64,000 nt of DNA from Phnomibacter ginsenosidimutans (lineage in GTDB: Bacteria > Bacteroidota > Bacteroidia > Chitinophagales > Chitinophagaceae): contig NZ_CP046566.1 of assembly GCF_009740285.1 (NCBI RefSeq), positions 3,944,658 through 4,008,657 on the forward strand, written 5' to 3'. Below the pieces are notes generated by a model. It made no database searches, was not told the origin of the DNA, and saw nothing but the letters and a program-made list of their open reading frames with translations. The position numbers were made by a program, and so were the translations under genes. Shown here piece after piece: positions 1 through 64,000 of this stretch. Every line of letters begins with the position of its first letter. The first letter of the stretch is position 1.

Positions 1-366
1 GATGGCACCAGCTTCATCCCGCTTTCTACGGGTTTGGTAACCTACCACTACTACTTCGTCCAAACCATCATTGCCGGCAGCACTCAACGTTACGTTGATG
101 GTGTTGCTGGAACCGATGTTGACTTCCTTGGTGGCTTTGCCTACAAAAGAAACTACAAGTGCCTTAGCAGTTGTAGGCGCTGAAATGGAGAAGGCACCGT
201 CTGCAGCGGAAGTAGCAGCAATTTTTGTACCCTTCACCGTTACAGTAGCTCCCTCGAGTGGGGCGCCATTCTCATCGGTAATCTTACCGCTGAGGGTTCG
301 GTTCTGAGCTATCAATTGCCCTACAGCAATTACAAAGCACAGTACCAACAGGACTGTTTTTCTCAT
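1..366 (-). CDS. SusC/RagA-type TonB-dependent receptor, N-terminal part (cut by window edge)
   Basis: The first ~122 residues of an outer-membrane nutrient receptor. They show a signal peptide (about 1-20, ending LIAQ), a carboxypeptidase-regulatory-like beta-sandwich (ITDENGAPLEGATV, about 25-95), and then DEVVVVGY, the TonB-box-like motif that opens the plug domain in SusC proteins. The plug and barrel lie outside the window. In this family SusC works with a SusD lipoprotein to import glycans or peptides. The start is the ATG at 366. An AT-rich 12-bp dyad lies 147 bp upstream. The family assignment is firm; the substrate cannot be told. Confidence 0.88.
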   Translation of the reverse strand, partial: MRKTVLLVLCFVIAVGQLIAQNRTLSGKITDENGAPLEGATVTVKGTKIAATSAADGAFSISAPTTAKALVVSFVGKATKEVNIGSSNTINVTLSAAGNDGLDEVVVVGYQTRRKRDEAGAI

Positions 367-512
367 ACGTTACTAATTGGTTATTTTTCTAAAAACGTTT
401 AGATGCTTTCCGCTCTGGAAACCTTTGCAGCCTTCAAACGGAAGCGCCAAATTTAAGCCTCTTGACTTAATGATGTTCAAGAGTTGTTAAATGCTGCTTC
501 AACGAAAATGTT

Positions 513-541
513 TTTATTTATAACGAACGGTTATAAATAAA
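513..541. promoter_or_regulatory. AT-rich 12-bp inverted repeat upstream of the SusC gene
   Basis: TTTATTTATAAC (513-524) and GTTATAAATAAA (530-541) are perfect reverse complements separated by GAACG. No T-run follows on either strand, so this does not look like a terminator. It sits in the region between the two minus-strand genes, 147 bp upstream of the SusC start codon. A regulator operator is the simplest inference, but no known consensus was recognised. Confidence 0.4.
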
Positions 542-623
542 TGGTTTTAGTCAGTGATCGCCGCTCAAAGCCTGACTGGCTTCGATTTTGAGGATTTACA
601 AACTGACAGAAATATGACAATAC

Positions 624-3056
624 TTACCCCTTTTGCTTGTCCTTCAATACAGCCAGCATAATCACCGGCAAAAACACCAGATTGGTAACGGTGGCTACCA
701 ATAAAGTCAATGAGGTGAGCCAACCCAGTGCAAACGTGCCGCCAAAACTGCTGAACATGAAAATGACAAAACCTGCCACCAACACCAGCGATGTATAGAT
801 GATGCTGATGCCTGTGTGGCGTATGGTTGAGGTTGTTGTGGCGAGTATGTTGTTATGATGCGTCGGCAGCTCCTGTTTGTAATTCACCAAGAACCGGATG
901 GTGACATCAATGGCAATACCCAAGGCCACGCTGAACACCAACACGGTAGACGGCTTGATGGCCACCCCTGCCCAGCCCATGATGCCGGCCGTTACCACCA
1001 GCGGAATGATATTGGGGATGAGTGAACACACCAATATCCGCACCGATTTAAACAGGTACAACATGGTGAGGGCTATCAACAAAAACGCCCAGAAAATACT
1101 TTCCTTCAACCCATTGATGATAAACCTTGAACCCTCGAGATACGTAACCGAACTGCCCGTAAACTTTACTTTGTACGTGCTATCAAAAGTGGCCACCATC
1201 GGGCCATCAGGCTGCTCAGCATTCTTTGGCTCCAGAGAGGCCAGGTTGAAAATGGTATCGGCTTTGAGTTTGAACGAATCGAGCAATGCTGCAAGCCGCA
1301 CCGTACCCACATCGGCCATGTTGATACTGATACGGGCCTGTTGCTTATCTGTGTCCATAAAGGTTTTGGTGAGCTTGGCCAGCTGGCTGCTGGTATCGGC
1401 ATTGGCGTTGTTGCCGCCTTTGAGGTAAGGCCCGATAAACGCCATGTCAAACTCATTGGGCACCATGTAGCTCAAGCTGTCGCCATCGTAATATGCCTGC
1501 TTTGCAAACTTGAGGCCTTCTACCAAACTCAACGGACGGCCACATTCGGCATAGCCGTTGATGTATTCGGCCAGCTCATCCATTTTGGTAATGGTTTTGA
1601 GGTTGCGGGTGATGGCGCCTTTTTTACCGGCATCCACCACTATTTCCAACGGCATTACACCGCCAAACTGTTTTTCAAACCATTTCGGATCGGTATAAAT
1701 CACATCGTTTTTCGGCAAGTCATCAACAATGTAGCCCACACTTTTCAGGCGCAAAATGCCCAACACGGCTACCACCAGACATACAGCTGTAATGGCGTAC
1801 ACCATTTTGCGACGCTGCAGTACCCAGTACTCCACTTTTACCAGCAGGTTTTCTAAAAAGCGGTTGCGCAGGTAGCGGGTATGCTTTTCTTCGGGCGGGG
1901 CCAGGTAGCTGAGTGCCGAAGGAATGAGGATAAATGAGATAACAAAAATGACCATGATATTAATGCCGGCCACAATACCAAACTCTTTGAGCAAGGCACT
2001 TTCGGTAAGGGCAAACACCGCAAAACCCACTGCTGCCGCAATGTTGCAAAACAGGGTGACGATACCCATTTTACTTACCATGTTCAACAGGGCTTCCCGC
2101 TTCAATACTTCAACCGAAGCGCCGGATGGTTGGGCTTTCTCCCGTGCCTGTATTTCCTCCCAACTCATGTGGTATTTGTTGAGGAAATAAATACAGTTGG
2201 GAATGCCTATTACAATCATCAATGGTGGTATAAGCGCATTGAGCAAGGTGATTTGGAAACCAAACAAATGCATGGTGCCAAGGGCCCAGGCTACGCCGAG
2301 AATGACCACCAGCATTGAAATCAAAGTGGCGCTGGCCGAACGGAAAAACAATACCAAGGTGAGTACCGCCAATGCCAATGAACCAATGAGAAAATAGTTC
2401 ATTTCGTTTTTGATGCGATCGGCTATTTGCGTACGGATAAAGGGCAAGCCACTCATGTGTACCTGTACCCCTGTGCTCTTGTGAAAACGATTTGTTACTT
2501 CCAGAATTTCATTTACCACACGGGTACGGTCTTTACTGGCCAGTATTTGCTTGTTGATGGTGGCACCCGCCAGATATGCTTTGGTATCGGGGTTATGCAG
2601 CAAGCCGCGGTAAAAAAACATACCATTGAATAAAGCAGCCGCACTATCAATCTGTTCTTGTGTTTGCACCGTGCTATCAAACAGGATGGTTGTTTGCAGC
2701 TTTTCGGTGCTATCATTTTTTTGCAGGTAGATGGCCGCCGGAACAGACAGCAGCCCTTCTACCCCACGTACTTGTTTTATATCGGCAAGCATTTGCCGGT
2801 AGGCATCAAAATGTGGCTTGCTGAAAAACTGCGGGTCTTCTACACCCATCACCAGTACACTGCCGTCTTCGCCAAACTTGTTTTTGAAAGCCTGATACTC
2901 CAGGTATTTTTCATTGTCGGTAGGAATGGCTTTTGAAAATTCGTAACTGAGTTTTACCTGCAATGCATGCCAGGTCATAAAACCCGAAGCTACGAACAAC
3001 ACAATCAACAGCACAAGCCTGTACTGCAGTACAAATTTTCCTAAGCGATACCACAT
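624..3056 (-). CDS. RND-superfamily exporter, MMPL/SSD type
   Basis: An 810-residue inner-membrane protein with the two-fold RND layout: a TM helix near residues 10-30, a large periplasmic loop (to about 220), a bundle of five or so helices (about 220-390), another helix near 420, a second periplasmic loop, and a final bundle (about 655-805). This matches MMPL or sterol-sensing-domain exporters, which move lipids, hopanoids or pigments out of the inner membrane using the proton gradient. No membrane-fusion or outer-membrane partner is adjacent, consistent with the stand-alone hopanoid or lipid exporter type. The substrate is unknown. The next gene, recO, is divergent. Confidence 0.85.
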   Translation of the reverse strand: MWYRLGKFVLQYRLVLLIVLFVASGFMTWHALQVKLSYEFSKAIPTDNEKYLEYQAFKNKFGEDGSVLVMGVEDPQFFSKPHFDAYRQMLADIKQVRGVEGLLSVPAAIYLQKNDSTEKLQTTILFDSTVQTQEQIDSAAALFNGMFFYRGLLHNPDTKAYLAGATINKQILASKDRTRVVNEILEVTNRFHKSTGVQVHMSGLPFIRTQIADRIKNEMNYFLIGSLALAVLTLVLFFRSASATLISMLVVILGVAWALGTMHLFGFQITLLNALIPPLMIVIGIPNCIYFLNKYHMSWEEIQAREKAQPSGASVEVLKREALLNMVSKMGIVTLFCNIAAAVGFAVFALTESALLKEFGIVAGINIMVIFVISFILIPSALSYLAPPEEKHTRYLRNRFLENLLVKVEYWVLQRRKMVYAITAVCLVVAVLGILRLKSVGYIVDDLPKNDVIYTDPKWFEKQFGGVMPLEIVVDAGKKGAITRNLKTITKMDELAEYINGYAECGRPLSLVEGLKFAKQAYYDGDSLSYMVPNEFDMAFIGPYLKGGNNANADTSSQLAKLTKTFMDTDKQQARISINMADVGTVRLAALLDSFKLKADTIFNLASLEPKNAEQPDGPMVATFDSTYKVKFTGSSVTYLEGSRFIINGLKESIFWAFLLIALTMLYLFKSVRILVCSLIPNIIPLVVTAGIMGWAGVAIKPSTVLVFSVALGIAIDVTIRFLVNYKQELPTHHNNILATTTSTIRHTGISIIYTSLVLVAGFVIFMFSSFGGTFALGWLTSLTLLVATVTNLVFLPVIMLAVLKDKQKG

Positions 3057-3211
3057 GGTGATGAATCAAAAAAGTAAACATTCAGCAGAAAGGGCCATTG
3101 CAAGAATGGGCTATTGCCGCCATTTTGAGAGCCCGCAAAGAAACTAAATGATTGGCATAATCTGCCTGTGGGCTATCAGCCCTGTATTTTCGCAGTTGTA
3201 AGGGGTTATTT

Positions 3212-3949
3212 ATGCTGCAAACCACCAAGGCCATTATACTGCGTACCACGGCTTATGGCGATACAAGTTTGATTGTATCGGCCTACACCGAGCGGTATGG
3301 CCTGCAGCAATACATGGTAAAAGGTGCCCGCAAAAGCAGTAAAAAAGGCAGCAGTATGAGTACCATGCTACAACCTGCCGCCATTGTAGAGCTGGTGGTG
3401 TACCACAATGAGCTGAAGCAACTGCAACTGGTAAAAGAATTGAAGTGGGCAGTGGTATACCAGCAAGTGATGCACAGCATACACCGCAATGCCGTAGCGC
3501 TGTACATGATTGAACTACTCACCAAAACACTACGCCAACCGGAAACCAACGAGGAGTTGTATGCATTTATTGAAGACAGCCTTTGCCTGCTTGATCAATG
3601 CGATGCAGCAGTGGTGGCCAATCTGCCCTTGTTCTTTTCGCTGAAGCTGGCGGCCATGCTCGGTTTTCGGATTGATGATGATAAACCAGACGGCATATGC
3701 TTCCTGGATTTGCAAGCCGGTAGTTTTGATACAGAGCCGCCCATTCACGGCATGTATCTTGATGCAGCCCTCAGTCAGGTTGCTTTTGAATTGATGCAAC
3801 AAGACAATGCCGTTACCCTGTACCGTATCAAACTCAACCAACAGCAGCGACGAGAATTGCTACAGGGCTTCATTCACTTTTTTCAATACCATGTAGCCGA
3901 CTTCGGCCGGTTGAAAACAGTGCAAGTGCTGCAGGAGGTGCTCGGTTGA
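3212..3949 (+). CDS. recO: DNA repair protein RecO
   Basis: 245 residues, normal for the family. The N-terminal OB-fold (about 1-80) starts MLQTTKAIILRTTAYGDTS and includes the conserved VKGARKS segment; the rest is the helical RecO C-terminal domain. RecO works with RecR to load RecA onto SSB-coated single-stranded DNA during gap repair. I see no four-cysteine zinc site, which many RecO proteins also lack. The gene stands alone, divergent from the MMPL exporter gene and convergent with the next gene. Confidence 0.93.
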   Translation: MLQTTKAIILRTTAYGDTSLIVSAYTERYGLQQYMVKGARKSSKKGSSMSTMLQPAAIVELVVYHNELKQLQLVKELKWAVVYQQVMHSIHRNAVALYMIELLTKTLRQPETNEELYAFIEDSLCLLDQCDAAVVANLPLFFSLKLAAMLGFRIDDDKPDGICFLDLQAGSFDTEPPIHGMYLDAALSQVAFELMQQDNAVTLYRIKLNQQQRRELLQGFIHFFQYHVADFGRLKTVQVLQEVLG

Positions 3950-3984
3950 TTTTGTAGAATTAGATGGGACACAGCTTAGCACGG

Positions 3985-4090
3985 AAGTATGTAGATTTTC
4001 GCGGATTTTTCTTTTACCATTTTAGTTTTAGTCAAACCAATAATTCGTGTCATTCGTGACCATTCGATTCATTCGATTCATTCGTGATTT
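3985..4090. repeat. Low-complexity intergenic repeat (ATTCGTG/ATTCGAT words)
   Basis: The gap between convergent recO and the FAH-family gene holds a GATTTTCGCGGATTTTT stretch followed by repeated 7-9 base words (ATTCGTG, CATTCGAT, CATTCGTG). Similar cgcggattttt wording recurs in the tandem repeat at 54499-54825, which suggests one dispersed repeat family. No coding potential is seen. Confidence 0.5.
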
Positions 4091-4103
4091 CATTTTCGCC
4101 TAA

Positions 4104-5111
4104 TCAGTGTTTCTTTAATTTCAACAAGCTCCAATCCGTTTCTTCAGCCACAATAGTATTGGTCAGCGTACCCAATCCATCAATGGTCATGCTCACTACG
4201 TCATTAGGTTGCAGCCACTGTGGTATAAAATCAGGGTTGTTGAGTTTGCCAGTGCCATTCAATTCCAACAGGCAACCGGTGCCAACCGTACCGCTGCCTA
4301 TTACATCACCAGGATGAAGTGTAACACCGTAACTGCAACGCTCAATGATTTCTGCAAAGGTCCAATCCATATCGCTGAGGTTGCCCAAGCTCAATTGTTG
4401 TCCATTAACTGTACAAGTCATTTGCAAATTCCAGTTTTTGCCCACATGATTTTGCTTGGCAGGTACTTCGTAGGGCATCAATTCATCAGTCGTTACCAAC
4501 CACGGACCGAGTACGGTGCTAAAATCCTTTCCTTTTGCAGGGCCGAGGCTCAATTTCATTTCTTCCATCTGTAAGCGACGGGCACTCAGGTCGTTCATAA
4601 TCATCAAACCGCCAATATAGGCATCGGCCTCAGCAGCTGGTATGTTGCGGCCATAGCGGTTGATCACGATGGCACATTCCAGTTCAAAATCAAGTTGTTC
4701 AAAATGATCGGGCATGCAATGCACCGGCCCGGGCCCCTGAATGCTGTTGTGATTGGTGAAGTAAAAAATAGGGAACTGATCAAACTCCGGAATCATTTCC
4801 ACACCGCGGTTGCGCCGGGCTGATGCCACATGTTGCCGAAACGCATAGCCATCACGACAGCTGGTAGGAAATGGCACCGGTGCCAACAGCGATGCCCCTT
4901 CATACGCCACTGCTTTTCCGGGATTGATTTCTCCGTTGAGTATAGCGCTATTGGCTCGTTGGGCAATGCCAATTACATCATCCCAATAATTCAAAAACAT
5001 ACCCATGGTATTGGGCAACTCAGGATGGAGTTGATCCATATTGTACAATAATCCATCGTGGTAAATGGCCAGTTGTTCGTGTTCGCGGTAGATATGAGAA
5101 ACCAGTTTCAT
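4104..5111 (-). CDS. Fumarylacetoacetate hydrolase family protein
   Basis: 335 residues. The C-terminal two-thirds is the FAH fold. The metal-ligand acids typical of the family are visible in LDFELECAIV (Glu, Glu) and IMNDLSARR (Asp). The family includes fumarylacetoacetase, which ends tyrosine breakdown, and various acylpyruvases and hydratases. Full-length fumarylacetoacetase is longer, so the exact substrate is open. I start it at the ATG at 5111 (MKLVSHIYR) rather than the upstream TTG at 5117. It lies alone between recO and the transposase element. Confidence 0.85.
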   Translation of the reverse strand: MKLVSHIYREHEQLAIYHDGLLYNMDQLHPELPNTMGMFLNYWDDVIGIAQRANSAILNGEINPGKAVAYEGASLLAPVPFPTSCRDGYAFRQHVASARRNRGVEMIPEFDQFPIFYFTNHNSIQGPGPVHCMPDHFEQLDFELECAIVINRYGRNIPAAEADAYIGGLMIMNDLSARRLQMEEMKLSLGPAKGKDFSTVLGPWLVTTDELMPYEVPAKQNHVGKNWNLQMTCTVNGQQLSLGNLSDMDWTFAEIIERCSYGVTLHPGDVIGSGTVGTGCLLELNGTGKLNNPDFIPQWLQPNDVVSMTIDGLGTLTNTIVAEETDWSLLKLKKH

Positions 5112-5251
5112 GGGCAAGCATTTTTACGGCGGCAAACATACCGACAGTTGTGGTAAATGCAGTTATCAAGTGCTAAGCACCTCAATTCCAGATGAATACT
5201 TCATTCGACATTAAATCTGAAAGTTCCTGATAACTACGCTGTTTTAAAACA

Positions 5252-5856
5252 GCCCCAGCGGGGCAATATTTTGGTAACTTGGGGTATCACTAAATCAACA
5301 AAGCCCCTTCGGGGCGATACACGTATGGCAAATACTTATTCTCAAATTACTATTCATGCTGTATTTGCAGTAAAACTCAGGCAGAATTTCATTGCTAAAG
5401 AATGGCGTGATCAGTTGCATCAATACATCGCAGGAATAATAGCGAATAAAGGAGCAAAGCCCTTAGCTGTTGGAGGATGGCAAGACCATGTTCATGTTTT
5501 ATTCGGGATGCCCGTTACTACATGTATTGCCGACTTGATGAGTGCTGTAAAAGCGAGTAGTAGTTCATGGATAAATCAACAACAATTTATTAAAGGGAAA
5601 TTTGAATGGCAGGCTGGCTATGGTGCATTTTCATTCGCCAAGAGTCAACGGGACATTGTGATTAAATACATCATGAATCAAGAAGAACATCATCATCAAA
5701 AAACTTTTAAAGAGGAGTACATAAAAATGCTAACTGATTTTGATATTGCGTATGACACAAAATACTTGTTTGAGTTTTACGACTAAAAATTCCGCCCCGC
5801 CGGGGCTACACACATAAAACAACATCGCTTGTTACCAAAATACCAACCCTACGGGC
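5252..5856. mobile_element. Small IS200-like element with flanking palindromes
   Basis: A single-gene element. Three copies of GCCCC-NNN-GGGGC occur: 5252-5264 (AGC), 5303-5315 (TTC) and 5794-5806 (GCC). A 12-bp inverted repeat, TATTTTGGTAAC at 5267-5278 and GTTACCAAAATA at 5831-5842, encloses the transposase gene. A weaker CCC-TAC-GGG stem follows at 5847-5855. Subterminal hairpins are what Y1 HUH transposases recognise in IS200/IS605 and REP-type elements. Exact ends are not proven. Confidence 0.65.
5325..5786 (+). CDS. IS200/IS605-like (Y1, HUH) transposase
   Basis: 153 residues, the usual size for a TnpA-like Y1 transposase. Visible motifs are the HUH metal site in WQDHVHVLFGM and the C-terminal KYIMNQEEHHHQKTF segment with the presumed catalytic tyrosine. 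The enzyme nicks and rejoins single-stranded DNA at hairpins. The ATG at 5325 follows a GCCCC palindrome directly; the longer reading from 5271 would run through palindromes and is rejected. There is no tnpB partner. It could equally be a REP-associated (RAYT-type) domesticated transposase. Confidence 0.85.
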   Translation: MANTYSQITIHAVFAVKLRQNFIAKEWRDQLHQYIAGIIANKGAKPLAVGGWQDHVHVLFGMPVTTCIADLMSAVKASSSSWINQQQFIKGKFEWQAGYGAFSFAKSQRDIVIKYIMNQEEHHHQKTFKEEYIKMLTDFDIAYDTKYLFEFYD

Positions 5857-5987
5857 TTTTGAGGCGATAGAGTTTACATTATACTGGCTTTTGCGCAGTC
5901 CTATATTTTAGCTTTCAATTTATAGTGAGCAATAGAAGCTGTCTTCTTTTCCTGTATGGCTTCCGCCATTCTGTTTTACTTTTAGGC

Positions 5988-7841
5988 ATGAAGCAAATGA
6001 TTATTGTTTGTTTGGCATGGCTACTCATCAGCAGCACAACTGCACAAACCGTTATCCGGTACAATCAGCTGGGCTATACTACCCGCAGCAGCAAAGTAGT
6101 GGTACTAGGCAGTAAGGATCCCCTCTTCAAATTGCAGCAGTACAAGCTCATTGCATTGCATACAGGCAAAGCCGTGCTGCAGGCGAGCAAGCCCACGGCA
6201 AAAGACTTTGGCGCCTACGGTCCGTTCAAGCATAGCTACCGCATCAATCTGACAAGCGTGGTACAGCCCGGAGTGTATCAATTGTTGGTCAACGACAGCA
6301 TTCGCAGCGGCATCATTCGCATTGGCGATGACGTGTACAAAGGCAGCGCCGACTTTTGCCTGCGGTACATGCGGCAGCAGCGTTGTGGCTTCAATCCTTT
6401 TCTGCAAGACAGCTGCCATACCCACGATGGTTACAGCATTTATGGCGAAAAAGCCGGCATACCCGATGGTACGTATTTCGATGCCACCGGTGGTTGGCAC
6501 GATGCCAGCGATTACCTGCAATACACTACCACTACAGCCAATGCCATTTATCATTTGCTGATGGCCTACCGCGACAACCCGCATGCATTTGCCGATACCA
6601 AACAGGCCAACGGTCTGGAAGGAAAAAACGGCACCCCCGATGTGCTGGATGAAGCGAAGTGGGGCCTCGACTGGCTGCTGAAAATGCACCCCAAGGCCGA
6701 TGTGATGTTTGCCCAACTGGCCGACGACCGCGACCACATCAGCATGCGGATGCCGGCGCAAGATTCGCAATATGGTCGTGGCTTTCAGCGGCCCTTGTAT
6801 TTCCTTACCGGCGAGCCACAAGGACTGGGCAAGTATCAAAACAAAACCGAGGGAACCACCTCGATAGCGGCGAAGTTTAGTAGTGCATTTGCGTTGGGAG
6901 CCAGGACATATTTCAATCTACCTGTCATTGATTCAAATTATGTAAGAGCACTTACTAGTCATGCAAGAACAGCCCGAGACTTTGCCTACAAGAAAAAAGG
7001 ATATACCAATACAGCGCCGAACAGGGCACCCTATTACTACGCTGAAAGCAATTGGGTAGATGACGCAGAATTGATGGAAGCATCATTGATTTTCATTGAT
7101 GGTTTTGATGATGCTTACAGACGTGGCAGGTTTCGAACAGCCTACGATTTTGCGAAGCTGGAAAGAATAACTCCATGGCTAGGCGCCGACACTGCTACGC
7201 ATTACCAATGGTACCCCTTTATTAATGTGGGCCATCGGGAATTGGCCAATGTGGTTGCAGATAAAAAAATCAAAGATTCACTCATCGGCTTTTACCGGCA
7301 GGGCATTGAAAAGGTATGGGCCAAGGCCAAACAAAATGCCTTTTATCGTGGCGTGCCTTTTATTTGGTGCAGCAATAACCTCACCACCAGTTTTGCCACG
7401 CAATGCCTGTGGTACCGCCAGCTGAGCGGCAGCAACCAGTATGAAGAACTGGAGCAGGCCAATATTGATTGGTTGTTTGGCACCAACCCCTGGGGTACCA
7501 GCATGGTGTATGGTTTGCCTGCCTGGGGCGATACACCTGCCGACCCGCATTCGGCATTTACCCACCTCAAAAACTATCCCATTGATGGTGGCCTCATTGA
7601 TGGGCCGGTATACACGTCCATTTTCAAAGGGCTGATTGGCCTTACCCTTTACCAACCCGATGAATATGCCGAATGGCAAAGCGACCTGGCCGTGTATCAC
7701 GATGATTATGGCGACTATAGCACCAACGAACCCACCATGGATGGTACGGCGAGTTTGATCATCTGTTGTCGGCGTTGGAAAACAAACCCTCCCAAACCCC
7801 TGCCATGCCGGCAGGCAGGCTCCCTGAAAGGAGGACTTTGA
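5988..7841 (+). CDS. Glycoside hydrolase family 9 protein, N-terminal part of a frameshifted GH9-deacetylase fusion
   Basis: Starts at the ATG at 5988 with a signal peptide (ISSTTAQ). An N-terminal Ig-like cellulase domain (about 20-110, from VIRYNQLGY) precedes the GH9 (alpha/alpha)6 barrel. The catalytic aspartate motif is GGWHDASDY and the general-acid glutamate is in YSTNEPTMDG, so the active site is complete. GH9 enzymes are mostly endoglucanases. After DGTAS the reading frame changes: the natural continuation (DHLLSALE) is in the frame of the downstream NodB-like domain. The last ~28 residues of this frame look random. One base missing at 7755-7756 would give a single protein of about 859 residues. 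Confidence 0.85.
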   Translation: MKQMIIVCLAWLLISSTTAQTVIRYNQLGYTTRSSKVVVLGSKDPLFKLQQYKLIALHTGKAVLQASKPTAKDFGAYGPFKHSYRINLTSVVQPGVYQLLVNDSIRSGIIRIGDDVYKGSADFCLRYMRQQRCGFNPFLQDSCHTHDGYSIYGEKAGIPDGTYFDATGGWHDASDYLQYTTTTANAIYHLLMAYRDNPHAFADTKQANGLEGKNGTPDVLDEAKWGLDWLLKMHPKADVMFAQLADDRDHISMRMPAQDSQYGRGFQRPLYFLTGEPQGLGKYQNKTEGTTSIAAKFSSAFALGARTYFNLPVIDSNYVRALTSHARTARDFAYKKKGYTNTAPNRAPYYYAESNWVDDAELMEASLIFIDGFDDAYRRGRFRTAYDFAKLERITPWLGADTATHYQWYPFINVGHRELANVVADKKIKDSLIGFYRQGIEKVWAKAKQNAFYRGVPFIWCSNNLTTSFATQCLWYRQLSGSNQYEELEQANIDWLFGTNPWGTSMVYGLPAWGDTPADPHSAFTHLKNYPIDGGLIDGPVYTSIFKGLIGLTLYQPDEYAEWQSDLAVYHDDYGDYSTNEPTMDGTASLIICCRRWKTNPPKPLPCRQAGSLKGGL

Positions 7842-8566
7842 AGCCTGATGGTCCTCAAAGTGATGTCAAGAATTTTACCACGCAACTGGGTGCTATTATT
7901 AGGGCTGATAGTACAAGTAAACAACTGACGCTGGTGTTTACGGGTCATGAATATGCGGAAGGGATGCCGGCCATTTTGCAAACACTGCAGCAGGAAAATA
8001 TCAAGGCGGCTTTCTTTTTCACCGGCGATTTTGTAAGGCAATATCCGGCATTGGTAAAGCAAGCCGTGACGGCTGGGCACTACGTGGGCCCACATAGCAA
8101 CAAACATTTGCTGTATGCCGATTGGAAAAAACGGGACAGCACATTGGTGAACAAATCACTTTTTCAGCAAGACCTGATGGCGAATTACAAGGCGTTGCAA
8201 GCCGTGGGTATCAGCAGCCAAGAGGCGCCCTATTTTTTACCGCCTTACGAATGGTACAATCAGCAAATTGCCCATTGGACCAACGAGTTGGGGCTGCAGC
8301 TCATTTGCCATACGCCCGGCACCCTGAGTGCCGCAGACTACACCCTCAATACCGACAAGAATTACCGGAGCAGCAAAGAGATTTTCCAATCGATTATACA
8401 CAAAGCGCAGCAGCCCAATGGGTTGTACGGTTATCTGTTGTTGATGCATGCCGGCGCCGGCTCTAATCGCAGCGACCCCTTTCATCAAGAACTGCCTGCA
8501 CTTGTTAAAAAGTTGAAAAAGTTGGGTTATCGGTTCCAAAATCTGCCCCCGATTTTGAACCATTGA
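7757..8566 (+). CDS. NodB-like polysaccharide deacetylase domain, C-terminal part of the GH9 fusion
   Basis: Has no credible start of its own: the frame opens inside the GH9 end, at the GAT at 7757. After a palindrome-rich linker it shows a carbohydrate-esterase-4 (NodB) fold: LVFTGHEYAEG in place of motif 1 (TFDDG), AAFFFTGDFV, motif 2 as HSNKH, FLPPYEWYN for motif 3, and LLLMHAG for motif 5. The usual motif 1 Asp pair is replaced, so metal binding and activity may be altered. Deacetylation or deacylation of a glycan together with GH9 cleavage is an inference. Confidence 0.75.
   Translation, partial: DHLLSALENKPSQTPAMPAGRLPERRTLKPDGPQSDVKNFTTQLGAIIRADSTSKQLTLVFTGHEYAEGMPAILQTLQQENIKAAFFFTGDFVRQYPALVKQAVTAGHYVGPHSNKHLLYADWKKRDSTLVNKSLFQQDLMANYKALQAVGISSQEAPYFLPPYEWYNQQIAHWTNELGLQLICHTPGTLSAADYTLNTDKNYRSSKEIFQSIIHKAQQPNGLYGYLLLMHAGAGSNRSDPFHQELPALVKKLKKLGYRFQNLPPILNH
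7786..7862. repeat. Palindrome-rich insert in the GH9/deacetylase linker
   Basis: The linker DNA holds nested dyads: CCTGCC/GGCAGG (7799-7804 and 7810-7815), a CTCC/GGAG pair, and ACTTTGA/TCAAAGT (7835-7841 and 7855-7861). It encodes a Pro/Arg-rich stretch with no domain similarity. The wording resembles short intergenic palindromes that are common in this phylum, and suggests a repeat that inserted in frame. Confidence 0.45.
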
Positions 8567-8629
8567 ATAGCTTTGTGGTTTGTTTAGCGTTGTATCGCTT
8601 TTACCCACCATTCAGTAAACAGCTTTGTT

Positions 8630-9291
8630 ATGCAATTCGAAAAAATTCACAACAAGGGGCAGGCTCGTTTATTCGAAAACCCCATACTGGAAGCACTCAC
8701 CAAAACACACCCGCTGGTTATTTGGGGGATGTACCTACCCATTTTAGGTTGGATGATTTATCATGCAGCTACCGCCAACGATTTTTCTACAGCCCGTATT
8801 TTTTCGGTGTGGCTCATCGGGCTTTTCAGCTGGACGCTGTTTGAGTACGTTGCTCACCGTTTTCTCTTTCACATGATGCCCGATAGCGACACCGGCAAAC
8901 GCATTGCCTATGTGCTGCATGGCAATCACCACCATTACCCACGTGATAAGCAGCGGCTGTTTATGCCGCCGGTGCCCAGTCTCATTTTAGCAGGCATCAT
9001 TTTCAGCATGCAATACCTGCTCATGGGCAATCATGCGTTCATGTTTTTCCCGGGGTTTATGCTCGGCTATTTGTTGTACGGCAGTATGCACTACGCCATT
9101 CATGCGTGGAATCCACCCTTTAAATTCATGAAGCCGCTATGGCGCAATCATCACCTGCACCATTACAAAGATGAACACATGGGCTTTGGTGTAAGCTCTA
9201 CTTTTTGGGACCGTGTGTTTGGCACCATGTTCGATTTGAAAAAGAAAAAGAAGACAAGGATAAGGTGCAGGAGTTGATGTTTGGGAAGTAG
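8630..9291 (+). CDS. Sterol desaturase/fatty acid hydroxylase family protein (C-terminal frameshift)
   Basis: A four-helix membrane di-iron enzyme. The His clusters are HRFLFH, HGNHHHYP, HYAIH and NHHLHHY, the pattern of fatty-acid 2-hydroxylases, which hydroxylate acyl chains of sphingolipids; this group of bacteria can contain sphingolipids. As read, the frame ends at 9277 with a lysine/arginine tail. Adding one A to the five-A run at 9239-9243 gives a tail LKKEKEDKDKVQELM, which fits the family better, and a stop at 9291 (about 220 residues). Confidence 0.85.
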
Positions 9292-9336
9292 TGTTAAAGG
9301 TTGGAAAGTTGACAGGTTCACAAGTTGACGAGGTAA

Positions 9337-9660
9337 TTACCAACGTTCATCATCCGGAATATTTTCATCCCGCTGTGCATGTTCGCGGCGGGATTTTATT
9401 TTTTGTAACTGCCGCTCCAGCAGCAGGTTGGCAATGATGCCAGCCGCATCGGCCGCCGGAAAATCGTGCAGCAATTGCCGCAGTTTTGCTTCCGACACAT
9501 CTACCCGATACAGCAATTGCAGCAAGTCATCAAAGTGATGATTGATGAGTTCGTTCACCGCCGCCTTCAGCTGCTGATACCAGGCTGGCTCTTGCAGCAC
9601 CAATTCATTTTTTTCTTGCAGCAGTAGTTCTATGTCAGCTATTTTTTCAGCCTGTGGCAT
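9337..9660 (-). CDS. Hypothetical protein, helical, 107 residues
   Basis: Not recognised. An acidic, leucine-rich, probably all-helical cytoplasmic protein, with no signal peptide and a charged C-terminus. It starts 2 bp after the TIGR02757 gene stop, so it is almost surely in that operon and translationally coupled. A role linked to the TIGR02757 protein is only an inference from position. Confidence 0.65.
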   Translation of the reverse strand: MPQAEKIADIELLLQEKNELVLQEPAWYQQLKAAVNELINHHFDDLLQLLYRVDVSEAKLRQLLHDFPAADAAGIIANLLLERQLQKIKSRREHAQRDENIPDDERW

Positions 9661-9662
9661 AC

Positions 9663-10457
9663 CTAAAATTTTTCGATCACACCCAACCCAAACAAAGCAA
9701 AGTCGTACTTCACCGGGTCCTTTGAATCTAACCTGCGTAAATACGAAGTAAGTTCTAATGCCGCTTGCCAGTCGGTGGGTGTACGTTGCAGCAAGTTAAA
9801 CCTTCTGGCCACACGGGCCACATGTACATCCAGCGGGCAAATGAGCTGTGCCGGTGATATGTGTTGCCAAATACCAAAGTCTACACCAGCCTTATCTTTC
9901 CGCACCATCCAGCGCAAAAACATGTTGAGCCTTTTGCAGGCGCTGCCAGCTGCTGGTGTGCTGATGTGTTTTTCTGTCCGCTTCAAATGCTCTTGAGCAA
10001 AAAAGTACTGCCGAAATCCAATCAAGGCTTTTTCAATGGTTTCATCGCCGGGCTGCAGCCATTGGCTGAAAGCCGTTTCCAAACTGGGGTGCTGCGCATA
10101 ATGCTGCTGAAAAAACTGCATACAGTGCAACAAGTCATCGGCCTGAAATGTGCGGTGTTTAAAATGCAGCAGTCGTTTCAAATCAGTAGGCTGATGCTGC
10201 ATTACAAACTGATGTGGCGCATGGTCCATCAGTTGCATCAGCTCTTTGCTTTTGGCAATGATGGTGGTGCGATTGCCCCATGCAAATATGGCCGCAAAAA
10301 ATCCGGCAATTTCAATGTCTTGTTGTTGGGTAAAAGCATGCGGAATGCATACCGGATCGGCCGCAATAAAAGCAGGCTGATTGTACTGTTGTACTTTATC
10401 GTTGAAAAATTGGATAAGCGAAGCAGGCTGTTGCACGGCACAAAAATACGTTGCCAA
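9663..10457 (-). CDS. TIGR02757 (DUF2400) family protein
   Basis: 264 residues, recognised from the DUF2400 signatures NDKVQQYNQPAFIAADPVCIPH near the N-terminus and the CPLDVHVARVARR and SKDPVKYDFALFGLGV segments. The fold is related to HhH-GPD DNA glycosylases, but its reaction is unknown. No ATG is available near the start. The TTG at 10457 gives this length; a GTG a few codons later (before QQPASLIQFF) fits family N-termini equally well. It follows the YceI-like gene by 8 bp. Confidence 0.85.
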   Translation of the reverse strand: MATYFCAVQQPASLIQFFNDKVQQYNQPAFIAADPVCIPHAFTQQQDIEIAGFFAAIFAWGNRTTIIAKSKELMQLMDHAPHQFVMQHQPTDLKRLLHFKHRTFQADDLLHCMQFFQQHYAQHPSLETAFSQWLQPGDETIEKALIGFRQYFFAQEHLKRTEKHISTPAAGSACKRLNMFLRWMVRKDKAGVDFGIWQHISPAQLICPLDVHVARVARRFNLLQRTPTDWQAALELTSYLRRLDSKDPVKYDFALFGLGVIEKF

Positions 10458-10465
10458 TAGTCGGC

Positions 10466-11083
10466 TTAGTACAATCGGGCCATGTGCAGTTCAAATTCCA
10501 CTTTAAACTCATTGCGCACCTTTACCAAAGGAATTTTTGCCGGCGATTTCAGGTTAAAATCTTCGAGGCGAAAAATGCGCCAGCCCTGAAGTCTGGTTTT
10601 GCCGTTGGCCATGGCCGACACTTCAATGGGCAAAGTAAACAAGCGGGTGACACCGGCCAGTGAAATTTCTACCGTGCCATACACTTTCGATACAGCTCCA
10701 GATTGAAATGCCGGCAGTTTATCAATCTTCACAAAGCGAACGGTCATGTACGGATAATGGTCAACTCGTAAGGTTTTGCGGAGGTTGCTGGTAAAGAAAT
10801 AATTGTGGCAATTAAAATCGACCATAGCCACCTGAATTTTACCCATCAGCCCTATGCTATCTCCGTCTGCGGTTTGCTCCATCCAAACCGTGTCCACTCT
10901 TTTGTAAGAAGGATTATCGCAACTGATACTACCAATATTGGCTTTGCCATGAATCACCAAATGACTGGATTTTTCAACCAGCCAAGCAGTTGGCTTTTTA
11001 GCCGACGGCTGTGCAAGCTTATTGGGTTGTGCCAATGCTGCAACGGAGAAAATGCACCACAATGCCAGCAATAAAATACGCAT
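10466..11083 (-). CDS. YceI-like secreted protein (lipid-binding lipocalin fold)
   Basis: 205 residues from the ATG at 11083, with a signal peptide (VAALAQ). The remainder matches YceI-type beta-barrels: SSHLVIHGKANIG near the start, a central LRVDHYPYMTVRFVKI strand pair, and a last FKVEFELHMARLY strand. YceI proteins bind isoprenoid or amide lipids in the periplasm. It is first in an operon with the TIGR02757 gene and the 107-residue gene. Confidence 0.78.
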   Translation of the reverse strand: MRILLLALWCIFSVAALAQPNKLAQPSAKKPTAWLVEKSSHLVIHGKANIGSISCDNPSYKRVDTVWMEQTADGDSIGLMGKIQVAMVDFNCHNYFFTSNLRKTLRVDHYPYMTVRFVKIDKLPAFQSGAVSKVYGTVEISLAGVTRLFTLPIEVSAMANGKTRLQGWRIFRLEDFNLKSPAKIPLVKVRNEFKVEFELHMARLY

Positions 11084-11110
11084 GAGGCGGCCAAGATAAT
11101 TGGAATAGAC

Positions 11111-11142
11111 AAAAAAAGGGGCCGACTTGGAAAAGTCGGCCC
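11111..11142 (-). terminator. Rho-independent terminator of the porin gene
   Basis: GGGCCGACTT (11119-11128) pairs perfectly with AAGTCGGCCC (11133-11142) around a 4-nt loop. On the minus strand it is followed by seven T. It lies 21 bp beyond the porin stop codon. Confidence 0.9.
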
Positions 11143-11162
11143 GTTTAAACGGAATCAATCCA

Positions 11163-12547
11163 TCAGAAGCCCACAATAGCTTGCAATACCACTCCGTTGA
11201 ATTTACCACTAGAGCGGATGTCTGATGTTGGGAAGTCTTCGTACTTCTGATTTACGATTTCACCCTTCATCAAAATATTTTCGGTGATGAACCAACCAGC
11301 ACCCAGTGCCAGGCGGCTAATTTTTTGATCGTTGCTGTTGCTGGCAATCATTTGACCACCTTACAGTGTTGTAACGTACGCCCAGGAAGAAGTTTTCCTT
11401 AGCACCTACGCGGTAGATACCGTCGATAGCAAACTGATTTACTGAACGCTTGTTGAAGTTGGCAATCTTTTCAGCAATGGTGCGACCCTTAGCATTTTCG
11501 ATGGTACCAAAGAGTTCGAAACCACCTGCTTTCAGGAAAGCGTTCAACTGCATGGCAGTGATTTGCTGAGAGAAGTTCAAACCATTCAAACGGCCAGAGA
11601 AAGCGTTGGCAGTTGTAGTGGCACCAGTTGGTTCCATTACGAAAGAATAGTTGCTACCAGTACGGTCACCTGCCATCAGGGTACTACGACCATCGTTGTT
11701 GTTGTGATACAAAGAACCAGTTACACGTACACGTACTTTATCGCTTACATTACCATCGTAGCCAATTTTACCATAGATAGAAGGACCACGCTTGTAAGTA
11801 GTAGTACCAGAGATGGGGGTTTGATAACCACCGTTGATCGAAACCATTGCTTACGCCCAGCATACCAATGGCACCGCCTTTCAGATAGTACACTTCAGCT
11901 GCTACTTCAGTGGCAAATGCATCCATGATGTAGTTTTCGATGAAGGGGTTGTACAGTGCGTGGCCACCATCAGAACGACGGAAGTGTTGGTCACCGTAGT
12001 TGATTTCGAAGTGGCCGGCTTTAATCCGTACATTCTTCATGATGTTGTCGAAGAATTCGCCTTTGAAAGGAAGCTTATCCATTTGCAGGTAGCCACCTTT
12101 TACCCAAGTTTCGTTGTGGTGGTGAGAAGACAGGTAAGTAGTCACGTTCAATTGAATACCTTCTGCCAGCATCGCATCCAGATACAGGTTGGCTTGTGCA
12201 ATGCTAAAGCCAGAAGCTAAGCGAGGATACAGTTCGGGAGTAGTAGCGCTGGTACCCAGGCTGCGGGCATTTTCATGCTCCAGCTTTTGCCACTGCTGTG
12301 TAAAACCGGTACCAAAGCGAACCTTTACACCATCAAATGGAGCGGGAGCTTGTTTGGCTGGTTCAAATACGTTTACACCAGATTTGTCGTATTGGCGGAA
12401 GTTGGTCCAATAGTTGTCTTTTTGTTCTTTTTTCTCAGCACGTTTTGCTTTTTTCTCAGCTTTTTCGTCTTGTGCGAAGCTGCTGGCAGGCATCAGGCCT
12501 AATGCGGCAATTGTAAATGCGGCCAGATACAGAGAAATCTTTTTCAT
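11163..12547 (-). CDS. Outer-membrane porin-like protein, two frameshifts
   Basis: One gene read in three frames. Part 1 begins at the ATG at 12547 with a signal peptide (ASSFAQ) and an acidic/lysine stretch; part 2 and part 3 continue the same beta-barrel. Extra single bases explain both breaks: an A in the AAA run at 11841-11845 (GGT-T-TCG on the coding strand), and one T at 11361-11362. Corrected length is about 460 residues, ending in a barrel strand with a terminal phenylalanine (LQAIVGF). The family resembles phosphate-selective porin O/P. It lies downstream of a YceI gene, probably as one operon. Confidence 0.75.
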
Positions 12548-12617
12548 GATACAGATTTTGGTTAGAAAATTGTTGGGGTTTCTGATTATCGTTCTAATCA
12601 ACACTAATATGCGTACG

Positions 12618-13193
12618 TTATTTGCGCATTACACCGCTAAAGCTGATGGTAATGTCGTCTCCTGTTTTAATAGAGCCCATCATGAATGTGGGAGGCTTTA
12701 CACCAAAGGTGGTCATCTTGATAGCCTTTTTACCGTTGAAACTGATGCTGCCATCGGCACCTACAGTACAGGTAGCTACAATCTCCGTATTCACTGCTTT
12801 GCCAGCTATTTGCAGCATGCCTACACATTTTACAATGTAGCTATTGCCTTGTGCTGTTACAGTACCACTGGTTGCCGCAAACTTGATGACATTGTAGGCT
12901 TTGGTATCCATGGCCTTGTAAGCATTGTTGTCCATGGCTTCTTTACCACTTTTGAGTGCAGTAGGACCAACAACAAAATTGAGAGATAAGAGATCGGTGG
13001 GTTTTCCGGCAGCGTCCAATTCGAAATTGGCGGCGATTGATCCATTCGTTGCTTTCATTTCCCAGTCGTGCAACGTAGATGTTCCGGCAACTACTACACT
13101 AACTGCGTTTGTTTTTAAGGTCACTTGTGCAAGTGCTGGCTGAAGCAAGAGAAGCAGTACCAGATTTAGCATGACCGTTTTGAAGCGTTCCAT
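12618..13193 (-). CDS. YceI family protein
   Basis: 191 residues from the ATG at 13193, with a signal peptide (LQPALAQ). Clear YceI features are GTSTLHDWEMKATNG early on, then a lipocalin-like barrel ending in DDITISFSGVMRK. Predicted to bind a lipid-like ligand in the periplasm or on the membrane surface. It precedes the porin gene by 70 bp on the same strand, so the two may be co-transcribed. It is distinct from the other YceI-like gene at 10466-11083. Confidence 0.88.
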   Translation of the reverse strand: MERFKTVMLNLVLLLLLQPALAQVTLKTNAVSVVVAGTSTLHDWEMKATNGSIAANFELDAAGKPTDLLSLNFVVGPTALKSGKEAMDNNAYKAMDTKAYNVIKFAATSGTVTAQGNSYIVKCVGMLQIAGKAVNTEIVATCTVGADGSISFNGKKAIKMTTFGVKPPTFMMGSIKTGDDITISFSGVMRK

Positions 13194-13482
13194 AATTGTG
13201 AGCTTTAATGACGATGTAAAAGTAGTCCGCCACACAAGCCTCATTTATGTTCGCTGTCAGCAGGTGCCGTGATTGTTGTCAAGTACACGCATGACAATTA
13301 TCATGAATTCGTAATCCGGGAATTCTACATTCCCGCACCAGCAGTCAATACCAGCATGTAGAAATACGCTGAAAGCCTTTGTGCCATTGGGTTTCAGCAA
13401 AAGCCGATGTTGTCAATTGCCTTTCATCAAACTACAGCAAACCTGCATTTTAGGTATATAACTTACGGTTATACCACTGTGC

Positions 13483-13752
13483 TTATTGCGAATTCTTTAT
13501 CTGATTCCGGGTTTTGGCTAAAGTTATTAAAGACACCACGGCTATAATCACCCACACAACATTCACCAATGCTGAAGGATAAGCCCCATGATAAATGGTA
13601 TTGATGATAAAAAACAACCCGCCAACAAGATTGCTCCATATATACAAAGGCGATTGTGCAGACAACTTGCCGCGAATGTTTAAAAAGTAAGCACCTACTA
13701 TCAGCACCGATGCAATCCAACCCAATATTTCAATCAACAGCTCCATCATCAT
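13483..13752 (-). CDS. Small integral membrane protein, CBU_0592-like
   Basis: 89 residues with three predicted TM helices (about 5-23, 39-55 and 58-78). The pattern LGWIASVLIVGAYFLNIRGKLS followed by NLVGGLFFIINTIYHGAYPSALVNVVW is that of the CBU_0592 family of unknown function. Three adjacent ATG codons (13752, 13749, 13746) could each start it. Isolated between YceI and the cystathionine gamma-synthase gene. Confidence 0.75.
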   Translation of the reverse strand: MMMELLIEILGWIASVLIVGAYFLNIRGKLSAQSPLYIWSNLVGGLFFIINTIYHGAYPSALVNVVWVIIAVVSLITLAKTRNQIKNSQ

Positions 13753-13825
13753 TTTTTAATTTATACAAGAGGTAAAAAATGCCCGGCATTACTGCCAGGC
13801 ATACTACTATTTATGTTGTACAGAT

Positions 13826-14965
13826 TTAGCCAATGGCCTGAGCCAAATCATCAATCAAATCATCGGCATCTTCTATTCCCACACTCAATCGGATGAGAGC
13901 ATCGCTGAGGCCGTTTTTTAACCGCTCTTCACGGGGTATGGATGCATGCGTCATGCTGGCGGGATGATTAATCAAACTTTCTACACCTCCCAGGCTTTCG
14001 GCCAGCGAAAACACTTTGGTGCTGCTCAGCACCCGGCGGGCTTCTTCTATGCTATCGTTTTTGAGTTCAAAGCTAATCATACCACCATAGCCACGCATTT
14101 GCTGCTTGGCAATGGCATGGTTTGGATGATCATCGAAACCAGGCCAGTACACCTGCCCCACTTTGGGATGCTGCCGCAACCAATGCGCTACTTTCTCGCC
14201 GTTTTCGCAATGGCGCTGCATGCGTACATGCAAGGTTTTAATACCCCGCAATACCAAAAAACAATCCATAGGACCGGGCACAGCACCGCAACTTTTTTGA
14301 ATAAAATACAATTGATCTTTGAGTGCCGGATCGTTCATTACCAGGCAACCCTGAATCACATCGCTGTGGCCGCCCAAATATTTGGTGGCGCTGTGCATCA
14401 CAATATCCGCACCCAGGTCGAGTGGGTTTTGCAAATAAGGCGAAGCAAAAGTATTGTCTACACAAAGCAGCAGACCGTTAGCTTTTGCGATTGCACTTAC
14501 TGCAGCAATATCCGTAATGTTCATGAGCGGATTGGTAGGCGTTTCCGTCCAAATGAGTTTGGTGTTGGCATTCACATGCGCCTTCATGTTATCGGCCTGC
14601 TGCATGTTGACATAATGAAAACGGATACCAAACTTTTCATACACTTTGGTAAACAAGCGATAGGTACCACCATACATATCATTGGCACAAATCACTTCGT
14701 CGCCGGGTTGCAGCAATTTCATCACTGCATCAGTAGCGGCTACACCACTGCTAAAAGCAAGGCCGAATTTTCCGTTTTCTATTTCGGCATAGGCGGCTTC
14801 CAAGGCAAATCGGGTGGGGTTTTGGCTGCGGGCATATTCAAACCCTTTGTGATCGCCGGGTGCGGCCTGCACAAACGTTGAGGTTTGATAAATGGGCGTC
14901 ATAATAGCGCCGGTAGAAGGATCCGGTTCGGCACCGGCATGTATCATTTTGGTGGCAAGCTTCAT
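13826..14965 (-). CDS. metB: Trans-sulfuration PLP enzyme, cystathionine gamma-synthase type
   Basis: 379 residues, normal for the Cys/Met-metabolism PLP family. The Schiff-base lysine is in SATKYLGGHSD, and YQTSTFVQ, YARSQNPTR and SLGGVESLINHPASMTHA are conserved landmarks. Most likely cystathionine gamma-synthase (O-acyl-homoserine plus cysteine to cystathionine); cystathionine gamma-lyase and related enzymes share nearly all these motifs, so the metB name is a best guess. I saw no SAM riboswitch in the short upstream region. Confidence 0.82.
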   Translation of the reverse strand: MKLATKMIHAGAEPDPSTGAIMTPIYQTSTFVQAAPGDHKGFEYARSQNPTRFALEAAYAEIENGKFGLAFSSGVAATDAVMKLLQPGDEVICANDMYGGTYRLFTKVYEKFGIRFHYVNMQQADNMKAHVNANTKLIWTETPTNPLMNITDIAAVSAIAKANGLLLCVDNTFASPYLQNPLDLGADIVMHSATKYLGGHSDVIQGCLVMNDPALKDQLYFIQKSCGAVPGPMDCFLVLRGIKTLHVRMQRHCENGEKVAHWLRQHPKVGQVYWPGFDDHPNHAIAKQQMRGYGGMISFELKNDSIEEARRVLSSTKVFSLAESLGGVESLINHPASMTHASIPREERLKNGLSDALIRLSVGIEDADDLIDDLAQAIG

Positions 14966-15085
14966 GTTCTATCTGTTATGAATGCAAATATGCCAGTTTT
15001 TAGCGGGTCTGCTTTACTATGATAGTGGTCATTGTTTACACGCACTCATTTTTAAAGATTTGTTGCTGAAAAGATTATCTATTAA

Positions 15086-15808
15086 ATGCCACTGCACACT
15101 GCCGTACCCAAAGCACCAAACAAAAAAGGACTGGACATCACCAGTATCCTCACGATCATTTTTATAGTAATACTTCCATTCGGATTTTACTTTCTCAGCA
15201 AGCGCCACTCAAACCACAACAAATCCCGTTATGGGTTGATACAAAGTATGTTGATGGGCAACAAGCGATTTGCAAAAGGCAGTCCTGTACATCCACATGT
15301 CAATGTAAATTACTTACAATCTATAGCACATGAGCAACGGCCAAAAGCAGTAGTCATTACTTGTTCTGACAGCCGGGTTTCACCTGAGTTGATTTTTGAT
15401 GAAGGCATGGGTGATTTGTTTGTAATACGTACTGCAGGCAATATCATAGGCGAGGTAGAGCTGGGCAGCGTAGAATATGCTGTAGAACACCTGAAGGTAC
15501 CATTGGTCATTGTGATGGGGCACGAACGTTGTGGTGCTGTACAAGCCATGCTGAGTGGCAAGTTGCCTCATAACCATATCAAAACCATCATCGATAGTTT
15601 GCGCAACGAAACAGAAATAAAAGCCATACCCCAAAATGATGAACTACGCCTGGCACACTGTGTAGAAGCCAATGTAAAACATGGGGTAAAAGAACTGCTT
15701 AGCCAATCTGAAGTGGTACAAGAAGCGGTACACCTGGGCAAGCTGCAAGTACTGGGAGCACACTACGATTTAGATGACCAAAAGGTACAAATTGTAGTTC
15801 AGCATTGA
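15086..15808 (+). CDS. Beta-class carbonic anhydrase with N-terminal membrane anchor
   Basis: 240 residues. An N-terminal hydrophobic helix (about 15-36, ITSILTIIFIVILPFGFYFL) precedes a complete beta-carbonic anhydrase domain. The zinc ligands are Cys and Asp of CSDSR, and His and Cys of GHERCGA. It interconverts CO2 and bicarbonate. The helix suggests the enzyme is anchored in the inner membrane or exported; soluble cytosolic members lack it. No partner transporter (SulP) is next to it. Confidence 0.92.
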   Translation: MPLHTAVPKAPNKKGLDITSILTIIFIVILPFGFYFLSKRHSNHNKSRYGLIQSMLMGNKRFAKGSPVHPHVNVNYLQSIAHEQRPKAVVITCSDSRVSPELIFDEGMGDLFVIRTAGNIIGEVELGSVEYAVEHLKVPLVIVMGHERCGAVQAMLSGKLPHNHIKTIIDSLRNETEIKAIPQNDELRLAHCVEANVKHGVKELLSQSEVVQEAVHLGKLQVLGAHYDLDDQKVQIVVQH

Positions 15809-15965
15809 GTACGCTAATGAAATACTGAAGTTGGTTCAATCCAAACTAAAGCCGGTGCTGCAGGCATCCCCAGAGCCCATCAACAACCCTTTACAGTTTG
15901 CCAATACGTTAAATCGTTTTTCAATTTCCGGGTTCTTAGCATGAGTTTGTACTTTCGACACTTCA

Positions 15966-16418
15966 ATGTTGAGTAACCGCCGTCATATACCTTTCTCTGC
16001 TACAGGTAGTTTAGCTACCAAAGCACTCCGCCTACCTCAATTGGCGGTGCTGCTGGCCATGCTTTTTGTGAGCATGCAAGCAAAGGCATTTCTGGGCTTT
16101 CAGCAGAACAATGCATTGGGTATTGTGAGCAAAAAAGTGCAGCCCAACCTGCAATCGCCCAATGCTACCCATGTTGCGGCGCTTTTTCCTTTTCAAACCG
16201 TTCCTTCCACAATAGACATTGAAATACTGGAAGAAGCTGAAATTGAAGATGAGTTGGATGAGTACTGGACGCAGATTGTCAGTGCTATATTTTCCAACAA
16301 AGACTTTTATACCGGTGCTGAACGCAGTCGTTACCTGCATCATCATGCGGCATTGCACAACCGGCAAACGGTTCCCTATTTTATCCTCTATCATTCTTGG
16401 AAAAGCTATCTGGCATAA
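15966..16418 (+). CDS. Hypothetical protein with a membrane or export segment
   Basis: 150 residues, not recognised. A basic N-terminus leads into a hydrophobic segment (about 22-42, LAVLLAMLFVSMQAKAF) that could be a signal peptide. An acidic run EEAEIEDELDEYW lies near residue 85, and the C-terminus is histidine-rich and basic. A TTTGTACTTTCG element lies about 15 bp before the start and could be part of a promoter. The gene ends 125 bp before the efflux operon. Confidence 0.55.
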   Translation: MLSNRRHIPFSATGSLATKALRLPQLAVLLAMLFVSMQAKAFLGFQQNNALGIVSKKVQPNLQSPNATHVAALFPFQTVPSTIDIEILEEAEIEDELDEYWTQIVSAIFSNKDFYTGAERSRYLHHHAALHNRQTVPYFILYHSWKSYLA

Positions 16419-16543
16419 GCCTTAGATAAAAGCTTTTTAGTTGCTCAATGGCCATTGCCATGTAGCAATCCTGCGTACCTACATACCTGTTGTGTTCGCA
16501 GGAATTATCGTTTTCATTTTCCCCATTTAAAACCAATATTTTA

Positions 16544-17630
16544 ATGAAGAGGATTTTTATTCTCGCCATAGTGGCATCCGCATGTACATTTTCTTCCTGC
16601 AAGCACCACGCAGCAGAAGCCGAAGCTGAAACGAAATTTATCGTCACCAGCCCCATTGAAAGAGACACGGTTATTTACAAAGAATATGTGGGCCAGGTAC
16701 AGTCATCCAGCCACATCGAACTACGGTCGCAGGAGCGTGGCTATCTCGAAAAAATTTATGTAGACGAAGGACAGTTTGTAAAAAAAGGACAACTCCTGTT
16801 TAAGATTATGCCCATTGTGTACCAGGCAGAAGTAGCCCGTGCCAAGGCCGAAATGGAGTTTGCCGAAATAGAATACCAAAACACCAAGAGCCTGCACGAC
16901 AACAACGTGGTTTCGCCCAACGAACTGGCGCTTACCAAAGCCAAACTCGACAAGGCGAAAGCAGAACTGCAACTGGCACAGGCACATTTGGGCTTTACAG
17001 AAATCCGTGCTCCGTTTGATGGCTACATGGATCGTTTTGAAAAACGATTGGGCAGCCTGATTGAAGAAGGCGAACTGCTCACCACCCTCTCCGACAACAG
17101 TAAAATGTGGGTGTATTTCAACGTGCCCGAAGCAGAGTACCTCGATTACATTCAAAAAGCTAAAAACAAACAGCAGCAAACCGTACTGCTGCAGATGGCC
17201 AACAAACAATTGTTTGAGCAGCAGGGTGTGGTAGAAACCATTGAAGCCGACTTCAACAATGAAACAGGCAACATTGCTTTCAGGGCAACTTTTCATAACC
17301 CCAACAGCATTTTGCGTCATGGCGAAACAGGCAATATCATGATGCCCGTTACACTCAAGAATGCCATCATCATTCCGCAAAAATCTACCTACGATGTGCT
17401 GGACAAAAAGTTTGTGTACGTAGTAGATGAGCACAATGTGCTGCAAGCCCGCCAAATCACCATTGCACAAGAACTGCCGCACATCTACATCGTGGCTTCT
17501 GGCCTGGCTTGCTACCGATAAAATTTTAGCAGAAGGGCTGGGCAAGGTGAAGAACAACGAGAAAATTCAGTATGAGTTTGTGCCATTTGCCAAAGAGCTG
17601 GCCGAACTGAATCATTTACACGCCGAGTAA
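16544..17630 (+). CDS. RND efflux periplasmic adaptor (HlyD/AcrA family), frameshifted near the end
   Basis: A lipoprotein (lipobox FSSC after a 17-residue signal) with a lipoyl half-motif (QERGYLEKIYVDEGQFVKKGQ), an alpha-hairpin (about 90-140), a second lipoyl half (APFDGYMDR) and a beta-barrel domain. The frame stops early at 17521. Removing one T at 17509-17510 (GCT-T-GCT) joins ASGLA to TDKILAEGLG, the usual C-terminus, giving about 361 residues. First gene of a three-gene efflux operon. Confidence 0.87.
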
Positions 17631-17656
17631 GGCAAGCATCCAAAATCAAACCATCC

Positions 17657-20600
17657 ATGTTTAATAAGTTTATTAAAAGGCCCGTATTGGCCATTGCCCT
17701 ATCCGTGGTGATTGTGTTCATGGGGCTGCTGGCCATCAACTCCTCGCCGGTAGCGCAGTTTCCCGAAATAGCACCGCCACGTGTCAATATCTTCATTGAA
17801 TTTCCTGGATCGAACGCTGACGTATTGGTGAAATCAACCCTCACCATTTTGGAACGGGCCATCAACGGCGTACAGGGCATGCAGTACATGCTGAGCGATG
17901 CTACCAGCGCCAGTGAAGCCAGCATTGAAGTGATTTTTGAACCCGGTACCGACCCAACATTGGCTGCTGTAAGGGTAAAGTCGAGGGTGGACCAGGTAAT
18001 GACCAACCTGCCACCATTGGTACAGCGGGAAGGGGTAATTATTTCGCCCTTGCAACCCAGCATGCTGATGTACCTGAACCTGTACAGCAAGGAAAAAAAT
18101 GTGGACGAAAAATTCCTGTTCAACTATGCCAACACGTACATCCTGCCCGAGTTGCAGCGTATTAAAGGAATGGGCTTTGCACAGGCCATTGGTAGCCGTT
18201 CGTTTGCCATTCGTGTGTGGCTCAACCCTGAACGGATGCGGGCTTACAGCATTTCGGCCGACGAAGTACTAAAAGCCATTGATGAACAAAGTGTACTAGC
18301 AAGGCCCGGCCGTGTGGGCCTCAGCTCTGGTAAAAAAGCACAATCGCAGGAATATGTATTTACCTACAAAGGCTGGTACAACACCCCGGAGCAATACCAG
18401 GATATCATTATTAAAGCCAATGCCAAAGGCGAAATCTTGAAGCTGAAAGACATAGCCGAAGTAGAAGTAGGCAGTGAGTTTGTCGACATCTATTCCAATA
18501 AAGATGGTCATCCATCTGCCTCCTTGGTACTAAAGCAAAACCCCGGCAGCAATGCCAGTACCGTTATTAAAGAAGTAAAAGCCAAACTGGAGGAACTGAA
18601 GAAAGATTTTCCGCCGGGTATCGACTACGAAATCAATTATGATGTATCCAAATTTGTAGATGCTTCTATTGAAAAAGTGCTGCACACATTGGTAGAAGCC
18701 TTTATATTGGTAGCCGTTGTTGTATTCATTTTTCTTGGCGACTGGCGTTCTACATTCATTCCCATTCTTGCCGTACCGGTATCACTCATTGGTGCCTTTA
18801 CCCTCATGCAGTTTTTTGGGCTCAGTATCAACCTCATCACGTTGTTTGCATTGGTGCTGGCTATTGGTGTGGTGGTAGATGATGCCATTGTGGTGGTGGA
18901 AGCCGTGCATGTAAAAATGGAAGAGGAACATCTGTCGCCCTATGCTGCGGTAAAAAAAGTCATTCGAGAAATCAGCGGCGCCATCATCGCCATTACACTG
19001 GTCATGATTTCTGTGTTTGTGCCCGTGGCATTTATGTCGGGGCCGGTGGGTGTGTTGTATCGTCAGTTTTCACTCACCATGGCCAGTGCCATCTTCATCT
19101 CTGGTTTTGTAGCCCTTACCCTTACTCCTGTGTTGTGTGCCATTTTGCTTAAAAACACCCATGGCAAACCAAAGCGAAAAAACACCGGTTACGTTATTTA
19201 TCGACTGGTTCAACCGCTCCTTCGAAAAAGTAACAGGCAGGTATACCAATTTCCTGGGCCTCATTGTCAACAGGCGGGTGGTCACTTTTGGCATACTCAT
19301 CGCCTTTGCATTTGGCATCATGGGCATCAATAAAGTGTTGCCGGCCGGCTTTATCCCCAGCGAAGACCAAGGACAGATTTATGCCATCATTCAAACAGCA
19401 CCGGGTACCACGCTGGAGCGTACCAATGAAATTTCCAGAAAGCTTCAGGAAAAAGCTCGAAAAATTGAAGGCGTTTCCTCAGTTACTTCATTGGCCGGTT
19501 ATGAAATTCTAACCGAAGGTCGCGGCTCTAATGCAGGCACCTGTTTGATTAACCTGAAAGATTGGGCAGACCGCAAGCAGTCGGTGAAAGAGGTGATTGA
19601 AGAACTGGAAAAAGAAACAAAGAATCTTCCTGCCAATATCGAATACTTCGAACCGCCTGCTGTACCGGGCTATGGTACTTCGGATGGCTTTTCGCTTCGC
19701 TTGCTCGACAAAGGCAGCGATGTAGATTATCAGGAGTTCGACCGGGTGAATGCTGCATTTCTGGAAGAACTCAGGAAAAGAAAAGAGCTGAGTGGTTTGT
19801 TCTCATTTTACTCTGCCAAATACCCGCAGTATGAAATAACGGTGGATAATGAACTGGCCATGCAAAAAGGAGTATCCGTAGGCAGTGCCATGGAAAACCT
19901 CAACATCATGATTGGTAGTACTTATGAGCAAGGCTTTATCCGCTTCAATAATTACTACAAAGTATATACACAGGCTTGGTCCTGAGTTTAGAAAACAACC
20001 ATCCGATATCCTCAACATGTTCATTAAAAATGACCATGGCGAAATGGTACCGTACTCTGCATTTATGAAAATAAAGAAGACGCAAGGGCCAAATGAAATT
20101 GCACGGTACAACCTCTACATTTCATCGCTTATCAATGGTGTGCCTGCTAAAGGCTACTCGTCGGGCGATGCCATCAATGCTATTAAAGAAGTGGCCGCCA
20201 ATAAGCTGCCCCGTGGCTATGATATTGCATGGGAAGGCTTGTCGTACGACGAAGCCCGGCGTGGTAATGAGGCATTGTACCTATTTCTGGTGGTTCTCTT
20301 TTTGTATACCTCATTTTGGCTGCACAGTACGAAAGCTTTTTGTTGCCGATGGCCGTGTTACTATCGCTGCCACCGGGCATATTCGGTTCGTTTATGTTGC
20401 TAAAAAGCATGGGGCTGGCCAACGATGTGTATGCGCAGGTTGGTTTAATTATGTTGGTTGGATTGTTGGGTAAAAACGCAGTACTGATCGTAGAGTTTGC
20501 AGTGCAAAAACACAATCAGGGCGCCACGGTTTTGGCAGCTGCCATTGAAGGCGCCAAAGCCCGTTTCCGCCCCATTCTTATGACCTCATTTGCGTTCATT

Positions 20601-20897
20601 GCTGGTCTTATTCCGCTGGTAGTAGCTACCGGCCCCGGTGCGGTGGGCAACCATACCATTGGTGCATCGGCACTGGGCGGCATGCTGTTCGGTACCATTT
20701 TCGGGGTGATAGTAGTGCCCGGCTTATACTTCGTTTTTGGCAAGCTGCAAGAAGGCCGGCACCTCATAAGGGATGAAGACGAAAATCCTTTGAGTGAAGA
20801 CTTTGTAGAAAGCCGTTCGGATGCAGCATTGAGCAAACGCATTCAAAAAATTATCAAACGAATCCGCAATAAAAATGACGATGAAAACAACAGCTAA
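17657..20897 (+). CDS. RND efflux pump permease (AcrB/MexB family), three frameshifts
   Basis: Proton-driven multidrug transporter of the inner membrane, about 1,079 residues once corrected. The start MFNKFIKRPVLAIALSVV is typical HAE1. The TM4 proton-relay Asp pair is in GVVVDDAIVVVE. The frame is broken three times: an extra A in the five-A run at 19151-19155, an extra T at 19976-19977 (GCT-T-GGT), and a T missing from the five-T run at 20299-20303. Each repair restores known family sequence (QAGPEFRKQ, VYLILAAQYESF). The adaptor lies 26 bp upstream and the outer-membrane factor overlaps by 23 bp. Confidence 0.9.
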
Positions 20898-22302
20898 ATA
20901 CCTGATGCTACTGACTAGCATAGCATGGTTGGCCGCTTGCAAAGTGCCGGCCATTGTGAGCAAGCAGGAAAATAAAAATGTACCGTCGGGTTTCAACAAC
21001 TCAACGGATACCAGCAACTCGGCTACCATTCCCTGGCGTACGTATTTCAATGATGCGTATCTCACAGCACTCATTGATACAGCGCTGCGCAATAATCAGG
21101 AACTGAATATTGTGCTCCGTGAAATAGAAATGAGCAACAATGAAGTGATGGCCCGAAAAGGAGAATACCTTCCTTTTGTGCAATTGAGAGCAGGAGCACT
21201 CACCGACAAGTCTGGCAAAAACACCTGGAATGGTTTTAATGAAGAAGACCTGAAAGCCAACCCTGATAAAGCGCCCAAGTACTACGGCGATTTTATGATT
21301 GGTGCGGCCATGAGCTGGGAATTGGATGTTTGGAAAAAACTACGCACTGCTAAAAAGGCTGCAGTACTGCGGTATTTGTCTACCATCGAAGGCAAAAATT
21401 TTCTGATCACCAATATTGTAGGCGAAATAGCCGGCAGCTATTACGAACTCATGGCGCTGGACAATATGCTGGCCATCATTGAGCAGAACATTGAGTTGCA
21501 AAACAACGCCCTTGAATTGGTGAAGCTGGAAAAGAATGCTGCCAAAGTAACACAGCTGGCAGTCAACAGGTTTGAAGCACAACTGCTCAATACCAAAAAC
21601 CTGCAGTATGCCATCAAGCAGCAAATTGTAGAAACAGAAAACAGGATTAATCTGTTGGCAGGCAGGTATCCGCAGCCGATTCTCAGAAATACAGCGAGTT
21701 TTAACCAGTTGAATATGGATGGCATTTTTGCAGGTATACCATCTCAATTGCTTATCCATCGACCCGATATACGCCAGGCCGAACTGGAGTTGGCTGCGGC
21801 CAAATTGGATGTGCAGGTTGCCAGAGCTAATTTTCTGCCCTCCTTCCGGCTCACGGCAGGTGTAGGACTGGATGCATTCAATCCCGCATTTGTGTTTCGT
21901 CCCAGTGCGTTGATGTACGAGTTAGCGGCAGATGCTGTAGCACCACTTATCAACCGCCGGGCTATAACTGCCGCTTACTTCAATGCCAATGAAAAACAAA
22001 CGCAAGCCGTTTTCAATTATGAACGTTCCATTTTGATTGCCCATCTGGAAGTAGTGAATCAGTTGTCTAAATGGAGTAACTACAAACAGAGCTACGATAC
22101 AAAGGCAAAAGAAGTGGACATTCTGAATCAGTCAACCGTTATTTCCAACAACCTGTTTCGTTCGGCAAGGGCAGACTACATAGAAGTATTGCTCACCCAG
22201 CGGGAAGCATTGGATTCTAAAATTGAACTGATTGAAATAAAGCTCAAACAACTGGATGCTAAAGTGAATGTGTACAAAGCTTTGGGCGGAGGCTGGAACT
22301 AA
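20875..22302 (+). CDS. Efflux outer-membrane factor (TolC/OprM/NodT family lipoprotein)
   Basis: 475 residues. A lipoprotein signal ends at WLAAC. Two repeated TolC-type halves carry the long helical hairpins; ELDVWKKLRTAKKAA and HRPDIRQAELELAAA are hallmark sequences. It forms the outer-membrane exit duct of the pump. The start overlaps the permease stop, a sign of translational coupling; either the ATG at 20875 or the one at 20881 may be used. Intact, unlike the two genes before it. Confidence 0.93.
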   Translation: MTMKTTAKYLMLLTSIAWLAACKVPAIVSKQENKNVPSGFNNSTDTSNSATIPWRTYFNDAYLTALIDTALRNNQELNIVLREIEMSNNEVMARKGEYLPFVQLRAGALTDKSGKNTWNGFNEEDLKANPDKAPKYYGDFMIGAAMSWELDVWKKLRTAKKAAVLRYLSTIEGKNFLITNIVGEIAGSYYELMALDNMLAIIEQNIELQNNALELVKLEKNAAKVTQLAVNRFEAQLLNTKNLQYAIKQQIVETENRINLLAGRYPQPILRNTASFNQLNMDGIFAGIPSQLLIHRPDIRQAELELAAAKLDVQVARANFLPSFRLTAGVGLDAFNPAFVFRPSALMYELAADAVAPLINRRAITAAYFNANEKQTQAVFNYERSILIAHLEVVNQLSKWSNYKQSYDTKAKEVDILNQSTVISNNLFRSARADYIEVLLTQREALDSKIELIEIKLKQLDAKVNVYKALGGGWN

Positions 22303-22378
22303 ACAAATGGGTACAACCTTGCATCCATAACGGACTTGCGACATGGCAAGTCATCCATAAGAAGCATAACATGTAAAC

Positions 22379-22416
22379 AAAAAGTGTTCACCGGTCTCGT
22401 ACTGGTGAACACTTTT
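22379..22416 (+). terminator. Strong hairpin after the efflux operon
   Basis: AAAAGTGTTCACC (22380-22392) pairs with GGTGAACACTTTT (22404-22416). A- and T-runs at both ends make it usable from both strands, ending the efflux operon and possibly the convergent DUF2911 gene. A smaller stem (GACTTGC/GCAAGTC) sits just upstream at 22333-22352, between two CATCCATAA copies. Confidence 0.85.
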
Positions 22417-22445
22417 GTATTGAAGCGGCATTGATTGCCGGTTTA

Positions 22446-23009
22446 TTATTTAGCTGCGTATTTAATGGGCAACATTGCTTTTTGATTGTCCCATAAAATC
22501 ACCAGGTTACCGCTGTTGTCGAACACCATGGTAAAAAATTCTACCACTGCTTCTGCATTAGCAACGTTGATGCTCGTACGCAGTACATCTTTGGTTTTAT
22601 CGTAGCTGAAAGCTCCCCAAGAATCAAGGCCTTTGTTGAAAATGATGGTCCACTGACCGGGCTGTGGCAAACAATACAATGAGTAGCGGCCTTTCAGCAG
22701 TTTGGCTTTGCCAATGGTTACGTCCCTGTAAAATTCAATCTCTGTGCTTTCGTTAGCACCCAATCGCCACAGCTCGTTGTATTTTACTACCTCGCCAAAA
22801 ATGGTACGGCCATTTTTTTGAGGACGGCTGTATATCACCCGGGCCAGCGGTGTGGTGGGTGCAGTTTTGGTTTGAAATTTTAAAATGGGATAGCCATGCG
22901 GGTGATACGATACATCGAGTGGCGACTTATCGGGTTCAGTAATTTGTAATTGTGCCATTGCTGCTCCTGTAAAACATATACACACTATAATGGCTATAAT
23001 TCTCCTCAT
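22446..23009 (-). CDS. DUF2911 family secreted protein
   Basis: 187 residues from the ATG at 23009 (an in-frame ATG at 23021 is also possible). A signal peptide ends at AAMAQ. Family marks are the SPLDVSYHP segment, ARVIYSRPQKNGRTIFG, and LWRLGANESTEI. DUF2911 proteins are secreted Bacteroidota proteins of unknown function. It is convergent with the efflux operon, and divergent from the CoA-transferase gene 68 bp away. Confidence 0.88.
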   Translation of the reverse strand: MRRIIAIIVCICFTGAAMAQLQITEPDKSPLDVSYHPHGYPILKFQTKTAPTTPLARVIYSRPQKNGRTIFGEVVKYNELWRLGANESTEIEFYRDVTIGKAKLLKGRYSLYCLPQPGQWTIIFNKGLDSWGAFSYDKTKDVLRTSINVANAEAVVEFFTMVFDNSGNLVILWDNQKAMLPIKYAAK

Positions 23010-23077
23010 GATATATCTCATTTACTCCAAAAGTAATGGCTTGCAACTTTGTATCTGCCACTAAAAATGTAAAATCC

Positions 23078-24361
23078 ATGTTACCGAACTTTGTGTATAC
23101 AGAAGCTGCGACAGCCCTGCAAGATGTACAAAGCGGCCATCGGGTGTATGTGCATGGCAGTGCGCAAACGCCACTTCACTTATTGTCTGAACTGGCAAAG
23201 CAAAAAGACAGGTTGAGAGATGTGGAGCTCGTCTTCATTACGGTGCAAGGCGATATTACAGTGGACAGACCCGAGTTTGAAGGTCATTTCAACATCAATT
23301 GCATGTTCGTGAGTGAATCGGTTCGCTTGGCGGTAAATGAAGGCCGGGCCGATTTTATTCCTGTTTTTCTCAGCGATATTCCCGACCTCTTCAAAAGTGT
23401 AATGCCGGTAGATGTGGCATTGGTGCAGGTGTCGCCACCCGATCAGCACGGCTACTGCAGCCTTGGTGCCTCGGTAGATATTGCCCGTAGTGCTGTCAAT
23501 ACTGCGCAATGCATTATTGCACAGGTAAATCCACGGGTACCCCGCACCCATGGCGATGGCATGGTACACATCAGCCGCTTTACCCATATGGTGTGGCACG
23601 AAGCCGACCTGCCGCAGGTAGATTACAGTGCCAAAACCGGCGCCGACGAATTGCGCATTGGCGAACTCATAGCCGGTATGATAGAAGATGGCAGCACTTT
23701 GCAAATGGGCATTGGCACCATACCCGATGCGGTGCTTAAATGCCTCGGCAATCATAAAAACCTGGGCGTACATACCGAAATGTTCAGCGATGGCATTGTA
23801 CCGCTGGTGCAAAAAGACATCATCAACAACCGTTGCAAACGCATACACCCCAACAAGTCCGTAACAGGTTTTGCCGTAGGCACCAATTTGTTGTACGATT
23901 ATGTAAACGACAATCCCAGCTTTGCATTCCTCGATATTGATTATGTAAATGACCCGCATGTAATCCGGCGCAATCCTAAAGTAGTGGCCATCAACAGTGC
24001 CATCGAAATAGATATCACCGGGCAGGTATGTGCCGATAGCATTGGTACCCGCCAGTTTAGCGGCATCGGTGGCCAAATGGATTTTATGCGGGGAGCAGCC
24101 CTCAGCGAAGGGGGCAAACCCATCATTGCCGTTACCAGCCGCTCTGCCAAAGGCATTGCCCGCATTGTACCTTTTTTAAAACCCGGGGCTGGTGTGGTTA
24201 CTACCCGTGGGCACATTCATTATGTAGTAACCGAATATGGTATTGCATACCTGCGGGGCAAAAACCTGCGGCAACGGGCTCATGAGCTCATCAATATATC
24301 GCACCCCGACGACCGCGAAATGCTGGAACGGGCCTGCTTCGAAAGGTTCCATAAGTTTTAA
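23078..24361 (+). CDS. Acetyl-CoA hydrolase/transferase family protein
   Basis: 427 residues. The N-terminal domain has VSPPDQHGYCSLGASVD, and the C-terminal domain has GVHTEMFSDG with the glutamate that forms the CoA thioester, followed by a GIGGQMDFMRGA motif. These match acetyl-CoA hydrolase, 4-hydroxybutyrate CoA-transferase and butyryl-CoA:acetate CoA-transferase. The exact acyl substrate is not set by sequence. I start at the ATG at 23078, since family members begin near this point. Confidence 0.9.
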   Translation: MLPNFVYTEAATALQDVQSGHRVYVHGSAQTPLHLLSELAKQKDRLRDVELVFITVQGDITVDRPEFEGHFNINCMFVSESVRLAVNEGRADFIPVFLSDIPDLFKSVMPVDVALVQVSPPDQHGYCSLGASVDIARSAVNTAQCIIAQVNPRVPRTHGDGMVHISRFTHMVWHEADLPQVDYSAKTGADELRIGELIAGMIEDGSTLQMGIGTIPDAVLKCLGNHKNLGVHTEMFSDGIVPLVQKDIINNRCKRIHPNKSVTGFAVGTNLLYDYVNDNPSFAFLDIDYVNDPHVIRRNPKVVAINSAIEIDITGQVCADSIGTRQFSGIGGQMDFMRGAALSEGGKPIIAVTSRSAKGIARIVPFLKPGAGVVTTRGHIHYVVTEYGIAYLRGKNLRQRAHELINISHPDDREMLERACFERFHKF

Positions 24362-24519
24362 CCAACGTAGTTTCACCCTACAACCAACATCGCCCGTTGT
24401 ATCTATTGATGCAGCGGGCATTTTGTTGCATTCATTCCGCTATTTGTATGGACTCTCGCTGCAAATGCTGCACCTTTGCAGACCGGCATTTGCAAAGCAA
24501 TGCTGAAGCCCCATACAAC

Positions 24520-25056
24520 ATGAACACAAGAACCGAAGAATTATACCTGGAAGCTGAAGCCGATATCCGGAACAGCAATTTTCACGAGGCTTTTCGCAAG
24601 TACGAAGAAATTTTGTACGAAGAGCCCGACTATGCACCGGCCCACAATTCATTGGGCTGGATTTATAAAACACAGTTCGAAAATTTTCAGAAAGCCGAAG
24701 TGCATTTCAAAGCGGCCATTGCTTCAGATCCGCTGTATCCGCATCCTTATTTTCACATGGCCAGCATACTGGTAGAGCTGGAGCGGTTTGAAGAACTGCG
24801 GGAGTTTCTCGATCGTTGCCTCGGCATTCGCACCCTCGACAAAAGCTGGGTGTACTTCCGCTATGGCATGGTAGCCGAACTGCGTGGCCAGTTTGAAGAA
24901 GCCACCAACTGGTACCAAAAAGCACTGATGCAAACCATGAACAACGATAAGGTGCGGGAGTATCAGGCCGATATGGATCGTTGCCAAACCAAACTCAATC
25001 TTACGCACCAACAGCGCCGCAACAAGCCCTGGTTTTCTTTCAAAAGAAAGGGTTAA
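24520..25056 (+). CDS. Tetratricopeptide-repeat protein
   Basis: 178 residues made of about four TPR units (for example YEEILYEEPDYAPAHNSLGWIY and AIASDP-LYPHPYFHMASILVE), ending in a short basic tail. No signal peptide is seen, so it is likely a cytoplasmic scaffold; a partner is not evident. The ATG at 24520 is chosen because the upstream reading is cysteine-rich and not TPR-like. A weak hairpin, ATGCCGT/ACGGCAT at 25108-25127, follows. Confidence 0.75.
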   Translation: MNTRTEELYLEAEADIRNSNFHEAFRKYEEILYEEPDYAPAHNSLGWIYKTQFENFQKAEVHFKAAIASDPLYPHPYFHMASILVELERFEELREFLDRCLGIRTLDKSWVYFRYGMVAELRGQFEEATNWYQKALMQTMNNDKVREYQADMDRCQTKLNLTHQQRRNKPWFSFKRKG

Positions 25057-25175
25057 TGCCTGCACCTGCCTTCTGCATAACGTCTTTGGACTGATGCAGT
25101 TCTTCACATGCCGTGAAAAAACGGCATCTATTTTGCATAGATGCTCAGTATAGATTTGAAAAACACTATCTCTTT

Positions 25176-25268
25176 ATGAAAATGTCTGCCCGGCCGGTTA
25201 CAGTGTTGGCCGTAATTTTTCTGCTGTTGTTGATTACCATTTATGGTGTAGCAGCCATCGTTAGCTAG
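25176..25268 (+). CDS. Possible 30-residue single-TM peptide
   Basis: ATG to TAG encodes a basic start (MKMSARP) and one hydrophobic helix (VLAVIFLLLLITIYGVAAIV). Nothing else codes in this 260-bp gap. Small one-helix proteins are common but so are chance ORFs; no family is recognised. Confidence 0.3.
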   Translation: MKMSARPVTVLAVIFLLLLITIYGVAAIVS

Positions 25269-25316
25269 CACATTGGCGTAGCAAAACCACAACACTTAGC
25301 AATAACAATTTGCTGT

Positions 25317-25766
25317 TTACTGGCAGGCAATTTTGCCTACTCTGTTGGCGTGCCGTCCACCTTCAAACGCTGTGCTCATAAAGGTTTCAATCATTTGCAA
25401 GGCATAAGGCAGGGCCACAAAGCGGGCCGGAATGCAAATTACATTGGCATCGTTGTGCAGGCGAATGAGCTTGGCCACTTCATTGTCCCAGCAAAGGCCG
25501 GCACGAATGCCCTGATGCTTATTGGCGGTGATGGCTACGCCGTTGGCACTACCACAAAAAAGAATACCAAAAGCACACACGCCATTTTCTACCGATGCCG
25601 CAGTGGGATGCGCAAAATCGGGGTAGTCTACAGAGTCGGTAGTCATGGCGCCATAATCATTTACCACAAAACCCTTTTGCTGCAGCCAATGCTTTACAGC
25701 CATTTTGTATTCTACACCGGCATGGTCGTTGCCTATCGCAATCGGTAAGGATAAATCGAAGCTCAT
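25317..25766 (-). CDS. rpiB: Ribose-5-phosphate isomerase B
   Basis: 149 residues, normal for RpiB/LacAB. The conserved segments are IGNDHAGVEYK, DYPDFA, the active-site cysteine in FCGSANG, and GIRAGLCWDNEVAKL with LHNDANVICIPARF. It interconverts ribose-5-phosphate and ribulose-5-phosphate in the pentose phosphate pathway. The ATG at 25766 is used. It lies 55 bp downstream of tatC on the same strand. Confidence 0.95.
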   Translation of the reverse strand: MSFDLSLPIAIGNDHAGVEYKMAVKHWLQQKGFVVNDYGAMTTDSVDYPDFAHPTAASVENGVCAFGILFCGSANGVAITANKHQGIRAGLCWDNEVAKLIRLHNDANVICIPARFVALPYALQMIETFMSTAFEGGRHANRVGKIACQ

Positions 25767-25821
25767 AACAAAAAGTTTGTGGTAAAAAATGTTGCTTACA
25801 AAGGTAGTTCTACCCCTTGGG

Positions 25822-26688
25822 TTAGCTCCATTCTTTTTCTTCTTCGGCAATAATCTTTTTAGAAATACGTGCCGATACAATTACACTGAATTCGTACAGC
25901 AAAATGAGCGGAAATACCACCAGCAGCTGGCTGCTCAAATCGGGGCTGGGTGTAATTACCGCTGCAATCACCAGCAAACCCACGTAGGCATATTTACGAT
26001 ACTCTCTCAAAAAGCGGGGTGTAATAAGTCCAATGCGGGTAAGCACAAAACTCACCACAGGCAGTTCGAAAGCCAGGCCTGCACCCACGGTAATGTCTAC
26101 CAGGTTGTCGATATAATCATTCAACGCCGGACGTGTTTCGATGATATTTTTGGTTCCAATGGTATAATTGGCCAAAAAGCTGAACGTGAACGGTGCCAGC
26201 AGAAAATATCCAAACGCAACACCGAGCATGAAAAACAACGTCACCCAGAAAATAGCCCCACGGGTGGCTTTCAGTTCGGCGGGTTTCAGTGCGGGTTTTA
26301 TAAAGCGCCACACTTCCCAAAATATGTAGGGAAAAGCGACAATAATGCCGCAAACAAAGGCAATGGTAATGCTGCTCACAAACTGACCGCCAAACGTGGT
26401 GGTTTGCATTTGTATGTTGGGCGTAGGCAGGCAAAGCGAATCGCCGATGCCCATTTTTTGACCCATTTCGCAAAGCCAGCTGTAGGTTACAAATCCTTTT
26501 TCGATGGGGCCGAATATGATCACATCCATCACCTCATCGATGTACACAAACACGGTAATGGCGCCAACCAATACGGCTATCACCGACCGCATGATGTGCC
26601 ACCTCAATTCTTCGAGGTGGTCGATGAAGCTCATTTCTGCGCCTTCTTCTAACCCGTCTTTTCTACGCTCCAGTAATTTTAGCGCCAC
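25822..26688 (-). CDS. tatC: Twin-arginine translocase subunit TatC
   Basis: 288 residues with six TM helices and the family motif SFIDHLEELRWHIMRS, which recognises the twin-arginine signal. Part of the system that exports folded proteins. The start appears to be a GTG at 26688; an ATG inside (MSFIDHLEEL) is a shorter alternative. tatA/B genes are not in the window. Likely co-transcribed with rpiB. Confidence 0.95.
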   Translation of the reverse strand: MALKLLERRKDGLEEGAEMSFIDHLEELRWHIMRSVIAVLVGAITVFVYIDEVMDVIIFGPIEKGFVTYSWLCEMGQKMGIGDSLCLPTPNIQMQTTTFGGQFVSSITIAFVCGIIVAFPYIFWEVWRFIKPALKPAELKATRGAIFWVTLFFMLGVAFGYFLLAPFTFSFLANYTIGTKNIIETRPALNDYIDNLVDITVGAGLAFELPVVSFVLTRIGLITPRFLREYRKYAYVGLLVIAAVITPSPDLSSQLLVVFPLILLYEFSVIVSARISKKIIAEEEKEWS

Positions 26689-26748
26689 TGTGCCAATGTT
26701 TTTTTAGGTGGCCAAAGGTAAGGATTGAGGCCATGCGTTTTTTGCCAA

Positions 26749-27303
26749 TCAACGGCGGGCTGAATACCAGGCAGCTCCGGCTTTCACGGCTTTTTTAAAT
26801 ACCGGGCAATCTTCGTCGTGGGCGCCGGGTAAGTAGCCGGTGCTCATCAAAAACTCATTCACAATTTCTCCGCCGGTAAAACGAAAATGCTTTTTGAAGA
26901 GCTTCACCCATTCTTCTTTGCGCAGCGGATGATGGGCTTCAATCCATTTTTTAAAACTGCCATGAGATTGTTGCAATTGCACCACAATGCCAGCATTGTA
27001 AATAGCCGCATCCACTTTTAGCCGGTTGCGGATGATGCCCGCATCATTGAGCAATCGCTGACGGTCGGCTTCACCGTAAGCTGCAATGGCTGCAATGCTG
27101 TAGCCACTGTATGCCTGCCGAAAGTTGGCTTCCTTTTTCAAAATGGTGGTCCAACTCAGCCCGGCCTGATTGATTTCGAGAATGAGGCGGCCAAACAGTT
27201 CGTCATCGCTATCAATAGGAAAGCCGTACTGGTGGTTGTGGTAATGGCGGTGCTCCGGCTGCTCCTGCGCCGGCAGTGTGTTTACATACGTGCAATAACT
27301 CAT
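26749..27303 (-). CDS. tag: DNA-3-methyladenine glycosylase I
   Basis: 184 residues. The zinc-binding residues of TAG are present: Cys4 and an early His, plus GAHDEDC near the C-terminus. The base-binding Glu and Trp are in LILEINQAGLSW. It removes 3-methyladenine from alkylated DNA. It ends 60 bp before tatC and starts 11 bp after the CorC-like gene. Confidence 0.94.
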   Translation of the reverse strand: MSYCTYVNTLPAQEQPEHRHYHNHQYGFPIDSDDELFGRLILEINQAGLSWTTILKKEANFRQAYSGYSIAAIAAYGEADRQRLLNDAGIIRNRLKVDAAIYNAGIVVQLQQSHGSFKKWIEAHHPLRKEEWVKLFKKHFRFTGGEIVNEFLMSTGYLPGAHDEDCPVFKKAVKAGAAWYSARR

Positions 27304-27314
27304 GAAGGAAGATA

Positions 27315-28568
27315 TTAAAGCAGTTTGAGCTTGAGCAGCTCAATGCGGGTGTCGCTCATGTTCAGTATTTCAAACTGATAGTTGGCAATAATAATCCGGT
27401 CGCCCTGGTGTGGTAGTACATCGTGATGGCTAATCACAAATCCGCTGAGCGTTTCCGATTCGGTGCCTTCAAAATTGAGGTTGTATTTCTCGTTGAGATA
27501 ATCCAGTTCAATGCGGCCACTAAACATGAATTCACCTTCGGCCAGTTGCTTTTCTACAAACTCATCGGTGTCGTATTCATCATGTATTTCGCCAAAAATT
27601 TCTTCCAGCAAATCTTCCATGGTGACCACACCGGCGGTGCCGCCAAATTCATCTACCACCCAGGCCATGCTTTTGCGTTCCCGGGTCAGTTTATTGATGA
27701 GGTCCGACACACTCATACTCTCTGGCACAGCAGGAATGCTGATGAGGATGGCCGCCAAATCAGTCGGATTTTTAAACAGGTCGAGCTGGTGTACGTAGCC
27801 CAATATATTGTCGATATTGCCGTCGTATACCACCAGTTTACTCAGTTTGGTATCCACCATTTTTTGGGTAACGGTGGCCATATCGGTGCCTACATTTACG
27901 CCTACAATTTCTTTGCGGGGCACCAGGCAGTTGCGAATTTTTACGCCCGGCAAGCCCAACGCATTTTCAAATAATTCCTTATTCAAATCGGGCTGATCTT
28001 CTTCTGATGCTTCTTTGGTTTGCTGAAAATAATGTTCCAGATCAATGCGATTAAAAGGGCGTTTGGGATCTGCTACCTGTACATTGAAAATGTATTTCAA
28101 AATCCAGGTAGATACATTTACAAAGAAGATACTGATGGGATCGAAGAGCTTGAAGAAGAACTGAATAACGGGAGCAAAAAAGTGAATGAGGCTTTCATTT
28201 TTTGCCCGAAAAATGGCTTTGAAAATAAACTCTACAGCCAATACAAAAACGGCAGACAAAATCACATTCAACACTACGCTCAGTGTTTCTGATTCATCAA
28301 TGTTGTGCAGGCCGGCAAACTTCCAAACGGGTGCCATCAAATTGCTGACGATGAGCCCATACAGCACCAGAAAAATATTGAAGCCCACCAAACAAATGCC
28401 GATAAAACGGGACGGATTTTCCAGAAAACGGGAAATGATGAGACCGCTGCGTTTGCCCTGTTTTTTCTTGAGCTCAATGCTCAGTTTATTGGCACTTACA
28501 AACGCCACTTCCATGCCGGCAAAAAAACCGATGAGCAATAAAGCAACAATGAGAATAGCGATGTACAT
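27315..28568 (-). CDS. CNNM/CorC-family transporter with CBS pair
   Basis: 417 residues: DUF21 membrane domain with three to four helices (about 1-150), two CBS domains (about 205-325, including WVVDEFGGTAGVVTMEDLLEEIFGEI), and a C-terminal CorC/HlyC domain. Such proteins are linked to Mg2+/Co2+ export. Other Bacteroidota members (GldE) take part in gliding motility and are also of this fold; nothing here distinguishes the two roles. First gene in the run leading to tag. Confidence 0.88.
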   Translation of the reverse strand: MYIAILIVALLLIGFFAGMEVAFVSANKLSIELKKKQGKRSGLIISRFLENPSRFIGICLVGFNIFLVLYGLIVSNLMAPVWKFAGLHNIDESETLSVVLNVILSAVFVLAVEFIFKAIFRAKNESLIHFFAPVIQFFFKLFDPISIFFVNVSTWILKYIFNVQVADPKRPFNRIDLEHYFQQTKEASEEDQPDLNKELFENALGLPGVKIRNCLVPRKEIVGVNVGTDMATVTQKMVDTKLSKLVVYDGNIDNILGYVHQLDLFKNPTDLAAILISIPAVPESMSVSDLINKLTRERKSMAWVVDEFGGTAGVVTMEDLLEEIFGEIHDEYDTDEFVEKQLAEGEFMFSGRIELDYLNEKYNLNFEGTESETLSGFVISHHDVLPHQGDRIIIANYQFEILNMSDTRIELLKLKLL

Positions 28569-28630
28569 GAAAATTTACAGCGTTGATGTATTCCAAAAAT
28601 AAGCAAACAGGTACAGTATTCCTGCATGGG

Positions 28631-29617
28631 TTACCAAGGGGTAACCACCGGCTTGTTTTGCAGTACTTCTTCTATTCGCTGCATTACGGCTGGCGTAAGC
28701 TTGGGCAGTACCTCCAATGCCTGCAGGTTTTGCGTAAGCTGCGAAGCCTTGGTAGCGCCTAAAATAACGGTACTCACATGGGGGTTGGCGGCACACCACG
28801 CAATAGCCAGCGATGCCATGCTGCAGCCCAGCTCTTCGGCTATGGGTACCAGCTGCCGCACTTTGGCAATGCGGTCGTCATTCAGTTGCTTATTTACCAA
28901 CCACTCAAATCCTTCCATGGCCAGGCGGCTGCCTTCGGGTATGCCATTGTTGTACTTGCCGGTAAGCACCCCTGCCGCCAGCGGGCTCCAGATAGTAGTG
29001 CCGAGGCCTATGTTGTTGAAAATATTGAGGTAGTCTTTTTCGAGTTTGGTACGGTTGAACATGTTGTACTCAGGTTGCTCCATGGTAGGACCAATCAGCC
29101 GATACTGATTGGCTACCATGTGAGCTGCTGTTATTTCCTGAGCACTCCACTCGCTGGTGCCCCAATACAAAATTTTACCCTGTTGTATCAGGTGGTTCAT
29201 CGTCCACACTATTTCTTCCATGGGCACGTTTTGGTCGGGCCGGTGGCAGAAATACAAATCGAGATAATCGGTTTGCAGGCGTTGCAAGGCTTCGTGGCAG
29301 GCTTCTACAATGTGCTTGCGGCTCAGCCCTGTTTGGTTGGGCTTGTTGTTGGGCCGGCTGCCAAAAAACACTTTGCTACTGAGTATATAGCTGGTGCGGT
29401 CCCAACCTTTTTGCTGCAGCACACGGCCCATCATTTTTTCACTTTCACCAAAAGCATATCCTTCGGCATTGTCGAAAAAATTAATGCCGTTGTCGTAGGC
29501 TATACCCATGAGTTCATCGGCACTGCCATCTTCCAGCTGCTTGTGAAAAGTAACCCAACTGCCAAAGCTGAGTACAGACACCTGTAAACCCGATTTGCCT
29601 AACCGACGATATTCCAT
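28631..29617 (-). CDS. Aldo/keto reductase (potassium-channel beta-subunit-like)
   Basis: 328 residues. The catalytic tetrad is Asp and Tyr in FFDNAEGYAFGESE, Lys in ILSSKVFFG, and His in DLYFCHRPD. GTSEWSAQEI and WSPLAAGVLTGKYN are typical of the YghZ/Kv-beta subgroup. Predicted NADPH-dependent reduction of aldehydes; substrate unknown. The gene stands alone before a repeat-rich gap. Confidence 0.92.
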   Translation of the reverse strand: MEYRRLGKSGLQVSVLSFGSWVTFHKQLEDGSADELMGIAYDNGINFFDNAEGYAFGESEKMMGRVLQQKGWDRTSYILSSKVFFGSRPNNKPNQTGLSRKHIVEACHEALQRLQTDYLDLYFCHRPDQNVPMEEIVWTMNHLIQQGKILYWGTSEWSAQEITAAHMVANQYRLIGPTMEQPEYNMFNRTKLEKDYLNIFNNIGLGTTIWSPLAAGVLTGKYNNGIPEGSRLAMEGFEWLVNKQLNDDRIAKVRQLVPIAEELGCSMASLAIAWCAANPHVSTVILGATKASQLTQNLQALEVLPKLTPAVMQRIEEVLQNKPVVTPW

Positions 29618-29639
29618 GAATCAGTGTTTAGTTCAGTAG

Positions 29640-29770
29640 TTCTAATGTTCCAGTGTTCCAATGTTCCAATGTTCCAATGTTTACGAGTTCACTAGTTCGT
29701 TAGCTTACAAGTTTCAATAAACTGTGCATCCTCATTGGCACATTTTCACATTAGCCAATTAGCTAATTGG
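29640..29770. repeat. Word-like intergenic repeats and a palindrome
   Basis: Starts with four imperfect copies of an 8-9 base word (GTTCCAAT) at about 29646-29681, passes through CATTGGCACATTTTCACATT, and ends in the perfect palindrome CCAATTAGCTAATTGG (29755-29770), which abuts the stop of the next gene. No ORF is seen. Confidence 0.6.
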
Positions 29771-29772
29771 TT

Positions 29773-30747
29773 TTACCAACCCAAAATGTATGCAAACATC
29801 AGCGGTGCTACAATTGTCGCATCACTTTCTACAATGTACTTAGGTGTATGAATATCGAGCTTGCCCCAGGTAATTTTTTCATTGGGTACTGCACCACTGT
29901 AAGAACCGTAAGAAGTTGTGCTATCGCTGATTTGGCAGAAGTAACTCCAGAAAGGCACATCATGCCATTCCAAATCCTGATACATCATGGGCACCACGCA
30001 AATCGGAAAATCACCGGCAATACCACCACCAATCTGGAAGAAGCCAACACCCTTGCCGCTGCTGTTTTGGCGATACCATTCTGTGAGCCACACCATGTAT
30101 TCAATACCACTTTTCACCGTGCTGGCCTGCAGTTCTCCTTTTACCACATAGCTGGCAAAAATGTTACCCGTTGTGCTGTCTTCCCAACCAGGTACTACAA
30201 TGGGAATATTTTTTTGCGCAGCGGCCACAATCCAGCTGTCTTTGGGGTCAATTTCATAGTACTGCTCCAGCTCTCCGCTCAATACAGTTTTGTACAAAAA
30301 CTCATGTGGAAAATAGCGTTCGCCATTGGCTTCTGCATCTTTCCACTGCTTCACCAAATGCTTTTGCAAACGGCGGAAGGCTTCCTCTTCCGGAATGCAG
30401 GTATCAGTGACACGGTTGTAATGATTTTCGAGCAAATCCCACTCGTCCTGAGGAGTGAGGTCGCGGTAGTTGGGCACACGCTTGTAGTGGCTGTGGGCTA
30501 CCAGGTTCATCACGTCTTCTTCGAGGTTGGCACCAGTACAGCTAATGATGGCAATCTTATCCTGACGAATCATTTCGGCCAGGCTGATACCCAATTCTGC
30601 AGTACTCATGGCACCGGCCAGGGTAACCATCATTTTGCCGCCTTCGGCCAAATGTGTTTCGTAGCCTTTGGCAGCATCAATCAGGGCTGCAGCATTGAAG
30701 TGACGGTAATGGTGGAGGATGAATTGTGAAACGGGTCCTTTGTTCAT
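29773..30747 (-). CDS. Deoxyhypusine synthase-like protein
   Basis: 324 residues of the deoxyhypusine synthase family. NAD-site elements are MMVTLAGAMSTAELG, ISCTGANLEED and IGGGIAGDFPI, and the lysine that forms the enzyme intermediate is conserved in ITWGKLD. Bacteria lack eIF5A, the eukaryotic substrate, so a polyamine role such as homospermidine formation is the usual inference. No other polyamine gene is in the window. Upstream is a 244-bp low-complexity gap. Confidence 0.9.
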   Translation of the reverse strand: MNKGPVSQFILHHYRHFNAAALIDAAKGYETHLAEGGKMMVTLAGAMSTAELGISLAEMIRQDKIAIISCTGANLEEDVMNLVAHSHYKRVPNYRDLTPQDEWDLLENHYNRVTDTCIPEEEAFRRLQKHLVKQWKDAEANGERYFPHEFLYKTVLSGELEQYYEIDPKDSWIVAAAQKNIPIVVPGWEDSTTGNIFASYVVKGELQASTVKSGIEYMVWLTEWYRQNSSGKGVGFFQIGGGIAGDFPICVVPMMYQDLEWHDVPFWSYFCQISDSTTSYGSYSGAVPNEKITWGKLDIHTPKYIVESDATIVAPLMFAYILGW

Positions 30748-30892
30748 TGTTTGAATTTAAAAGTAACCGCCTTCAGATCCCGAGCACTTGCGTCGGGAGA
30801 CTTTGCGAAATAATGAGGCGCAAAAATAGTGCAATAAGGGAGGATTTTGCCTTTGGTGTTTTCGCACAAAGTCACGGAGTGTTATTGCCTTT

Positions 30893-30970
30893 TGCATTCA
30901 GCATTCAGCATTTTGCTTTCAGCCTTCGGCATTTCACTGTCAGCATTCTCCTTCAGCCTTTAGCTTTCCG
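30893..30970. repeat. CAGCATT/TTCAGCC word repeats
   Basis: Upstream of the acyl-carrier-protein phosphodiesterase gene the DNA repeats TTCAGCATT, TTTCAGCC and close variants about seven times. It has no coding potential. It belongs with the other word-like intergenic repeats in this window. Confidence 0.55.
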
Positions 30971-30991
30971 CTCCTGCTGTATCTTGCTGCT

Positions 30992-31609
30992 ATGAATTAT
31001 CTGGCGCATGCATATTGTTCGTTTCGGGAGCCGGGCTGGCTGGTGGGCAATATGATCAGCGATTTTGTAAAAGGCAAAAAACAATACGACTACCCGCCGG
31101 CTATTTATACCGGCATTCGGTTACACCGCCTCATCGATACATTTACCGATAGCCATGCCGCTGTGCAAGAAGCCAAAACGGTTTTCCGGCCGCATTATCG
31201 TTTGTATGCCGGTGCATTTGTAGATGTGAGTTTTGATTATTTCGTAGCCAACGATCCCCGTTGTTTTGCCGACGCAGCAGCACTCGAATCCTTTGCACAG
31301 TTTACCTACCAAACCCTGCAAGACCACCATGATTTTTTACCCGAAAAATTTCAGGGCATGCTGCACTATATGCGGTTACAAAACTGGTTGTACCACTACT
31401 GCAGCATGTGGGGTATGGAAAAAAGTTTTGGCGGCGTAGTGCGGCGCAGCCAGCATCTCACCGATAGTGCAACAGGTTTTGCATTGTTTCAGCAACACTT
31501 GCCCTTGTTACAAGCATGTTACAATGCTTTCAGCGCCGATTTGTGGCCCATGCTGGAAGAATGGCGCGTGGCACAAATACAAGGCAGTGATAATACGGCG
31601 TTACAGTAA
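30992..31609 (+). CDS. acpH: Acyl carrier protein phosphodiesterase
   Basis: 205 residues. AcpH signatures are MNYLAHAYCSF, VGNMISDFVKGK, GIRLHRLIDTFTDSH and a DVSFDYFVA segment, giving the His/Asp metal site of this HD-like hydrolase. It removes phosphopantetheine from holo-ACP. Its 3' end overlaps the convergent GNAT gene by 9 bp. Confidence 0.88.
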   Translation: MNYLAHAYCSFREPGWLVGNMISDFVKGKKQYDYPPAIYTGIRLHRLIDTFTDSHAAVQEAKTVFRPHYRLYAGAFVDVSFDYFVANDPRCFADAAALESFAQFTYQTLQDHHDFLPEKFQGMLHYMRLQNWLYHYCSMWGMEKSFGGVVRRSQHLTDSATGFALFQQHLPLLQACYNAFSADLWPMLEEWRVAQIQGSDNTALQ

Positions 31610-32080
31610 AATGCCCATGCGATAGTTGTGTACCAACTGCCCTGCAGCAGCACGGTTAGAGTAGTTGCGCAGCAATCCTTCTGTTTCAAAGCCGGCTTTT
31701 TCGTACAGCCGTTTGGCTTTGGGGTTGTCGTCATCTACATCCAGTTCTAGTCGGGTATAGCCAAGGCTTTTACAAAAATGAATGGTATCGTGCATGAGCT
31801 GCAAACCCAAGCCGTGGCCGGCATATTTTGGATGAATAGCTACTGCACCAATGTAAGCGATATGTGCCATGCGGTGCGTGTAGCCGCTGATTTTAACCAT
31901 GCCCACTGCATGCCCGTTGATGTCGAAAATATACTTCACGCCTTCATTTAGCTGTGCAGCAAAAATGGGTTCAAACGCATCCTTGCTCATGGGCTCGTAC
32001 AAGAGGTATGGGTTGTTTTCCGGTAAAAAATAGAGGTCGTATACAAAACTGAAATCGGCTACGGTTGCAGGTCGGAGCAT
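31601..32080 (-). CDS. GNAT family N-acetyltransferase
   Basis: 159 residues with the GNAT acetyl-CoA site HPKYAGHGLGLQLMHDTIHFC (R/Q-x-x-G-x-G/A pattern, here with AGHGLG) and the late LELDVDDDNPKAKRLYEKAGF strand. The substrate is not predictable. It is the last gene of the coaX-OMP-lptC run, 39 bp after lptC. Confidence 0.88.
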   Translation of the reverse strand: MLRPATVADFSFVYDLYFLPENNPYLLYEPMSKDAFEPIFAAQLNEGVKYIFDINGHAVGMVKISGYTHRMAHIAYIGAVAIHPKYAGHGLGLQLMHDTIHFCKSLGYTRLELDVDDDNPKAKRLYEKAGFETEGLLRNYSNRAAAGQLVHNYRMGILL

Positions 32081-32119
32081 GTTGTTTGTTTATCGCTTCA
32101 AAAAGCGGCAAAGCTACGT

Positions 32120-32746
32120 TTATTGAGGCGCTATCACCGTTGGCTTTGTGTTAAGGGCAGCCGGTTTTGCGCTGTTGGTGGTAGGCATTGTGCTATCGGC
32201 ACCTTCGGCAGGCAATTGCACAGGGCCTGCTACATTGTCGATGGTGTAGCGGCTAAAATCGCTTTTGGCCCTGAAACCTGTACCACGCAGGTTGCGGGTA
32301 AGGCTGCGGATGTATACCGAATCTTCTGTAAAAAACATTTCATCTGCTTGGTGCCACCACAGCGTTTGGCAAAGCAACGTATCGCCCACCATGTTGTACA
32401 CCACCACGCTGTCTTTTAAAAAAACCTTGTTGAGCCCTTCGTAATAGCGGGCAAATTTGGCCGTTACAACGTTTTGCAACTGGCGGTTGTTGTCGTAAAA
32501 GTCTACATGAATGGTTTGCGGAAAATCGACGTAGGGCGTGTCGCCTTTTACCCGCTGCATACGGGGGGCAGTCAAATAAGCAGCGAGGTTGCCACTTCTG
32601 CTAAACAGCCCTTTGATGTTTTTGCCTTCTTCTATTTCCTGCACTTTTCGGGTAAGTGCCGTTACTTCCTGCACATTGTTTTCGCAGGCCATTGTGGTTA
32701 CAATAGCGCTGAATAAAATGAGCCAATATGCTTTAGCAGTTGCCAT
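32120..32746 (-). CDS. lptC: LPS export protein LptC
   Basis: 208 residues. A lipoprotein-type signal ends at TMAC and is followed by the LptC/OstA-like beta-jellyroll (about 60-175: YVDFPQTIHVDFYD, VVTAKFARYY). The last ~30 residues are Pro/Thr-rich and disordered. LptC bridges the LptBFG transporter to LptA in lipopolysaccharide transport. It follows the outer-membrane protein gene by 15 bp. Confidence 0.85.
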   Translation of the reverse strand: MATAKAYWLILFSAIVTTMACENNVQEVTALTRKVQEIEEGKNIKGLFSRSGNLAAYLTAPRMQRVKGDTPYVDFPQTIHVDFYDNNRQLQNVVTAKFARYYEGLNKVFLKDSVVVYNMVGDTLLCQTLWWHQADEMFFTEDSVYIRSLTRNLRGTGFRAKSDFSRYTIDNVAGPVQLPAEGADSTMPTTNSAKPAALNTKPTVIAPQ

Positions 32747-32761
32747 GCTGCAAAGTAACCA

Positions 32762-34065
32762 TTAATCAAACTTCCGCTTCTGGAACCAAAGGTCGCCGAG
32801 GCTGATGCCCACATTGAGGCGGAAGAAAGTTTCGCGGATAGGCGATTCGCCGTTGCCACGGCGGCCATACTCAAAAGAAGTATTGATAGCAGTGTACTGG
32901 TTGGAGTAAATATTGTACCGGCGAATGGGCAGGCCCATACCAATGGTAACGCCCCAAACAGGCAACTGATTGCCATTCACGGTGATCATGTCTTTGCCGG
33001 TATAAAAACCAGCCCGGTATACCACCCGCTTAAAATAGCTTTTGTTGTCCGTCATGCTGGGAATGAAGTGGCCGCCAAAACGCAACATGTTGGTATTGGC
33101 CAGCTGGTCGGCTTTGCCATAAAAGCGGTACGTGCTCCAATCCACTGCTTCGTATTCGCCACCCAGCATCCAGTTGCCTTCTTTTTCAAAAGTTAAACCC
33201 ACTGCGTAGCCTGCTGGCAGTTCAATGTTGCCTGCTACATTGTCTTTGCGTTCTACCACATCTACCGAATCGGTACCACTATTGGCATTGTACACAAAGG
33301 TTTGGCGGAGTATCGACTGGCTGCCGTTGACGCTGCTACCTAAAAACCCATTGGCACCCACACGGGCATACACATCTTTGCCCAGCTTTACCCGGTATTG
33401 AAAGCCTGCATCAGCACCAAACTTGCTGTACGAAGTTTTGGTTTGTTGCATGGCATTGAAATAAAACACAGAATCGTTTTGCAGCAGGCGTTCGGTTGTC
33501 AGGTCTTGCTGGCCAAACAAAAAGCCCACGTTGATGCCGGCGGAAAAACCGCCAACCCGGTAGCCGGTACCCAAAAATGCCCGGTATCCACCGCCTTGTC
33601 CTTTGTAGTTGGTACGGCTGCTGTCGATGCCGGTAAGGCGGCTATCAGCCAAAATATTATACGCCACTCTTGTGTATGGGCGGAGGCCAAAAGCCATGCC
33701 CCACTTGGTAAGTCCTTTTTTATCTTTTGCCAAAGGCAAACCAATGGCTACATAATTGAATAGCAAATAACCCGATTGTGATTTCAGCGTTTTTGACGGA
33801 TTGAGCAAGGAGCGGGATTCCATTTCAACACCCACATCAAAGGTGACAGTTTGCAACTGGCTGTAAGAAGCGGGATTGACAAAGTTGACTGCCTGATAAT
33901 CGGCATACGCCGCAGCCAGACCGCCAATGGCCCTGCTGGCCACGTTGCGTGAATTGTACAATTCGCCCAGGCCGTAGCGGGAGTAGGGCGAATTAATTTG
34001 CGCCTTTGCCTGATAAAAAAAGAGACAGCTACGATAGCAGCCATTACTCGGATTGGCTTAAACAT
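32762..34065 (-). CDS. Outer-membrane barrel protein (FadL/OmpP1-like), frameshift in the signal peptide
   Basis: Starts at the ATG at 34065 (MFKPIRVMAA), overlapping the coaX stop region. After GTC TCT the run of seven T (34015-34021) should be eight; that restores FFYQAKAQINSPYSRYGLGEL, a signal-cleavage site and the normal mature N-terminus, and joins the long frame from 33961 on. Corrected length is about 434 residues. A beta-barrel of unknown substrate, typical of the coaX-lptC neighbourhood in this phylum. Confidence 0.75.
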
Positions 34066-34795
34066 TGAGGTCACAAATTGCATACAGTCCTTTAAACAAT
34101 AGATCGGGGTCGGCAAATATCAAGTTTTTGAGGTGGGGTGCCAAATGCACTAAATCACCCCCGGTTAAAAGCACGTTAAATGCCCCGTATTTTTTCTGAT
34201 ACGCTTCAATAAATCCATCAATTTCCATAGCCAGGCCCATTACCACGCCGCTTTGGATATTGGTTTTGGTATCGTAGCCCACCAGCGGCACGTTCCACTC
34301 GGGGTCTACTATGGGCAGTTTGGCGGTAAAAGAATTGAGTGCCTTCATCCGCATCATCATGCCAGGGCTGATACCGCCGCCCAAGAATTCATTCCGCACA
34401 TTCACAAAGTTGTAGGTAACGGCAGAGCCGAGGCCCACAATCAGGTTGTTTTGATGCGGATAGAGCAATACTGCTGCCGCACACAATGCCAAGCGATCGG
34501 CACCGATGGTTTCGGGCTTGCCCACTGGCGTCGTAAATGGCAAATGGCTATTCGCATTCAGCACATGCAAGGCGGTGTGCTCTTGCAGCAGCTTTTCGAT
34601 AGCCGCATCATGATTGATAACAGATGATAAAATACTGCAGGCGGGCTGCCACTCTTGAATCAACTGCTTCATGTCGGCCAGCAGGTCGTTGCCAAAATAG
34701 CGTACTTCCAGTAGCTGGTCATTTTCAAACAACGCGGCTTTTTGCCGGGTGTTGCCAAAATCGATGCAGAGTGTTTTACGCAGCCGAACGGGCAT
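34058..34795 (-). CDS. coaX: Type III pantothenate kinase
   Basis: 245 residues of the ASKHA fold: an N-terminal phosphate loop DFGNTRQKAAL, the pantothenate-binding GADRLALCAAA, and GLGSAVTYNFV. It phosphorylates pantothenate in the first step of CoA synthesis and is not feedback-inhibited by CoA in characterised cases. The next gene begins inside its stop region, which suggests translational coupling. Confidence 0.94.
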   Translation of the reverse strand: MPVRLRKTLCIDFGNTRQKAALFENDQLLEVRYFGNDLLADMKQLIQEWQPACSILSSVINHDAAIEKLLQEHTALHVLNANSHLPFTTPVGKPETIGADRLALCAAAVLLYPHQNNLIVGLGSAVTYNFVNVRNEFLGGGISPGMMMRMKALNSFTAKLPIVDPEWNVPLVGYDTKTNIQSGVVMGLAMEIDGFIEAYQKKYGAFNVLLTGGDLVHLAPHLKNLIFADPDLLFKGLYAICDLNV

Positions 34796-35155
34796 AATGG
34801 TTGTTGATTGGGTGTCAAACCTATTGGAAAACTACAGAACGACAAATTGTATAAAAAAATCAGCCCCAGTAGAAACTGGGGCCTCAACCAAAACTAACTG
34901 CTTATGAGAAAAAATGTAATGTTCTTGTTTGTACTATTAAGACGTCGGGTGTTGTAGAAAGTTACTTGCTGTCGCTGTTAAAAATTTCCAAACCTCTTTT
35001 CTATCGTTCTACTAATCTACTACTTCCGATTGACAATACAAAGTACATACTTCCACGGCATACATTTCATGACAAATGTTCTGATTAACCGTGATTTAAC
35101 ACAGGTCTGCCAATGTTTTGACAAGGCTTAACAGGTAGCTGATATTACCATGACA
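34796..35155. other. 360-bp gap: terminator-like hairpin and a short SusC-like leader remnant
   Basis: GCCCCAGT/ACTGGGGC (34863-34882) forms a perfect stem, followed on the minus strand by seven T, and may end transcription from the DUF937 gene. Just beyond, on the plus strand, an ATG at about 34904 opens MRKNVMFLFVLL and then stops after 17 codons; this resembles the start of a SusC-type signal peptide and could be a decayed gene end. The rest is AT-rich with no ORF. Confidence 0.4.
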
Positions 35156-35734
35156 TTACTTGCCAAAGAAGCCCTGAATCATGTCCATTAAACCTGCACT
35201 GTTGCCGGGTTGCTGCTCATTGTTGCCCTTCACCTGATTGATGATATTGTTCAAATCGAAGCCTCCACTATTGCCATTGTCTGTAAACTGACTGATGATG
35301 TTGCCAATGTCTGAACCGGCCCCCGGCTGGCCGCCACCAGTAAGGCTTCCAATCAGGCTGCTGATGTTGAAGCCACTGTCTTCCGGTGCCTGGCTATTGG
35401 TTCTTTTCACCAGTGTTTGCATAATCATGGGCAGGAGGGATGCGGCAATTCCTTTTGCGGTACCGCTGTCGATGCCCAGCTTGCTGGTAATGCTGTCTAC
35501 AAAAGAGCCTTGTGCCTGCTGTGCCAGCGGGTTGTTCATCACCTGGTCTTCTTGTTGAAAAAGGCTCATCACATCCTGCACATTGCCATTGGCAATGGCT
35601 TGCTGAAAAGTACCGGCCACTGCATAGCTGGCCTCACTCATCACGGCATTGTTGTGTTCGTTGGGTACGGCGGGATTATTGACGACTTCATTTTCGCCAT
35701 ACTCCTTCACCATTTGCAATAATTGATCTAGCAT
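35156..35734 (-). CDS. DUF937 domain protein
   Basis: 192 residues starting MLDQLLQMVKEYGE. A helical DUF937/YidB-like core (about 45-120, GIAASLLPMIMQTLVKR) is followed by a Gly/Asn/Gln-rich C-terminus. No signal peptide. The function of this family is unknown. The ATG at 35734 is chosen over an upstream in-frame start that would add an unrelated 20-residue leader. Confidence 0.8.
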   Translation of the reverse strand: MLDQLLQMVKEYGENEVVNNPAVPNEHNNAVMSEASYAVAGTFQQAIANGNVQDVMSLFQQEDQVMNNPLAQQAQGSFVDSITSKLGIDSGTAKGIAASLLPMIMQTLVKRTNSQAPEDSGFNISSLIGSLTGGGQPGAGSDIGNIISQFTDNGNSGGFDLNNIINQVKGNNEQQPGNSAGLMDMIQGFFGK

Positions 35735-35792
35735 AATCGGATAAAGTTTGCCAGTAAGATACCAACCTGCACCGAGGAAGAAAAGCCTGCAC

Positions 35793-35825
35793 AAAAAAAG
35801 GCTGCACCTCTTTTGTAGTGCAGCC
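35793..35825 (-). terminator. Terminator of prfA
   Basis: GGCTGCAC (35800-35807) and GTGCAGCC (35818-35825) form the stem; seven T follow on the minus strand. It lies just past the prfA stop. Confidence 0.88.
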
Positions 35826-35855
35826 TCTTGATTGACTTATTTTTTGTGAAACGCA

Positions 35856-36920
35856 TTATTGCATGTTGGCCATTTTCTCTGTGTTTTCAGCCAATTGCAA
35901 TGCTTCAATGAACTCTTCGATTTCTCCATTCATCACAGCATCGAGGTTATACACGGTAAGCCCAATGCGGTGGTCTGTTACACGTCCTTGCGGATAGTTG
36001 TAAGTACGAATTTTGGCACTTCTGTCGCCAGTGCTCACCAAGGTTTTGCGTTGGCGGGCTATTTCCTCTTCGTGCTTGCGAACCTGTTCTTCGTACAATC
36101 GGGTACGCATCATGTTCATGGCTTTTTCGCGGTTGCCCAGCTGGCTGCGTTCTGTTTGGCATATCACCACGGTGCCCGTAGGTATGTGCGTTAGCATCAC
36201 CTTGGTTTCTACCTTGTTTACGTTTTGGCCACCGGCACCACCACTCCGTGAGGTTTCCATTTTTACGTCCGACTCCCGCAGTTCAAAATCTACTTCTTCT
36301 GCTTCTGGCATTACTGCCACAGTAGCAGCGGATGTATGCACCCGGCCCTGCGTTTCGGTAGCTGGCACCCGTTGTACACGGTGTACACCACTTTCAAACT
36401 TGAGTGTGCCGTATACGTCTTCGCCTTCTACTTCTACCACTACTTCTTTGTAGCCGCCTACTGTGCCTTCGCTTTCGCTTACTACGGCAGTTTTCCAGCC
36501 TTTTTTGTTGCAATAGCGCAGGTACATTTCCAGCAGGTTACCGGCAAACAAACTGGCTTCATCGCCACCTGTACCTGCCCGTATTTCCAGAATGGCGTTC
36601 TTGTCATCCTGCGGATCTTTTGGTATCAACAGTTTGCGCAGTATGGCTTCCAGTGTTTCAGATTTTTCTGTTAGACCTGGCAATTCTTCTTTGGCCAGCT
36701 CCCGCATTTCTGCGTCATCGCCGTTTAGCAGCTCTTTGCTAAACTCCAAATCAGCCAATACTTTTTTGTATTCCTCAAAAGGTTGTACAATTTTTTCGAG
36801 CTGGCGGTATTCTTTGCTCAGCTTGCCAAACTCCTTTTGGTTGCTCACCACTTCGGGGTTGGTAAGGGCTACACCTACCTGTTCAAATCTTGCTTTGATG
36901 GCTTCCAGTTTGTCAATCAT
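35856..36920 (-). CDS. prfA: Peptide chain release factor 1
   Basis: 354 residues. The stop-codon-reading PAT motif is in [15 protein letters not shown] and the catalytic GGQ is in [13 protein letters not shown], the pattern of RF1 (UAA/UAG) rather than RF2. A coiled N-terminal domain covers about 1-100. The ATG at 36920 ([14 protein letters not shown]) fits family starts. It is not next to prmC or hemA here. Confidence 0.96.
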
Positions 36921-37086
36921 AACGACGGATAATCCTTTTGGGGGCGGCGAAGGTAACAAACCCTGTTTAGTTGCACCCCATCCTTTCTGTTGTAAAAATC
37001 CTGTTTGAAATCCAGCATGCACTTTTTGTTTTCATTAGTAAACTAATTTTTTAATACACGTTCCATACTAGCAAAACCTATTGATT

Positions 37087-37509
37087 ATGCGCAGTACAAA
37101 TTTTACTCCTCAACGTGTAGCCCTTGTGGCTTTGTTGCTTGCCAGCACTTTGGCTGTGCAAGCTCAGTACAGAAACAGAGATGATGACAGACGGGACAAC
37201 CGCAACGAACGCCGGTACGACGATGACGACCACGACCGATATGACAATGGCCGTTATCAGCAAATGTACACGGTGCGAGACAGGCCAATGGCACCGTATG
37301 CCCGGCCCTCTTTGCGGCCATCGGGCAGGCATATCTGGATAGAAGCAGAATGGATGTGGCGCAGTGGCCGCTACGTGTACCAGCCAGGCTATTGGACAGT
37401 GCCCCGCAAGCACATGCAATATGTACCCGGGTACTGGCATCGTAGCCGGGGCGGATGGATTTGGGTGCAGGGTTACTGGACAAATGCCAGAGGACGTGGC
37501 CGCTGGTAA
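37087..37509 (+). CDS. YXWGXW repeat-containing secreted protein
   Basis: 140 residues with a signal peptide (LAVQAQ), an Arg/Asp/Asn-rich low-complexity part (about 28-60), and three aromatic repeats ending in YQPGYWTVP, YVPGYWHRS and WVQGYWTNA. These match the YXWGXW family, thought to be surface-exposed; the function is unknown. The ATG at 37087 is preferred to the TTG two codons earlier. Confidence 0.82.
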   Translation: MRSTNFTPQRVALVALLLASTLAVQAQYRNRDDDRRDNRNERRYDDDDHDRYDNGRYQQMYTVRDRPMAPYARPSLRPSGRHIWIEAEWMWRSGRYVYQPGYWTVPRKHMQYVPGYWHRSRGGWIWVQGYWTNARGRGRW

Positions 37510-37526
37510 AGCTTCACTACTTTTCA

Positions 37527-37559
37527 CAAAAAAGGCCGGCAGTAATGCCAGCCTTTTTC
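37527..37559. terminator. Bidirectional terminator between convergent genes
   Basis: An AAAAAAGGCCGGCA stem pairs (one mismatch) with TGCCAGCCTTTTT. A- and T-runs on both sides serve both the YXWGXW gene and the caspase gene. Confidence 0.8.
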
Positions 37560-37569
37560 ATGTACCAGA

Positions 37570-38916
37570 TTAATCAATTCTGAATACAGGATGCTGCACA
37601 CAGGGGCGTTTGCCTACACTGGGAATATCGCAATCGGTATTGTTGGCTTTGATGATGGTTTGCTTTTGTGCATCTTTTACAATTTGCTCCCAGGTAATAC
37701 CCCGCATGGTATTGAACGGGCTCAGCGACCGATCGAGTGCCGCCTTAAAATTGTAAGAGAAGAAGCCACCATAAGCCATGTTTCCGGCTGCCAATTCGCC
37801 TTTGGAAGCTGCGGTCATTAAAATGGAAACAGGCTTGGCAGGCATAAACAAAGATTGACAGGTGTTTTTATCCCACGATACACCAGAGTTGCGGGTACGG
37901 GTTACATCTGCCATACTGGGGGCAATGGCTGCAGGGTCGCTGTTGCAGCAATCACTCATCACCAAATTCACCCTTGCGCCTTTTGCCGTAATCATTTTGT
38001 AAATATTTTCCATGTTCAATGAGTTTTCCAGCAGGGGCTCAAAACTGGCCTGGCGCAATACGAGGTGCGGAAACTGGTGCCGATCTTTTGGATTGCTAAA
38101 CCCATGACCGGTATAGTAAAACACCACAATATCTTTTGACGATGGCTGCAAGCCCTGAATGGCAGCCATCACATTTTTCTTATTGTACTTTTCGCCAAAC
38201 ACTGCATTCTCTTTAAATCCAATTCCCATAAAAGCTGCCAGCTCCCGAAAGTTTTTGGTAACCCGTAAACGGTCTTTTTCGCAGGTGGGTCCAATCTCTT
38301 CATCCTGCGTATCGGCCACCACTATCAAATGCATGGTACTGCCCAGTTGGTCGGGGCGCAGCGGCCTTGTACTCACTTCAAACAAGCTGGTGTAAAACTC
38401 TTCGTCTTTGTTGAAAAACTGCAGTACCAGTTCTTCAGTCAGATCATCGTCTGTAATGAGTTCTGCCGTTTCATAATGGAGAATATCAAGCTCAGAATTT
38501 TCATCCAGCATATCTCCCCTGATTACCATCCATGGCACATAATATCCTTCCTCATCTTCCAAAAACCCAAAAGCATCAGGCGGATATTTTTCTTGCATGT
38601 TGCCCCTGACCATTTGTGGATTTTCGCCATGCAACATCATGTAAATGGTATCCGTTTCGTTCGCAGCTCCGGCTTTAAATGTGTCAATCACTTCCAGCAA
38701 ATCCATGTCTACAATTGCATCAGGATCACCCTTACTGTCTTTAAAGTGAATGCGTGCAAAACCTGTACCATCATCGAACCGTACAATGAACGCATCTTGC
38801 ATTTGTGGCTCGCCGGTTTTGAGATTGTATGATTCGTAGGTACAGCGGTAAATAGACTGTGCCGATAGCAGCGAACTGACACAACACAGTATTGCCAATA
38901 AAAAAGCGGGTTTCAT
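37570..38916 (-). CDS. Secreted caspase-like (C14) protease
   Basis: 448 residues with a signal peptide (SSLLSAQ). A ~200-residue N-terminal region of unknown fold precedes the caspase/metacaspase p20-type domain (about 195-330): the catalytic His is in FYYTGHGFSNP and the Cys in VMSDCCNSDP. Caspase-family peptidases cleave after Asp, or after Arg/Lys in metacaspases. The signal peptide places this one outside the cytoplasm. It is divergent from the TPR membrane protein with 172 bp between them. Confidence 0.85.
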   Translation of the reverse strand: MKPAFLLAILCCVSSLLSAQSIYRCTYESYNLKTGEPQMQDAFIVRFDDGTGFARIHFKDSKGDPDAIVDMDLLEVIDTFKAGAANETDTIYMMLHGENPQMVRGNMQEKYPPDAFGFLEDEEGYYVPWMVIRGDMLDENSELDILHYETAELITDDDLTEELVLQFFNKDEEFYTSLFEVSTRPLRPDQLGSTMHLIVVADTQDEEIGPTCEKDRLRVTKNFRELAAFMGIGFKENAVFGEKYNKKNVMAAIQGLQPSSKDIVVFYYTGHGFSNPKDRHQFPHLVLRQASFEPLLENSLNMENIYKMITAKGARVNLVMSDCCNSDPAAIAPSMADVTRTRNSGVSWDKNTCQSLFMPAKPVSILMTAASKGELAAGNMAYGGFFSYNFKAALDRSLSPFNTMRGITWEQIVKDAQKQTIIKANNTDCDIPSVGKRPCVQHPVFRID

Positions 38917-39088
38917 ACAGGGATGGATTTAAGGTAAATATTACGAATAAGTAATGTACGATGCATTTATGACTTGCACAAGTTTGGTGTTGAATTGACC
39001 AGCAACGACGCATAAAAATCTGACACAAGAGTATGGAATGCAATAAAAGCCCAGTACATTCACTACTTACCGCCCATCTCCCTAGTGT

Positions 39089-40510
39089 ATGCATATATTT
39101 TCCCGATTCATGATATGTTGTGTGCTGTGTGTTTGTTGTGTCAACCAACACACACATGCACAGCAAGCCAAAGAAGATAGTTTTCGCCAACTACTCAACA
39201 TGGCCAAAACAGATACCAACAAAGTGATATGGCAGTGGCGGCTGGCAGATGTAATGAACAAACGCCTGCCCGATTCGGCGCTGTATTTGGCTCAGCAGGC
39301 TTTGGCGCTAGCCCGGCAACTGCGCTACACCGAAGGTGAATCCGCATCGTTGGGTGTATTGGCCAACACCCTTATTAAACTGGGCAACTATCCCAAAGCC
39401 CTCGACTTTTACCTGCAAAAATTACAACTGGAAGAGGGCAGAAATATGCCCCGCAATTTGGCCAGTGTGGTGATGAATATTGGTGTGGTGTACATGTTTC
39501 AGCAAGAGTACCGCCTGGCATTGTCATATTACCTGCGGGCCGATTCGCTGATTGAAGAAAATAACCTTAGCGATATCCGCTACAACAGTGCCCTCAACAT
39601 TGGTGATTTGTACGACCGGATGAATATGCCTGATTCTGCTCATTTTTATTTCAACAAATCGTTGCTGCTGGCGATAGTTAATAACGACAGCGCATTTATG
39701 GCAACATCAATGGTAGGCCTCGGGCATAGCAGCCGCAAGCTTTTACAGAGCAATCAGTCGGCCGGCTATTACTACAGTGCCATTCCGCTGTTGCAGCAAG
39801 CCAGCGACAATGATTTGCTATGTGAAGCTTACCTCGGTTTATCGCAATTGTATCAGCAACAACAGCGAACAGATTCTGCCATATATTTTGCAACAAAATC
39901 ATTTGCGCTGGCAGAAGTGAGCAACTTTGCTTCGCGGTCATTAGATGCAGCAAGATTACTCACTGGTTTGTATAAATCGGCCCGCAATACGGATAGTGCA
40001 TTGGTGTATATGGAGCGTAGCAGTATACTCAGCGACAGCATCAATAGCAGGCAGCGGGTACGTCAGTTAGAAATGCTGTCGACCAATGAAAAACTCAGAC
40101 AACAAGAGGCCAGTATTGCCCGCCAGAAAGCCGAAGAAGAAAGATCCAAACAACTGCAATACTTATTCATCAGCGTATTTATTCCTTTGGTTTTTTTGCT
40201 CACTTTCTTTTTAAGCCAACGCAGAATTCCGGTGCGGATTATCCGTTTTATGGGCATCATTTCTTTGCTCATCTTGTTCGAATTTCTAACGCTGCTGCTT
40301 CATCCGGTGGTGGCCGATTTTACACATCACAATCCGGTATATGAACTGCTCATTTTTGTGTGTATTGCATCGTTGCTTATTCCTGCGCACCATTCGCTGG
40401 AGCATTGGATAATAGCCAAACTTACCAACCGGCACCAGCAGCACCAGCGGCCATCTTACGTTATTAGGTTGATGACGAAAAAGCTGAAAATAAAAAAGCC
40501 AGCTCCTTAA
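39089..40510 (+). CDS. TPR-repeat protein with C-terminal membrane domain
   Basis: 473 residues. A signal peptide (THAQ) is followed by six or seven TPR units (about 55-320), a coiled coil (about 325-360, rich in Glu/Arg/Gln) and three TM helices (about 363-435), ending in a basic tail. The architecture is like the input part of Bacteroidota TPR-sensor proteins, but with no kinase or DNA-binding domain. A periplasmic sensor or scaffold is an inference. Confidence 0.7.
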   Translation: MHIFSRFMICCVLCVCCVNQHTHAQQAKEDSFRQLLNMAKTDTNKVIWQWRLADVMNKRLPDSALYLAQQALALARQLRYTEGESASLGVLANTLIKLGNYPKALDFYLQKLQLEEGRNMPRNLASVVMNIGVVYMFQQEYRLALSYYLRADSLIEENNLSDIRYNSALNIGDLYDRMNMPDSAHFYFNKSLLLAIVNNDSAFMATSMVGLGHSSRKLLQSNQSAGYYYSAIPLLQQASDNDLLCEAYLGLSQLYQQQQRTDSAIYFATKSFALAEVSNFASRSLDAARLLTGLYKSARNTDSALVYMERSSILSDSINSRQRVRQLEMLSTNEKLRQQEASIARQKAEEERSKQLQYLFISVFIPLVFLLTFFLSQRRIPVRIIRFMGIISLLILFEFLTLLLHPVVADFTHHNPVYELLIFVCIASLLIPAHHSLEHWIIAKLTNRHQQHQRPSYVIRLMTKKLKIKKPAP

Positions 40511-40520
40511 CAGAGCTGGC
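40491..40520 (-). terminator. Terminator of the small lipoprotein gene
   Basis: GCCAGCTC (40498-40505) and GAGCTGGC (40513-40520) form the stem; six T follow on the minus strand. It overlaps the last codons of the convergent TPR gene. Confidence 0.82.
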
Positions 40521-40540
40521 CATTCGCTTCTTGCATTGCA

Positions 40541-40762
40541 TTACTTGTTGGGCGTCACTACAGGTCTTGTAGAAGCCGTGTCTCTTGCAGTGGTATCGGG
40601 GGTAGCAGCAGGAGCAGTAGTATCCGGGGCTGGTGCAGCCATTTCGGTGCTGGTTTCTGCTGGCTTTTCTTCGGCGCTACCACAAGCCGTTACAAAAAAA
40701 CTGGCCATTACTACAGTGGCCATCATTGCGGTTCTCAAGGATTTCAAGGGGCTAAGTTGCAT
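40541..40762 (-). CDS. Small Pro/Thr/Ala-rich lipoprotein
   Basis: 73 residues from the ATG at 40762. A lipobox FVTAC near residue 27 is followed by a low-complexity acidic Pro/Thr/Ala tail with no fold. Probably a membrane-anchored lipoprotein; no family recognised. A TTTG-N19-TATATTAC sequence lies upstream and may be its promoter. Confidence 0.65.
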   Translation of the reverse strand: MQLSPLKSLRTAMMATVVMASFFVTACGSAEEKPAETSTEMAAPAPDTTAPAATPDTTARDTASTRPVVTPNK

Positions 40763-41005
40763 GGTATAAAAGATTTTAATGATAGGTAATATAGCTGATT
40801 CCGATGGCGTATCAAAGCCTTGGCTACAATTTTCCTCAAACCGGCAAAAAATCAACATTCGGTAAAGCCTGTTGAAAACCCAGCGTTTTCAGGCGTTTTC
40901 GAAAAATTAACCCATTGCCCAAGCCCATTTTGGCACTAATATTGAAGCATGGAGCATGGCTACGGGTATTTCGTAGCCGGCACGGTTTGTTTCAGTTTAA
41001 TCCCT

Positions 41006-42019
41006 ATGAAGTACCTGGAAAGATGCAGCAGGCTGGCTGCGCTTATCCTGCTTAGTGTGTGCCTATACAGCACCACGCAGGCACAAGTGCAATCGCCCCG
41101 ATACGTAAACGTGAATCTCAACTGCAAAGGCTTTTATGAATATCTGCCCAGTGGCTACGCCAATAGTCCCGGCCAAAAATTTCCGCTGATTGTATTTGTG
41201 CATGGTTTGGGTGAATTGGGCGATGGCTCTGCCGCAAAGCTGCCACTGGTACTGCGCAACGGACCACCCAAACTCATCAACAACAAAACCTGGCCCGACT
41301 CTTTTAACGTGAATGGACAGTGGCACAAACCCATTGTTATTTCGCCCCAGTTTATAAAATGGCCCACCCCGGGCGATATGGACACGTTGGTAAACTATGT
41401 AGTAGCCAATTATAAAATAGATCGCAGCCGTATTTATGTAACCGGATTGAGTATGGGCGGAGGTGTTACCTGGAACTATGCCAGCAACAGCACGGCCTGG
41501 TGCAGAAGAATTGCCGCCATTGTTCCTGTTTGCGGCGCTACCACGCCCAGCACCACAAGAGGGGCTTTGATGGGCAAACAAGACTTGCCCGTATGGGCTA
41601 CCCACAATCAAAGCGACCCCACTGTAGCGGTGAGCAATACCAATAACTATATCAGCTACATCAACGAATCTGCAACACCGCCCGATCCATTGGCCCGAAA
41701 AACCATTTTCCCGGTTTCGGGCCACGATGCATGGAGCACAACCTACAACCCAAACTACAGAGAAGATGGAAAGAATGTGTATGAATGGATGCTCCAATTT
41801 CGGCGGGAATTTACCAGTACATGGATTGGCGGCACCAGTACCGCCTGGGACAACAACGCCAATTGGAGCGAAGGCATCGTGCCCGATGCCAATACCAATG
41901 TGGTCATCAACAATGGCAATATCATCATCAAGAAAAACGTAGAAGTAAAAAGCATCAACATTGCCCGTGGTGCTTCTTTGAAAGTAGATCCCGGTTTTAA
42001 GCTCAACATTGTGCAATAA
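41006..42019 (+). CDS. Secreted alpha/beta-hydrolase esterase with C-terminal beta domain
   Basis: 337 residues. A signal peptide (YSTTQAQ) precedes a hydrolase domain with the nucleophile elbow GLSMGGG, an oxyanion segment VFVHGLGELGDG and a late SGHDAW histidine. The fold resembles dienelactone-hydrolase/PHB-depolymerase-type esterases. Residues from about 280 (WIGGTSTAWDNNANWSEG) match a parallel-beta module common in secreted Bacteroidota proteins, and the protein ends with no T9SS sorting domain. Confidence 0.8.
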   Translation: MKYLERCSRLAALILLSVCLYSTTQAQVQSPRYVNVNLNCKGFYEYLPSGYANSPGQKFPLIVFVHGLGELGDGSAAKLPLVLRNGPPKLINNKTWPDSFNVNGQWHKPIVISPQFIKWPTPGDMDTLVNYVVANYKIDRSRIYVTGLSMGGGVTWNYASNSTAWCRRIAAIVPVCGATTPSTTRGALMGKQDLPVWATHNQSDPTVAVSNTNNYISYINESATPPDPLARKTIFPVSGHDAWSTTYNPNYREDGKNVYEWMLQFRREFTSTWIGGTSTAWDNNANWSEGIVPDANTNVVINNGNIIIKKNVEVKSINIARGASLKVDPGFKLNIVQ

Positions 42020-42123
42020 TCTGGCTACTTGTTTTGCATTGCATTTTTTAGTGCTGCAACTATTTGGCATTTTCGCAGCCACAGCGTGGCGGCCAATGTC
42101 AATCGCCTTGCTGACGAAAGCGT

Positions 42124-43428
42124 ATGAGTCAATTTGTAGTAAGAGGCGGCCACAAACTCAGCGGCACCATTGTGCCACAAGGCGCCAAAAACGAAGCCCT
42201 GCAAATCATTTCGGCAGTACTCCTCACCGCCGAGCCTGTTACCATTACTAATATTCCCGATATACTGGATGTAAACCTGCTGATAGAACTGCTGCAGGAA
42301 ATGGGCGTAAAAGTGCAACGACCAGAGCGGGATACCTGCATTTTTCAGGCCGATGATGTAGATGTTGATTATCTGCACAGCCCCGCTTTTCATAAAAAAA
42401 GCGGCCGGCTTCGGGGCAGTGTGATGCTGGCAGGACCCATGCTGGCCCGATTTAAAAAAGCCTTCGTGCCCAAGCCCGGTGGCGATAAAATTGGCCGTCG
42501 CCGGTTGGATACCCATATCATCGGTTTTGAAAAACTCGGCGCCACTTTCACCTATCATCCCGAAGATGGCTTTTACCACCTGAGTGGCGATGCCATGCAG
42601 GGCACCTACATTTTGCTGGACGAACCCAGTGTAACCGGTACCGCCAACATCGTAATGGCCGCATCGCTTACACCCGGCACCACCACCATTTACAACGCCG
42701 CCTGCGAGCCTTACCTGCAGCAGCTCTGCGCCATGATTAACCGCATGGGTGGCAAAATCAGTGGCATTGGCAGCAACCTGCTCAGCATAGAAGGTGTAAG
42801 CTCATTGAAAGGTACCGAACACCGCATGCTGCCCGATATGATTGAGATTGGCAGTTTCATTGGCCTCGCCGCCATGACGCAAAGCAATATCCGCATTCAG
42901 GGTTGTGGCATTCCACACCTGGGCATCATTCCCGAAAAGTTTCGGCAGCTGGGTATTCAGTTTGATATTGATGGCGATGATATAGTAGTGCCCGAACAAG
43001 ACAGCTACGAAATTCAAACCTATATGGACGGCGGTGTGCTCACCATTTACGACCATCCGTGGCCGGGCCTCACCCCCGACCTGCTGAGCATTATGTTGGT
43101 AGTGGCCACACAAGCCCGGGGCAGCGTACTCATTCACCAGAAAATGTTTGAAAGCCGCTTGTTTTTCACCGATAAACTCATTGACATGGGGGCACAAATT
43201 ATTTTGTGCGACCCACACCGTGCCGCTGTTATAGGCCTGGGCCGCAGCCAAAACCTGCGGGGCATTACCATGAGCAGCCCCGATATTCGGGCGGGTGTAG
43301 CATTGCTGATTGCCGCTCTTAGTGCTGATGGCAAAAGTGTGATTCAAAACATTGAACAGATAGACCGCGGCTATCAAAACATCGACGGCCGCCTGCAGGC
43401 ATTGGGAGCACACATTGTACGGGAGTAA
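42124..43428 (+). CDS. murA: UDP-N-acetylglucosamine 1-carboxyvinyltransferase
   Basis: 434 residues. It makes enolpyruvyl-UDP-GlcNAc, the first committed step of peptidoglycan synthesis. The EPSP-synthase fold is complete (PQGAKNEALQ at the start, HPWPGLTPDL late). The active-site loop reads PGGDKIGRRRLD with Asp121 where Escherichia coli MurA has Cys115; Asp at this position is known to confer fosfomycin tolerance. Followed by yqeY, 70 bp away. Confidence 0.95.
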   Translation: MSQFVVRGGHKLSGTIVPQGAKNEALQIISAVLLTAEPVTITNIPDILDVNLLIELLQEMGVKVQRPERDTCIFQADDVDVDYLHSPAFHKKSGRLRGSVMLAGPMLARFKKAFVPKPGGDKIGRRRLDTHIIGFEKLGATFTYHPEDGFYHLSGDAMQGTYILLDEPSVTGTANIVMAASLTPGTTTIYNAACEPYLQQLCAMINRMGGKISGIGSNLLSIEGVSSLKGTEHRMLPDMIEIGSFIGLAAMTQSNIRIQGCGIPHLGIIPEKFRQLGIQFDIDGDDIVVPEQDSYEIQTYMDGGVLTIYDHPWPGLTPDLLSIMLVVATQARGSVLIHQKMFESRLFFTDKLIDMGAQIILCDPHRAAVIGLGRSQNLRGITMSSPDIRAGVALLIAALSADGKSVIQNIEQIDRGYQNIDGRLQALGAHIVRE

Positions 43429-43498
43429 TGGCCGTATATTAACGTACCTTGCAGCGCCAAACCATCATTCTTTTTTGCAAATAAAAAACAGCAATACC

Positions 43499-43954
43499 AT
43501 GAGCTTAGAAACACAGATAATGGAGCAACTGAAAGAAGCCATGAAGGCAAAGAACGAAGCCAAACTGCGTTCGTTGCGGGCCATTAAAGCAGCCATTATT
43601 TTGGCCAAAACCAGTGAAGGTGCCAATGGCGAAATCAGTGCCGACGATGAGATGAAACTGTTGCAAAAGCTGGTGAAGCAACGCAAAGACAGCCTCGATA
43701 TTTACAACCAGCAAGGCCGTGCCGATTTGGCGGTGAAAGAGCAGGAAGAAATTGATGTGATCAATTTGTTTTTGCCCAAGCAAATGACCGAAGAAGAATT
43801 GAAAACAGCCATTGCCGCCATACTCGCCGAAACTGGTGCCAGCAGCCCCGCCGATATGGGCAAAGTAATGGGCGTAGCCACCAAACAACTGGCCGGCAAA
43901 GCAGATGGCAAAGCCATTAGCGCCATGGTAAAAAGCCTGTTGAGCGGTCAATAG
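43499..43954 (+). CDS. GatB/YqeY domain protein
   Basis: 151 residues starting MSLETQIMEQLKEAMKAKN. It is the stand-alone YqeY form, with the RSLRAIKAAI helix and a C-terminal helical domain like the tail of GatB. GatB tails contact tRNA, but the role of stand-alone YqeY is unclear. The ATG at 43499 gives the family length. A terminator follows. Confidence 0.9.
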   Translation: MSLETQIMEQLKEAMKAKNEAKLRSLRAIKAAIILAKTSEGANGEISADDEMKLLQKLVKQRKDSLDIYNQQGRADLAVKEQEEIDVINLFLPKQMTEEELKTAIAAILAETGASSPADMGKVMGVATKQLAGKADGKAISAMVKSLLSGQ

Positions 43955-43975
43955 TTTTATGGAATGATATACAAT

Positions 43976-44016
43976 AAACCCGCTGCTTCCTTCGTATGGG
44001 CAGCGGGTTTTGTTTT
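43976..44016 (+). terminator. Terminator after the yqeY-like gene
   Basis: AAACCCGCTGC (43976-43986) pairs with GCAGCGGGTTT (44000-44010), followed by a T-rich run. Confidence 0.88.
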
Positions 44017-44040
44017 ACTGCATCGCCTATTTTTATCTGT

Positions 44041-44586
44041 ATGACGATTGATATCATTGCATTAGTAGTATTGGCCATTGCCGTATGGAAGGGACTGCAA
44101 AAAGGACTGGTTGTCGGCCTGTTTTCATTCATCGGCATTTTTGTAGGTGCTGCAGCTGCCCTCAAACTCAGCGGCATGGCCGGCCAATACTTGCTGGCAC
44201 AGTTTCCCAACCTTGGGCCATGGGTACCCTTGTTGTCATTCATCCTGGTTTTTGCCGGGGTAGTTATTTTGGTAAGACTCATTGCTGCTTTTATTGAAAA
44301 AACACTGGAATGGAGCATGATGGGCTGGGCCAATAAACTCGGCGGCATCTTGTTTTTTACCTTACTGTATGCATTGTTGTTTAGCATTGCGCTTTTTTAT
44401 GCTGATAAAATGGCGCTACTCTCAGCAGAAACCAAACAAGCATCTGTGGCCTATAGCATATTGCAACCCTTAGCTCCAATACTGATGGATGGCATGGGTA
44501 AACTCATACCCATTTTCAAAGATTTGTTTGGTGAGTTGGAAGCCGCATTTGATGGCCTTACCACAGCAGCACCAAAACCGGCTTAG
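44041..44586 (+). CDS. CvpA family membrane protein
   Basis: 181 residues with four TM helices (about 3-20, 25-45, 60-82 and 99-120). The early DIIALVVLAIAVWKGLQKGLVVGL is the CvpA signature. CvpA homologues are linked to colicin V production and bile or envelope stress; the exact role is unknown. Start at the ATG at 44041. Confidence 0.85.
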   Translation: MTIDIIALVVLAIAVWKGLQKGLVVGLFSFIGIFVGAAAALKLSGMAGQYLLAQFPNLGPWVPLLSFILVFAGVVILVRLIAAFIEKTLEWSMMGWANKLGGILFFTLLYALLFSIALFYADKMALLSAETKQASVAYSILQPLAPILMDGMGKLIPIFKDLFGELEAAFDGLTTAAPKPA

Positions 44587-44701
44587 CCATTGCAGACCAA
44601 CATATTGCAGGCTGTATAGTCAAATCCTTTATATTAGCGGCGTTCGGTATCCCTTTGGGTTCGAATCACTATTTTTACTGAGCTTAAAGGCAGCGCTATA
44701 G

Positions 44702-45478
44702 ATGCAGTACGAGATTAAACAGAAAGATAAGTTCAAATACATAGAGGAAGGTGCCGGTGAGCCTCTGGTGTTGCTGCACGGTTTATTTGGAGCCCTCAGC
44801 AACTTCAAAGATTTGGTGGAGCACTTCCGGCAAACACATAGGGTAATTGTGCCCATGCTGCCCTTGTTTGATTTGGACATTTTTCATACCACCGTGGGTG
44901 GCCTCGAAAAACATGTTCAGAAGTTTATTGAAACCCTCGATTTAAAAGACATACACCTGCTGGGCAATAGCCTGGGCGGCCATGTGGCACTGGTGCATAT
45001 ACTCAAGCATCCCGAACGCATCAAATCGCTGATACTTACCGGCAGTTCGGGTTTGTTTGAAAACGGCATGGGCGATACCTACCCCAAGCGTGGCGATTAC
45101 GAATACATCCGCAAGAAAACCGAACTCACTTTTTACGATCCCAACATGGCATCAAAAGAGTTGGTAGATGAAGTATTTGAAATCACCAACAACCGCCTGA
45201 AAGTGATTAAGATTATTGCGTTGGCCAAAAGTGCCATTCGCAACAATCTGGGTGAAGAACTGAATCAAATCAAACAACCTACGCTCCTCATTTGGGGCAA
45301 CAACGATATCATTACGCCGCCGTTTGTGGGCCGCGAATTCAACAAGCTCATCCCCAACAGCGAGTTGCACATTATCGATCATTGCGGCCATGCCCCCATG
45401 ATGGAAGTGCCGGGAGAGTTTAATGAAGTACTGGCTAAATTCTTAACAAAACTCAGCCAACCCGCGGCAGTTTCCTAA
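44702..45478 (+). CDS. Alpha/beta-fold hydrolase
   Basis: 258 residues with the HGLFG oxyanion loop, the nucleophile GNSLGGH, an acid in WGNNDIITPP and the His in DHCGHAPMMEVP. Substrate unknown. No signal peptide. It precedes the CBS-domain gene by 23 bp; a TTG-N22-TATATTAG sequence about 80 bp upstream may be its promoter. Confidence 0.88.
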   Translation: MQYEIKQKDKFKYIEEGAGEPLVLLHGLFGALSNFKDLVEHFRQTHRVIVPMLPLFDLDIFHTTVGGLEKHVQKFIETLDLKDIHLLGNSLGGHVALVHILKHPERIKSLILTGSSGLFENGMGDTYPKRGDYEYIRKKTELTFYDPNMASKELVDEVFEITNNRLKVIKIIALAKSAIRNNLGEELNQIKQPTLLIWGNNDIITPPFVGREFNKLIPNSELHIIDHCGHAPMMEVPGEFNEVLAKFLTKLSQPAAVS

Positions 45479-45501
45479 CGTTACATCCTCAATCACCGCA
45501 C

Positions 45502-46162
45502 ATGCTCAATCAACAGCTCATATCGCCCCTCATTACACCGCTACAGCATGGGCAAACTGTTGAAGAAGCACTGCTGCAAATGGAAGACCAGGGTGTGTCG
45601 CATTTGCCCCTGCTCAAAGATGGTCATCTGGAAGCCGTCATTGCAGAAAGCGATTTGCTGGATGCAGACCAACGCACGTTGGTAGAAACACTGCCTGTAT
45701 ATGCAGCCCCCATTGCTGTAGCTGCCGACAATCATTTTTTAAGTGCTTGCTGCTGCCATGCTTGGCCGGCAGCTAAGTGCCGTACCTGTGGTTGCCGCCG
45801 AAAATGAATATGTAGGCACCATCACGGAACATACATTGCTGCAGCAACTGGCACAGCTTACCGGTGCTATGGGTGCAGGCGCATTGGTGGTGATAGAAAT
45901 GGAGCCGCATCAGCTGAGCATCAGCGAACTATCGAAACTGGTAGAAACCAATGATGCCCACATTACCCAGTTCAACACCAGCATACACCCCGACACTGGT
46001 ATGCTGCTGGCTACGCTGCGCATCAACAAGCAAGAAATAAGCGACATTGTAGCTACGCTCCAGCGCTACGATTATCATGTGGTATTTTTTTCGGGCGAAG
46101 AACATTATGAAAATGAACTCCGCAGAAACTACCAGCACCTCATGAATTTTTTGACAATGTAG
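45502..46162 (+). CDS. CBS-domain protein, one frameshift
   Basis: Two CBS motifs (about 1-60 and 70-120), then a C-terminal ACT-like half (about 140-219). The frame breaks after FLSA: one extra T at 45747-45748 (GCT-T-GCT) turns AAMLGRQLSAVPVV into a cysteine-rich dead end. Without it the protein has about 219 residues and reads through to 46162. Possibly an energy or nucleotide sensor. It heads the group containing the POTRA protein, nadK and the DUF6089 gene. Confidence 0.8.
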
Positions 46163-46229
46163 GCGATGGCTTTGCCTGCTTGCCCCTATCTTTCCAGTAT
46201 TCCCAATTATTTCAAAATGTGATGAGTGC

Positions 46230-47672
46230 ATGTTTGTGCGAATGGTTTTATGGTGCTGTGTTTGGATGCTCTTGCCCTGTTGGGCCAAGTGCCAGCAGCT
46301 TCGCAATGCCGCCGCACTGCCCGACTCTTGCATTTCGCCCAACCTGCCCGATGGCAGTATTGACACCAGCCGCACTACCATTCGCAGCATCAGCGTCAGC
46401 GGCAATAAGGTAACCAAAGAACCCATTGTATTTCGGGAAGTAGTGCTGGCCTCCGGTCAAACCTATCACAATGCCGATTTGGAAAAACGCATTCGGCAAA
46501 CCCGGGAACAACTGATGAATACAGCGCTGTTTGTAACAGTAGATGTACAAAAAGTGCCCGCTGGCAATGGCTTTATCGACATCAACATAGCTGTAAGCGA
46601 ACGTTGGTATTTGTTTCCGCTTCCTTACTTCAAAGTAGTAGACCGCAACTGGAATGTGTGGGTAAATGAGTACAAAGCCAGCCTGGACAGAACATTGTTT
46701 GGCGTAAAAATTGCCCACAACAATACCACCGGCCGAAACGATAAAATGAATGTGTGGATTATTGGCGGCTATACACAACAGGTAGAGTTTAAATACCAGC
46801 TTCCGTATGTAGACAAGAAAATGGAAAAAGGATTTACGGTGGGCATGAGCTATGGCCGCAACCGCGAAATCAATTACGCTACCGATAGTAACAAGCAACA
46901 GTTTTTATCACTCTCCAAGTTTGGCAGAGATTACATCAAAGCAGAAGCTACTTTTTCGTACCGGAAAGGAAGCCAGAGAAGGTTTTACCTCCGTTCGGTT
47001 TTTGGTTGGGAAAAAATTGACACGGCATTTTTCAACCTAAATCCCAAATACCTCAATGGCCGCTTATCTGCTACCTATCTGGATGTAATGGCCAATTATC
47101 AGTATTTCAATGTCGATTACATTCCGTTTCCGCTTCGTGGCTGGATGATTGATGTGTATGCTACGCATCGTTTTTCGAAGGCCCTGGGCATGACGCAAAT
47201 TGGAGGGAGGGCATTGGCCACCTGGGAATTTTTACCCAAAACATACATCAACTTTCAATCGGTTGTGGCATTGTCTACCCCACGCAACCAGCCCTATTAC
47301 AACACCCGCATGATGGGCTACGGCAGCATGTACATGCAAGGGCTTGAGTACAATGTGGTAGACGGGACATTTGGTGTAATGGGTAGAACCACATTGCGCA
47401 AAAAACTATTTACAGCTACTTTTAAAGGACCAGAAAAATGGAAAACCTACAGCAGAATTCCATTCACTTTTTACCTGAAAGGATATGGCAATTTGGGTTA
47501 TGTGTATCATGAAAATCCGGGCAAAACCAACTTCATGAACAACCGGCTGCTTCGCACCGCAGGCATGGGTTTAGAAATTGCCACCATTTACGATGCCGTA
47601 CTCAAACTGGAATACAGTTTTAATCAGTTTGGCCAAAGTGGATTTTTCCTGCACACTGCCGCCGACTTTTAA
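46230..47672 (+). CDS. Outer-membrane protein with POTRA domain (BamA/TamA-like)
   Basis: 480 residues. A signal peptide (about 1-20) is followed by a POTRA domain (about 50-125: TTIRSISVSGNKVTKEPIVFREVVL) and a C-terminal beta-barrel ending in Phe. It resembles BamA/TamA surface-antigen proteins but has a single POTRA and is shorter than BamA (about 800). Likely an accessory assembly factor or surface protein. It sits 60 bp upstream of nadK. Confidence 0.8.
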   Translation: MFVRMVLWCCVWMLLPCWAKCQQLRNAAALPDSCISPNLPDGSIDTSRTTIRSISVSGNKVTKEPIVFREVVLASGQTYHNADLEKRIRQTREQLMNTALFVTVDVQKVPAGNGFIDINIAVSERWYLFPLPYFKVVDRNWNVWVNEYKASLDRTLFGVKIAHNNTTGRNDKMNVWIIGGYTQQVEFKYQLPYVDKKMEKGFTVGMSYGRNREINYATDSNKQQFLSLSKFGRDYIKAEATFSYRKGSQRRFYLRSVFGWEKIDTAFFNLNPKYLNGRLSATYLDVMANYQYFNVDYIPFPLRGWMIDVYATHRFSKALGMTQIGGRALATWEFLPKTYINFQSVVALSTPRNQPYYNTRMMGYGSMYMQGLEYNVVDGTFGVMGRTTLRKKLFTATFKGPEKWKTYSRIPFTFYLKGYGNLGYVYHENPGKTNFMNNRLLRTAGMGLEIATIYDAVLKLEYSFNQFGQSGFFLHTAADF

Positions 47673-47732
47673 TCATAAGCCAGTAGCTTTATCTTAAGTT
47701 GCAGGCCACAAAATCTATTTTGGAAAACCAAC

Positions 47733-48611
47733 ATGAAAGTTGCCATTTATAGCCGTGGGCTCGAAGCGGATCATCTGGTGCATTTTGAATGGTTGCTGCA
47801 AGAGCTTACGTTGCACAAAGCTGATATTTTACTCTATCAATCGCTGGCCAATACAGATGTGTATACCTTTTTGCACAAATACAGCTTCGATGTATTTGTG
47901 CAAGACACCGACCTTGACGAAAGCGTAGACTGTGTGGTAAGCCTAGGTGGCGATGGCACCGTACTCGACTCCGCCATACTCATTCGTGACAAAGGAATCC
48001 CCCTGTTGGGCATCAACTTTGGCAGGCTTGGCTTTTTGGCAACACTGGGTAAAGAAGCCTTAAAAGAAGCCGTAGATGCATTGATAAACCGCAGCTACCA
48101 CATTGATCAGCGCACCCTCATACATGTAGACTCCGATGTACCACTCTTTGCAAATGCGCCCTTTGCACTCAACGAGTTTGTGCTGCATAAAAGAGACTTT
48201 TCGCCCATGATAAAAATTCATACCTATCTCAATGGAGAATTTTTAAATACCTACTGGGCCGATGGTGTAATTGTAGCCACGCCAACAGGTAGTACCGGCT
48301 ACAATCTGAGCAGCAACGGGCCTATCGTATTTCCTGAAAGCAAATCGCTGGTGATTACCCCCATTGCACCGCACAACCTCAATGTGCGTAGCATAATTGT
48401 ACCCGACGACAACATTGTAAGCTTTGAAGTAGAAGGCCGTGCCGAAAACTTTATGTGTGCCATGGATGCCCGCAGAGAAGTGGTGAACATAAAAACGCAG
48501 GTAGCCGTTCGAAAAGAATCTTTCACCATGGGCCTTGTAAGGTTGAGTGAAAATACCTTTTTGGAAACCCTGCGAAAAAAACTGGCATGGGGATTGGATA
48601 TCAGAAACTGA
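47733..48611 (+). CDS. nadK: NAD kinase
   Basis: 292 residues. The GGDGT motif (SLGGDGTVLDSA) and the NFGRLGFLA loop are conserved, and TPTGSTGYNLSSNGP forms the NAD-binding region. It phosphorylates NAD to NADP. In the usual Bacteroidota order it is next to the DUF6089 gene, as here. Confidence 0.96.
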   Translation: MKVAIYSRGLEADHLVHFEWLLQELTLHKADILLYQSLANTDVYTFLHKYSFDVFVQDTDLDESVDCVVSLGGDGTVLDSAILIRDKGIPLLGINFGRLGFLATLGKEALKEAVDALINRSYHIDQRTLIHVDSDVPLFANAPFALNEFVLHKRDFSPMIKIHTYLNGEFLNTYWADGVIVATPTGSTGYNLSSNGPIVFPESKSLVITPIAPHNLNVRSIIVPDDNIVSFEVEGRAENFMCAMDARREVVNIKTQVAVRKESFTMGLVRLSENTFLETLRKKLAWGLDIRN

Positions 48612-48740
48612 CCTGTTATAAATTACACGGCAACATATTTATGCACCCCACCGTATAATTGTGGCATAACTCCCATTTTGCCACACATACCAAAATGGGT
48701 TTGCAAACGTTTTATTGAGGTACCCCGTTATTTTGTATTC

Positions 48741-49589
48741 ATGAAAAAATGGCTAATCGCATCGTTACTGCTTGCGGCTACATTACCCGGCAAAAGTCAG
48801 TTGTATGAATCAACTGTGCTCAACGGAGAGTTTGGCGTAGCGGTAGGTGCTGCACACTACTTTGGCGACCTCAATACCAGAGCCAGCCTCCGCCGTCCCA
48901 AACCTGCTTTCTCTTTGCTGTTTAGAAAACAGTTTGGCAAATACATCGCCCTACGCCTACAAGGTACCTATGCAAGATTGGGTTTCAGCGATGTGTACAG
49001 CAAAAACAATACCCAGCGTACCCGCAACCTCAGCTTCAACAGCGATGTGTTTGAACTGGCACTCATGGGCGATTTCAATTTCTTCCGGTTCATTCCCGGC
49101 GAAAGAGACTACAATTTCACACCGTATGTAACCATGGGGGCAGGCTTTTTTACCTACGACCCCTATGCCTACCTCGGTGGCGAAAAATATTTCCTGCGAC
49201 CTCTTGGCACCGAAGGTCAGGGCTCAGCACTCTACCCCGACCGCAAGCCTTACAGCAGCATGGCCGTTTGCTTTCCGGTAGGTTTCGGCATCAAGTACAA
49301 CATTTCGCCCCGTACCAATCTTACATTTGAGATAACCCATCGTTTTACCAATACCGATTATCTGGATGATGTAAGTGGCACTTACGCCGGTTCGGCTGCT
49401 TTTCCTAACCTGCCCGATGGTAGTTCATCTCCTGCGTTTTTGCTACAAGACCGTAGCTACGAACTGGGAGCTCCCATTGGCCTGGCAGGCAGACAGCGGG
49501 GCAATAGTTTGCAAAAAGACCAATTCATTACTGCACAAATTGGTATTACGTTTAACCTTACTTCTTATCGTTGCCCTACGGCTTACTAA
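48741..49589 (+). CDS. DUF6089 family protein
   Basis: 282 residues with a signal peptide (LPGKSQ) and a beta-barrel-like sequence: GAAHYFGDLNTR near the N-terminus, and IGITFNLTSYRCP near the C-terminus. DUF6089 proteins are outer-membrane barrels often found between nadK and the isoprenyl-transferase gene; here neither uppS nor bamA follows. Start at the ATG at 48741. Confidence 0.83.
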   Translation: MKKWLIASLLLAATLPGKSQLYESTVLNGEFGVAVGAAHYFGDLNTRASLRRPKPAFSLLFRKQFGKYIALRLQGTYARLGFSDVYSKNNTQRTRNLSFNSDVFELALMGDFNFFRFIPGERDYNFTPYVTMGAGFFTYDPYAYLGGEKYFLRPLGTEGQGSALYPDRKPYSSMAVCFPVGFGIKYNISPRTNLTFEITHRFTNTDYLDDVSGTYAGSAAFPNLPDGSSSPAFLLQDRSYELGAPIGLAGRQRGNSLQKDQFITAQIGITFNLTSYRCPTAY

Positions 49590-49631
49590 GCTTGCAGCGG
49601 CTACATTTTTCCTTTATAACCTAGAATAGAA

Positions 49632-49655
49632 AAGGCCCACCGTTTGGTGGGCCTT
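49632..49655. terminator. Bidirectional terminator
   Basis: AAGGCCCACC (49632-49641) pairs with GGTGGGCCTT (49646-49655). It lies between the DUF6089 gene and the convergent tsf gene. Confidence 0.85.
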
Positions 49656-49696
49656 CCTTATGGTATGCACTGTTGGGCAGTGCAAGTTATCGGTGA

Positions 49697-50527
49697 TTAT
49701 CCCAGCGCTACACGCTTAAAGCCGAGCACCTGTACATTGCTGCCCAGGTATTCTGCTACGGTTTTGCTGCTGTCTTTTACAAAAGGCTGTTGCATCAACG
49801 TATTTTCTTTAAAGAAAGCATTGAGTTTACCTTCGGCAATTTTTGCAATCATTTCCTCAGGCTTACCGGCCATTTTAGGATCGTTCTTCATTTGATCGAT
49901 CACAATAGCACGTTCACGTTCGATGGTTTCGGCAGATACACTTGAAGCATCAACGGCCAGTGGGTTCATGGCAGCAATTTGCATCGCTACGTCTTTACCT
50001 GCATCAGCAGCTGCTGTGCTCAGGCCTACCAATACGCCCATGCGGTATGCACCGTGGATGTAAGAGGCTACGTATTCAGCGTCTACACGCTCAAACTTGC
50101 TGATACCGATTTTTTCGCCGATAGAAGCCAGTTTGTCGTTGATGAGTTCAGCAACCTTAGTACCGTTTACACTTACTTCAGCCAGTTCTTCAGCGCTTTT
50201 TACGTTGTTGGCAATAGCAGCGTCGGCAATGCTTTGTGCAAAGGCAACGAAGTCAGCATTCTTAGATACGAAGTCAGTTTCGCAGCTGATATACACGGCA
50301 ATACCGGTTTTGTTGTCGGCAGTGGTTTGTGCAATTACTACACCTTCTTTGGCTTCGCGGTCGCTACGCTTGGCAGCAATCTTCTGGCCTTGCTTACGCA
50401 ACCAGTCGATGGCAGCTTCGAAGTCGCCGTTGGTTTCAGTCAGCGCTTTGCGGCAATCCATCATACCGGCACCAGTAGCCTGACGGAGTTTATTAATATC
50501 AGCAGCGGTAATTGTTACAGTTGACAT
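49697..50527 (-). CDS. tsf: Translation elongation factor Ts
   Basis: 276 residues from the ATG at 50527. The N-terminal UBA-like domain with RQATGAGMMDCRKAL and the EF-Tu-contacting CETDFVSKN are present, and the protein ends with a coiled region and VQVLGFKRVALG. It recycles EF-Tu-GDP to EF-Tu-GTP. It is the last gene of the rplM-rpsI-rpsB-tsf cluster, and pyrH is elsewhere in the window rather than next to it. Confidence 0.96.
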   Translation of the reverse strand: MSTVTITAADINKLRQATGAGMMDCRKALTETNGDFEAAIDWLRKQGQKIAAKRSDREAKEGVVIAQTTADNKTGIAVYISCETDFVSKNADFVAFAQSIADAAIANNVKSAEELAEVSVNGTKVAELINDKLASIGEKIGISKFERVDAEYVASYIHGAYRMGVLVGLSTAAADAGKDVAMQIAAMNPLAVDASSVSAETIERERAIVIDQMKNDPKMAGKPEEMIAKIAEGKLNAFFKENTLMQQPFVKDSSKTVAEYLGSNVQVLGFKRVALG

Positions 50528-50755
50528 ATGAGTTGAATTTGAAAATTTGACAAGGTGAAAATGTGAAAATGAAGCATCCGTTAGGTTGCGCATTTCCATT
50601 TTTCAAAACAAGTGCATGGTCGTTATTAAACATGCTCCGGTGCGATACCCAAAGTTCGTTTGGTAGCAGCGCAAACCGGAGCAGGTTTTATTATGGTTTC
50701 ATTAAGTACAACATTTGATGCAGCCTAATGAATGAAGCCCATGGGCTACCGGACA

Positions 50756-51664
50756 TTAGCGGCCACCACCGGCTGGCTTACGACCACCGCCGCCAGCATT
50801 GGCTACACGGCGACGGGGAGCACCACCAGGACCACCAGCAGTATTGCTGTTGCCGCCACGGCCACCACGGCCGCCACGACCAGCACGGTCACGGTCTTCA
50901 CCACCTTCTTCGGCATCAAAACGAGCTGAAGCTTCGGTTACTTCTTCTTCAGTATCCTCGTCTTTAGCAGCCTGACGCTCAGCCAAACCTTCGGCAATTG
51001 CAGCAGTGAGGTAGTTTACGATGATAGCGATAGACTTGGTAGCGTCATCGTTGGCAGGAACGGCGAAGTCTACTTTGTTGGGATCGCAGTTGGTATCTAC
51101 CATACCGAGGGTAGTGATACCGAGGCGACGGGCTTCAGCCAAAGCGATGTGCTCGTGGCCAATGTCAACCAGAAACAGGGCAGCAGGAATGCGGCTCATG
51201 TTGGCAATACCACCGAGTACTTTTTCCATTTTGTCCTTATCACGGGTCAAAGTGAGGCGTTCTTTTTTGGTAATGCTTTCCAGTGTACCGTCGTTCAGCA
51301 TTTTTTCGATGCTCTGCATTTTCTTCACACTCTTACGTACGGTGTTGAAGTTGGTGAGCATACCACCCAACCAACGTTCAGTAACGTAAGGCATGTTTAC
51401 ACGCTGAGCACATTCTGTAACGATTTCTTTAGCCTGCTTTTTGGTAGCCACAAACATGATTTTCTTACCGCTCTTAGCAATTTGCTTGAGGGCGGCTGCA
51501 GATTCCTGCAAACCTTCTACTGTTTTGTTGAGGTCGATGATGTGGATGCCTTTCTTTTCGGCAAAAATGAACGGCAGCATTTTGGGGTTCCACTTCTTCT
51601 TGAGGTGACCAAAGTGTACACCTGCATCGAGAAGCTGCTGCTGGAGAGAAGTATTTTGTTCCAT
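50756..51664 (-). CDS. rpsB: 30S ribosomal protein S2 with a Gly/Arg-rich tail
   Basis: 302 residues from the ATG at 51664. The S2 core (about 1-230) has VHFGHLKKKWNPKM and TNFNTVRKS. The C-terminal ~65 residues form an unusual acidic then RGG/GGR-rich tail (AGRGGRGGRGGN and later GGGGRKPAGGGR). The tail is low in complexity and probably disordered; it is not part of the known ribosomal fold. Confidence 0.95.
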   Translation of the reverse strand: MEQNTSLQQQLLDAGVHFGHLKKKWNPKMLPFIFAEKKGIHIIDLNKTVEGLQESAAALKQIAKSGKKIMFVATKKQAKEIVTECAQRVNMPYVTERWLGGMLTNFNTVRKSVKKMQSIEKMLNDGTLESITKKERLTLTRDKDKMEKVLGGIANMSRIPAALFLVDIGHEHIALAEARRLGITTLGMVDTNCDPNKVDFAVPANDDATKSIAIIVNYLTAAIAEGLAERQAAKDEDTEEEVTEASARFDAEEGGEDRDRAGRGGRGGRGGNSNTAGGPGGAPRRRVANAGGGGRKPAGGGR

Positions 51665-51759
51665 GAGAATGTCTTGTTTGTTGTTTGTAGTTTTTTGTTT
51701 GTTGTTGGTTTGTGCCATTTGGATAACCAATAACAACAAACCAAAAACCAAAAACGGAA

Positions 51760-52149
51760 TTAGCGTTTAGAGAACTGGAAGCTCTTACGTGCTTTCTTCT
51801 TACCAGGTTTTTTACGTTCTACAGCACGTGGGTCGCGGGTCAGCAGGCCAGCGGCTTTCAGTGCAGGGCGGAACTCTGGGTTTACTTCGATGAGGGCACG
51901 GGCAATACCGAGCTTGGTAGCTTCGGCCTGACCTTTGATACCACCACCAGCAGCGTTTACTTTCACATCGTACTTGTCGATGCCTTCAACGGTTTTCAAT
52001 GGCAGTTCTACCTGATTTTGCAGGTATACCAGTGGGAAATACACTTTGTAATCCTTGTCGTTTACAGTGATAGCGCCGCTACCCTTGGTCAGAAATACGC
52101 GGGTAACCGCTTCTTTCCTACGACCCAATGCATTTTTTTGCTTTTCCAT
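51760..52149 (-). CDS. rpsI: 30S ribosomal protein S9
   Basis: 129 residues. S9 marks are GRRKEAVTRVFL, GGGIKGQAEATKLGIARAL, and a basic C-terminal tail ending KARKSFQFSKR whose last Lys-Arg contacts the P-site tRNA. It lies between rplM and rpsB. Confidence 0.97.
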   Translation of the reverse strand: MEKQKNALGRRKEAVTRVFLTKGSGAITVNDKDYKVYFPLVYLQNQVELPLKTVEGIDKYDVKVNAAGGGIKGQAEATKLGIARALIEVNPEFRPALKAAGLLTRDPRAVERKKPGKKKARKSFQFSKR

Positions 52150-52212
52150 TTATTTGGAATTTGAGATTGTAATGTGGTAAAATCCTATCGCCCCTGTGGG
52201 CATTAGGGGTTG

Positions 52213-52655
52213 TTAGAATTTCGGATCTTTTGGTTGCTGCGCAGTGTGCGGATGCTGTGTGCCAGCATATACAAACAGCTTCTTCACCATTTTGCGACCC
52301 AAACGGTTTTTGGGGAGCATGCCTTTACGGCACGTTCAACAATTACTTCGGGGCGACGCTTCAGCAAATCTTTCGCAGCTTCTTCTTTGAGACCGCCGGG
52401 ATAACCGCTGAAATTCTGGTACATCTTGTCTTCAAACTTGTTGCCGGTAAAAACCACCTTATCGGCGTTGATAACAATCACGTAGTCACCAGTGTCTACG
52501 TGTGGAGTGTATGAGGCCTTGTGCTTGCCACGCAGTACGGCGGCAATACGGGCACACATACGTCCTACGGTTTGATTGGTACCGTCTACAACGAACCACT
52601 GACGCTGTACGGTAGCCGCATTCGCATGCTTTGTAGTGAAATGTAACTTGCTCAT
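52213..52655 (-). CDS. rplM: 50S ribosomal protein L13, one-base frameshift
   Basis: The N-terminal two-thirds is normal L13 ([31 protein letters not shown]). The frame then ends early at 52284 as [11 protein letters not shown]. Adding one base at 52322-52323 (GTAAAG-G-GC) gives [19 protein letters not shown] and continues to [10 protein letters not shown] and a stop at 52213; about 147 residues, the usual size. L13 is essential and made once per genome, so the break is almost surely a base error in the assembly. Confidence 0.92.
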
Positions 52656-52719
52656 TCTTGTTTTTTTATATTGGATAGTGTCGCCATCCCGTACACCATC
52701 CGGTTTACAAATTGGGCCG

Positions 52720-52751
52720 CAAAGGTATCAGGAACAACAGCAAATAGCCAA
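52720..52751 (-). promoter_or_regulatory. Promoter of the rplM-rpsI-rpsB-tsf cluster
   Basis: On the minus strand, a -7 box TACCTTTG (52720-52727) fits the Bacteroidota consensus TAnnTTTG exactly. A TTG (52749-52751) lies 21 bp upstream as the -33 element. The 5' leader to the rplM ATG is about 65 nt and ends in an A-rich stretch. Confidence 0.65.
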
Positions 52752-52915
52752 AGCTTTACAGGTGTTTTTTACAAGCACCTATTACAACACATTGATTTTC
52801 AATAAAAGTTTTTACTGCATTTTTACAACGATAGCTGAAAGTGGCCGCTGACAAGGCTTTTGAGGCAGCGAAATGCCGAAAGGCTTATGCCTGCAATGTT
52901 TGCGGCGATGGTTGT

Positions 52916-53488
52916 TTACAATCTTATTCCATCCAGCATCCGCATTTCACCCGGCTGCAGGCCCTCAATAGTAAGCCTGCCCTGACGCCAGCGTACCAGC
53001 CGGAGGGTAGGAAAACCCACAGCGGCCGTCATGCGGCGTACCTGCCGGTTTTTGCCTTCGGTAATGGTCAGGCTGATCCAGCTGGTGGGAATACTGGCCC
53101 GGTAGCGGATGGGGGGATGCCGCTCCGGCATGTTGGGCTCTGCAGGCAGCAGCCTTGCTTTGGCTGGCAGGGTGTGGTAGGTTTTGCCATCAATAGAAAT
53201 GAGTACCCCTTTTTCCAGCTGTTGCAAAGCTTCATCAGTTATCTGACCTTCTACCTGCACCCAGTATTCTTTTTCGGTTTTGGTGCTGGGGTGCAGCAGT
53301 TGCTGGTTGAGGCGTTTGTCGTTGGTGAGCAGCAGCAGGCCCTCGCTGTCATAATCGAGCCGGCCCACAGGATACACATCTTGCTCCACCGCAAAAAAAT
53401 CCTTCAGCGTTTGCTTGCCTTCCACCGGGCTAAACTGACTCATAACCTGAAAAGGCTTGTAGATGAGGTAGTATTTGAGTTTGGGCAT
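52916..53488 (-). CDS. rluE: 23S rRNA pseudouridine synthase, RluE-like
   Basis: 190 residues of the RsuA/RluE type without an S4 domain. It starts MPKLKYYLIYKPF, has the catalytic Asp motif PVGRLDYDSEGLLLLTND, and NRQVRRMTAAVGFPTLRLVR near the end. It makes a pseudouridine in 23S rRNA (or 16S rRNA, if RsuA-like). It stands alone, followed by a repeat-rich gap. Confidence 0.87.
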   Translation of the reverse strand: MPKLKYYLIYKPFQVMSQFSPVEGKQTLKDFFAVEQDVYPVGRLDYDSEGLLLLTNDKRLNQQLLHPSTKTEKEYWVQVEGQITDEALQQLEKGVLISIDGKTYHTLPAKARLLPAEPNMPERHPPIRYRASIPTSWISLTITEGKNRQVRRMTAAVGFPTLRLVRWRQGRLTIEGLQPGEMRMLDGIRL

Positions 53489-53494
53489 AAACTA

Positions 53495-53720
53495 GTTTTT
53501 GAACAACCAAGACACGAGGATACACAAAGGAAAACGAAGAAATAGTATCGCTAAGCAGCAAAGAAGCTAAGAAGAAAGATAATTGACTCTGTTGTTGTTG
53601 AAATCAAATCAGGCAGTAGCCACATTGGCACATTTTCAAATTTGCTCATCTTCACATTCCCTTTTCATAGTTTATTTGTTGTCCCATTAGCACATCAGCA
53701 CATTTACTCATTTTCACATC
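53495..53720. repeat. Word-like intergenic repeats (CACATTTTCA and TTTGTGT families)
   Basis: Reverse complement of a CCTTTGTGTATCCTCGTGTC-type string (about 53500-53570), then CACATTGGCACATTTTCAAA, CATCTTCACATT, TTAGCACATCAGCACATT and CATTTTCACATC in a row up to the start of the exonuclease gene. No ORF. Confidence 0.5.
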
Positions 53721-53725
53721 TATCT

Positions 53726-54496
53726 ATGCGTATCATATCCTACAACGTCAACGGTATTCGGGCGGCCATTAAAAAAGGCTTTCTCGACTGGCTGCAAACC
53801 GACCCCGCCGATATCATTTGCCTGCAGGAAACCAAAGCAGTGAAAGAAGATATTGACCACCGCACATTTACCGAGCTGGGCTACCATGATTATTGGTTTA
53901 GTGCCGAGAAGAAGGGATACAGCGGCGTGGCTATTCTCACCAAAAAGCCCGCCGACCAAGTACTGTATGGCAATGGCATTGCCCAAAGCGATGCAGAAGG
54001 CCGGGTGATACGGGCCGATTTTGGCGATGTGACCGTGGTGAACGCCTATTTTCCCAGCGGTACCAGCGGCGATGAAAGGCAAGCCTATAAATACGTGTGG
54101 CTCGATGAGTTTTTGGGGCATATCAATGACCTGCGCCAAAGCCGGCCGCAGTTGGTAATTACCGGCGATTACAACATTGCCCACCGCGAAATAGACATCC
54201 ACGACCCGAAGGGCAACAAAAAGTCAAGCGGCTTTTTACCAGAAGAACGAGCCTGGATGGACAAATGGCTATCGCATGATTTGATTGACACTTACCGTCA
54301 TTTGAACCCTGAGCAAACTGGTGCATATAGTTGGTGGAGCCAGCGCTTTCCGAGTGTGCGGCTCAACAACAAAGGCTGGCGCATCGATTACATTTCTGTA
54401 ACCGGCAATCTGGCGCCCCGCATCAAAGCCGCCGCTATTTACCCCGATGTAAAACACAGCGACCACTGCCCTGTGTATGTGGAGCTGGGTAAATGA
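53726..54496 (+). CDS. xth: Exodeoxyribonuclease III
   Basis: 256 residues. An ExoIII/AP-endonuclease fold: MRIISYNVNGIRAAI, the metal Glu in CLQETKA, GDYNIAHREIDIHDPK, and SDHCPV near the end. It nicks at abasic sites and trims 3' ends in base-excision repair. The start is the ATG at 53726. Confidence 0.94.
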   Translation: MRIISYNVNGIRAAIKKGFLDWLQTDPADIICLQETKAVKEDIDHRTFTELGYHDYWFSAEKKGYSGVAILTKKPADQVLYGNGIAQSDAEGRVIRADFGDVTVVNAYFPSGTSGDERQAYKYVWLDEFLGHINDLRQSRPQLVITGDYNIAHREIDIHDPKGNKKSSGFLPEERAWMDKWLSHDLIDTYRHLNPEQTGAYSWWSQRFPSVRLNNKGWRIDYISVTGNLAPRIKAAAIYPDVKHSDHCPVYVELGK

Positions 54497-54498
54497 TC

Positions 54499-54825
54499 GG
54501 ACGCGGATTTTTACGGATGGATACAGGATTTGCGCTGATGAATTATGTCTGAATTGATTCGCCGCAGATTCACGGATTATTCGGTTTTAAATTCACTCTG
54601 CAAAAACTTCGTGTTCCTTTGTGCCTTCTTAGCGCCTTGGTGGTTCAAAAATCTCCGTATTGGGACGCGGATTTTTACGGATGGATACAGGTTTTGCGCT
54701 GATGAATTATGTTTGGATTGATGCGCCGCAGATTCACGGGCTATTCGGTTTTAAATTCACTCTGCAAAAACTTCGTGTTCCTTTGTGCCTTCTTAGCGCC
54801 TTGGTGGTTCAAAAATCTCCGTATT
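54499..54825. repeat. Tandem duplication of a ~163-bp intergenic repeat
   Basis: Unit 1 is 54499-54661 and unit 2 is 54663-54825 (period 164), with only about half a dozen differences. Each unit contains GACGCGGATTTTTACGGATGG, GCCGCAGATTCACGG, and TTTGTGCCTTCTTAGCGCC-type strings. It has no real ORF; the reading frames across it are artefacts. It fills most of the 374-bp gap between the exonuclease and DUF4286 genes. Confidence 0.9.
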
Positions 54826-54870
54826 CGGCAAGTGCAATAAATACTCTCTCTTAAGCACATTTGTATTTCT

Positions 54871-55176
54871 ATGCTCATTTATAACGTCACCACCAAAGTA
54901 ACCTGGGCCATCCACCAAGACTGGCTGCAGTGGATGCAACAGGTACACATACCCGAAGTAATGGCCACGGGCTGCTTTAACCGTTTTCAAATGGTACGAC
55001 TATTGGAAACCGAGGACGAAGACGGCCCTACCTACGCCGTTCAGTACCACGCCGACAGCCACCAGCAATACGATACTTACATAGAAGTACATGCGCCTGC
55101 ACTGCGCCAAAGCAGCATGGAAAAATGGGGCAACCAGTTTATTTCCTTCCGCAGTTTGATGGAAATTGTGGCCTGA
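54871..55176 (+). CDS. DUF4286 family protein
   Basis: 101 residues, MLIYNVTTKVTWAIHQDWLQWM, with a compact alpha/beta (ferredoxin-like) pattern and a conserved VRLLETED segment. Small cytoplasmic Bacteroidota protein of unknown function. It follows the tandem repeat. Confidence 0.85.
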   Translation: MLIYNVTTKVTWAIHQDWLQWMQQVHIPEVMATGCFNRFQMVRLLETEDEDGPTYAVQYHADSHQQYDTYIEVHAPALRQSSMEKWGNQFISFRSLMEIVA

Positions 55177-55400
55177 TTGTGGAAAAGAATCAGCAGGGCT
55201 TTTTCGTTTTTGTAAATAGCATATGCCCTGAAACCTGCGCCAGCACTGCATTTCGTGAAACAAAACGCCGAAACCCTTGCCAGACAAGCATTTCAGCGTT
55301 TTTTGCTTTTTTTTGCCTCTAATTTTCATGACCACCAAAATCGGCGCAAACCCAATACTGACAAGGGTTTACGCAAACTAAATGTTGATAACTCAGGGTA

Positions 55401-55429
55401 TTGGCGGATAGTGGTACCTTCTATATTTG
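55401..55429 (+). promoter_or_regulatory. Promoter of the HU gene
   Basis: TTG at 55401-55403 and TATATTTG at 55422-55429, spaced by 18 bp, match the Bacteroidota -33/-7 consensus. The HU start codon is 26 bp downstream. Confidence 0.7.
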
Positions 55430-55454
55430 TTGCAGACAATTAAAAACTCATTTT

Positions 55455-55724
55455 ATGAACAAAGCTGATTTGATTGCCAAGATTGCTGAAGACGCAGGTA
55501 TCGCCAAAACACAGGCTAGCGCCGCTCTGGATTCTTTTGTAGAAGCCATCACTAAAACTCTGAAGAAAGGTGACAAAGTAACCCTGGTTGGTTTCGGTAC
55601 TTTCTCAGTTTCTAAGCGTGCCGCCCGTACAGGTCGTAACCCACAAACTGGTGAAACCATCAAGATCAAGGCTAAAAAAGTTGCCCGCTTCAAGCCAGGC
55701 AAAGAGCTTTCTGAAAAGATCTAA
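55455..55724 (+). CDS. hup: HU-family DNA-binding protein
   Basis: 89 residues, exact HU length: MNKADLIAKIAEDAGI, GDKVTLVGFGTFSVSKRAARTGRNPQTGE and KVARFKPGKELSE. It bends and compacts DNA as a dimer. It has its own promoter and its own terminator (55744-55776). Confidence 0.97.
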   Translation: MNKADLIAKIAEDAGIAKTQASAALDSFVEAITKTLKKGDKVTLVGFGTFSVSKRAARTGRNPQTGETIKIKAKKVARFKPGKELSEKI

Positions 55725-55743
55725 TTTTACGCTGACCTACAGC

Positions 55744-55776
55744 AAAAAGCAGGGTGTGCAAACGCCCTGCTTTTTT
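55744..55776 (+). terminator. Terminator of the HU gene
   Basis: AAAAAGCAGGG pairs with CCCTGC around a 10-nt loop, followed by six T. Confidence 0.88.
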
Positions 55777-55826
55777 ATTTGGGTTGTATCAGCCTATATT
55801 TGCCGCTCTAATAAAATCAATCAACT

Positions 55827-55949
55827 ATGGGAAGAGGTGATAAAAAAACCAAGAAGGGCAAGATCTTCAAAGGCTCTTTTGGTAAGTCTCGCTTGGCACG
55901 TCCTACACAAAACAAAAGTGTAGCGGTGTTGAAAAAAGCAGAAGCGTAA
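55827..55949 (+). CDS. 30S ribosomal protein THX
   Basis: 40 residues, missed by long-ORF searches. It starts MGRGDKKTKKGKIFKGSFGK, the THX (bTHX) signature. THX is a small basic protein that fills a gap in the 30S head of Thermus and of Bacteroidota ribosomes. A TATATTTG box lies at 55795-55802, 25 bp before the ATG. A clean terminator follows at 55975-56006. Confidence 0.9.
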   Translation: MGRGDKKTKKGKIFKGSFGKSRLARPTQNKSVAVLKKAEA

Positions 55950-55974
55950 TCTACAGGATACGCCCCGAAAAATT

Positions 55975-56006
55975 AAAAGCAACAGTGTTTACTGTTGCTT
56001 TTTTGT
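55975..56006 (+). terminator. Terminator after the THX gene
   Basis: AAAAGCAACAGT pairs with ACTGTTGCTTTT around a GTTT loop and leads into a T-run. Confidence 0.9.
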
Positions 56007-56045
56007 TGCGCCATGGTTGCCCGCAGCGCCGCTATCTGTAGCTGC

Positions 56046-56759
56046 TTATTTACTCACCAAAGTGCCCACCTGTTCGCCCATCACCACTTTTTTCAGGTTG
56101 CCGGGCGTGTTCATGTCAAATACAATAATGGGCAGGTTATTTTCCATACACAGCGTAAACGCCGTCATATCCATCACTTTCAGGTTTTTGCTGATGCATT
56201 CCTGATAGCTGATTTGCTCGTATTTGGTAGCGGTTGGATCTTTCTCAGGATCGGCGGTGTAAATACCATCTACCCGGGTGCCTTTCAAAATTACTTCGGC
56301 TTTAATCTCAATGGCCCTGAGTGAACCCGCAGTATCCGTGGTGAAATAGGGGTTGCCGGTACCGGCACCAAAAATTACGACCCGGCCTTTTTCGAGGTGA
56401 CGCATGGCCCTGCGGCGGATGTATGGTTCTGCCACCGATTCCATTTTGATGGCGCTTTGCAAACGGGTATACACACCGGCTTTTTCCATGGCACTCTGGA
56501 TGGCCATACCATTGATAACGGTAGCCAGCATGCCCATGTAATCTCCTTGTGCACGTTCGATGCCAGTGTCGGCTTCATTCATGCCGCGGTAAATATTGCC
56601 GCCGCCAATTACAATGGCCACTTCTACACCTTCCGCCACTATGGACTTGATTTCTGCAGCGTATTGCGCCAGCACTTTAGGATCGAGGCCAAAAGCATTG
56701 TCGCCCATCAGCGACTCACCAGAAAGTTTGAGCAATACCCGTTTGAATTTAGCTGCCAT
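56046..56759 (-). CDS. pyrH: Uridylate kinase
   Basis: 237 residues. [19 protein letters not shown] and [13 protein letters not shown] are UMP-kinase marks. It phosphorylates UMP to UDP and is regulated by GTP and UTP in known cases. The start is the ATG at 56759; the upstream frame is unrelated. It is about 5.5 kb from tsf, although the two are often adjacent in other bacteria. Confidence 0.96.
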
Positions 56760-56878
56760 GTGTCGGTAATTTTTACGTAGAAAGTGGCGCAAAGAACCTG
56801 AAAAAAAGCGGACAGCAAAAAGGAAATCGACTGTACACAACAAAGCCACTCCAATGGAGCGGCTCCTGCAAAATTGAG

Positions 56879-56952
<74 letters not shown>

Positions 56953-56980
56953 AATGAGATAGCAAAAGTACAGCAGCTAT

Positions 56981-57014
56981 AAAAAAACGCCGGCATTTTT
57001 TATGCGCCGGCGTT
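56981..57014 (-). terminator. Terminator after mqnC
   Basis: ACGCCGGC and GCCGGCGT form the stem around an AT-rich loop, and seven T follow on the minus strand. It lies between mqnC and the tRNA gene. Confidence 0.85.
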
Positions 57015-57044
57015 TGTTGTAATGGCTAATAATGTGCAGCAATA

Positions 57045-58172
57045 TCAATACGTTATCACTTGCTCTTCGATGACTGCAGGTAGTTCCCTCCATTGGTACA
57101 GCTGGTTGCGCAGCTGCGGCTCAAAACCAGCTTCGGCAATGGCTTCCTGAATGCTCTTGTACGTAAATCGGTGTGGCGCACCGGCTGCACTCACCACATT
57201 TTCTTCGAGCATAATGCTGCCAAAATCGTTGGCACCGGCATGCAGGCTCATTTGTGCTACGGCCTTACCCACCGTGAGCCAGCTGGCTTGAATGTTGGTA
57301 ATGTTCGGCAGGAAAATGCGGCTGATGGCAATCATGCGTACATACTCTTCGCTGGTGGTAAGGTTGTGTACGCCACGTATGCGGGTAAGCAGGGTATCTA
57401 CATCCTGGAAGGTCCACGGAATGAATGCGGTGAAACCATAGCTGCCTTCCGGTTTACGGCTTTGCACTTCCCGTAATTTTTCCAAATGTTCAAAGCGTTC
57501 CCGCAGGGTTTCTACGTGGCCAAACATCATGGTACCACTGGTAGCCATGTTGAGCTTGTGGGCTTCGTGCATTACATCCAGCCATTCTTGCGCACCACAT
57601 TTACCCTTGCTGATGAGGCGACGCACCCTGTCGACCAGTATTTCGGCACCGGCACCGGGCAGGCTGTCCATACCCGCATCCTGCAAGGCTTTCAGCACTT
57701 CGGCATGGGTACTTTTTTCCAGCTTGGTAATGTGTGCCACTTCGGGTGGCCCGAGGGCATGCAGGCGGATATCGGGAAACTCCGCCTTGATGTCACGAAA
57801 CGTATCGACATAATACTTTAGGCCCAGCTCCGGATGGTGGCCGCCTTGCAGCAACAGCTGATCGCCACCCCACTGAATGGTTTCCGCAATTTTTTTGCGG
57901 TAGGTATCCATGTCGGTAATGTAGGCTTCGGCATGACCGGGAATGCGGTAGAAATTGCAAAACTTACAGTTGGCAATGCACACGTTGGTGGTGTTTACAT
58001 TGCGGTCTATTTGCCAGGTTACTTTGCCATGCGGCACTTTTTGGCGGCGCAGGGTATCGGCCACGGCCATGAGCTCTGCCAGCGGTGCATGCTCAAACAA
58101 AAACATGCCTTCTTCAATGGTCAAAAATTCAGACCGAAGGGCTTTGTCGTATAAAGTAGGTAAATCAAACAT
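57045..58172 (-). CDS. mqnC: Cyclic dehypoxanthinyl futalosine synthase
   Basis: 375 residues of the radical-SAM family. The [4Fe-4S] cysteines are in VCIANCKFCNFYR (CxxxCxxC), and the MqnC-specific DRNVNTTNVC and NDFGSIMLEENVVSAAG segments separate it from MqnE. It catalyses the cyclisation step of the futalosine route to menaquinone. The ATG at 58172 is chosen. Other mqn genes are not in the window. Confidence 0.93.
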   Translation of the reverse strand: MFDLPTLYDKALRSEFLTIEEGMFLFEHAPLAELMAVADTLRRQKVPHGKVTWQIDRNVNTTNVCIANCKFCNFYRIPGHAEAYITDMDTYRKKIAETIQWGGDQLLLQGGHHPELGLKYYVDTFRDIKAEFPDIRLHALGPPEVAHITKLEKSTHAEVLKALQDAGMDSLPGAGAEILVDRVRRLISKGKCGAQEWLDVMHEAHKLNMATSGTMMFGHVETLRERFEHLEKLREVQSRKPEGSYGFTAFIPWTFQDVDTLLTRIRGVHNLTTSEEYVRMIAISRIFLPNITNIQASWLTVGKAVAQMSLHAGANDFGSIMLEENVVSAAGAPHRFTYKSIQEAIAEAGFEPQLRNQLYQWRELPAVIEEQVITY

Positions 58173-58301
58173 GATGACTGTATAACAAATTTGACGCTGC
58201 ACTGTTGAAGCATGCAGCGAAGGTGAGCAAAAGTAAGCCTTCATACACGAATAGGACAGTTGGCTTCGCAAAGCCAGCATTTGCCCTTAAATTGAGCCTG
58301 A

Positions 58302-59554
58302 ATGATTGCGGACACTACCTTAGAAAGAAGCCTTTTACAACGGCTGCTCACAGCTATACTTGGGCTCTGTTGCAGCTTGCTGCTGCAGGGCCAGCCAGCA
58401 ACAGCTCCTGCCAAACTGCTCACCATATTCCGTTTTGAGCAAATGACCGGTGGTGTCGTTATTTTGAAAGCCGGCCTCGACAATCATCAGGATTCCCTCA
58501 ATTTTATTTTAGATACCGGCAGCGGTGGCATATCGCTGGATACTGCTACCTGTGTACGCCTGGGCTTAGCCATGACGCCATCCGACAAAACAATAAAGGG
58601 TATTGCCGGTATTAAGCAGGTATCGTTTGCCTACAATCATACCCTGCATTTGCCCGGGCTGAGTGTGCCCCATCTCAATTTTCACATCAACGATTATGAA
58701 CTGCTGACCGGCGTGTATATGGGCTGCGCATTGATGGCATTATCGGGTACAGCCTGCTATCCCGCTATATCGTGATGCTCGATTATGATACGCATCTCAT
58801 GAAGATTTACAGCCAGGGCAGCATTAAGTATCCCGAAAAAGGCTTTTTGCTCAAACCTACCATTGCCGGCTTGCCCATACAACCGGCCGAGGTATTCGAT
58901 AAAACCAAACTCCGCAGCCGTTTTTACTTCGATACCGGTGCAGGGCTCAACCTCCTTTTTTCATCGGCCTATGTAAAAGACAGCAGCCTGATACCCGCCG
59001 ACCGCAAACGTTACGCCACCATTGCCGAAGGACTGGGCGGCAAACGGGAAATGGAAATGACGGTGCTCAAAAAATTCAGGCTCGGGCCGCATGTGTTTCG
59101 CAATGTGCCGGTGTATGTGTTTGAAGACATCTACAACGTAACGGCCTACCCACAACTGGGCGGGCTGATTGGCAACGATATTTTGCGCCGGTTCAATGTG
59201 ATTTTCAACTACGAAAAAGGAGAATTTCACCTGTTGCCCAACAGCCATTTTCACGATGCTTTTGACTACTCCTATACCGGGCTCGGTATTTTTCAGCAAA
59301 ACAACCTGATACTGGTAAGCGATGTAATACCCGGATCGCCGGCTGCAAAAGCAGGACTGGCAGAAAATGATATTGTAGTGGCCGTTGAAAACAATTTGAG
59401 CAACAACCTGCAGACCTACAAGCAAATACTGATGCAATCGGGCAAGCGGGTACGGTTGGTGCTGGCCCGCAACAACGAGGTTTTTGAAACCACTTTACAC
59501 ATTCATTCCATTCGTAAAAAAATGAGCGGGACCAAAGGGGTACTTTCCAAATAG
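58302..59554 (+). CDS. Retropepsin-like aspartic protease with PDZ domain, one frameshift
   Basis: A signal peptide (about 1-31), then two retropepsin-type halves with active-site motifs FILDTGSGG (about 69) and FYFDTGAGLN (about 207), then a C-terminal PDZ domain (about 330-400, GSPAAKAGLAENDIV). The frame breaks at about 58715-58723; one missing base (or two extra) restores GLRIDGIIGYSLLSRY. Corrected length is about 417 residues. Probably an envelope protease; Bacteroidota often carry such PDZ aspartic proteases. Confidence 0.8.
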
Positions 59555-59657
59555 CCGGCCAATTAGCGCTGCTCACCTTTGGCCTGTCTTTCTTTACCGA
59601 AACTTAAGGTGGACAGATGCCGTAACCCTGTACTTTTGCGGCAAATTTTTCGCATAC

Positions 59658-62093
59658 ATGAAAAGACTTTTACCCTTATTGATGCTCTTGGTTTCGGCCG
59701 GTGCATTGGCGCAGGTAAGCATTACCAGCCTTGGTACCGCTTACACGCAAGACTTCAACACACTGGACAACAGCGCTACTACCGCTTCGGCGCTGGCACT
59801 GCCTACGGGCTGGTTGCTGCAAGAAACACAAGGCACCAGTGCCAGTGCACTCATGGACGGCAAGTATGGTGTAGACAACGGCGCTGCCAACAATGGTAAC
59901 GTATGGAGCTATGGCACCACCGGCGCCACCGACCGTGCCCTTGGCAGCCTCCGCAGCAATAGCCTTCTGCCTTCGTTTGGTGTGTGGTTTACCAACAATA
60001 CCGGCGGCGTTATTACCGCACTGGACATTACTTACCGTGGCGAAATGTGGCGGGTAGGTCTTTCGGCCCGTACTGCTGCCGACCGGCTCGATTTTCAGTA
60101 CAGTACCGATGCCACCAGCCTTACTACCGGTACCTGGATTGATGTGAACAGCCTCGACTTTCAGTCGCCTGTACTCAACGCTACTCAGGGCCAGATTGAT
60201 GGCAATGCCACCGGCAATTTTGGTACAGTTACGGCCACCATTACCGGTTTAAATATTCCAAATGGTACTTCTGTTTACCTCCGCTGGACAGATGCCGATA
60301 TTGCATCCAGCGATGATGCACTTGCCATAGACGATGTGAGTGTAACGCCCACCGGTACCGCAGGTGTATTTTGCACCAACCCTACTGCTGCACCAACCAA
60401 TCTGGTGCTTACGCCGGCCAGCACTGCCATTTCAGGTTCATTTACCGCCAGCGCCAGTGCAGATGGTTATGTAGTGTTTCGCAGCACTAGCAGCAGCCTA
60501 GGCTTTACGCCATTCGATGGCATTAACTATGCCGTAGGCACATCTGTAGGCAATGGTGTAGTGGTGTACAACGGCACTGCTACTTCGTTTTCTTCCACCG
60601 GACTTACGGCTGGAACCCAGTACTACTTCTTTGTATTTAGCCTCAATGGTTATGCCTGTAGCAATGGCCCGCTGTATTTCGCTACTTCGCTCAACGGCAA
60701 CAGCACCACCACAACCGGCGGCACTACCGATTGGCCCACCGGCTACTATGATGGTGCCATTGGCCTGAGCTGTGCGCCTTTGAAAACGGCATTGAAAACA
60801 GCCATTACCACCGGCAATACTCCCAAAACCTATACCGACCTGTGGGCCCAATACCTCATCAGCGATGTGAAGCCCCGTGAAGTGGGAACCGGTTCTGCTA
60901 ACGTTATATGGGACATCTACAGCGATAACCCCACCGGAACTGACCCCTACAACTTTACTCCTGGCACAGTAGCCAGCGGTGGCCAGCAAGACAATGGTAC
61001 CGGCGGCGCTGTTGAAGGCGACAAGTACAACCGTGAACACACAGTTCCGGTCGACTGGTTTGATGGCAATACAAACAACTCTGGCCCTGCTACCGACTAC
61101 CTGCACATTATGCCTACCGATAAATTGGTCAACAACCAGCGCAGCAGTTACATCTATGGTGAAGTAACCAACCCCAGCTGGACCAGCCTCAACGGCAGCA
61201 AACTTGGCCCCAATGCATTTGCAGGTCTTACGGGTACAGCTTTTGAACCCATCAACGAATACAAAGGCGATGTAGCCCGTGCTTTCTTGTATTTCGTTAC
61301 CCGTTATCAAGACAACATGACCACCTTTACCGGTGGTGCATTTGGTACGCAGGCATTCGATAACACTACTTTCCCAAGTGTTGATATTGACTACCTGCGC
61401 CTCATGATTAAATGGCACAATCAGGATCCTGTAAGCCAAAAAGAACGAGACCGCAACAATGCTGCTTACACTTTCCAGGGCAACCGCAACCCTTACATCG
61501 ACCATCCTGAATATGTAGAAATGGTTTGGAACAGCACTTGCGCCGGCTTGGGCACATTGCCTGTTACCCTTGAGTGGTTTAAGGGCCAATTAAAAGGCAC
61601 CGATGTACAACTGCAATGGCAGAGCAACAACGAAGCCAACTTTAGCCGCTACGACATTCAGCGCAGTGTAAACGGTACTGATTATGTAACGGTAGGTACT
61701 GTAAATGGCCGCAACGTACGCAGCTACAATTACAGCGATGATGTAAGCAAGCTGGGTGGTCGCCGCCTGTACTATCGCCTCAAAATGATAGATAAAGATG
61801 GCAGCAGCAAACTGAGCAGTGTGTTTACCATTCACCTGCAGGCCAATGTTCGCTTTCAGGTGTACCCCAACCCTGCCAGCAGCAACATTACTGTAGAACT
61901 GGGCAGCAGCCTGTTCAGCGGTAGCCTCATTGTTACCGATATGACTGGCCGTAATGTGTACAGCCGTCAGCTGAGCAACCAGCGTGGTCAGGTAGCTGTA
62001 TCGGTACAGCAACTGCCTGCTGGCCGCTACCTGGTGCAGCTCAAAGCCGACAACGGCACCGTGAGCAGCCAGTCGTTCAACGTGGCCCGCTAA
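59658..62093 (+). CDS. T9SS-secreted endonuclease I family protein
   Basis: 811 residues. A signal peptide (GALAQ) precedes a jellyroll-like domain (about 20-230), a fibronectin-like segment (about 235-345), an Endonuclease_1 domain (about 350-640; NREHTVPVDWF, DYLHIMPTDKLVNNQRS), and a C-terminal type IX sorting domain (about 730-811; FQVYPNPASSNITVE, LPAGRYLVQL). The sorting domain directs export and surface attachment. The nuclease may scavenge extracellular DNA. Confidence 0.92.
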   Translation: MKRLLPLLMLLVSAGALAQVSITSLGTAYTQDFNTLDNSATTASALALPTGWLLQETQGTSASALMDGKYGVDNGAANNGNVWSYGTTGATDRALGSLRSNSLLPSFGVWFTNNTGGVITALDITYRGEMWRVGLSARTAADRLDFQYSTDATSLTTGTWIDVNSLDFQSPVLNATQGQIDGNATGNFGTVTATITGLNIPNGTSVYLRWTDADIASSDDALAIDDVSVTPTGTAGVFCTNPTAAPTNLVLTPASTAISGSFTASASADGYVVFRSTSSSLGFTPFDGINYAVGTSVGNGVVVYNGTATSFSSTGLTAGTQYYFFVFSLNGYACSNGPLYFATSLNGNSTTTTGGTTDWPTGYYDGAIGLSCAPLKTALKTAITTGNTPKTYTDLWAQYLISDVKPREVGTGSANVIWDIYSDNPTGTDPYNFTPGTVASGGQQDNGTGGAVEGDKYNREHTVPVDWFDGNTNNSGPATDYLHIMPTDKLVNNQRSSYIYGEVTNPSWTSLNGSKLGPNAFAGLTGTAFEPINEYKGDVARAFLYFVTRYQDNMTTFTGGAFGTQAFDNTTFPSVDIDYLRLMIKWHNQDPVSQKERDRNNAAYTFQGNRNPYIDHPEYVEMVWNSTCAGLGTLPVTLEWFKGQLKGTDVQLQWQSNNEANFSRYDIQRSVNGTDYVTVGTVNGRNVRSYNYSDDVSKLGGRRLYYRLKMIDKDGSSKLSSVFTIHLQANVRFQVYPNPASSNITVELGSSLFSGSLIVTDMTGRNVYSRQLSNQRGQVAVSVQQLPAGRYLVQLKADNGTVSSQSFNVAR

Positions 62094-62115
62094 TACAGCA
62101 TTGCAACTACATCAT

Positions 62116-62149
62116 AAAAAAGCCGGAGCGATTTGCTTCGGCTTTTTTT
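62116..62149. terminator. Bidirectional terminator
   Basis: AGCCGGAGC and GCTTCGGCT pair around a GATTT loop (one wobble or mismatch), with A- and T-runs on the two sides. It ends the nuclease gene and the convergent hypothetical gene. Confidence 0.85.
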
Positions 62150-62165
62150 ATTTGGTAAGATGCTA

Positions 62166-62774
62166 CTAATTGAGTGAAACGCTTTGCTGAAGCTTGTCAT
62201 AAAGTGCTGTACAATCTTCAGACTTGGGTGCATCAATCATGCTCAATTGAATAAAGTATCCGTCGCCGGGTATCGAATAGGTTCTTGTTCTGATATCATA
62301 TTTTTTGCCACCGGATTCCATAGTATATGTAACAATTGCAAAAAATACTTTCTTGTTACTCAAGGTCACTGTGTCAGGTCCCTTTTGAATCACAAAGTTT
62401 GTAAACAAGCTTTTCATTTGCTTAATGCTAGCTTCCATCATGTCAAAAAAATCATCGAAGTTGCTTGCAGGTACCGGATTTTTTCGCACCAGAATGTTGA
62501 TGGTAGGAATGATACCAGCATGGGTTTGAGGCTTGTATTTCATGAATGACCCGATACGAATAGAGTTGTTGTGACTCTTTAGCAATCGTTCCATCTCCTC
62601 TTTACTGAAATTAAATTTTTCGAGATTTGAGGCTGTCACTTCCTGTGTAACCGTATGCCACTCTTCTGGTTTCTCCATAGAAAAACCAAAGCGTTTATCT
62701 TCTACTCTTTCTTGTGCAGCTACCACCAACAACAAATTACACAACAGAGCTGTGACCAAAATTCTACGCATCAT
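62166..62774 (-). CDS. Secreted protein of unknown function, PsbP/DUF1795-like
   Basis: 202 residues with a signal peptide (LLVVAAQ). The rest is an alpha/beta sequence starting DKRFGFSMEKPEEWHTV, the typical opening of a PsbP-like/DUF1795 lipoprotein-associated fold. No catalytic motif. Two adjacent ATG codons (62774, 62771). Divergent from the M16 peptidase gene. Confidence 0.6.
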   Translation of the reverse strand: MMRRILVTALLCNLLLVVAAQERVEDKRFGFSMEKPEEWHTVTQEVTASNLEKFNFSKEEMERLLKSHNNSIRIGSFMKYKPQTHAGIIPTINILVRKNPVPASNFDDFFDMMEASIKQMKSLFTNFVIQKGPDTVTLSNKKVFFAIVTYTMESGGKKYDIRTRTYSIPGDGYFIQLSMIDAPKSEDCTALYDKLQQSVSLN

Positions 62775-62869
62775 TATCTGTATTTTATTGCAATACTACT
62801 CCATCGGCATCTAATGCCGCTCAAGGCTTGTGTTGGTATATCCAACCTCAATGCCGATTTTTGCCCCCT

Positions 62870-64000
62870 ATGATTCACTACGAAAAATTCATGTTGCCCA
62901 ACGGGCTTACTGTTATCGTTCATCCTGATTTTAGCACCCCCATGGCCGTGGTAAATGTGATGTACGATGTAGGTGCCCGTGATGAAAACCCGGACCGCAC
63001 CGGCTTTGCCCATTTGTTTGAGCACCTCATGTTTGGCGGCAGCATCAACATACCCGAATACGACGAGCCGTTGCAAATGGCCGGCGGCGAAAACAATGCC
63101 TATACTACCAACGACCTCACCAACTACTACATACAACTGCCGGTAGAAAATTTGGAAACCGCTTTCTGGCTCGAAAGCGACCGCATGCTGAGCCTCGCAT
63201 TTAGCCCCGAAAGTTTGGAAGTACAACGCAAAGTGGTTTGTGAAGAATTCAAAGAACACTACATCAATAAACCATACGGCGATGTGTGGCACAAATTGCG
63301 GGAGCTGAGCTATACACAGCATCCCTATCGCTGGATGACCATTGGCAAAGAACTACGCCATGTAGAAGAAGCGCAGCTCGACGATGTAAAAAACTTTTTC
63401 TTCAAGCACTACACCCCTTGCAATGCTATACTAGTGGTGGCCGGGCCTGTACAAACAGCCGAGGTAAAAGCACTGGCAGAAAAATGGTTTGGTGATATTC
63501 CGTCGGGTACAAAATATGTACGCCAGCTGCCCAAAGAACCAGTGCAAACTGCCCCCCGCCGCATGGATGTAACGGCCAGTGTGCCGCTGGATGCTTTTTA
63601 CAAAACCTGGCACGTATGCGGCCGGCAAGATGCAGCCTATCATGCTACCGATTTGATTACCGAAGTATTGGGCAGTGGCGCCAGCAGCAGGCTGTATCAG
63701 CATTTGGTAAAAGAGCAACGCTTGTTCAGCAATATTGAATGCTACCACTTTGGCAGCATCGACCCGGGTATGTTGGTAATTGAAGGCAAGCTGGTAAAAG
63801 GCATTACCCCCGAAGCTGCAGAAGCTGCTGTGCAGGCCGAAATTGCACAACTCTTACAACAAGGTGTAACCGAACAAGAATTGCAAAAAGCCAAAAACAA
63901 AACGGAAAGCATCATCTCCTTTGAAGACATGAGCCTGATGAACCGGGCCAACAACCTGGCATTTTATGAGCTGCTGGGCGATGCTGCTGAAATGAATACA
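62870..64000 (+). CDS. M16 (insulinase-like) zinc metallopeptidase, 5' part
   Basis: The first 377 residues of an M16 peptidase; the stop lies beyond the window edge. The inverted zinc motif HLFEH (about residue 51) and the downstream zinc Glu in VVCEEFKEH mark the catalytic half. The second M16 half (from about 190) is under way at the edge. No signal peptide, so it may be the soluble member of the usual M16 pair. It starts with the ATG at 62870. Confidence 0.9.
   Translation, partial: MIHYEKFMLPNGLTVIVHPDFSTPMAVVNVMYDVGARDENPDRTGFAHLFEHLMFGGSINIPEYDEPLQMAGGENNAYTTNDLTNYYIQLPVENLETAFWLESDRMLSLAFSPESLEVQRKVVCEEFKEHYINKPYGDVWHKLRELSYTQHPYRWMTIGKELRHVEEAQLDDVKNFFFKHYTPCNAILVVAGPVQTAEVKALAEKWFGDIPSGTKYVRQLPKEPVQTAPRRMDVTASVPLDAFYKTWHVCGRQDAAYHATDLITEVLGSGASSRLYQHLVKEQRLFSNIECYHFGSIDPGMLVIEGKLVKGITPEAAEAAVQAEIAQLLQQGVTEQELQKAKNKTESIISFEDMSLMNRANNLAFYELLGDAAEMNT

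Follow-up and report, generated by a model that had tools for sequence, protein, structure and literature searches.

An overlapping pair of reading frames in Phnomibacter ginsenosidimutans raises the question of whether they encode a single two-domain enzyme and, if so, whether the second domain can be active with a catalytic site that differs from that of its known relatives. The window analysed here is a stretch of 64 000 nucleotides (positions 3 944 658–4 008 657 of NZ_CP046566.1) from a genome assembled as a single contig of 4.37 Mb that is 99.39% complete. On its forward strand, a GH9 ORF (5988–7841) and a NodB-like ORF (7766–8566) lie in two different frames and overlap at 7766–7841. The GH9 ORF matches PF00759 (E 5.3e-63, 214.3 bits, cut-off 27.7) and contains a CelD_N domain (E 2.9e-8), and the NodB-like ORF matches PF01522 (E 7.3e-17, 61.9 bits, cut-off 23.1) in Pfam. 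The features of the locus are summarized in Table 1. Residues of the NodB-like domain are numbered such that window position 7841 corresponds to residue 1.

Table 1. Features of the GH9/NodB-like locus, given as positions in the window.
Feature	Position	Strand	Basis or remark
Putative Sec signal peptide, hydrophobic N-terminus of the GH9 protein	5988–6047	+	MKQMIIVCLAWLLISSTTAQ; signal and cleavage site judged by eye
GH9 domain with CelD_N Ig-like domain	5988–7764	+	Pfam
Catalytic-type Asp pair in HDASD	6501–6503, 6510–6512	+	Invariant in alignments
Acid Glu in STNEP	7728–7730	+	Invariant in alignments
One-base frame change	7755–7766, gap placed at 7761	+	Alignment to relatives; the GH9 frame continues to a stop at 7841
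Inter-domain linker	7787–7888	+	Predicted disordered in an intact relative
Inverted-repeat-like stretch inside the linker	around 7800–7845	+	
NodB-like ORF	7766–8566	+	TTG is the earliest start codon in this frame, unsupported as a start
Motif 1, FTGHEYAEG replacing FDDGP	7937–7963	+	Alignment
Motif 2, HSNKH, two metal-type histidines	8093–8107	+	Both His conserved in all 81 family sequences
Motif 3, FLPPYEWYN replacing FRPPYG	8234–8260	+	Arg gone; Glu and Trp invariant
Motif 4, ADYT, invariant Asp	8333–8344	+	Alignment
Motif 5, LMHAG (8441–8455), then a stretch with R210 and acidic D212	8441–8476	+	Alignment

Relative to relatives of 93–94% identity, the window is one base short at 7761 in the alignment. 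These relatives (G006/L033 and G002/L034, with 94 and 93% identity over the NodB-like domain, respectively) read through this point in single ORFs of 873 and 860 amino acids, and in the model of L033 the missing base falls in the last GH9 helix. Among 59 genomes (the host and 58 relatives), 17 others contain a strong match (E of at most 3e-57), which lies in an open frame of 802–896 amino acids in 14 cases and in a shorter frame in three. The gene is carried by six of the nine congeners, all of which belong to the long-frame group with one open frame of 860–896 amino acids and lack the stop between the two halves. The joining is therefore not due to chance, and the initial annotation was right to treat the two domains as one gene once a base is added.

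The break at 7761 is probably a sequencing or assembly error. An alignment to the G006 genome over 136 kb contains 39 lone frame-changing differences, of which 18 fall within long ORFs of at least one of the two genomes: 11 in a long ORF of G006 only, one in a long ORF of the host only and six in both, with the break at 7761 being one of these six and so not among the 11. The excess of interrupted host ORFs (11 of 12, binomial p 0.006), although some of the 11 breaks may sit at the end of an ORF instead of within a real gene, supports this reading, as does a dN/dS of about 0.1 downstream of the break. The NodB-like domain is under purifying selection, with dN/dS values of 0.096 and 0.115 in the comparisons with the two relatives; the relatives compared with each other give 0.098.

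Alternatively, the gene may be truly split or decaying in this genome, owing to a real one-base loss that would alter the last GH9 helix and leave the NodB-like domain untranslated or separately translated. We regard this as fairly improbable, and it is compatible with each of the family-level readings weighed below (esterase, pseudoenzyme or other reaction). The stop is present in a highly complete single-contig assembly and 7761 is not located at a homopolymer, but nine of the 18 breaks lie at or next to a run of at least four, and a nearby gene contains two further single-base breaks, at 11360 and 11840, the second of which directly follows GATC, as does the break at 7761. Natural separate-gene forms adjoining GH9 do occur; however, the GH9 match here stops at model position 588 of 604, whereas the separate GH9 proteins of five other genomes (G135, G193, G177, G411 and G060) reach 599–600, so that the form in the window is not the natural split. 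Decay is also at odds with a downstream dN/dS that is not above the value between the intact relatives. Programmed frameshifting at 7761 was considered and rejected: no slippery heptamer was seen by eye in TTTGATCATCTG, and the relatives read through without one.

The NodB-like domain is present in 41 of 395 genomes of the phylum (the host included), with E values of 1.7e-117 to 9.3e-86. No match lies between 9.3e-86 and our chosen cut-off of 1e-30, which makes the domain a discrete family. The coupled GH9 subtype is present in 40 of the 395 genomes at a cut-off of 1e-150, also our choice, which lies in an interval (7e-159 to 1.5e-79) that no GH9 match occupies. Both are found in 36 genomes, only the NodB-like domain in five, only the GH9 subtype in four and neither in 350, where the absences are not final because at most seven NodB or three GH9 first-look candidates were scored per genome. 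The co-occurrence has a Fisher p of 4e-41 in a test that treats genomes as independent, which they are not. The NodB-like domain is tied to one GH9 subtype.

Far from being always separate, the outcome that the initial annotation had named as evidence against it, the two domains are fused in 22 of the 41 carriers. They are adjacent in nine (including the window, which is counted here owing to its frame break), far apart on the same contig in one and on different contigs in four, and five carriers are without the GH9 subtype; a second copy of the domain in G298 is outside this count. Separate forms beside GH9 or one gene away were found in Saprospiraceae, a Lewinellaceae, Rufibacter, Pedobacter aquatilis and one Verrucomicrobiota record. 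At least 11 changes between the fused and separate states are needed on the tree, for which the tool warns of long branches meeting, and well-supported branches force few of them, three in the case of the fused label. We assigned the window's gene to the fused state here, and the label 'alone' includes short loci in which a more distant GH9 would be missed. The NodB-like domain is fused to a β-propeller in the two Aminicenantota loci scanned and to HEAT repeats in the Verrucomicrobiota locus.

The altered active site is a family trait. We compared motif 1 among homologues, as had been proposed in the initial annotation, using an alignment of 90 distinct domains (duplicates removed) that comprises 81 variants, including that of the window and all with tblastn E below 1e-30 to it, and nine canonical CE4 controls from related genomes, which are the canonical rows that reached E 1e-6, the others being left out. 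The controls contain FDDGP, HSxxH or HTxxH, the motif-3 Arg and Gly, the motif-4 Asp and the motif-5 His, and all nine have D, D, R and G at aligned positions 34, 35, 133 and 137, respectively. None of the 81 variants has an Asp at either position 34 or position 35; instead, every variant has an acid at position 36 or 37. Position 36 is D (41 sequences), H (30) or G (10) and position 37 is E (62), D (13), S (3), T (2) or F (1), while position 40 is acidic (D or E) in 80 variants. The retention of HSNKH and LMHAG together with FTGHEYAEG at the motif-1 site was confirmed in the window, whose version is one of 38 spellings of the variant motif, and the change is common to every homologue compared, ruling out a chance or one-off event in this gene.

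Motif 3 is altered as well, an observation that goes beyond the motif-1 change first described: its Arg is replaced by Leu, Met or Ile and its Gly by Glu in all 81 variants. His85, His89, Pro134, Glu137, Trp138, Asp166, His203, Gly205 and Arg210 are invariant in the 81 variants, Ser86 is found in 80 and position 212 is D or E throughout; Arg210 faces a gap in all nine controls. With respect to the canonical CE4 (NodB1.1) pattern, the family retains motifs 2, 4 and 5 and the PF01522/NodB fold and lacks the tandem Asp of motif 1 and the Arg and Gly of motif 3. A quick tree separates the variant clade from the nine canonical rows with 99% SH-aLRT support at a point where, as the tool warns, long branches meet. 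The NodB-like domain is probably a rewired, metal-dependent esterase and not a decayed one, as judged from the invariance of its catalytic-looking set (the kept His, Asp and His and the new Glu137, Trp138 and Arg210) across the 81 sequences. Of the possibilities raised by the initial annotation, a specialized esterase or a different metal arrangement thus gains support at the level of sequence, with both His invariant and the motif-1 Asp replaced by a shifted acid in every variant.

The model of the window's NodB-like domain, built with 54 sequences, has the NodB fold, with a mean pLDDT of 94.5 and a pTM of 0.91. The first three Foldseek matches are entries of BA3943, which is titled a pseudoenzyme. 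The best match in a second structure comparison is BA0150 (Z 25.9, 197 residues, r.m.s.d. 1.6 Å), with Bc1960, BA3943 and PdaA scoring within 2 Z units of it. BA0150 is called catalytically inert in a NodB survey (PMC10967932). The matches to BA0150 and BA3943 count against activity and those to Bc1960 and PdaA count for it.

The full-length model of the intact relative L033 (mean pLDDT 80.6, pTM 0.70) is consistent with two domains on a flexible linker. The linker (residues 605–632) falls below a pLDDT of 50, as do residues 13–17, 250–266, 548–556, 572–584 and 715–724; the last of these segments is located just after motif 2, which makes this model weaker than that of the domain. A further, partial copy of the inverted-repeat-like stretch in the window's linker, 81% identical, lies at G000:C1:3663995–3664046. 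Its core pattern gave three matches (its own, that copy and one more, the last two with two mismatches) versus two for the reversed control. A broader linker pattern was found in none of 60 family genomes, a result of little weight since the pattern also misses the window's own copy. A mobile or widespread linker repeat was rejected in view of the single partial copy and a core-pattern count near that of the reversed control.

In the GH9 half, the two Asp of HDASD and the STNEP Glu, which we take to be the catalytic residues, are invariant in alignments of nine and 35 rows. Catalytic roles for the matching GH9 residues are described for VC0615 in PMC6096475, as are the long loops that make the GH9 group of VC0615 exo-acting by narrowing its cleft to a single subsite. 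By sequence, the GH9 half matches 3x17 best (E 1.7e-43), and the exo-glucosaminidases 3h7l, 5dgq and 6gdt match with E 3e-9 to 1.1e-5. By fold, endoglucanases rank at the top (Z 29–33), with the Vibrio-type exo-glucosaminidases at about 27. In both comparisons, the GH9 half appears to be nearer to endoglucanases than to the exo-glucosaminidase group (VC0615/PBPRA0520), which favours a neutral β-1,4-glucan.

The neighbouring genes were collected as 129 ORFs from 35 loci, of which 94 from 34 loci were scanned; the other 35, which were short or doubtful or belonged to L033, were omitted. A shared operon was not detected, with no Pfam family occurring in more than five of the 94 neighbours (25 commonest of 136 families). 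A minority of loci hint at amino sugars: L061 contains a ROK kinase, an MFS gene, an SIS sugar isomerase, the NodB-like gene, GH9 and an SGSH-type sulfatase, and the neighbours include ROK and SIS in L064, an SGSH-type sulfatase in L056, HGSNAT-like genes in L058 and L121, and GH18 in L123. Sulfatase and SIS each occur twice among the 94 neighbours. Since these hints come from few loci and are set against the neutral-glucan evidence from GH9, we commit only to the substrate suggested by the pairing with one GH9 subtype, an acylated β-1,4-linked polymer.

On balance, and with a probability that we place a little above even, we read the locus as encoding a secreted GH9 domain and a rewired NodB-fold esterase that together form one two-domain carbohydrate-processing enzyme, with the frame break most likely being a sequencing or assembly error; this joint reading builds on the fusion or adjacency of the two domains, the residue pattern in the 81 sequences, the NodB fold of the model and the purifying selection. 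The enzyme would probably be secreted, and its GH9 domain would cut a β-1,4-linked glucan-type backbone. The NodB-fold domain may remove an ester- or amide-bound group, acetyl being the likeliest, that would otherwise obstruct the cleft of GH9, with the flexible linker holding the two domains together. A metal would still be held by the two motif-2 histidines, while the metal and base Asp of motif 1 may be replaced by the acid one or two residues further on in the same loop and probably by Glu137; the role of the lost motif-3 Arg would probably be taken by Arg210 after motif 5. The earlier suggestion that the esterase acts on the substrate of the GH9 domain is supported to the extent of the genetic coupling to one GH9 subtype. 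More tentatively, and at somewhat less than even probability, we propose a new family of NodB-fold esterases that is active and metal-dependent, with a shifted metal carboxylate, the motif-3 Glu as base, an Arg after motif 5 and a GH9-subtype partner in Bacteroidota and at least one member of Verrucomicrobiota, where the partnership takes the form of a separate NodB-like gene beside GH9. The five carriers without the coupled GH9 subtype, the β-propeller fusion in Aminicenantota and the absence of other shared neighbours stand against the preferred explanation.

It is unlikely, in our estimate, that the NodB-like domain is instead a pseudoenzyme that serves GH9 as a carbohydrate-binding or scaffolding module, with its conserved residues holding a sugar or a structural metal. 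Fusion to a GH domain is typical of binding modules and was counted for this reading, as was the loss of the CE4 base and metal Asp along with the motif-3 Arg; a binding module would, however, be expected to lose some of the two His, the motif-4 Asp and the motif-5 His, all of which are kept in 81 of 81 sequences, as is the acid at position 36 or 37. The inert BA0150 and the pseudoenzyme BA3943 are among the best folds, but the deacetylases Bc1960 and PdaA lie equally within the 2 Z units noted above. The inactive esterase considered in the initial annotation is disfavoured by the invariant catalytic-looking set and the dN/dS of about 0.1, with the BA0150 and BA3943 folds on the other side. 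A different reaction on the NodB fold (amidohydrolase or other), as in PuuE allantoinase (3cl6), with the pair perhaps acting on an amino-sugar polymer, seems quite improbable. PuuE also has the NodB fold without both motif-1 Asp residues, but it is metal-free and has lost the second motif-2 His according to PMC10967932, whereas both His are invariant here. The amino-sugar-type neighbours in the six loci listed above fit such a reaction; the GH9 half, however, resembles endoglucanases (3x17) above the exo-glucosaminidase group, and sulfatase and SIS are just as rare as counted above.

The preferred reading of a rewired esterase joined to GH9 has several points of contact with known systems. 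The family has the fold, the Pfam match, the motif-2 His pair, the motif-4 Asp and the motif-5 His in common with CE4/NodB deacetylases (PF01522; PdaA, 1ny1/1w17; Bc1960, 4l1g; BA0150, 4m1b) and differs from them by the replacement of the motif-1 Asp pair and the motif-3 Arg in all 81 sequences and by the new invariant Glu-Trp and the Arg after motif 5. According to PMC10967932, a probably inactive chitin-deacetylase relative lacks the two His as well as the catalytic Asp and the Arg, and the NodB2 class takes its Arg from another part of the chain, which by analogy may serve as a precedent for Arg210 as the replacement; the combination of both Asp and the Arg lost with both His kept was not found in the sections of the survey that were consulted. 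The GH9 endoglucanases 3x17, J30 (5u0h) and BoGH9A (6dht) are alike in the GH9 domain, the preceding N-terminal region (judged from the aligned ranges) and the Asp pair and Glu, whereas the subtype here carries or accompanies the rewired NodB-like domain. GH10/GH11–CE4 fusions have been published (PMC4928363 and PMC6626019), and enzymes such as MGM-5 (PMC6626019) and Xyl-CE4 (7ax7) combine a backbone hydrolase and a NodB-fold esterase in one chain as here; unlike the GH9 pair they are xylanases, and the likeness considered here is one of domain make-up. PMC5238381 also refers to a locus in Bacteroides that contains both GH9 and CE4 sequences. No description of the GH9/rewired NodB-like pair or of the variant motif was found in the literature among the matches listed. 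The NodB fold and the pairing of a GH with an esterase are thus already known, and it is the family-wide rewired active site that we could not match in the literature.

Members of this family pass the Pfam cut-off and would be annotated as 'polysaccharide deacetylase' although CE4 motif 1 is absent in all 81 sequences. The family is well suited to testing cleanly whether a NodB active site can be reconstructed around a carboxylate that has moved.

The GH9 gene is directly preceded by a transposase gene, and the congeneric genome G006 contains no counterpart of the block listed with it below; the flanking blocks are separated there by 23 bases. The linker between the GH9 and NodB-like domains carries an inverted-repeat-like stretch that is also present in L033 (the homologous locus of G006) and in locus L007 (L035), is shorter in L034 (that of the congeneric genome G002) and is missing in locus L006. 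One additional partial copy lies elsewhere in the window's genome.

Features in the window
Feature	Positions	Strand	Detail
Block lacking in G006	5164-5944
IS200/Y1-type transposase gene	5328-5786		PF01797, E 7.4e-25
GH9-internal segment	6890-7167		~280 bases
Inverted-repeat-like stretch	7800-7845
Putative porin-like gene	11166-12604	-	single-base breaks at ~11360 and ~11840
Tandem repeat	54499-54826		two 164-base units, 96% alike

The twice-broken gene corresponds to one ORF of 479 aa in G006 and is putatively porin-like. In a Lewinella record (L062:4898-7573), a fusion of a SASA acetylesterase and another PF01522 domain adjoins a standalone variant NodB-like gene.

Within the GH9 domain, the internal segment aligns to G006 with 43-59% identity, compared with 88-100% in its surroundings, and to G002 with 88-98% identity. 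Its G+C content is lower (0.43 versus 0.50-0.53). Judged from these sequence features, the segment is mosaic and has probably been recombined.
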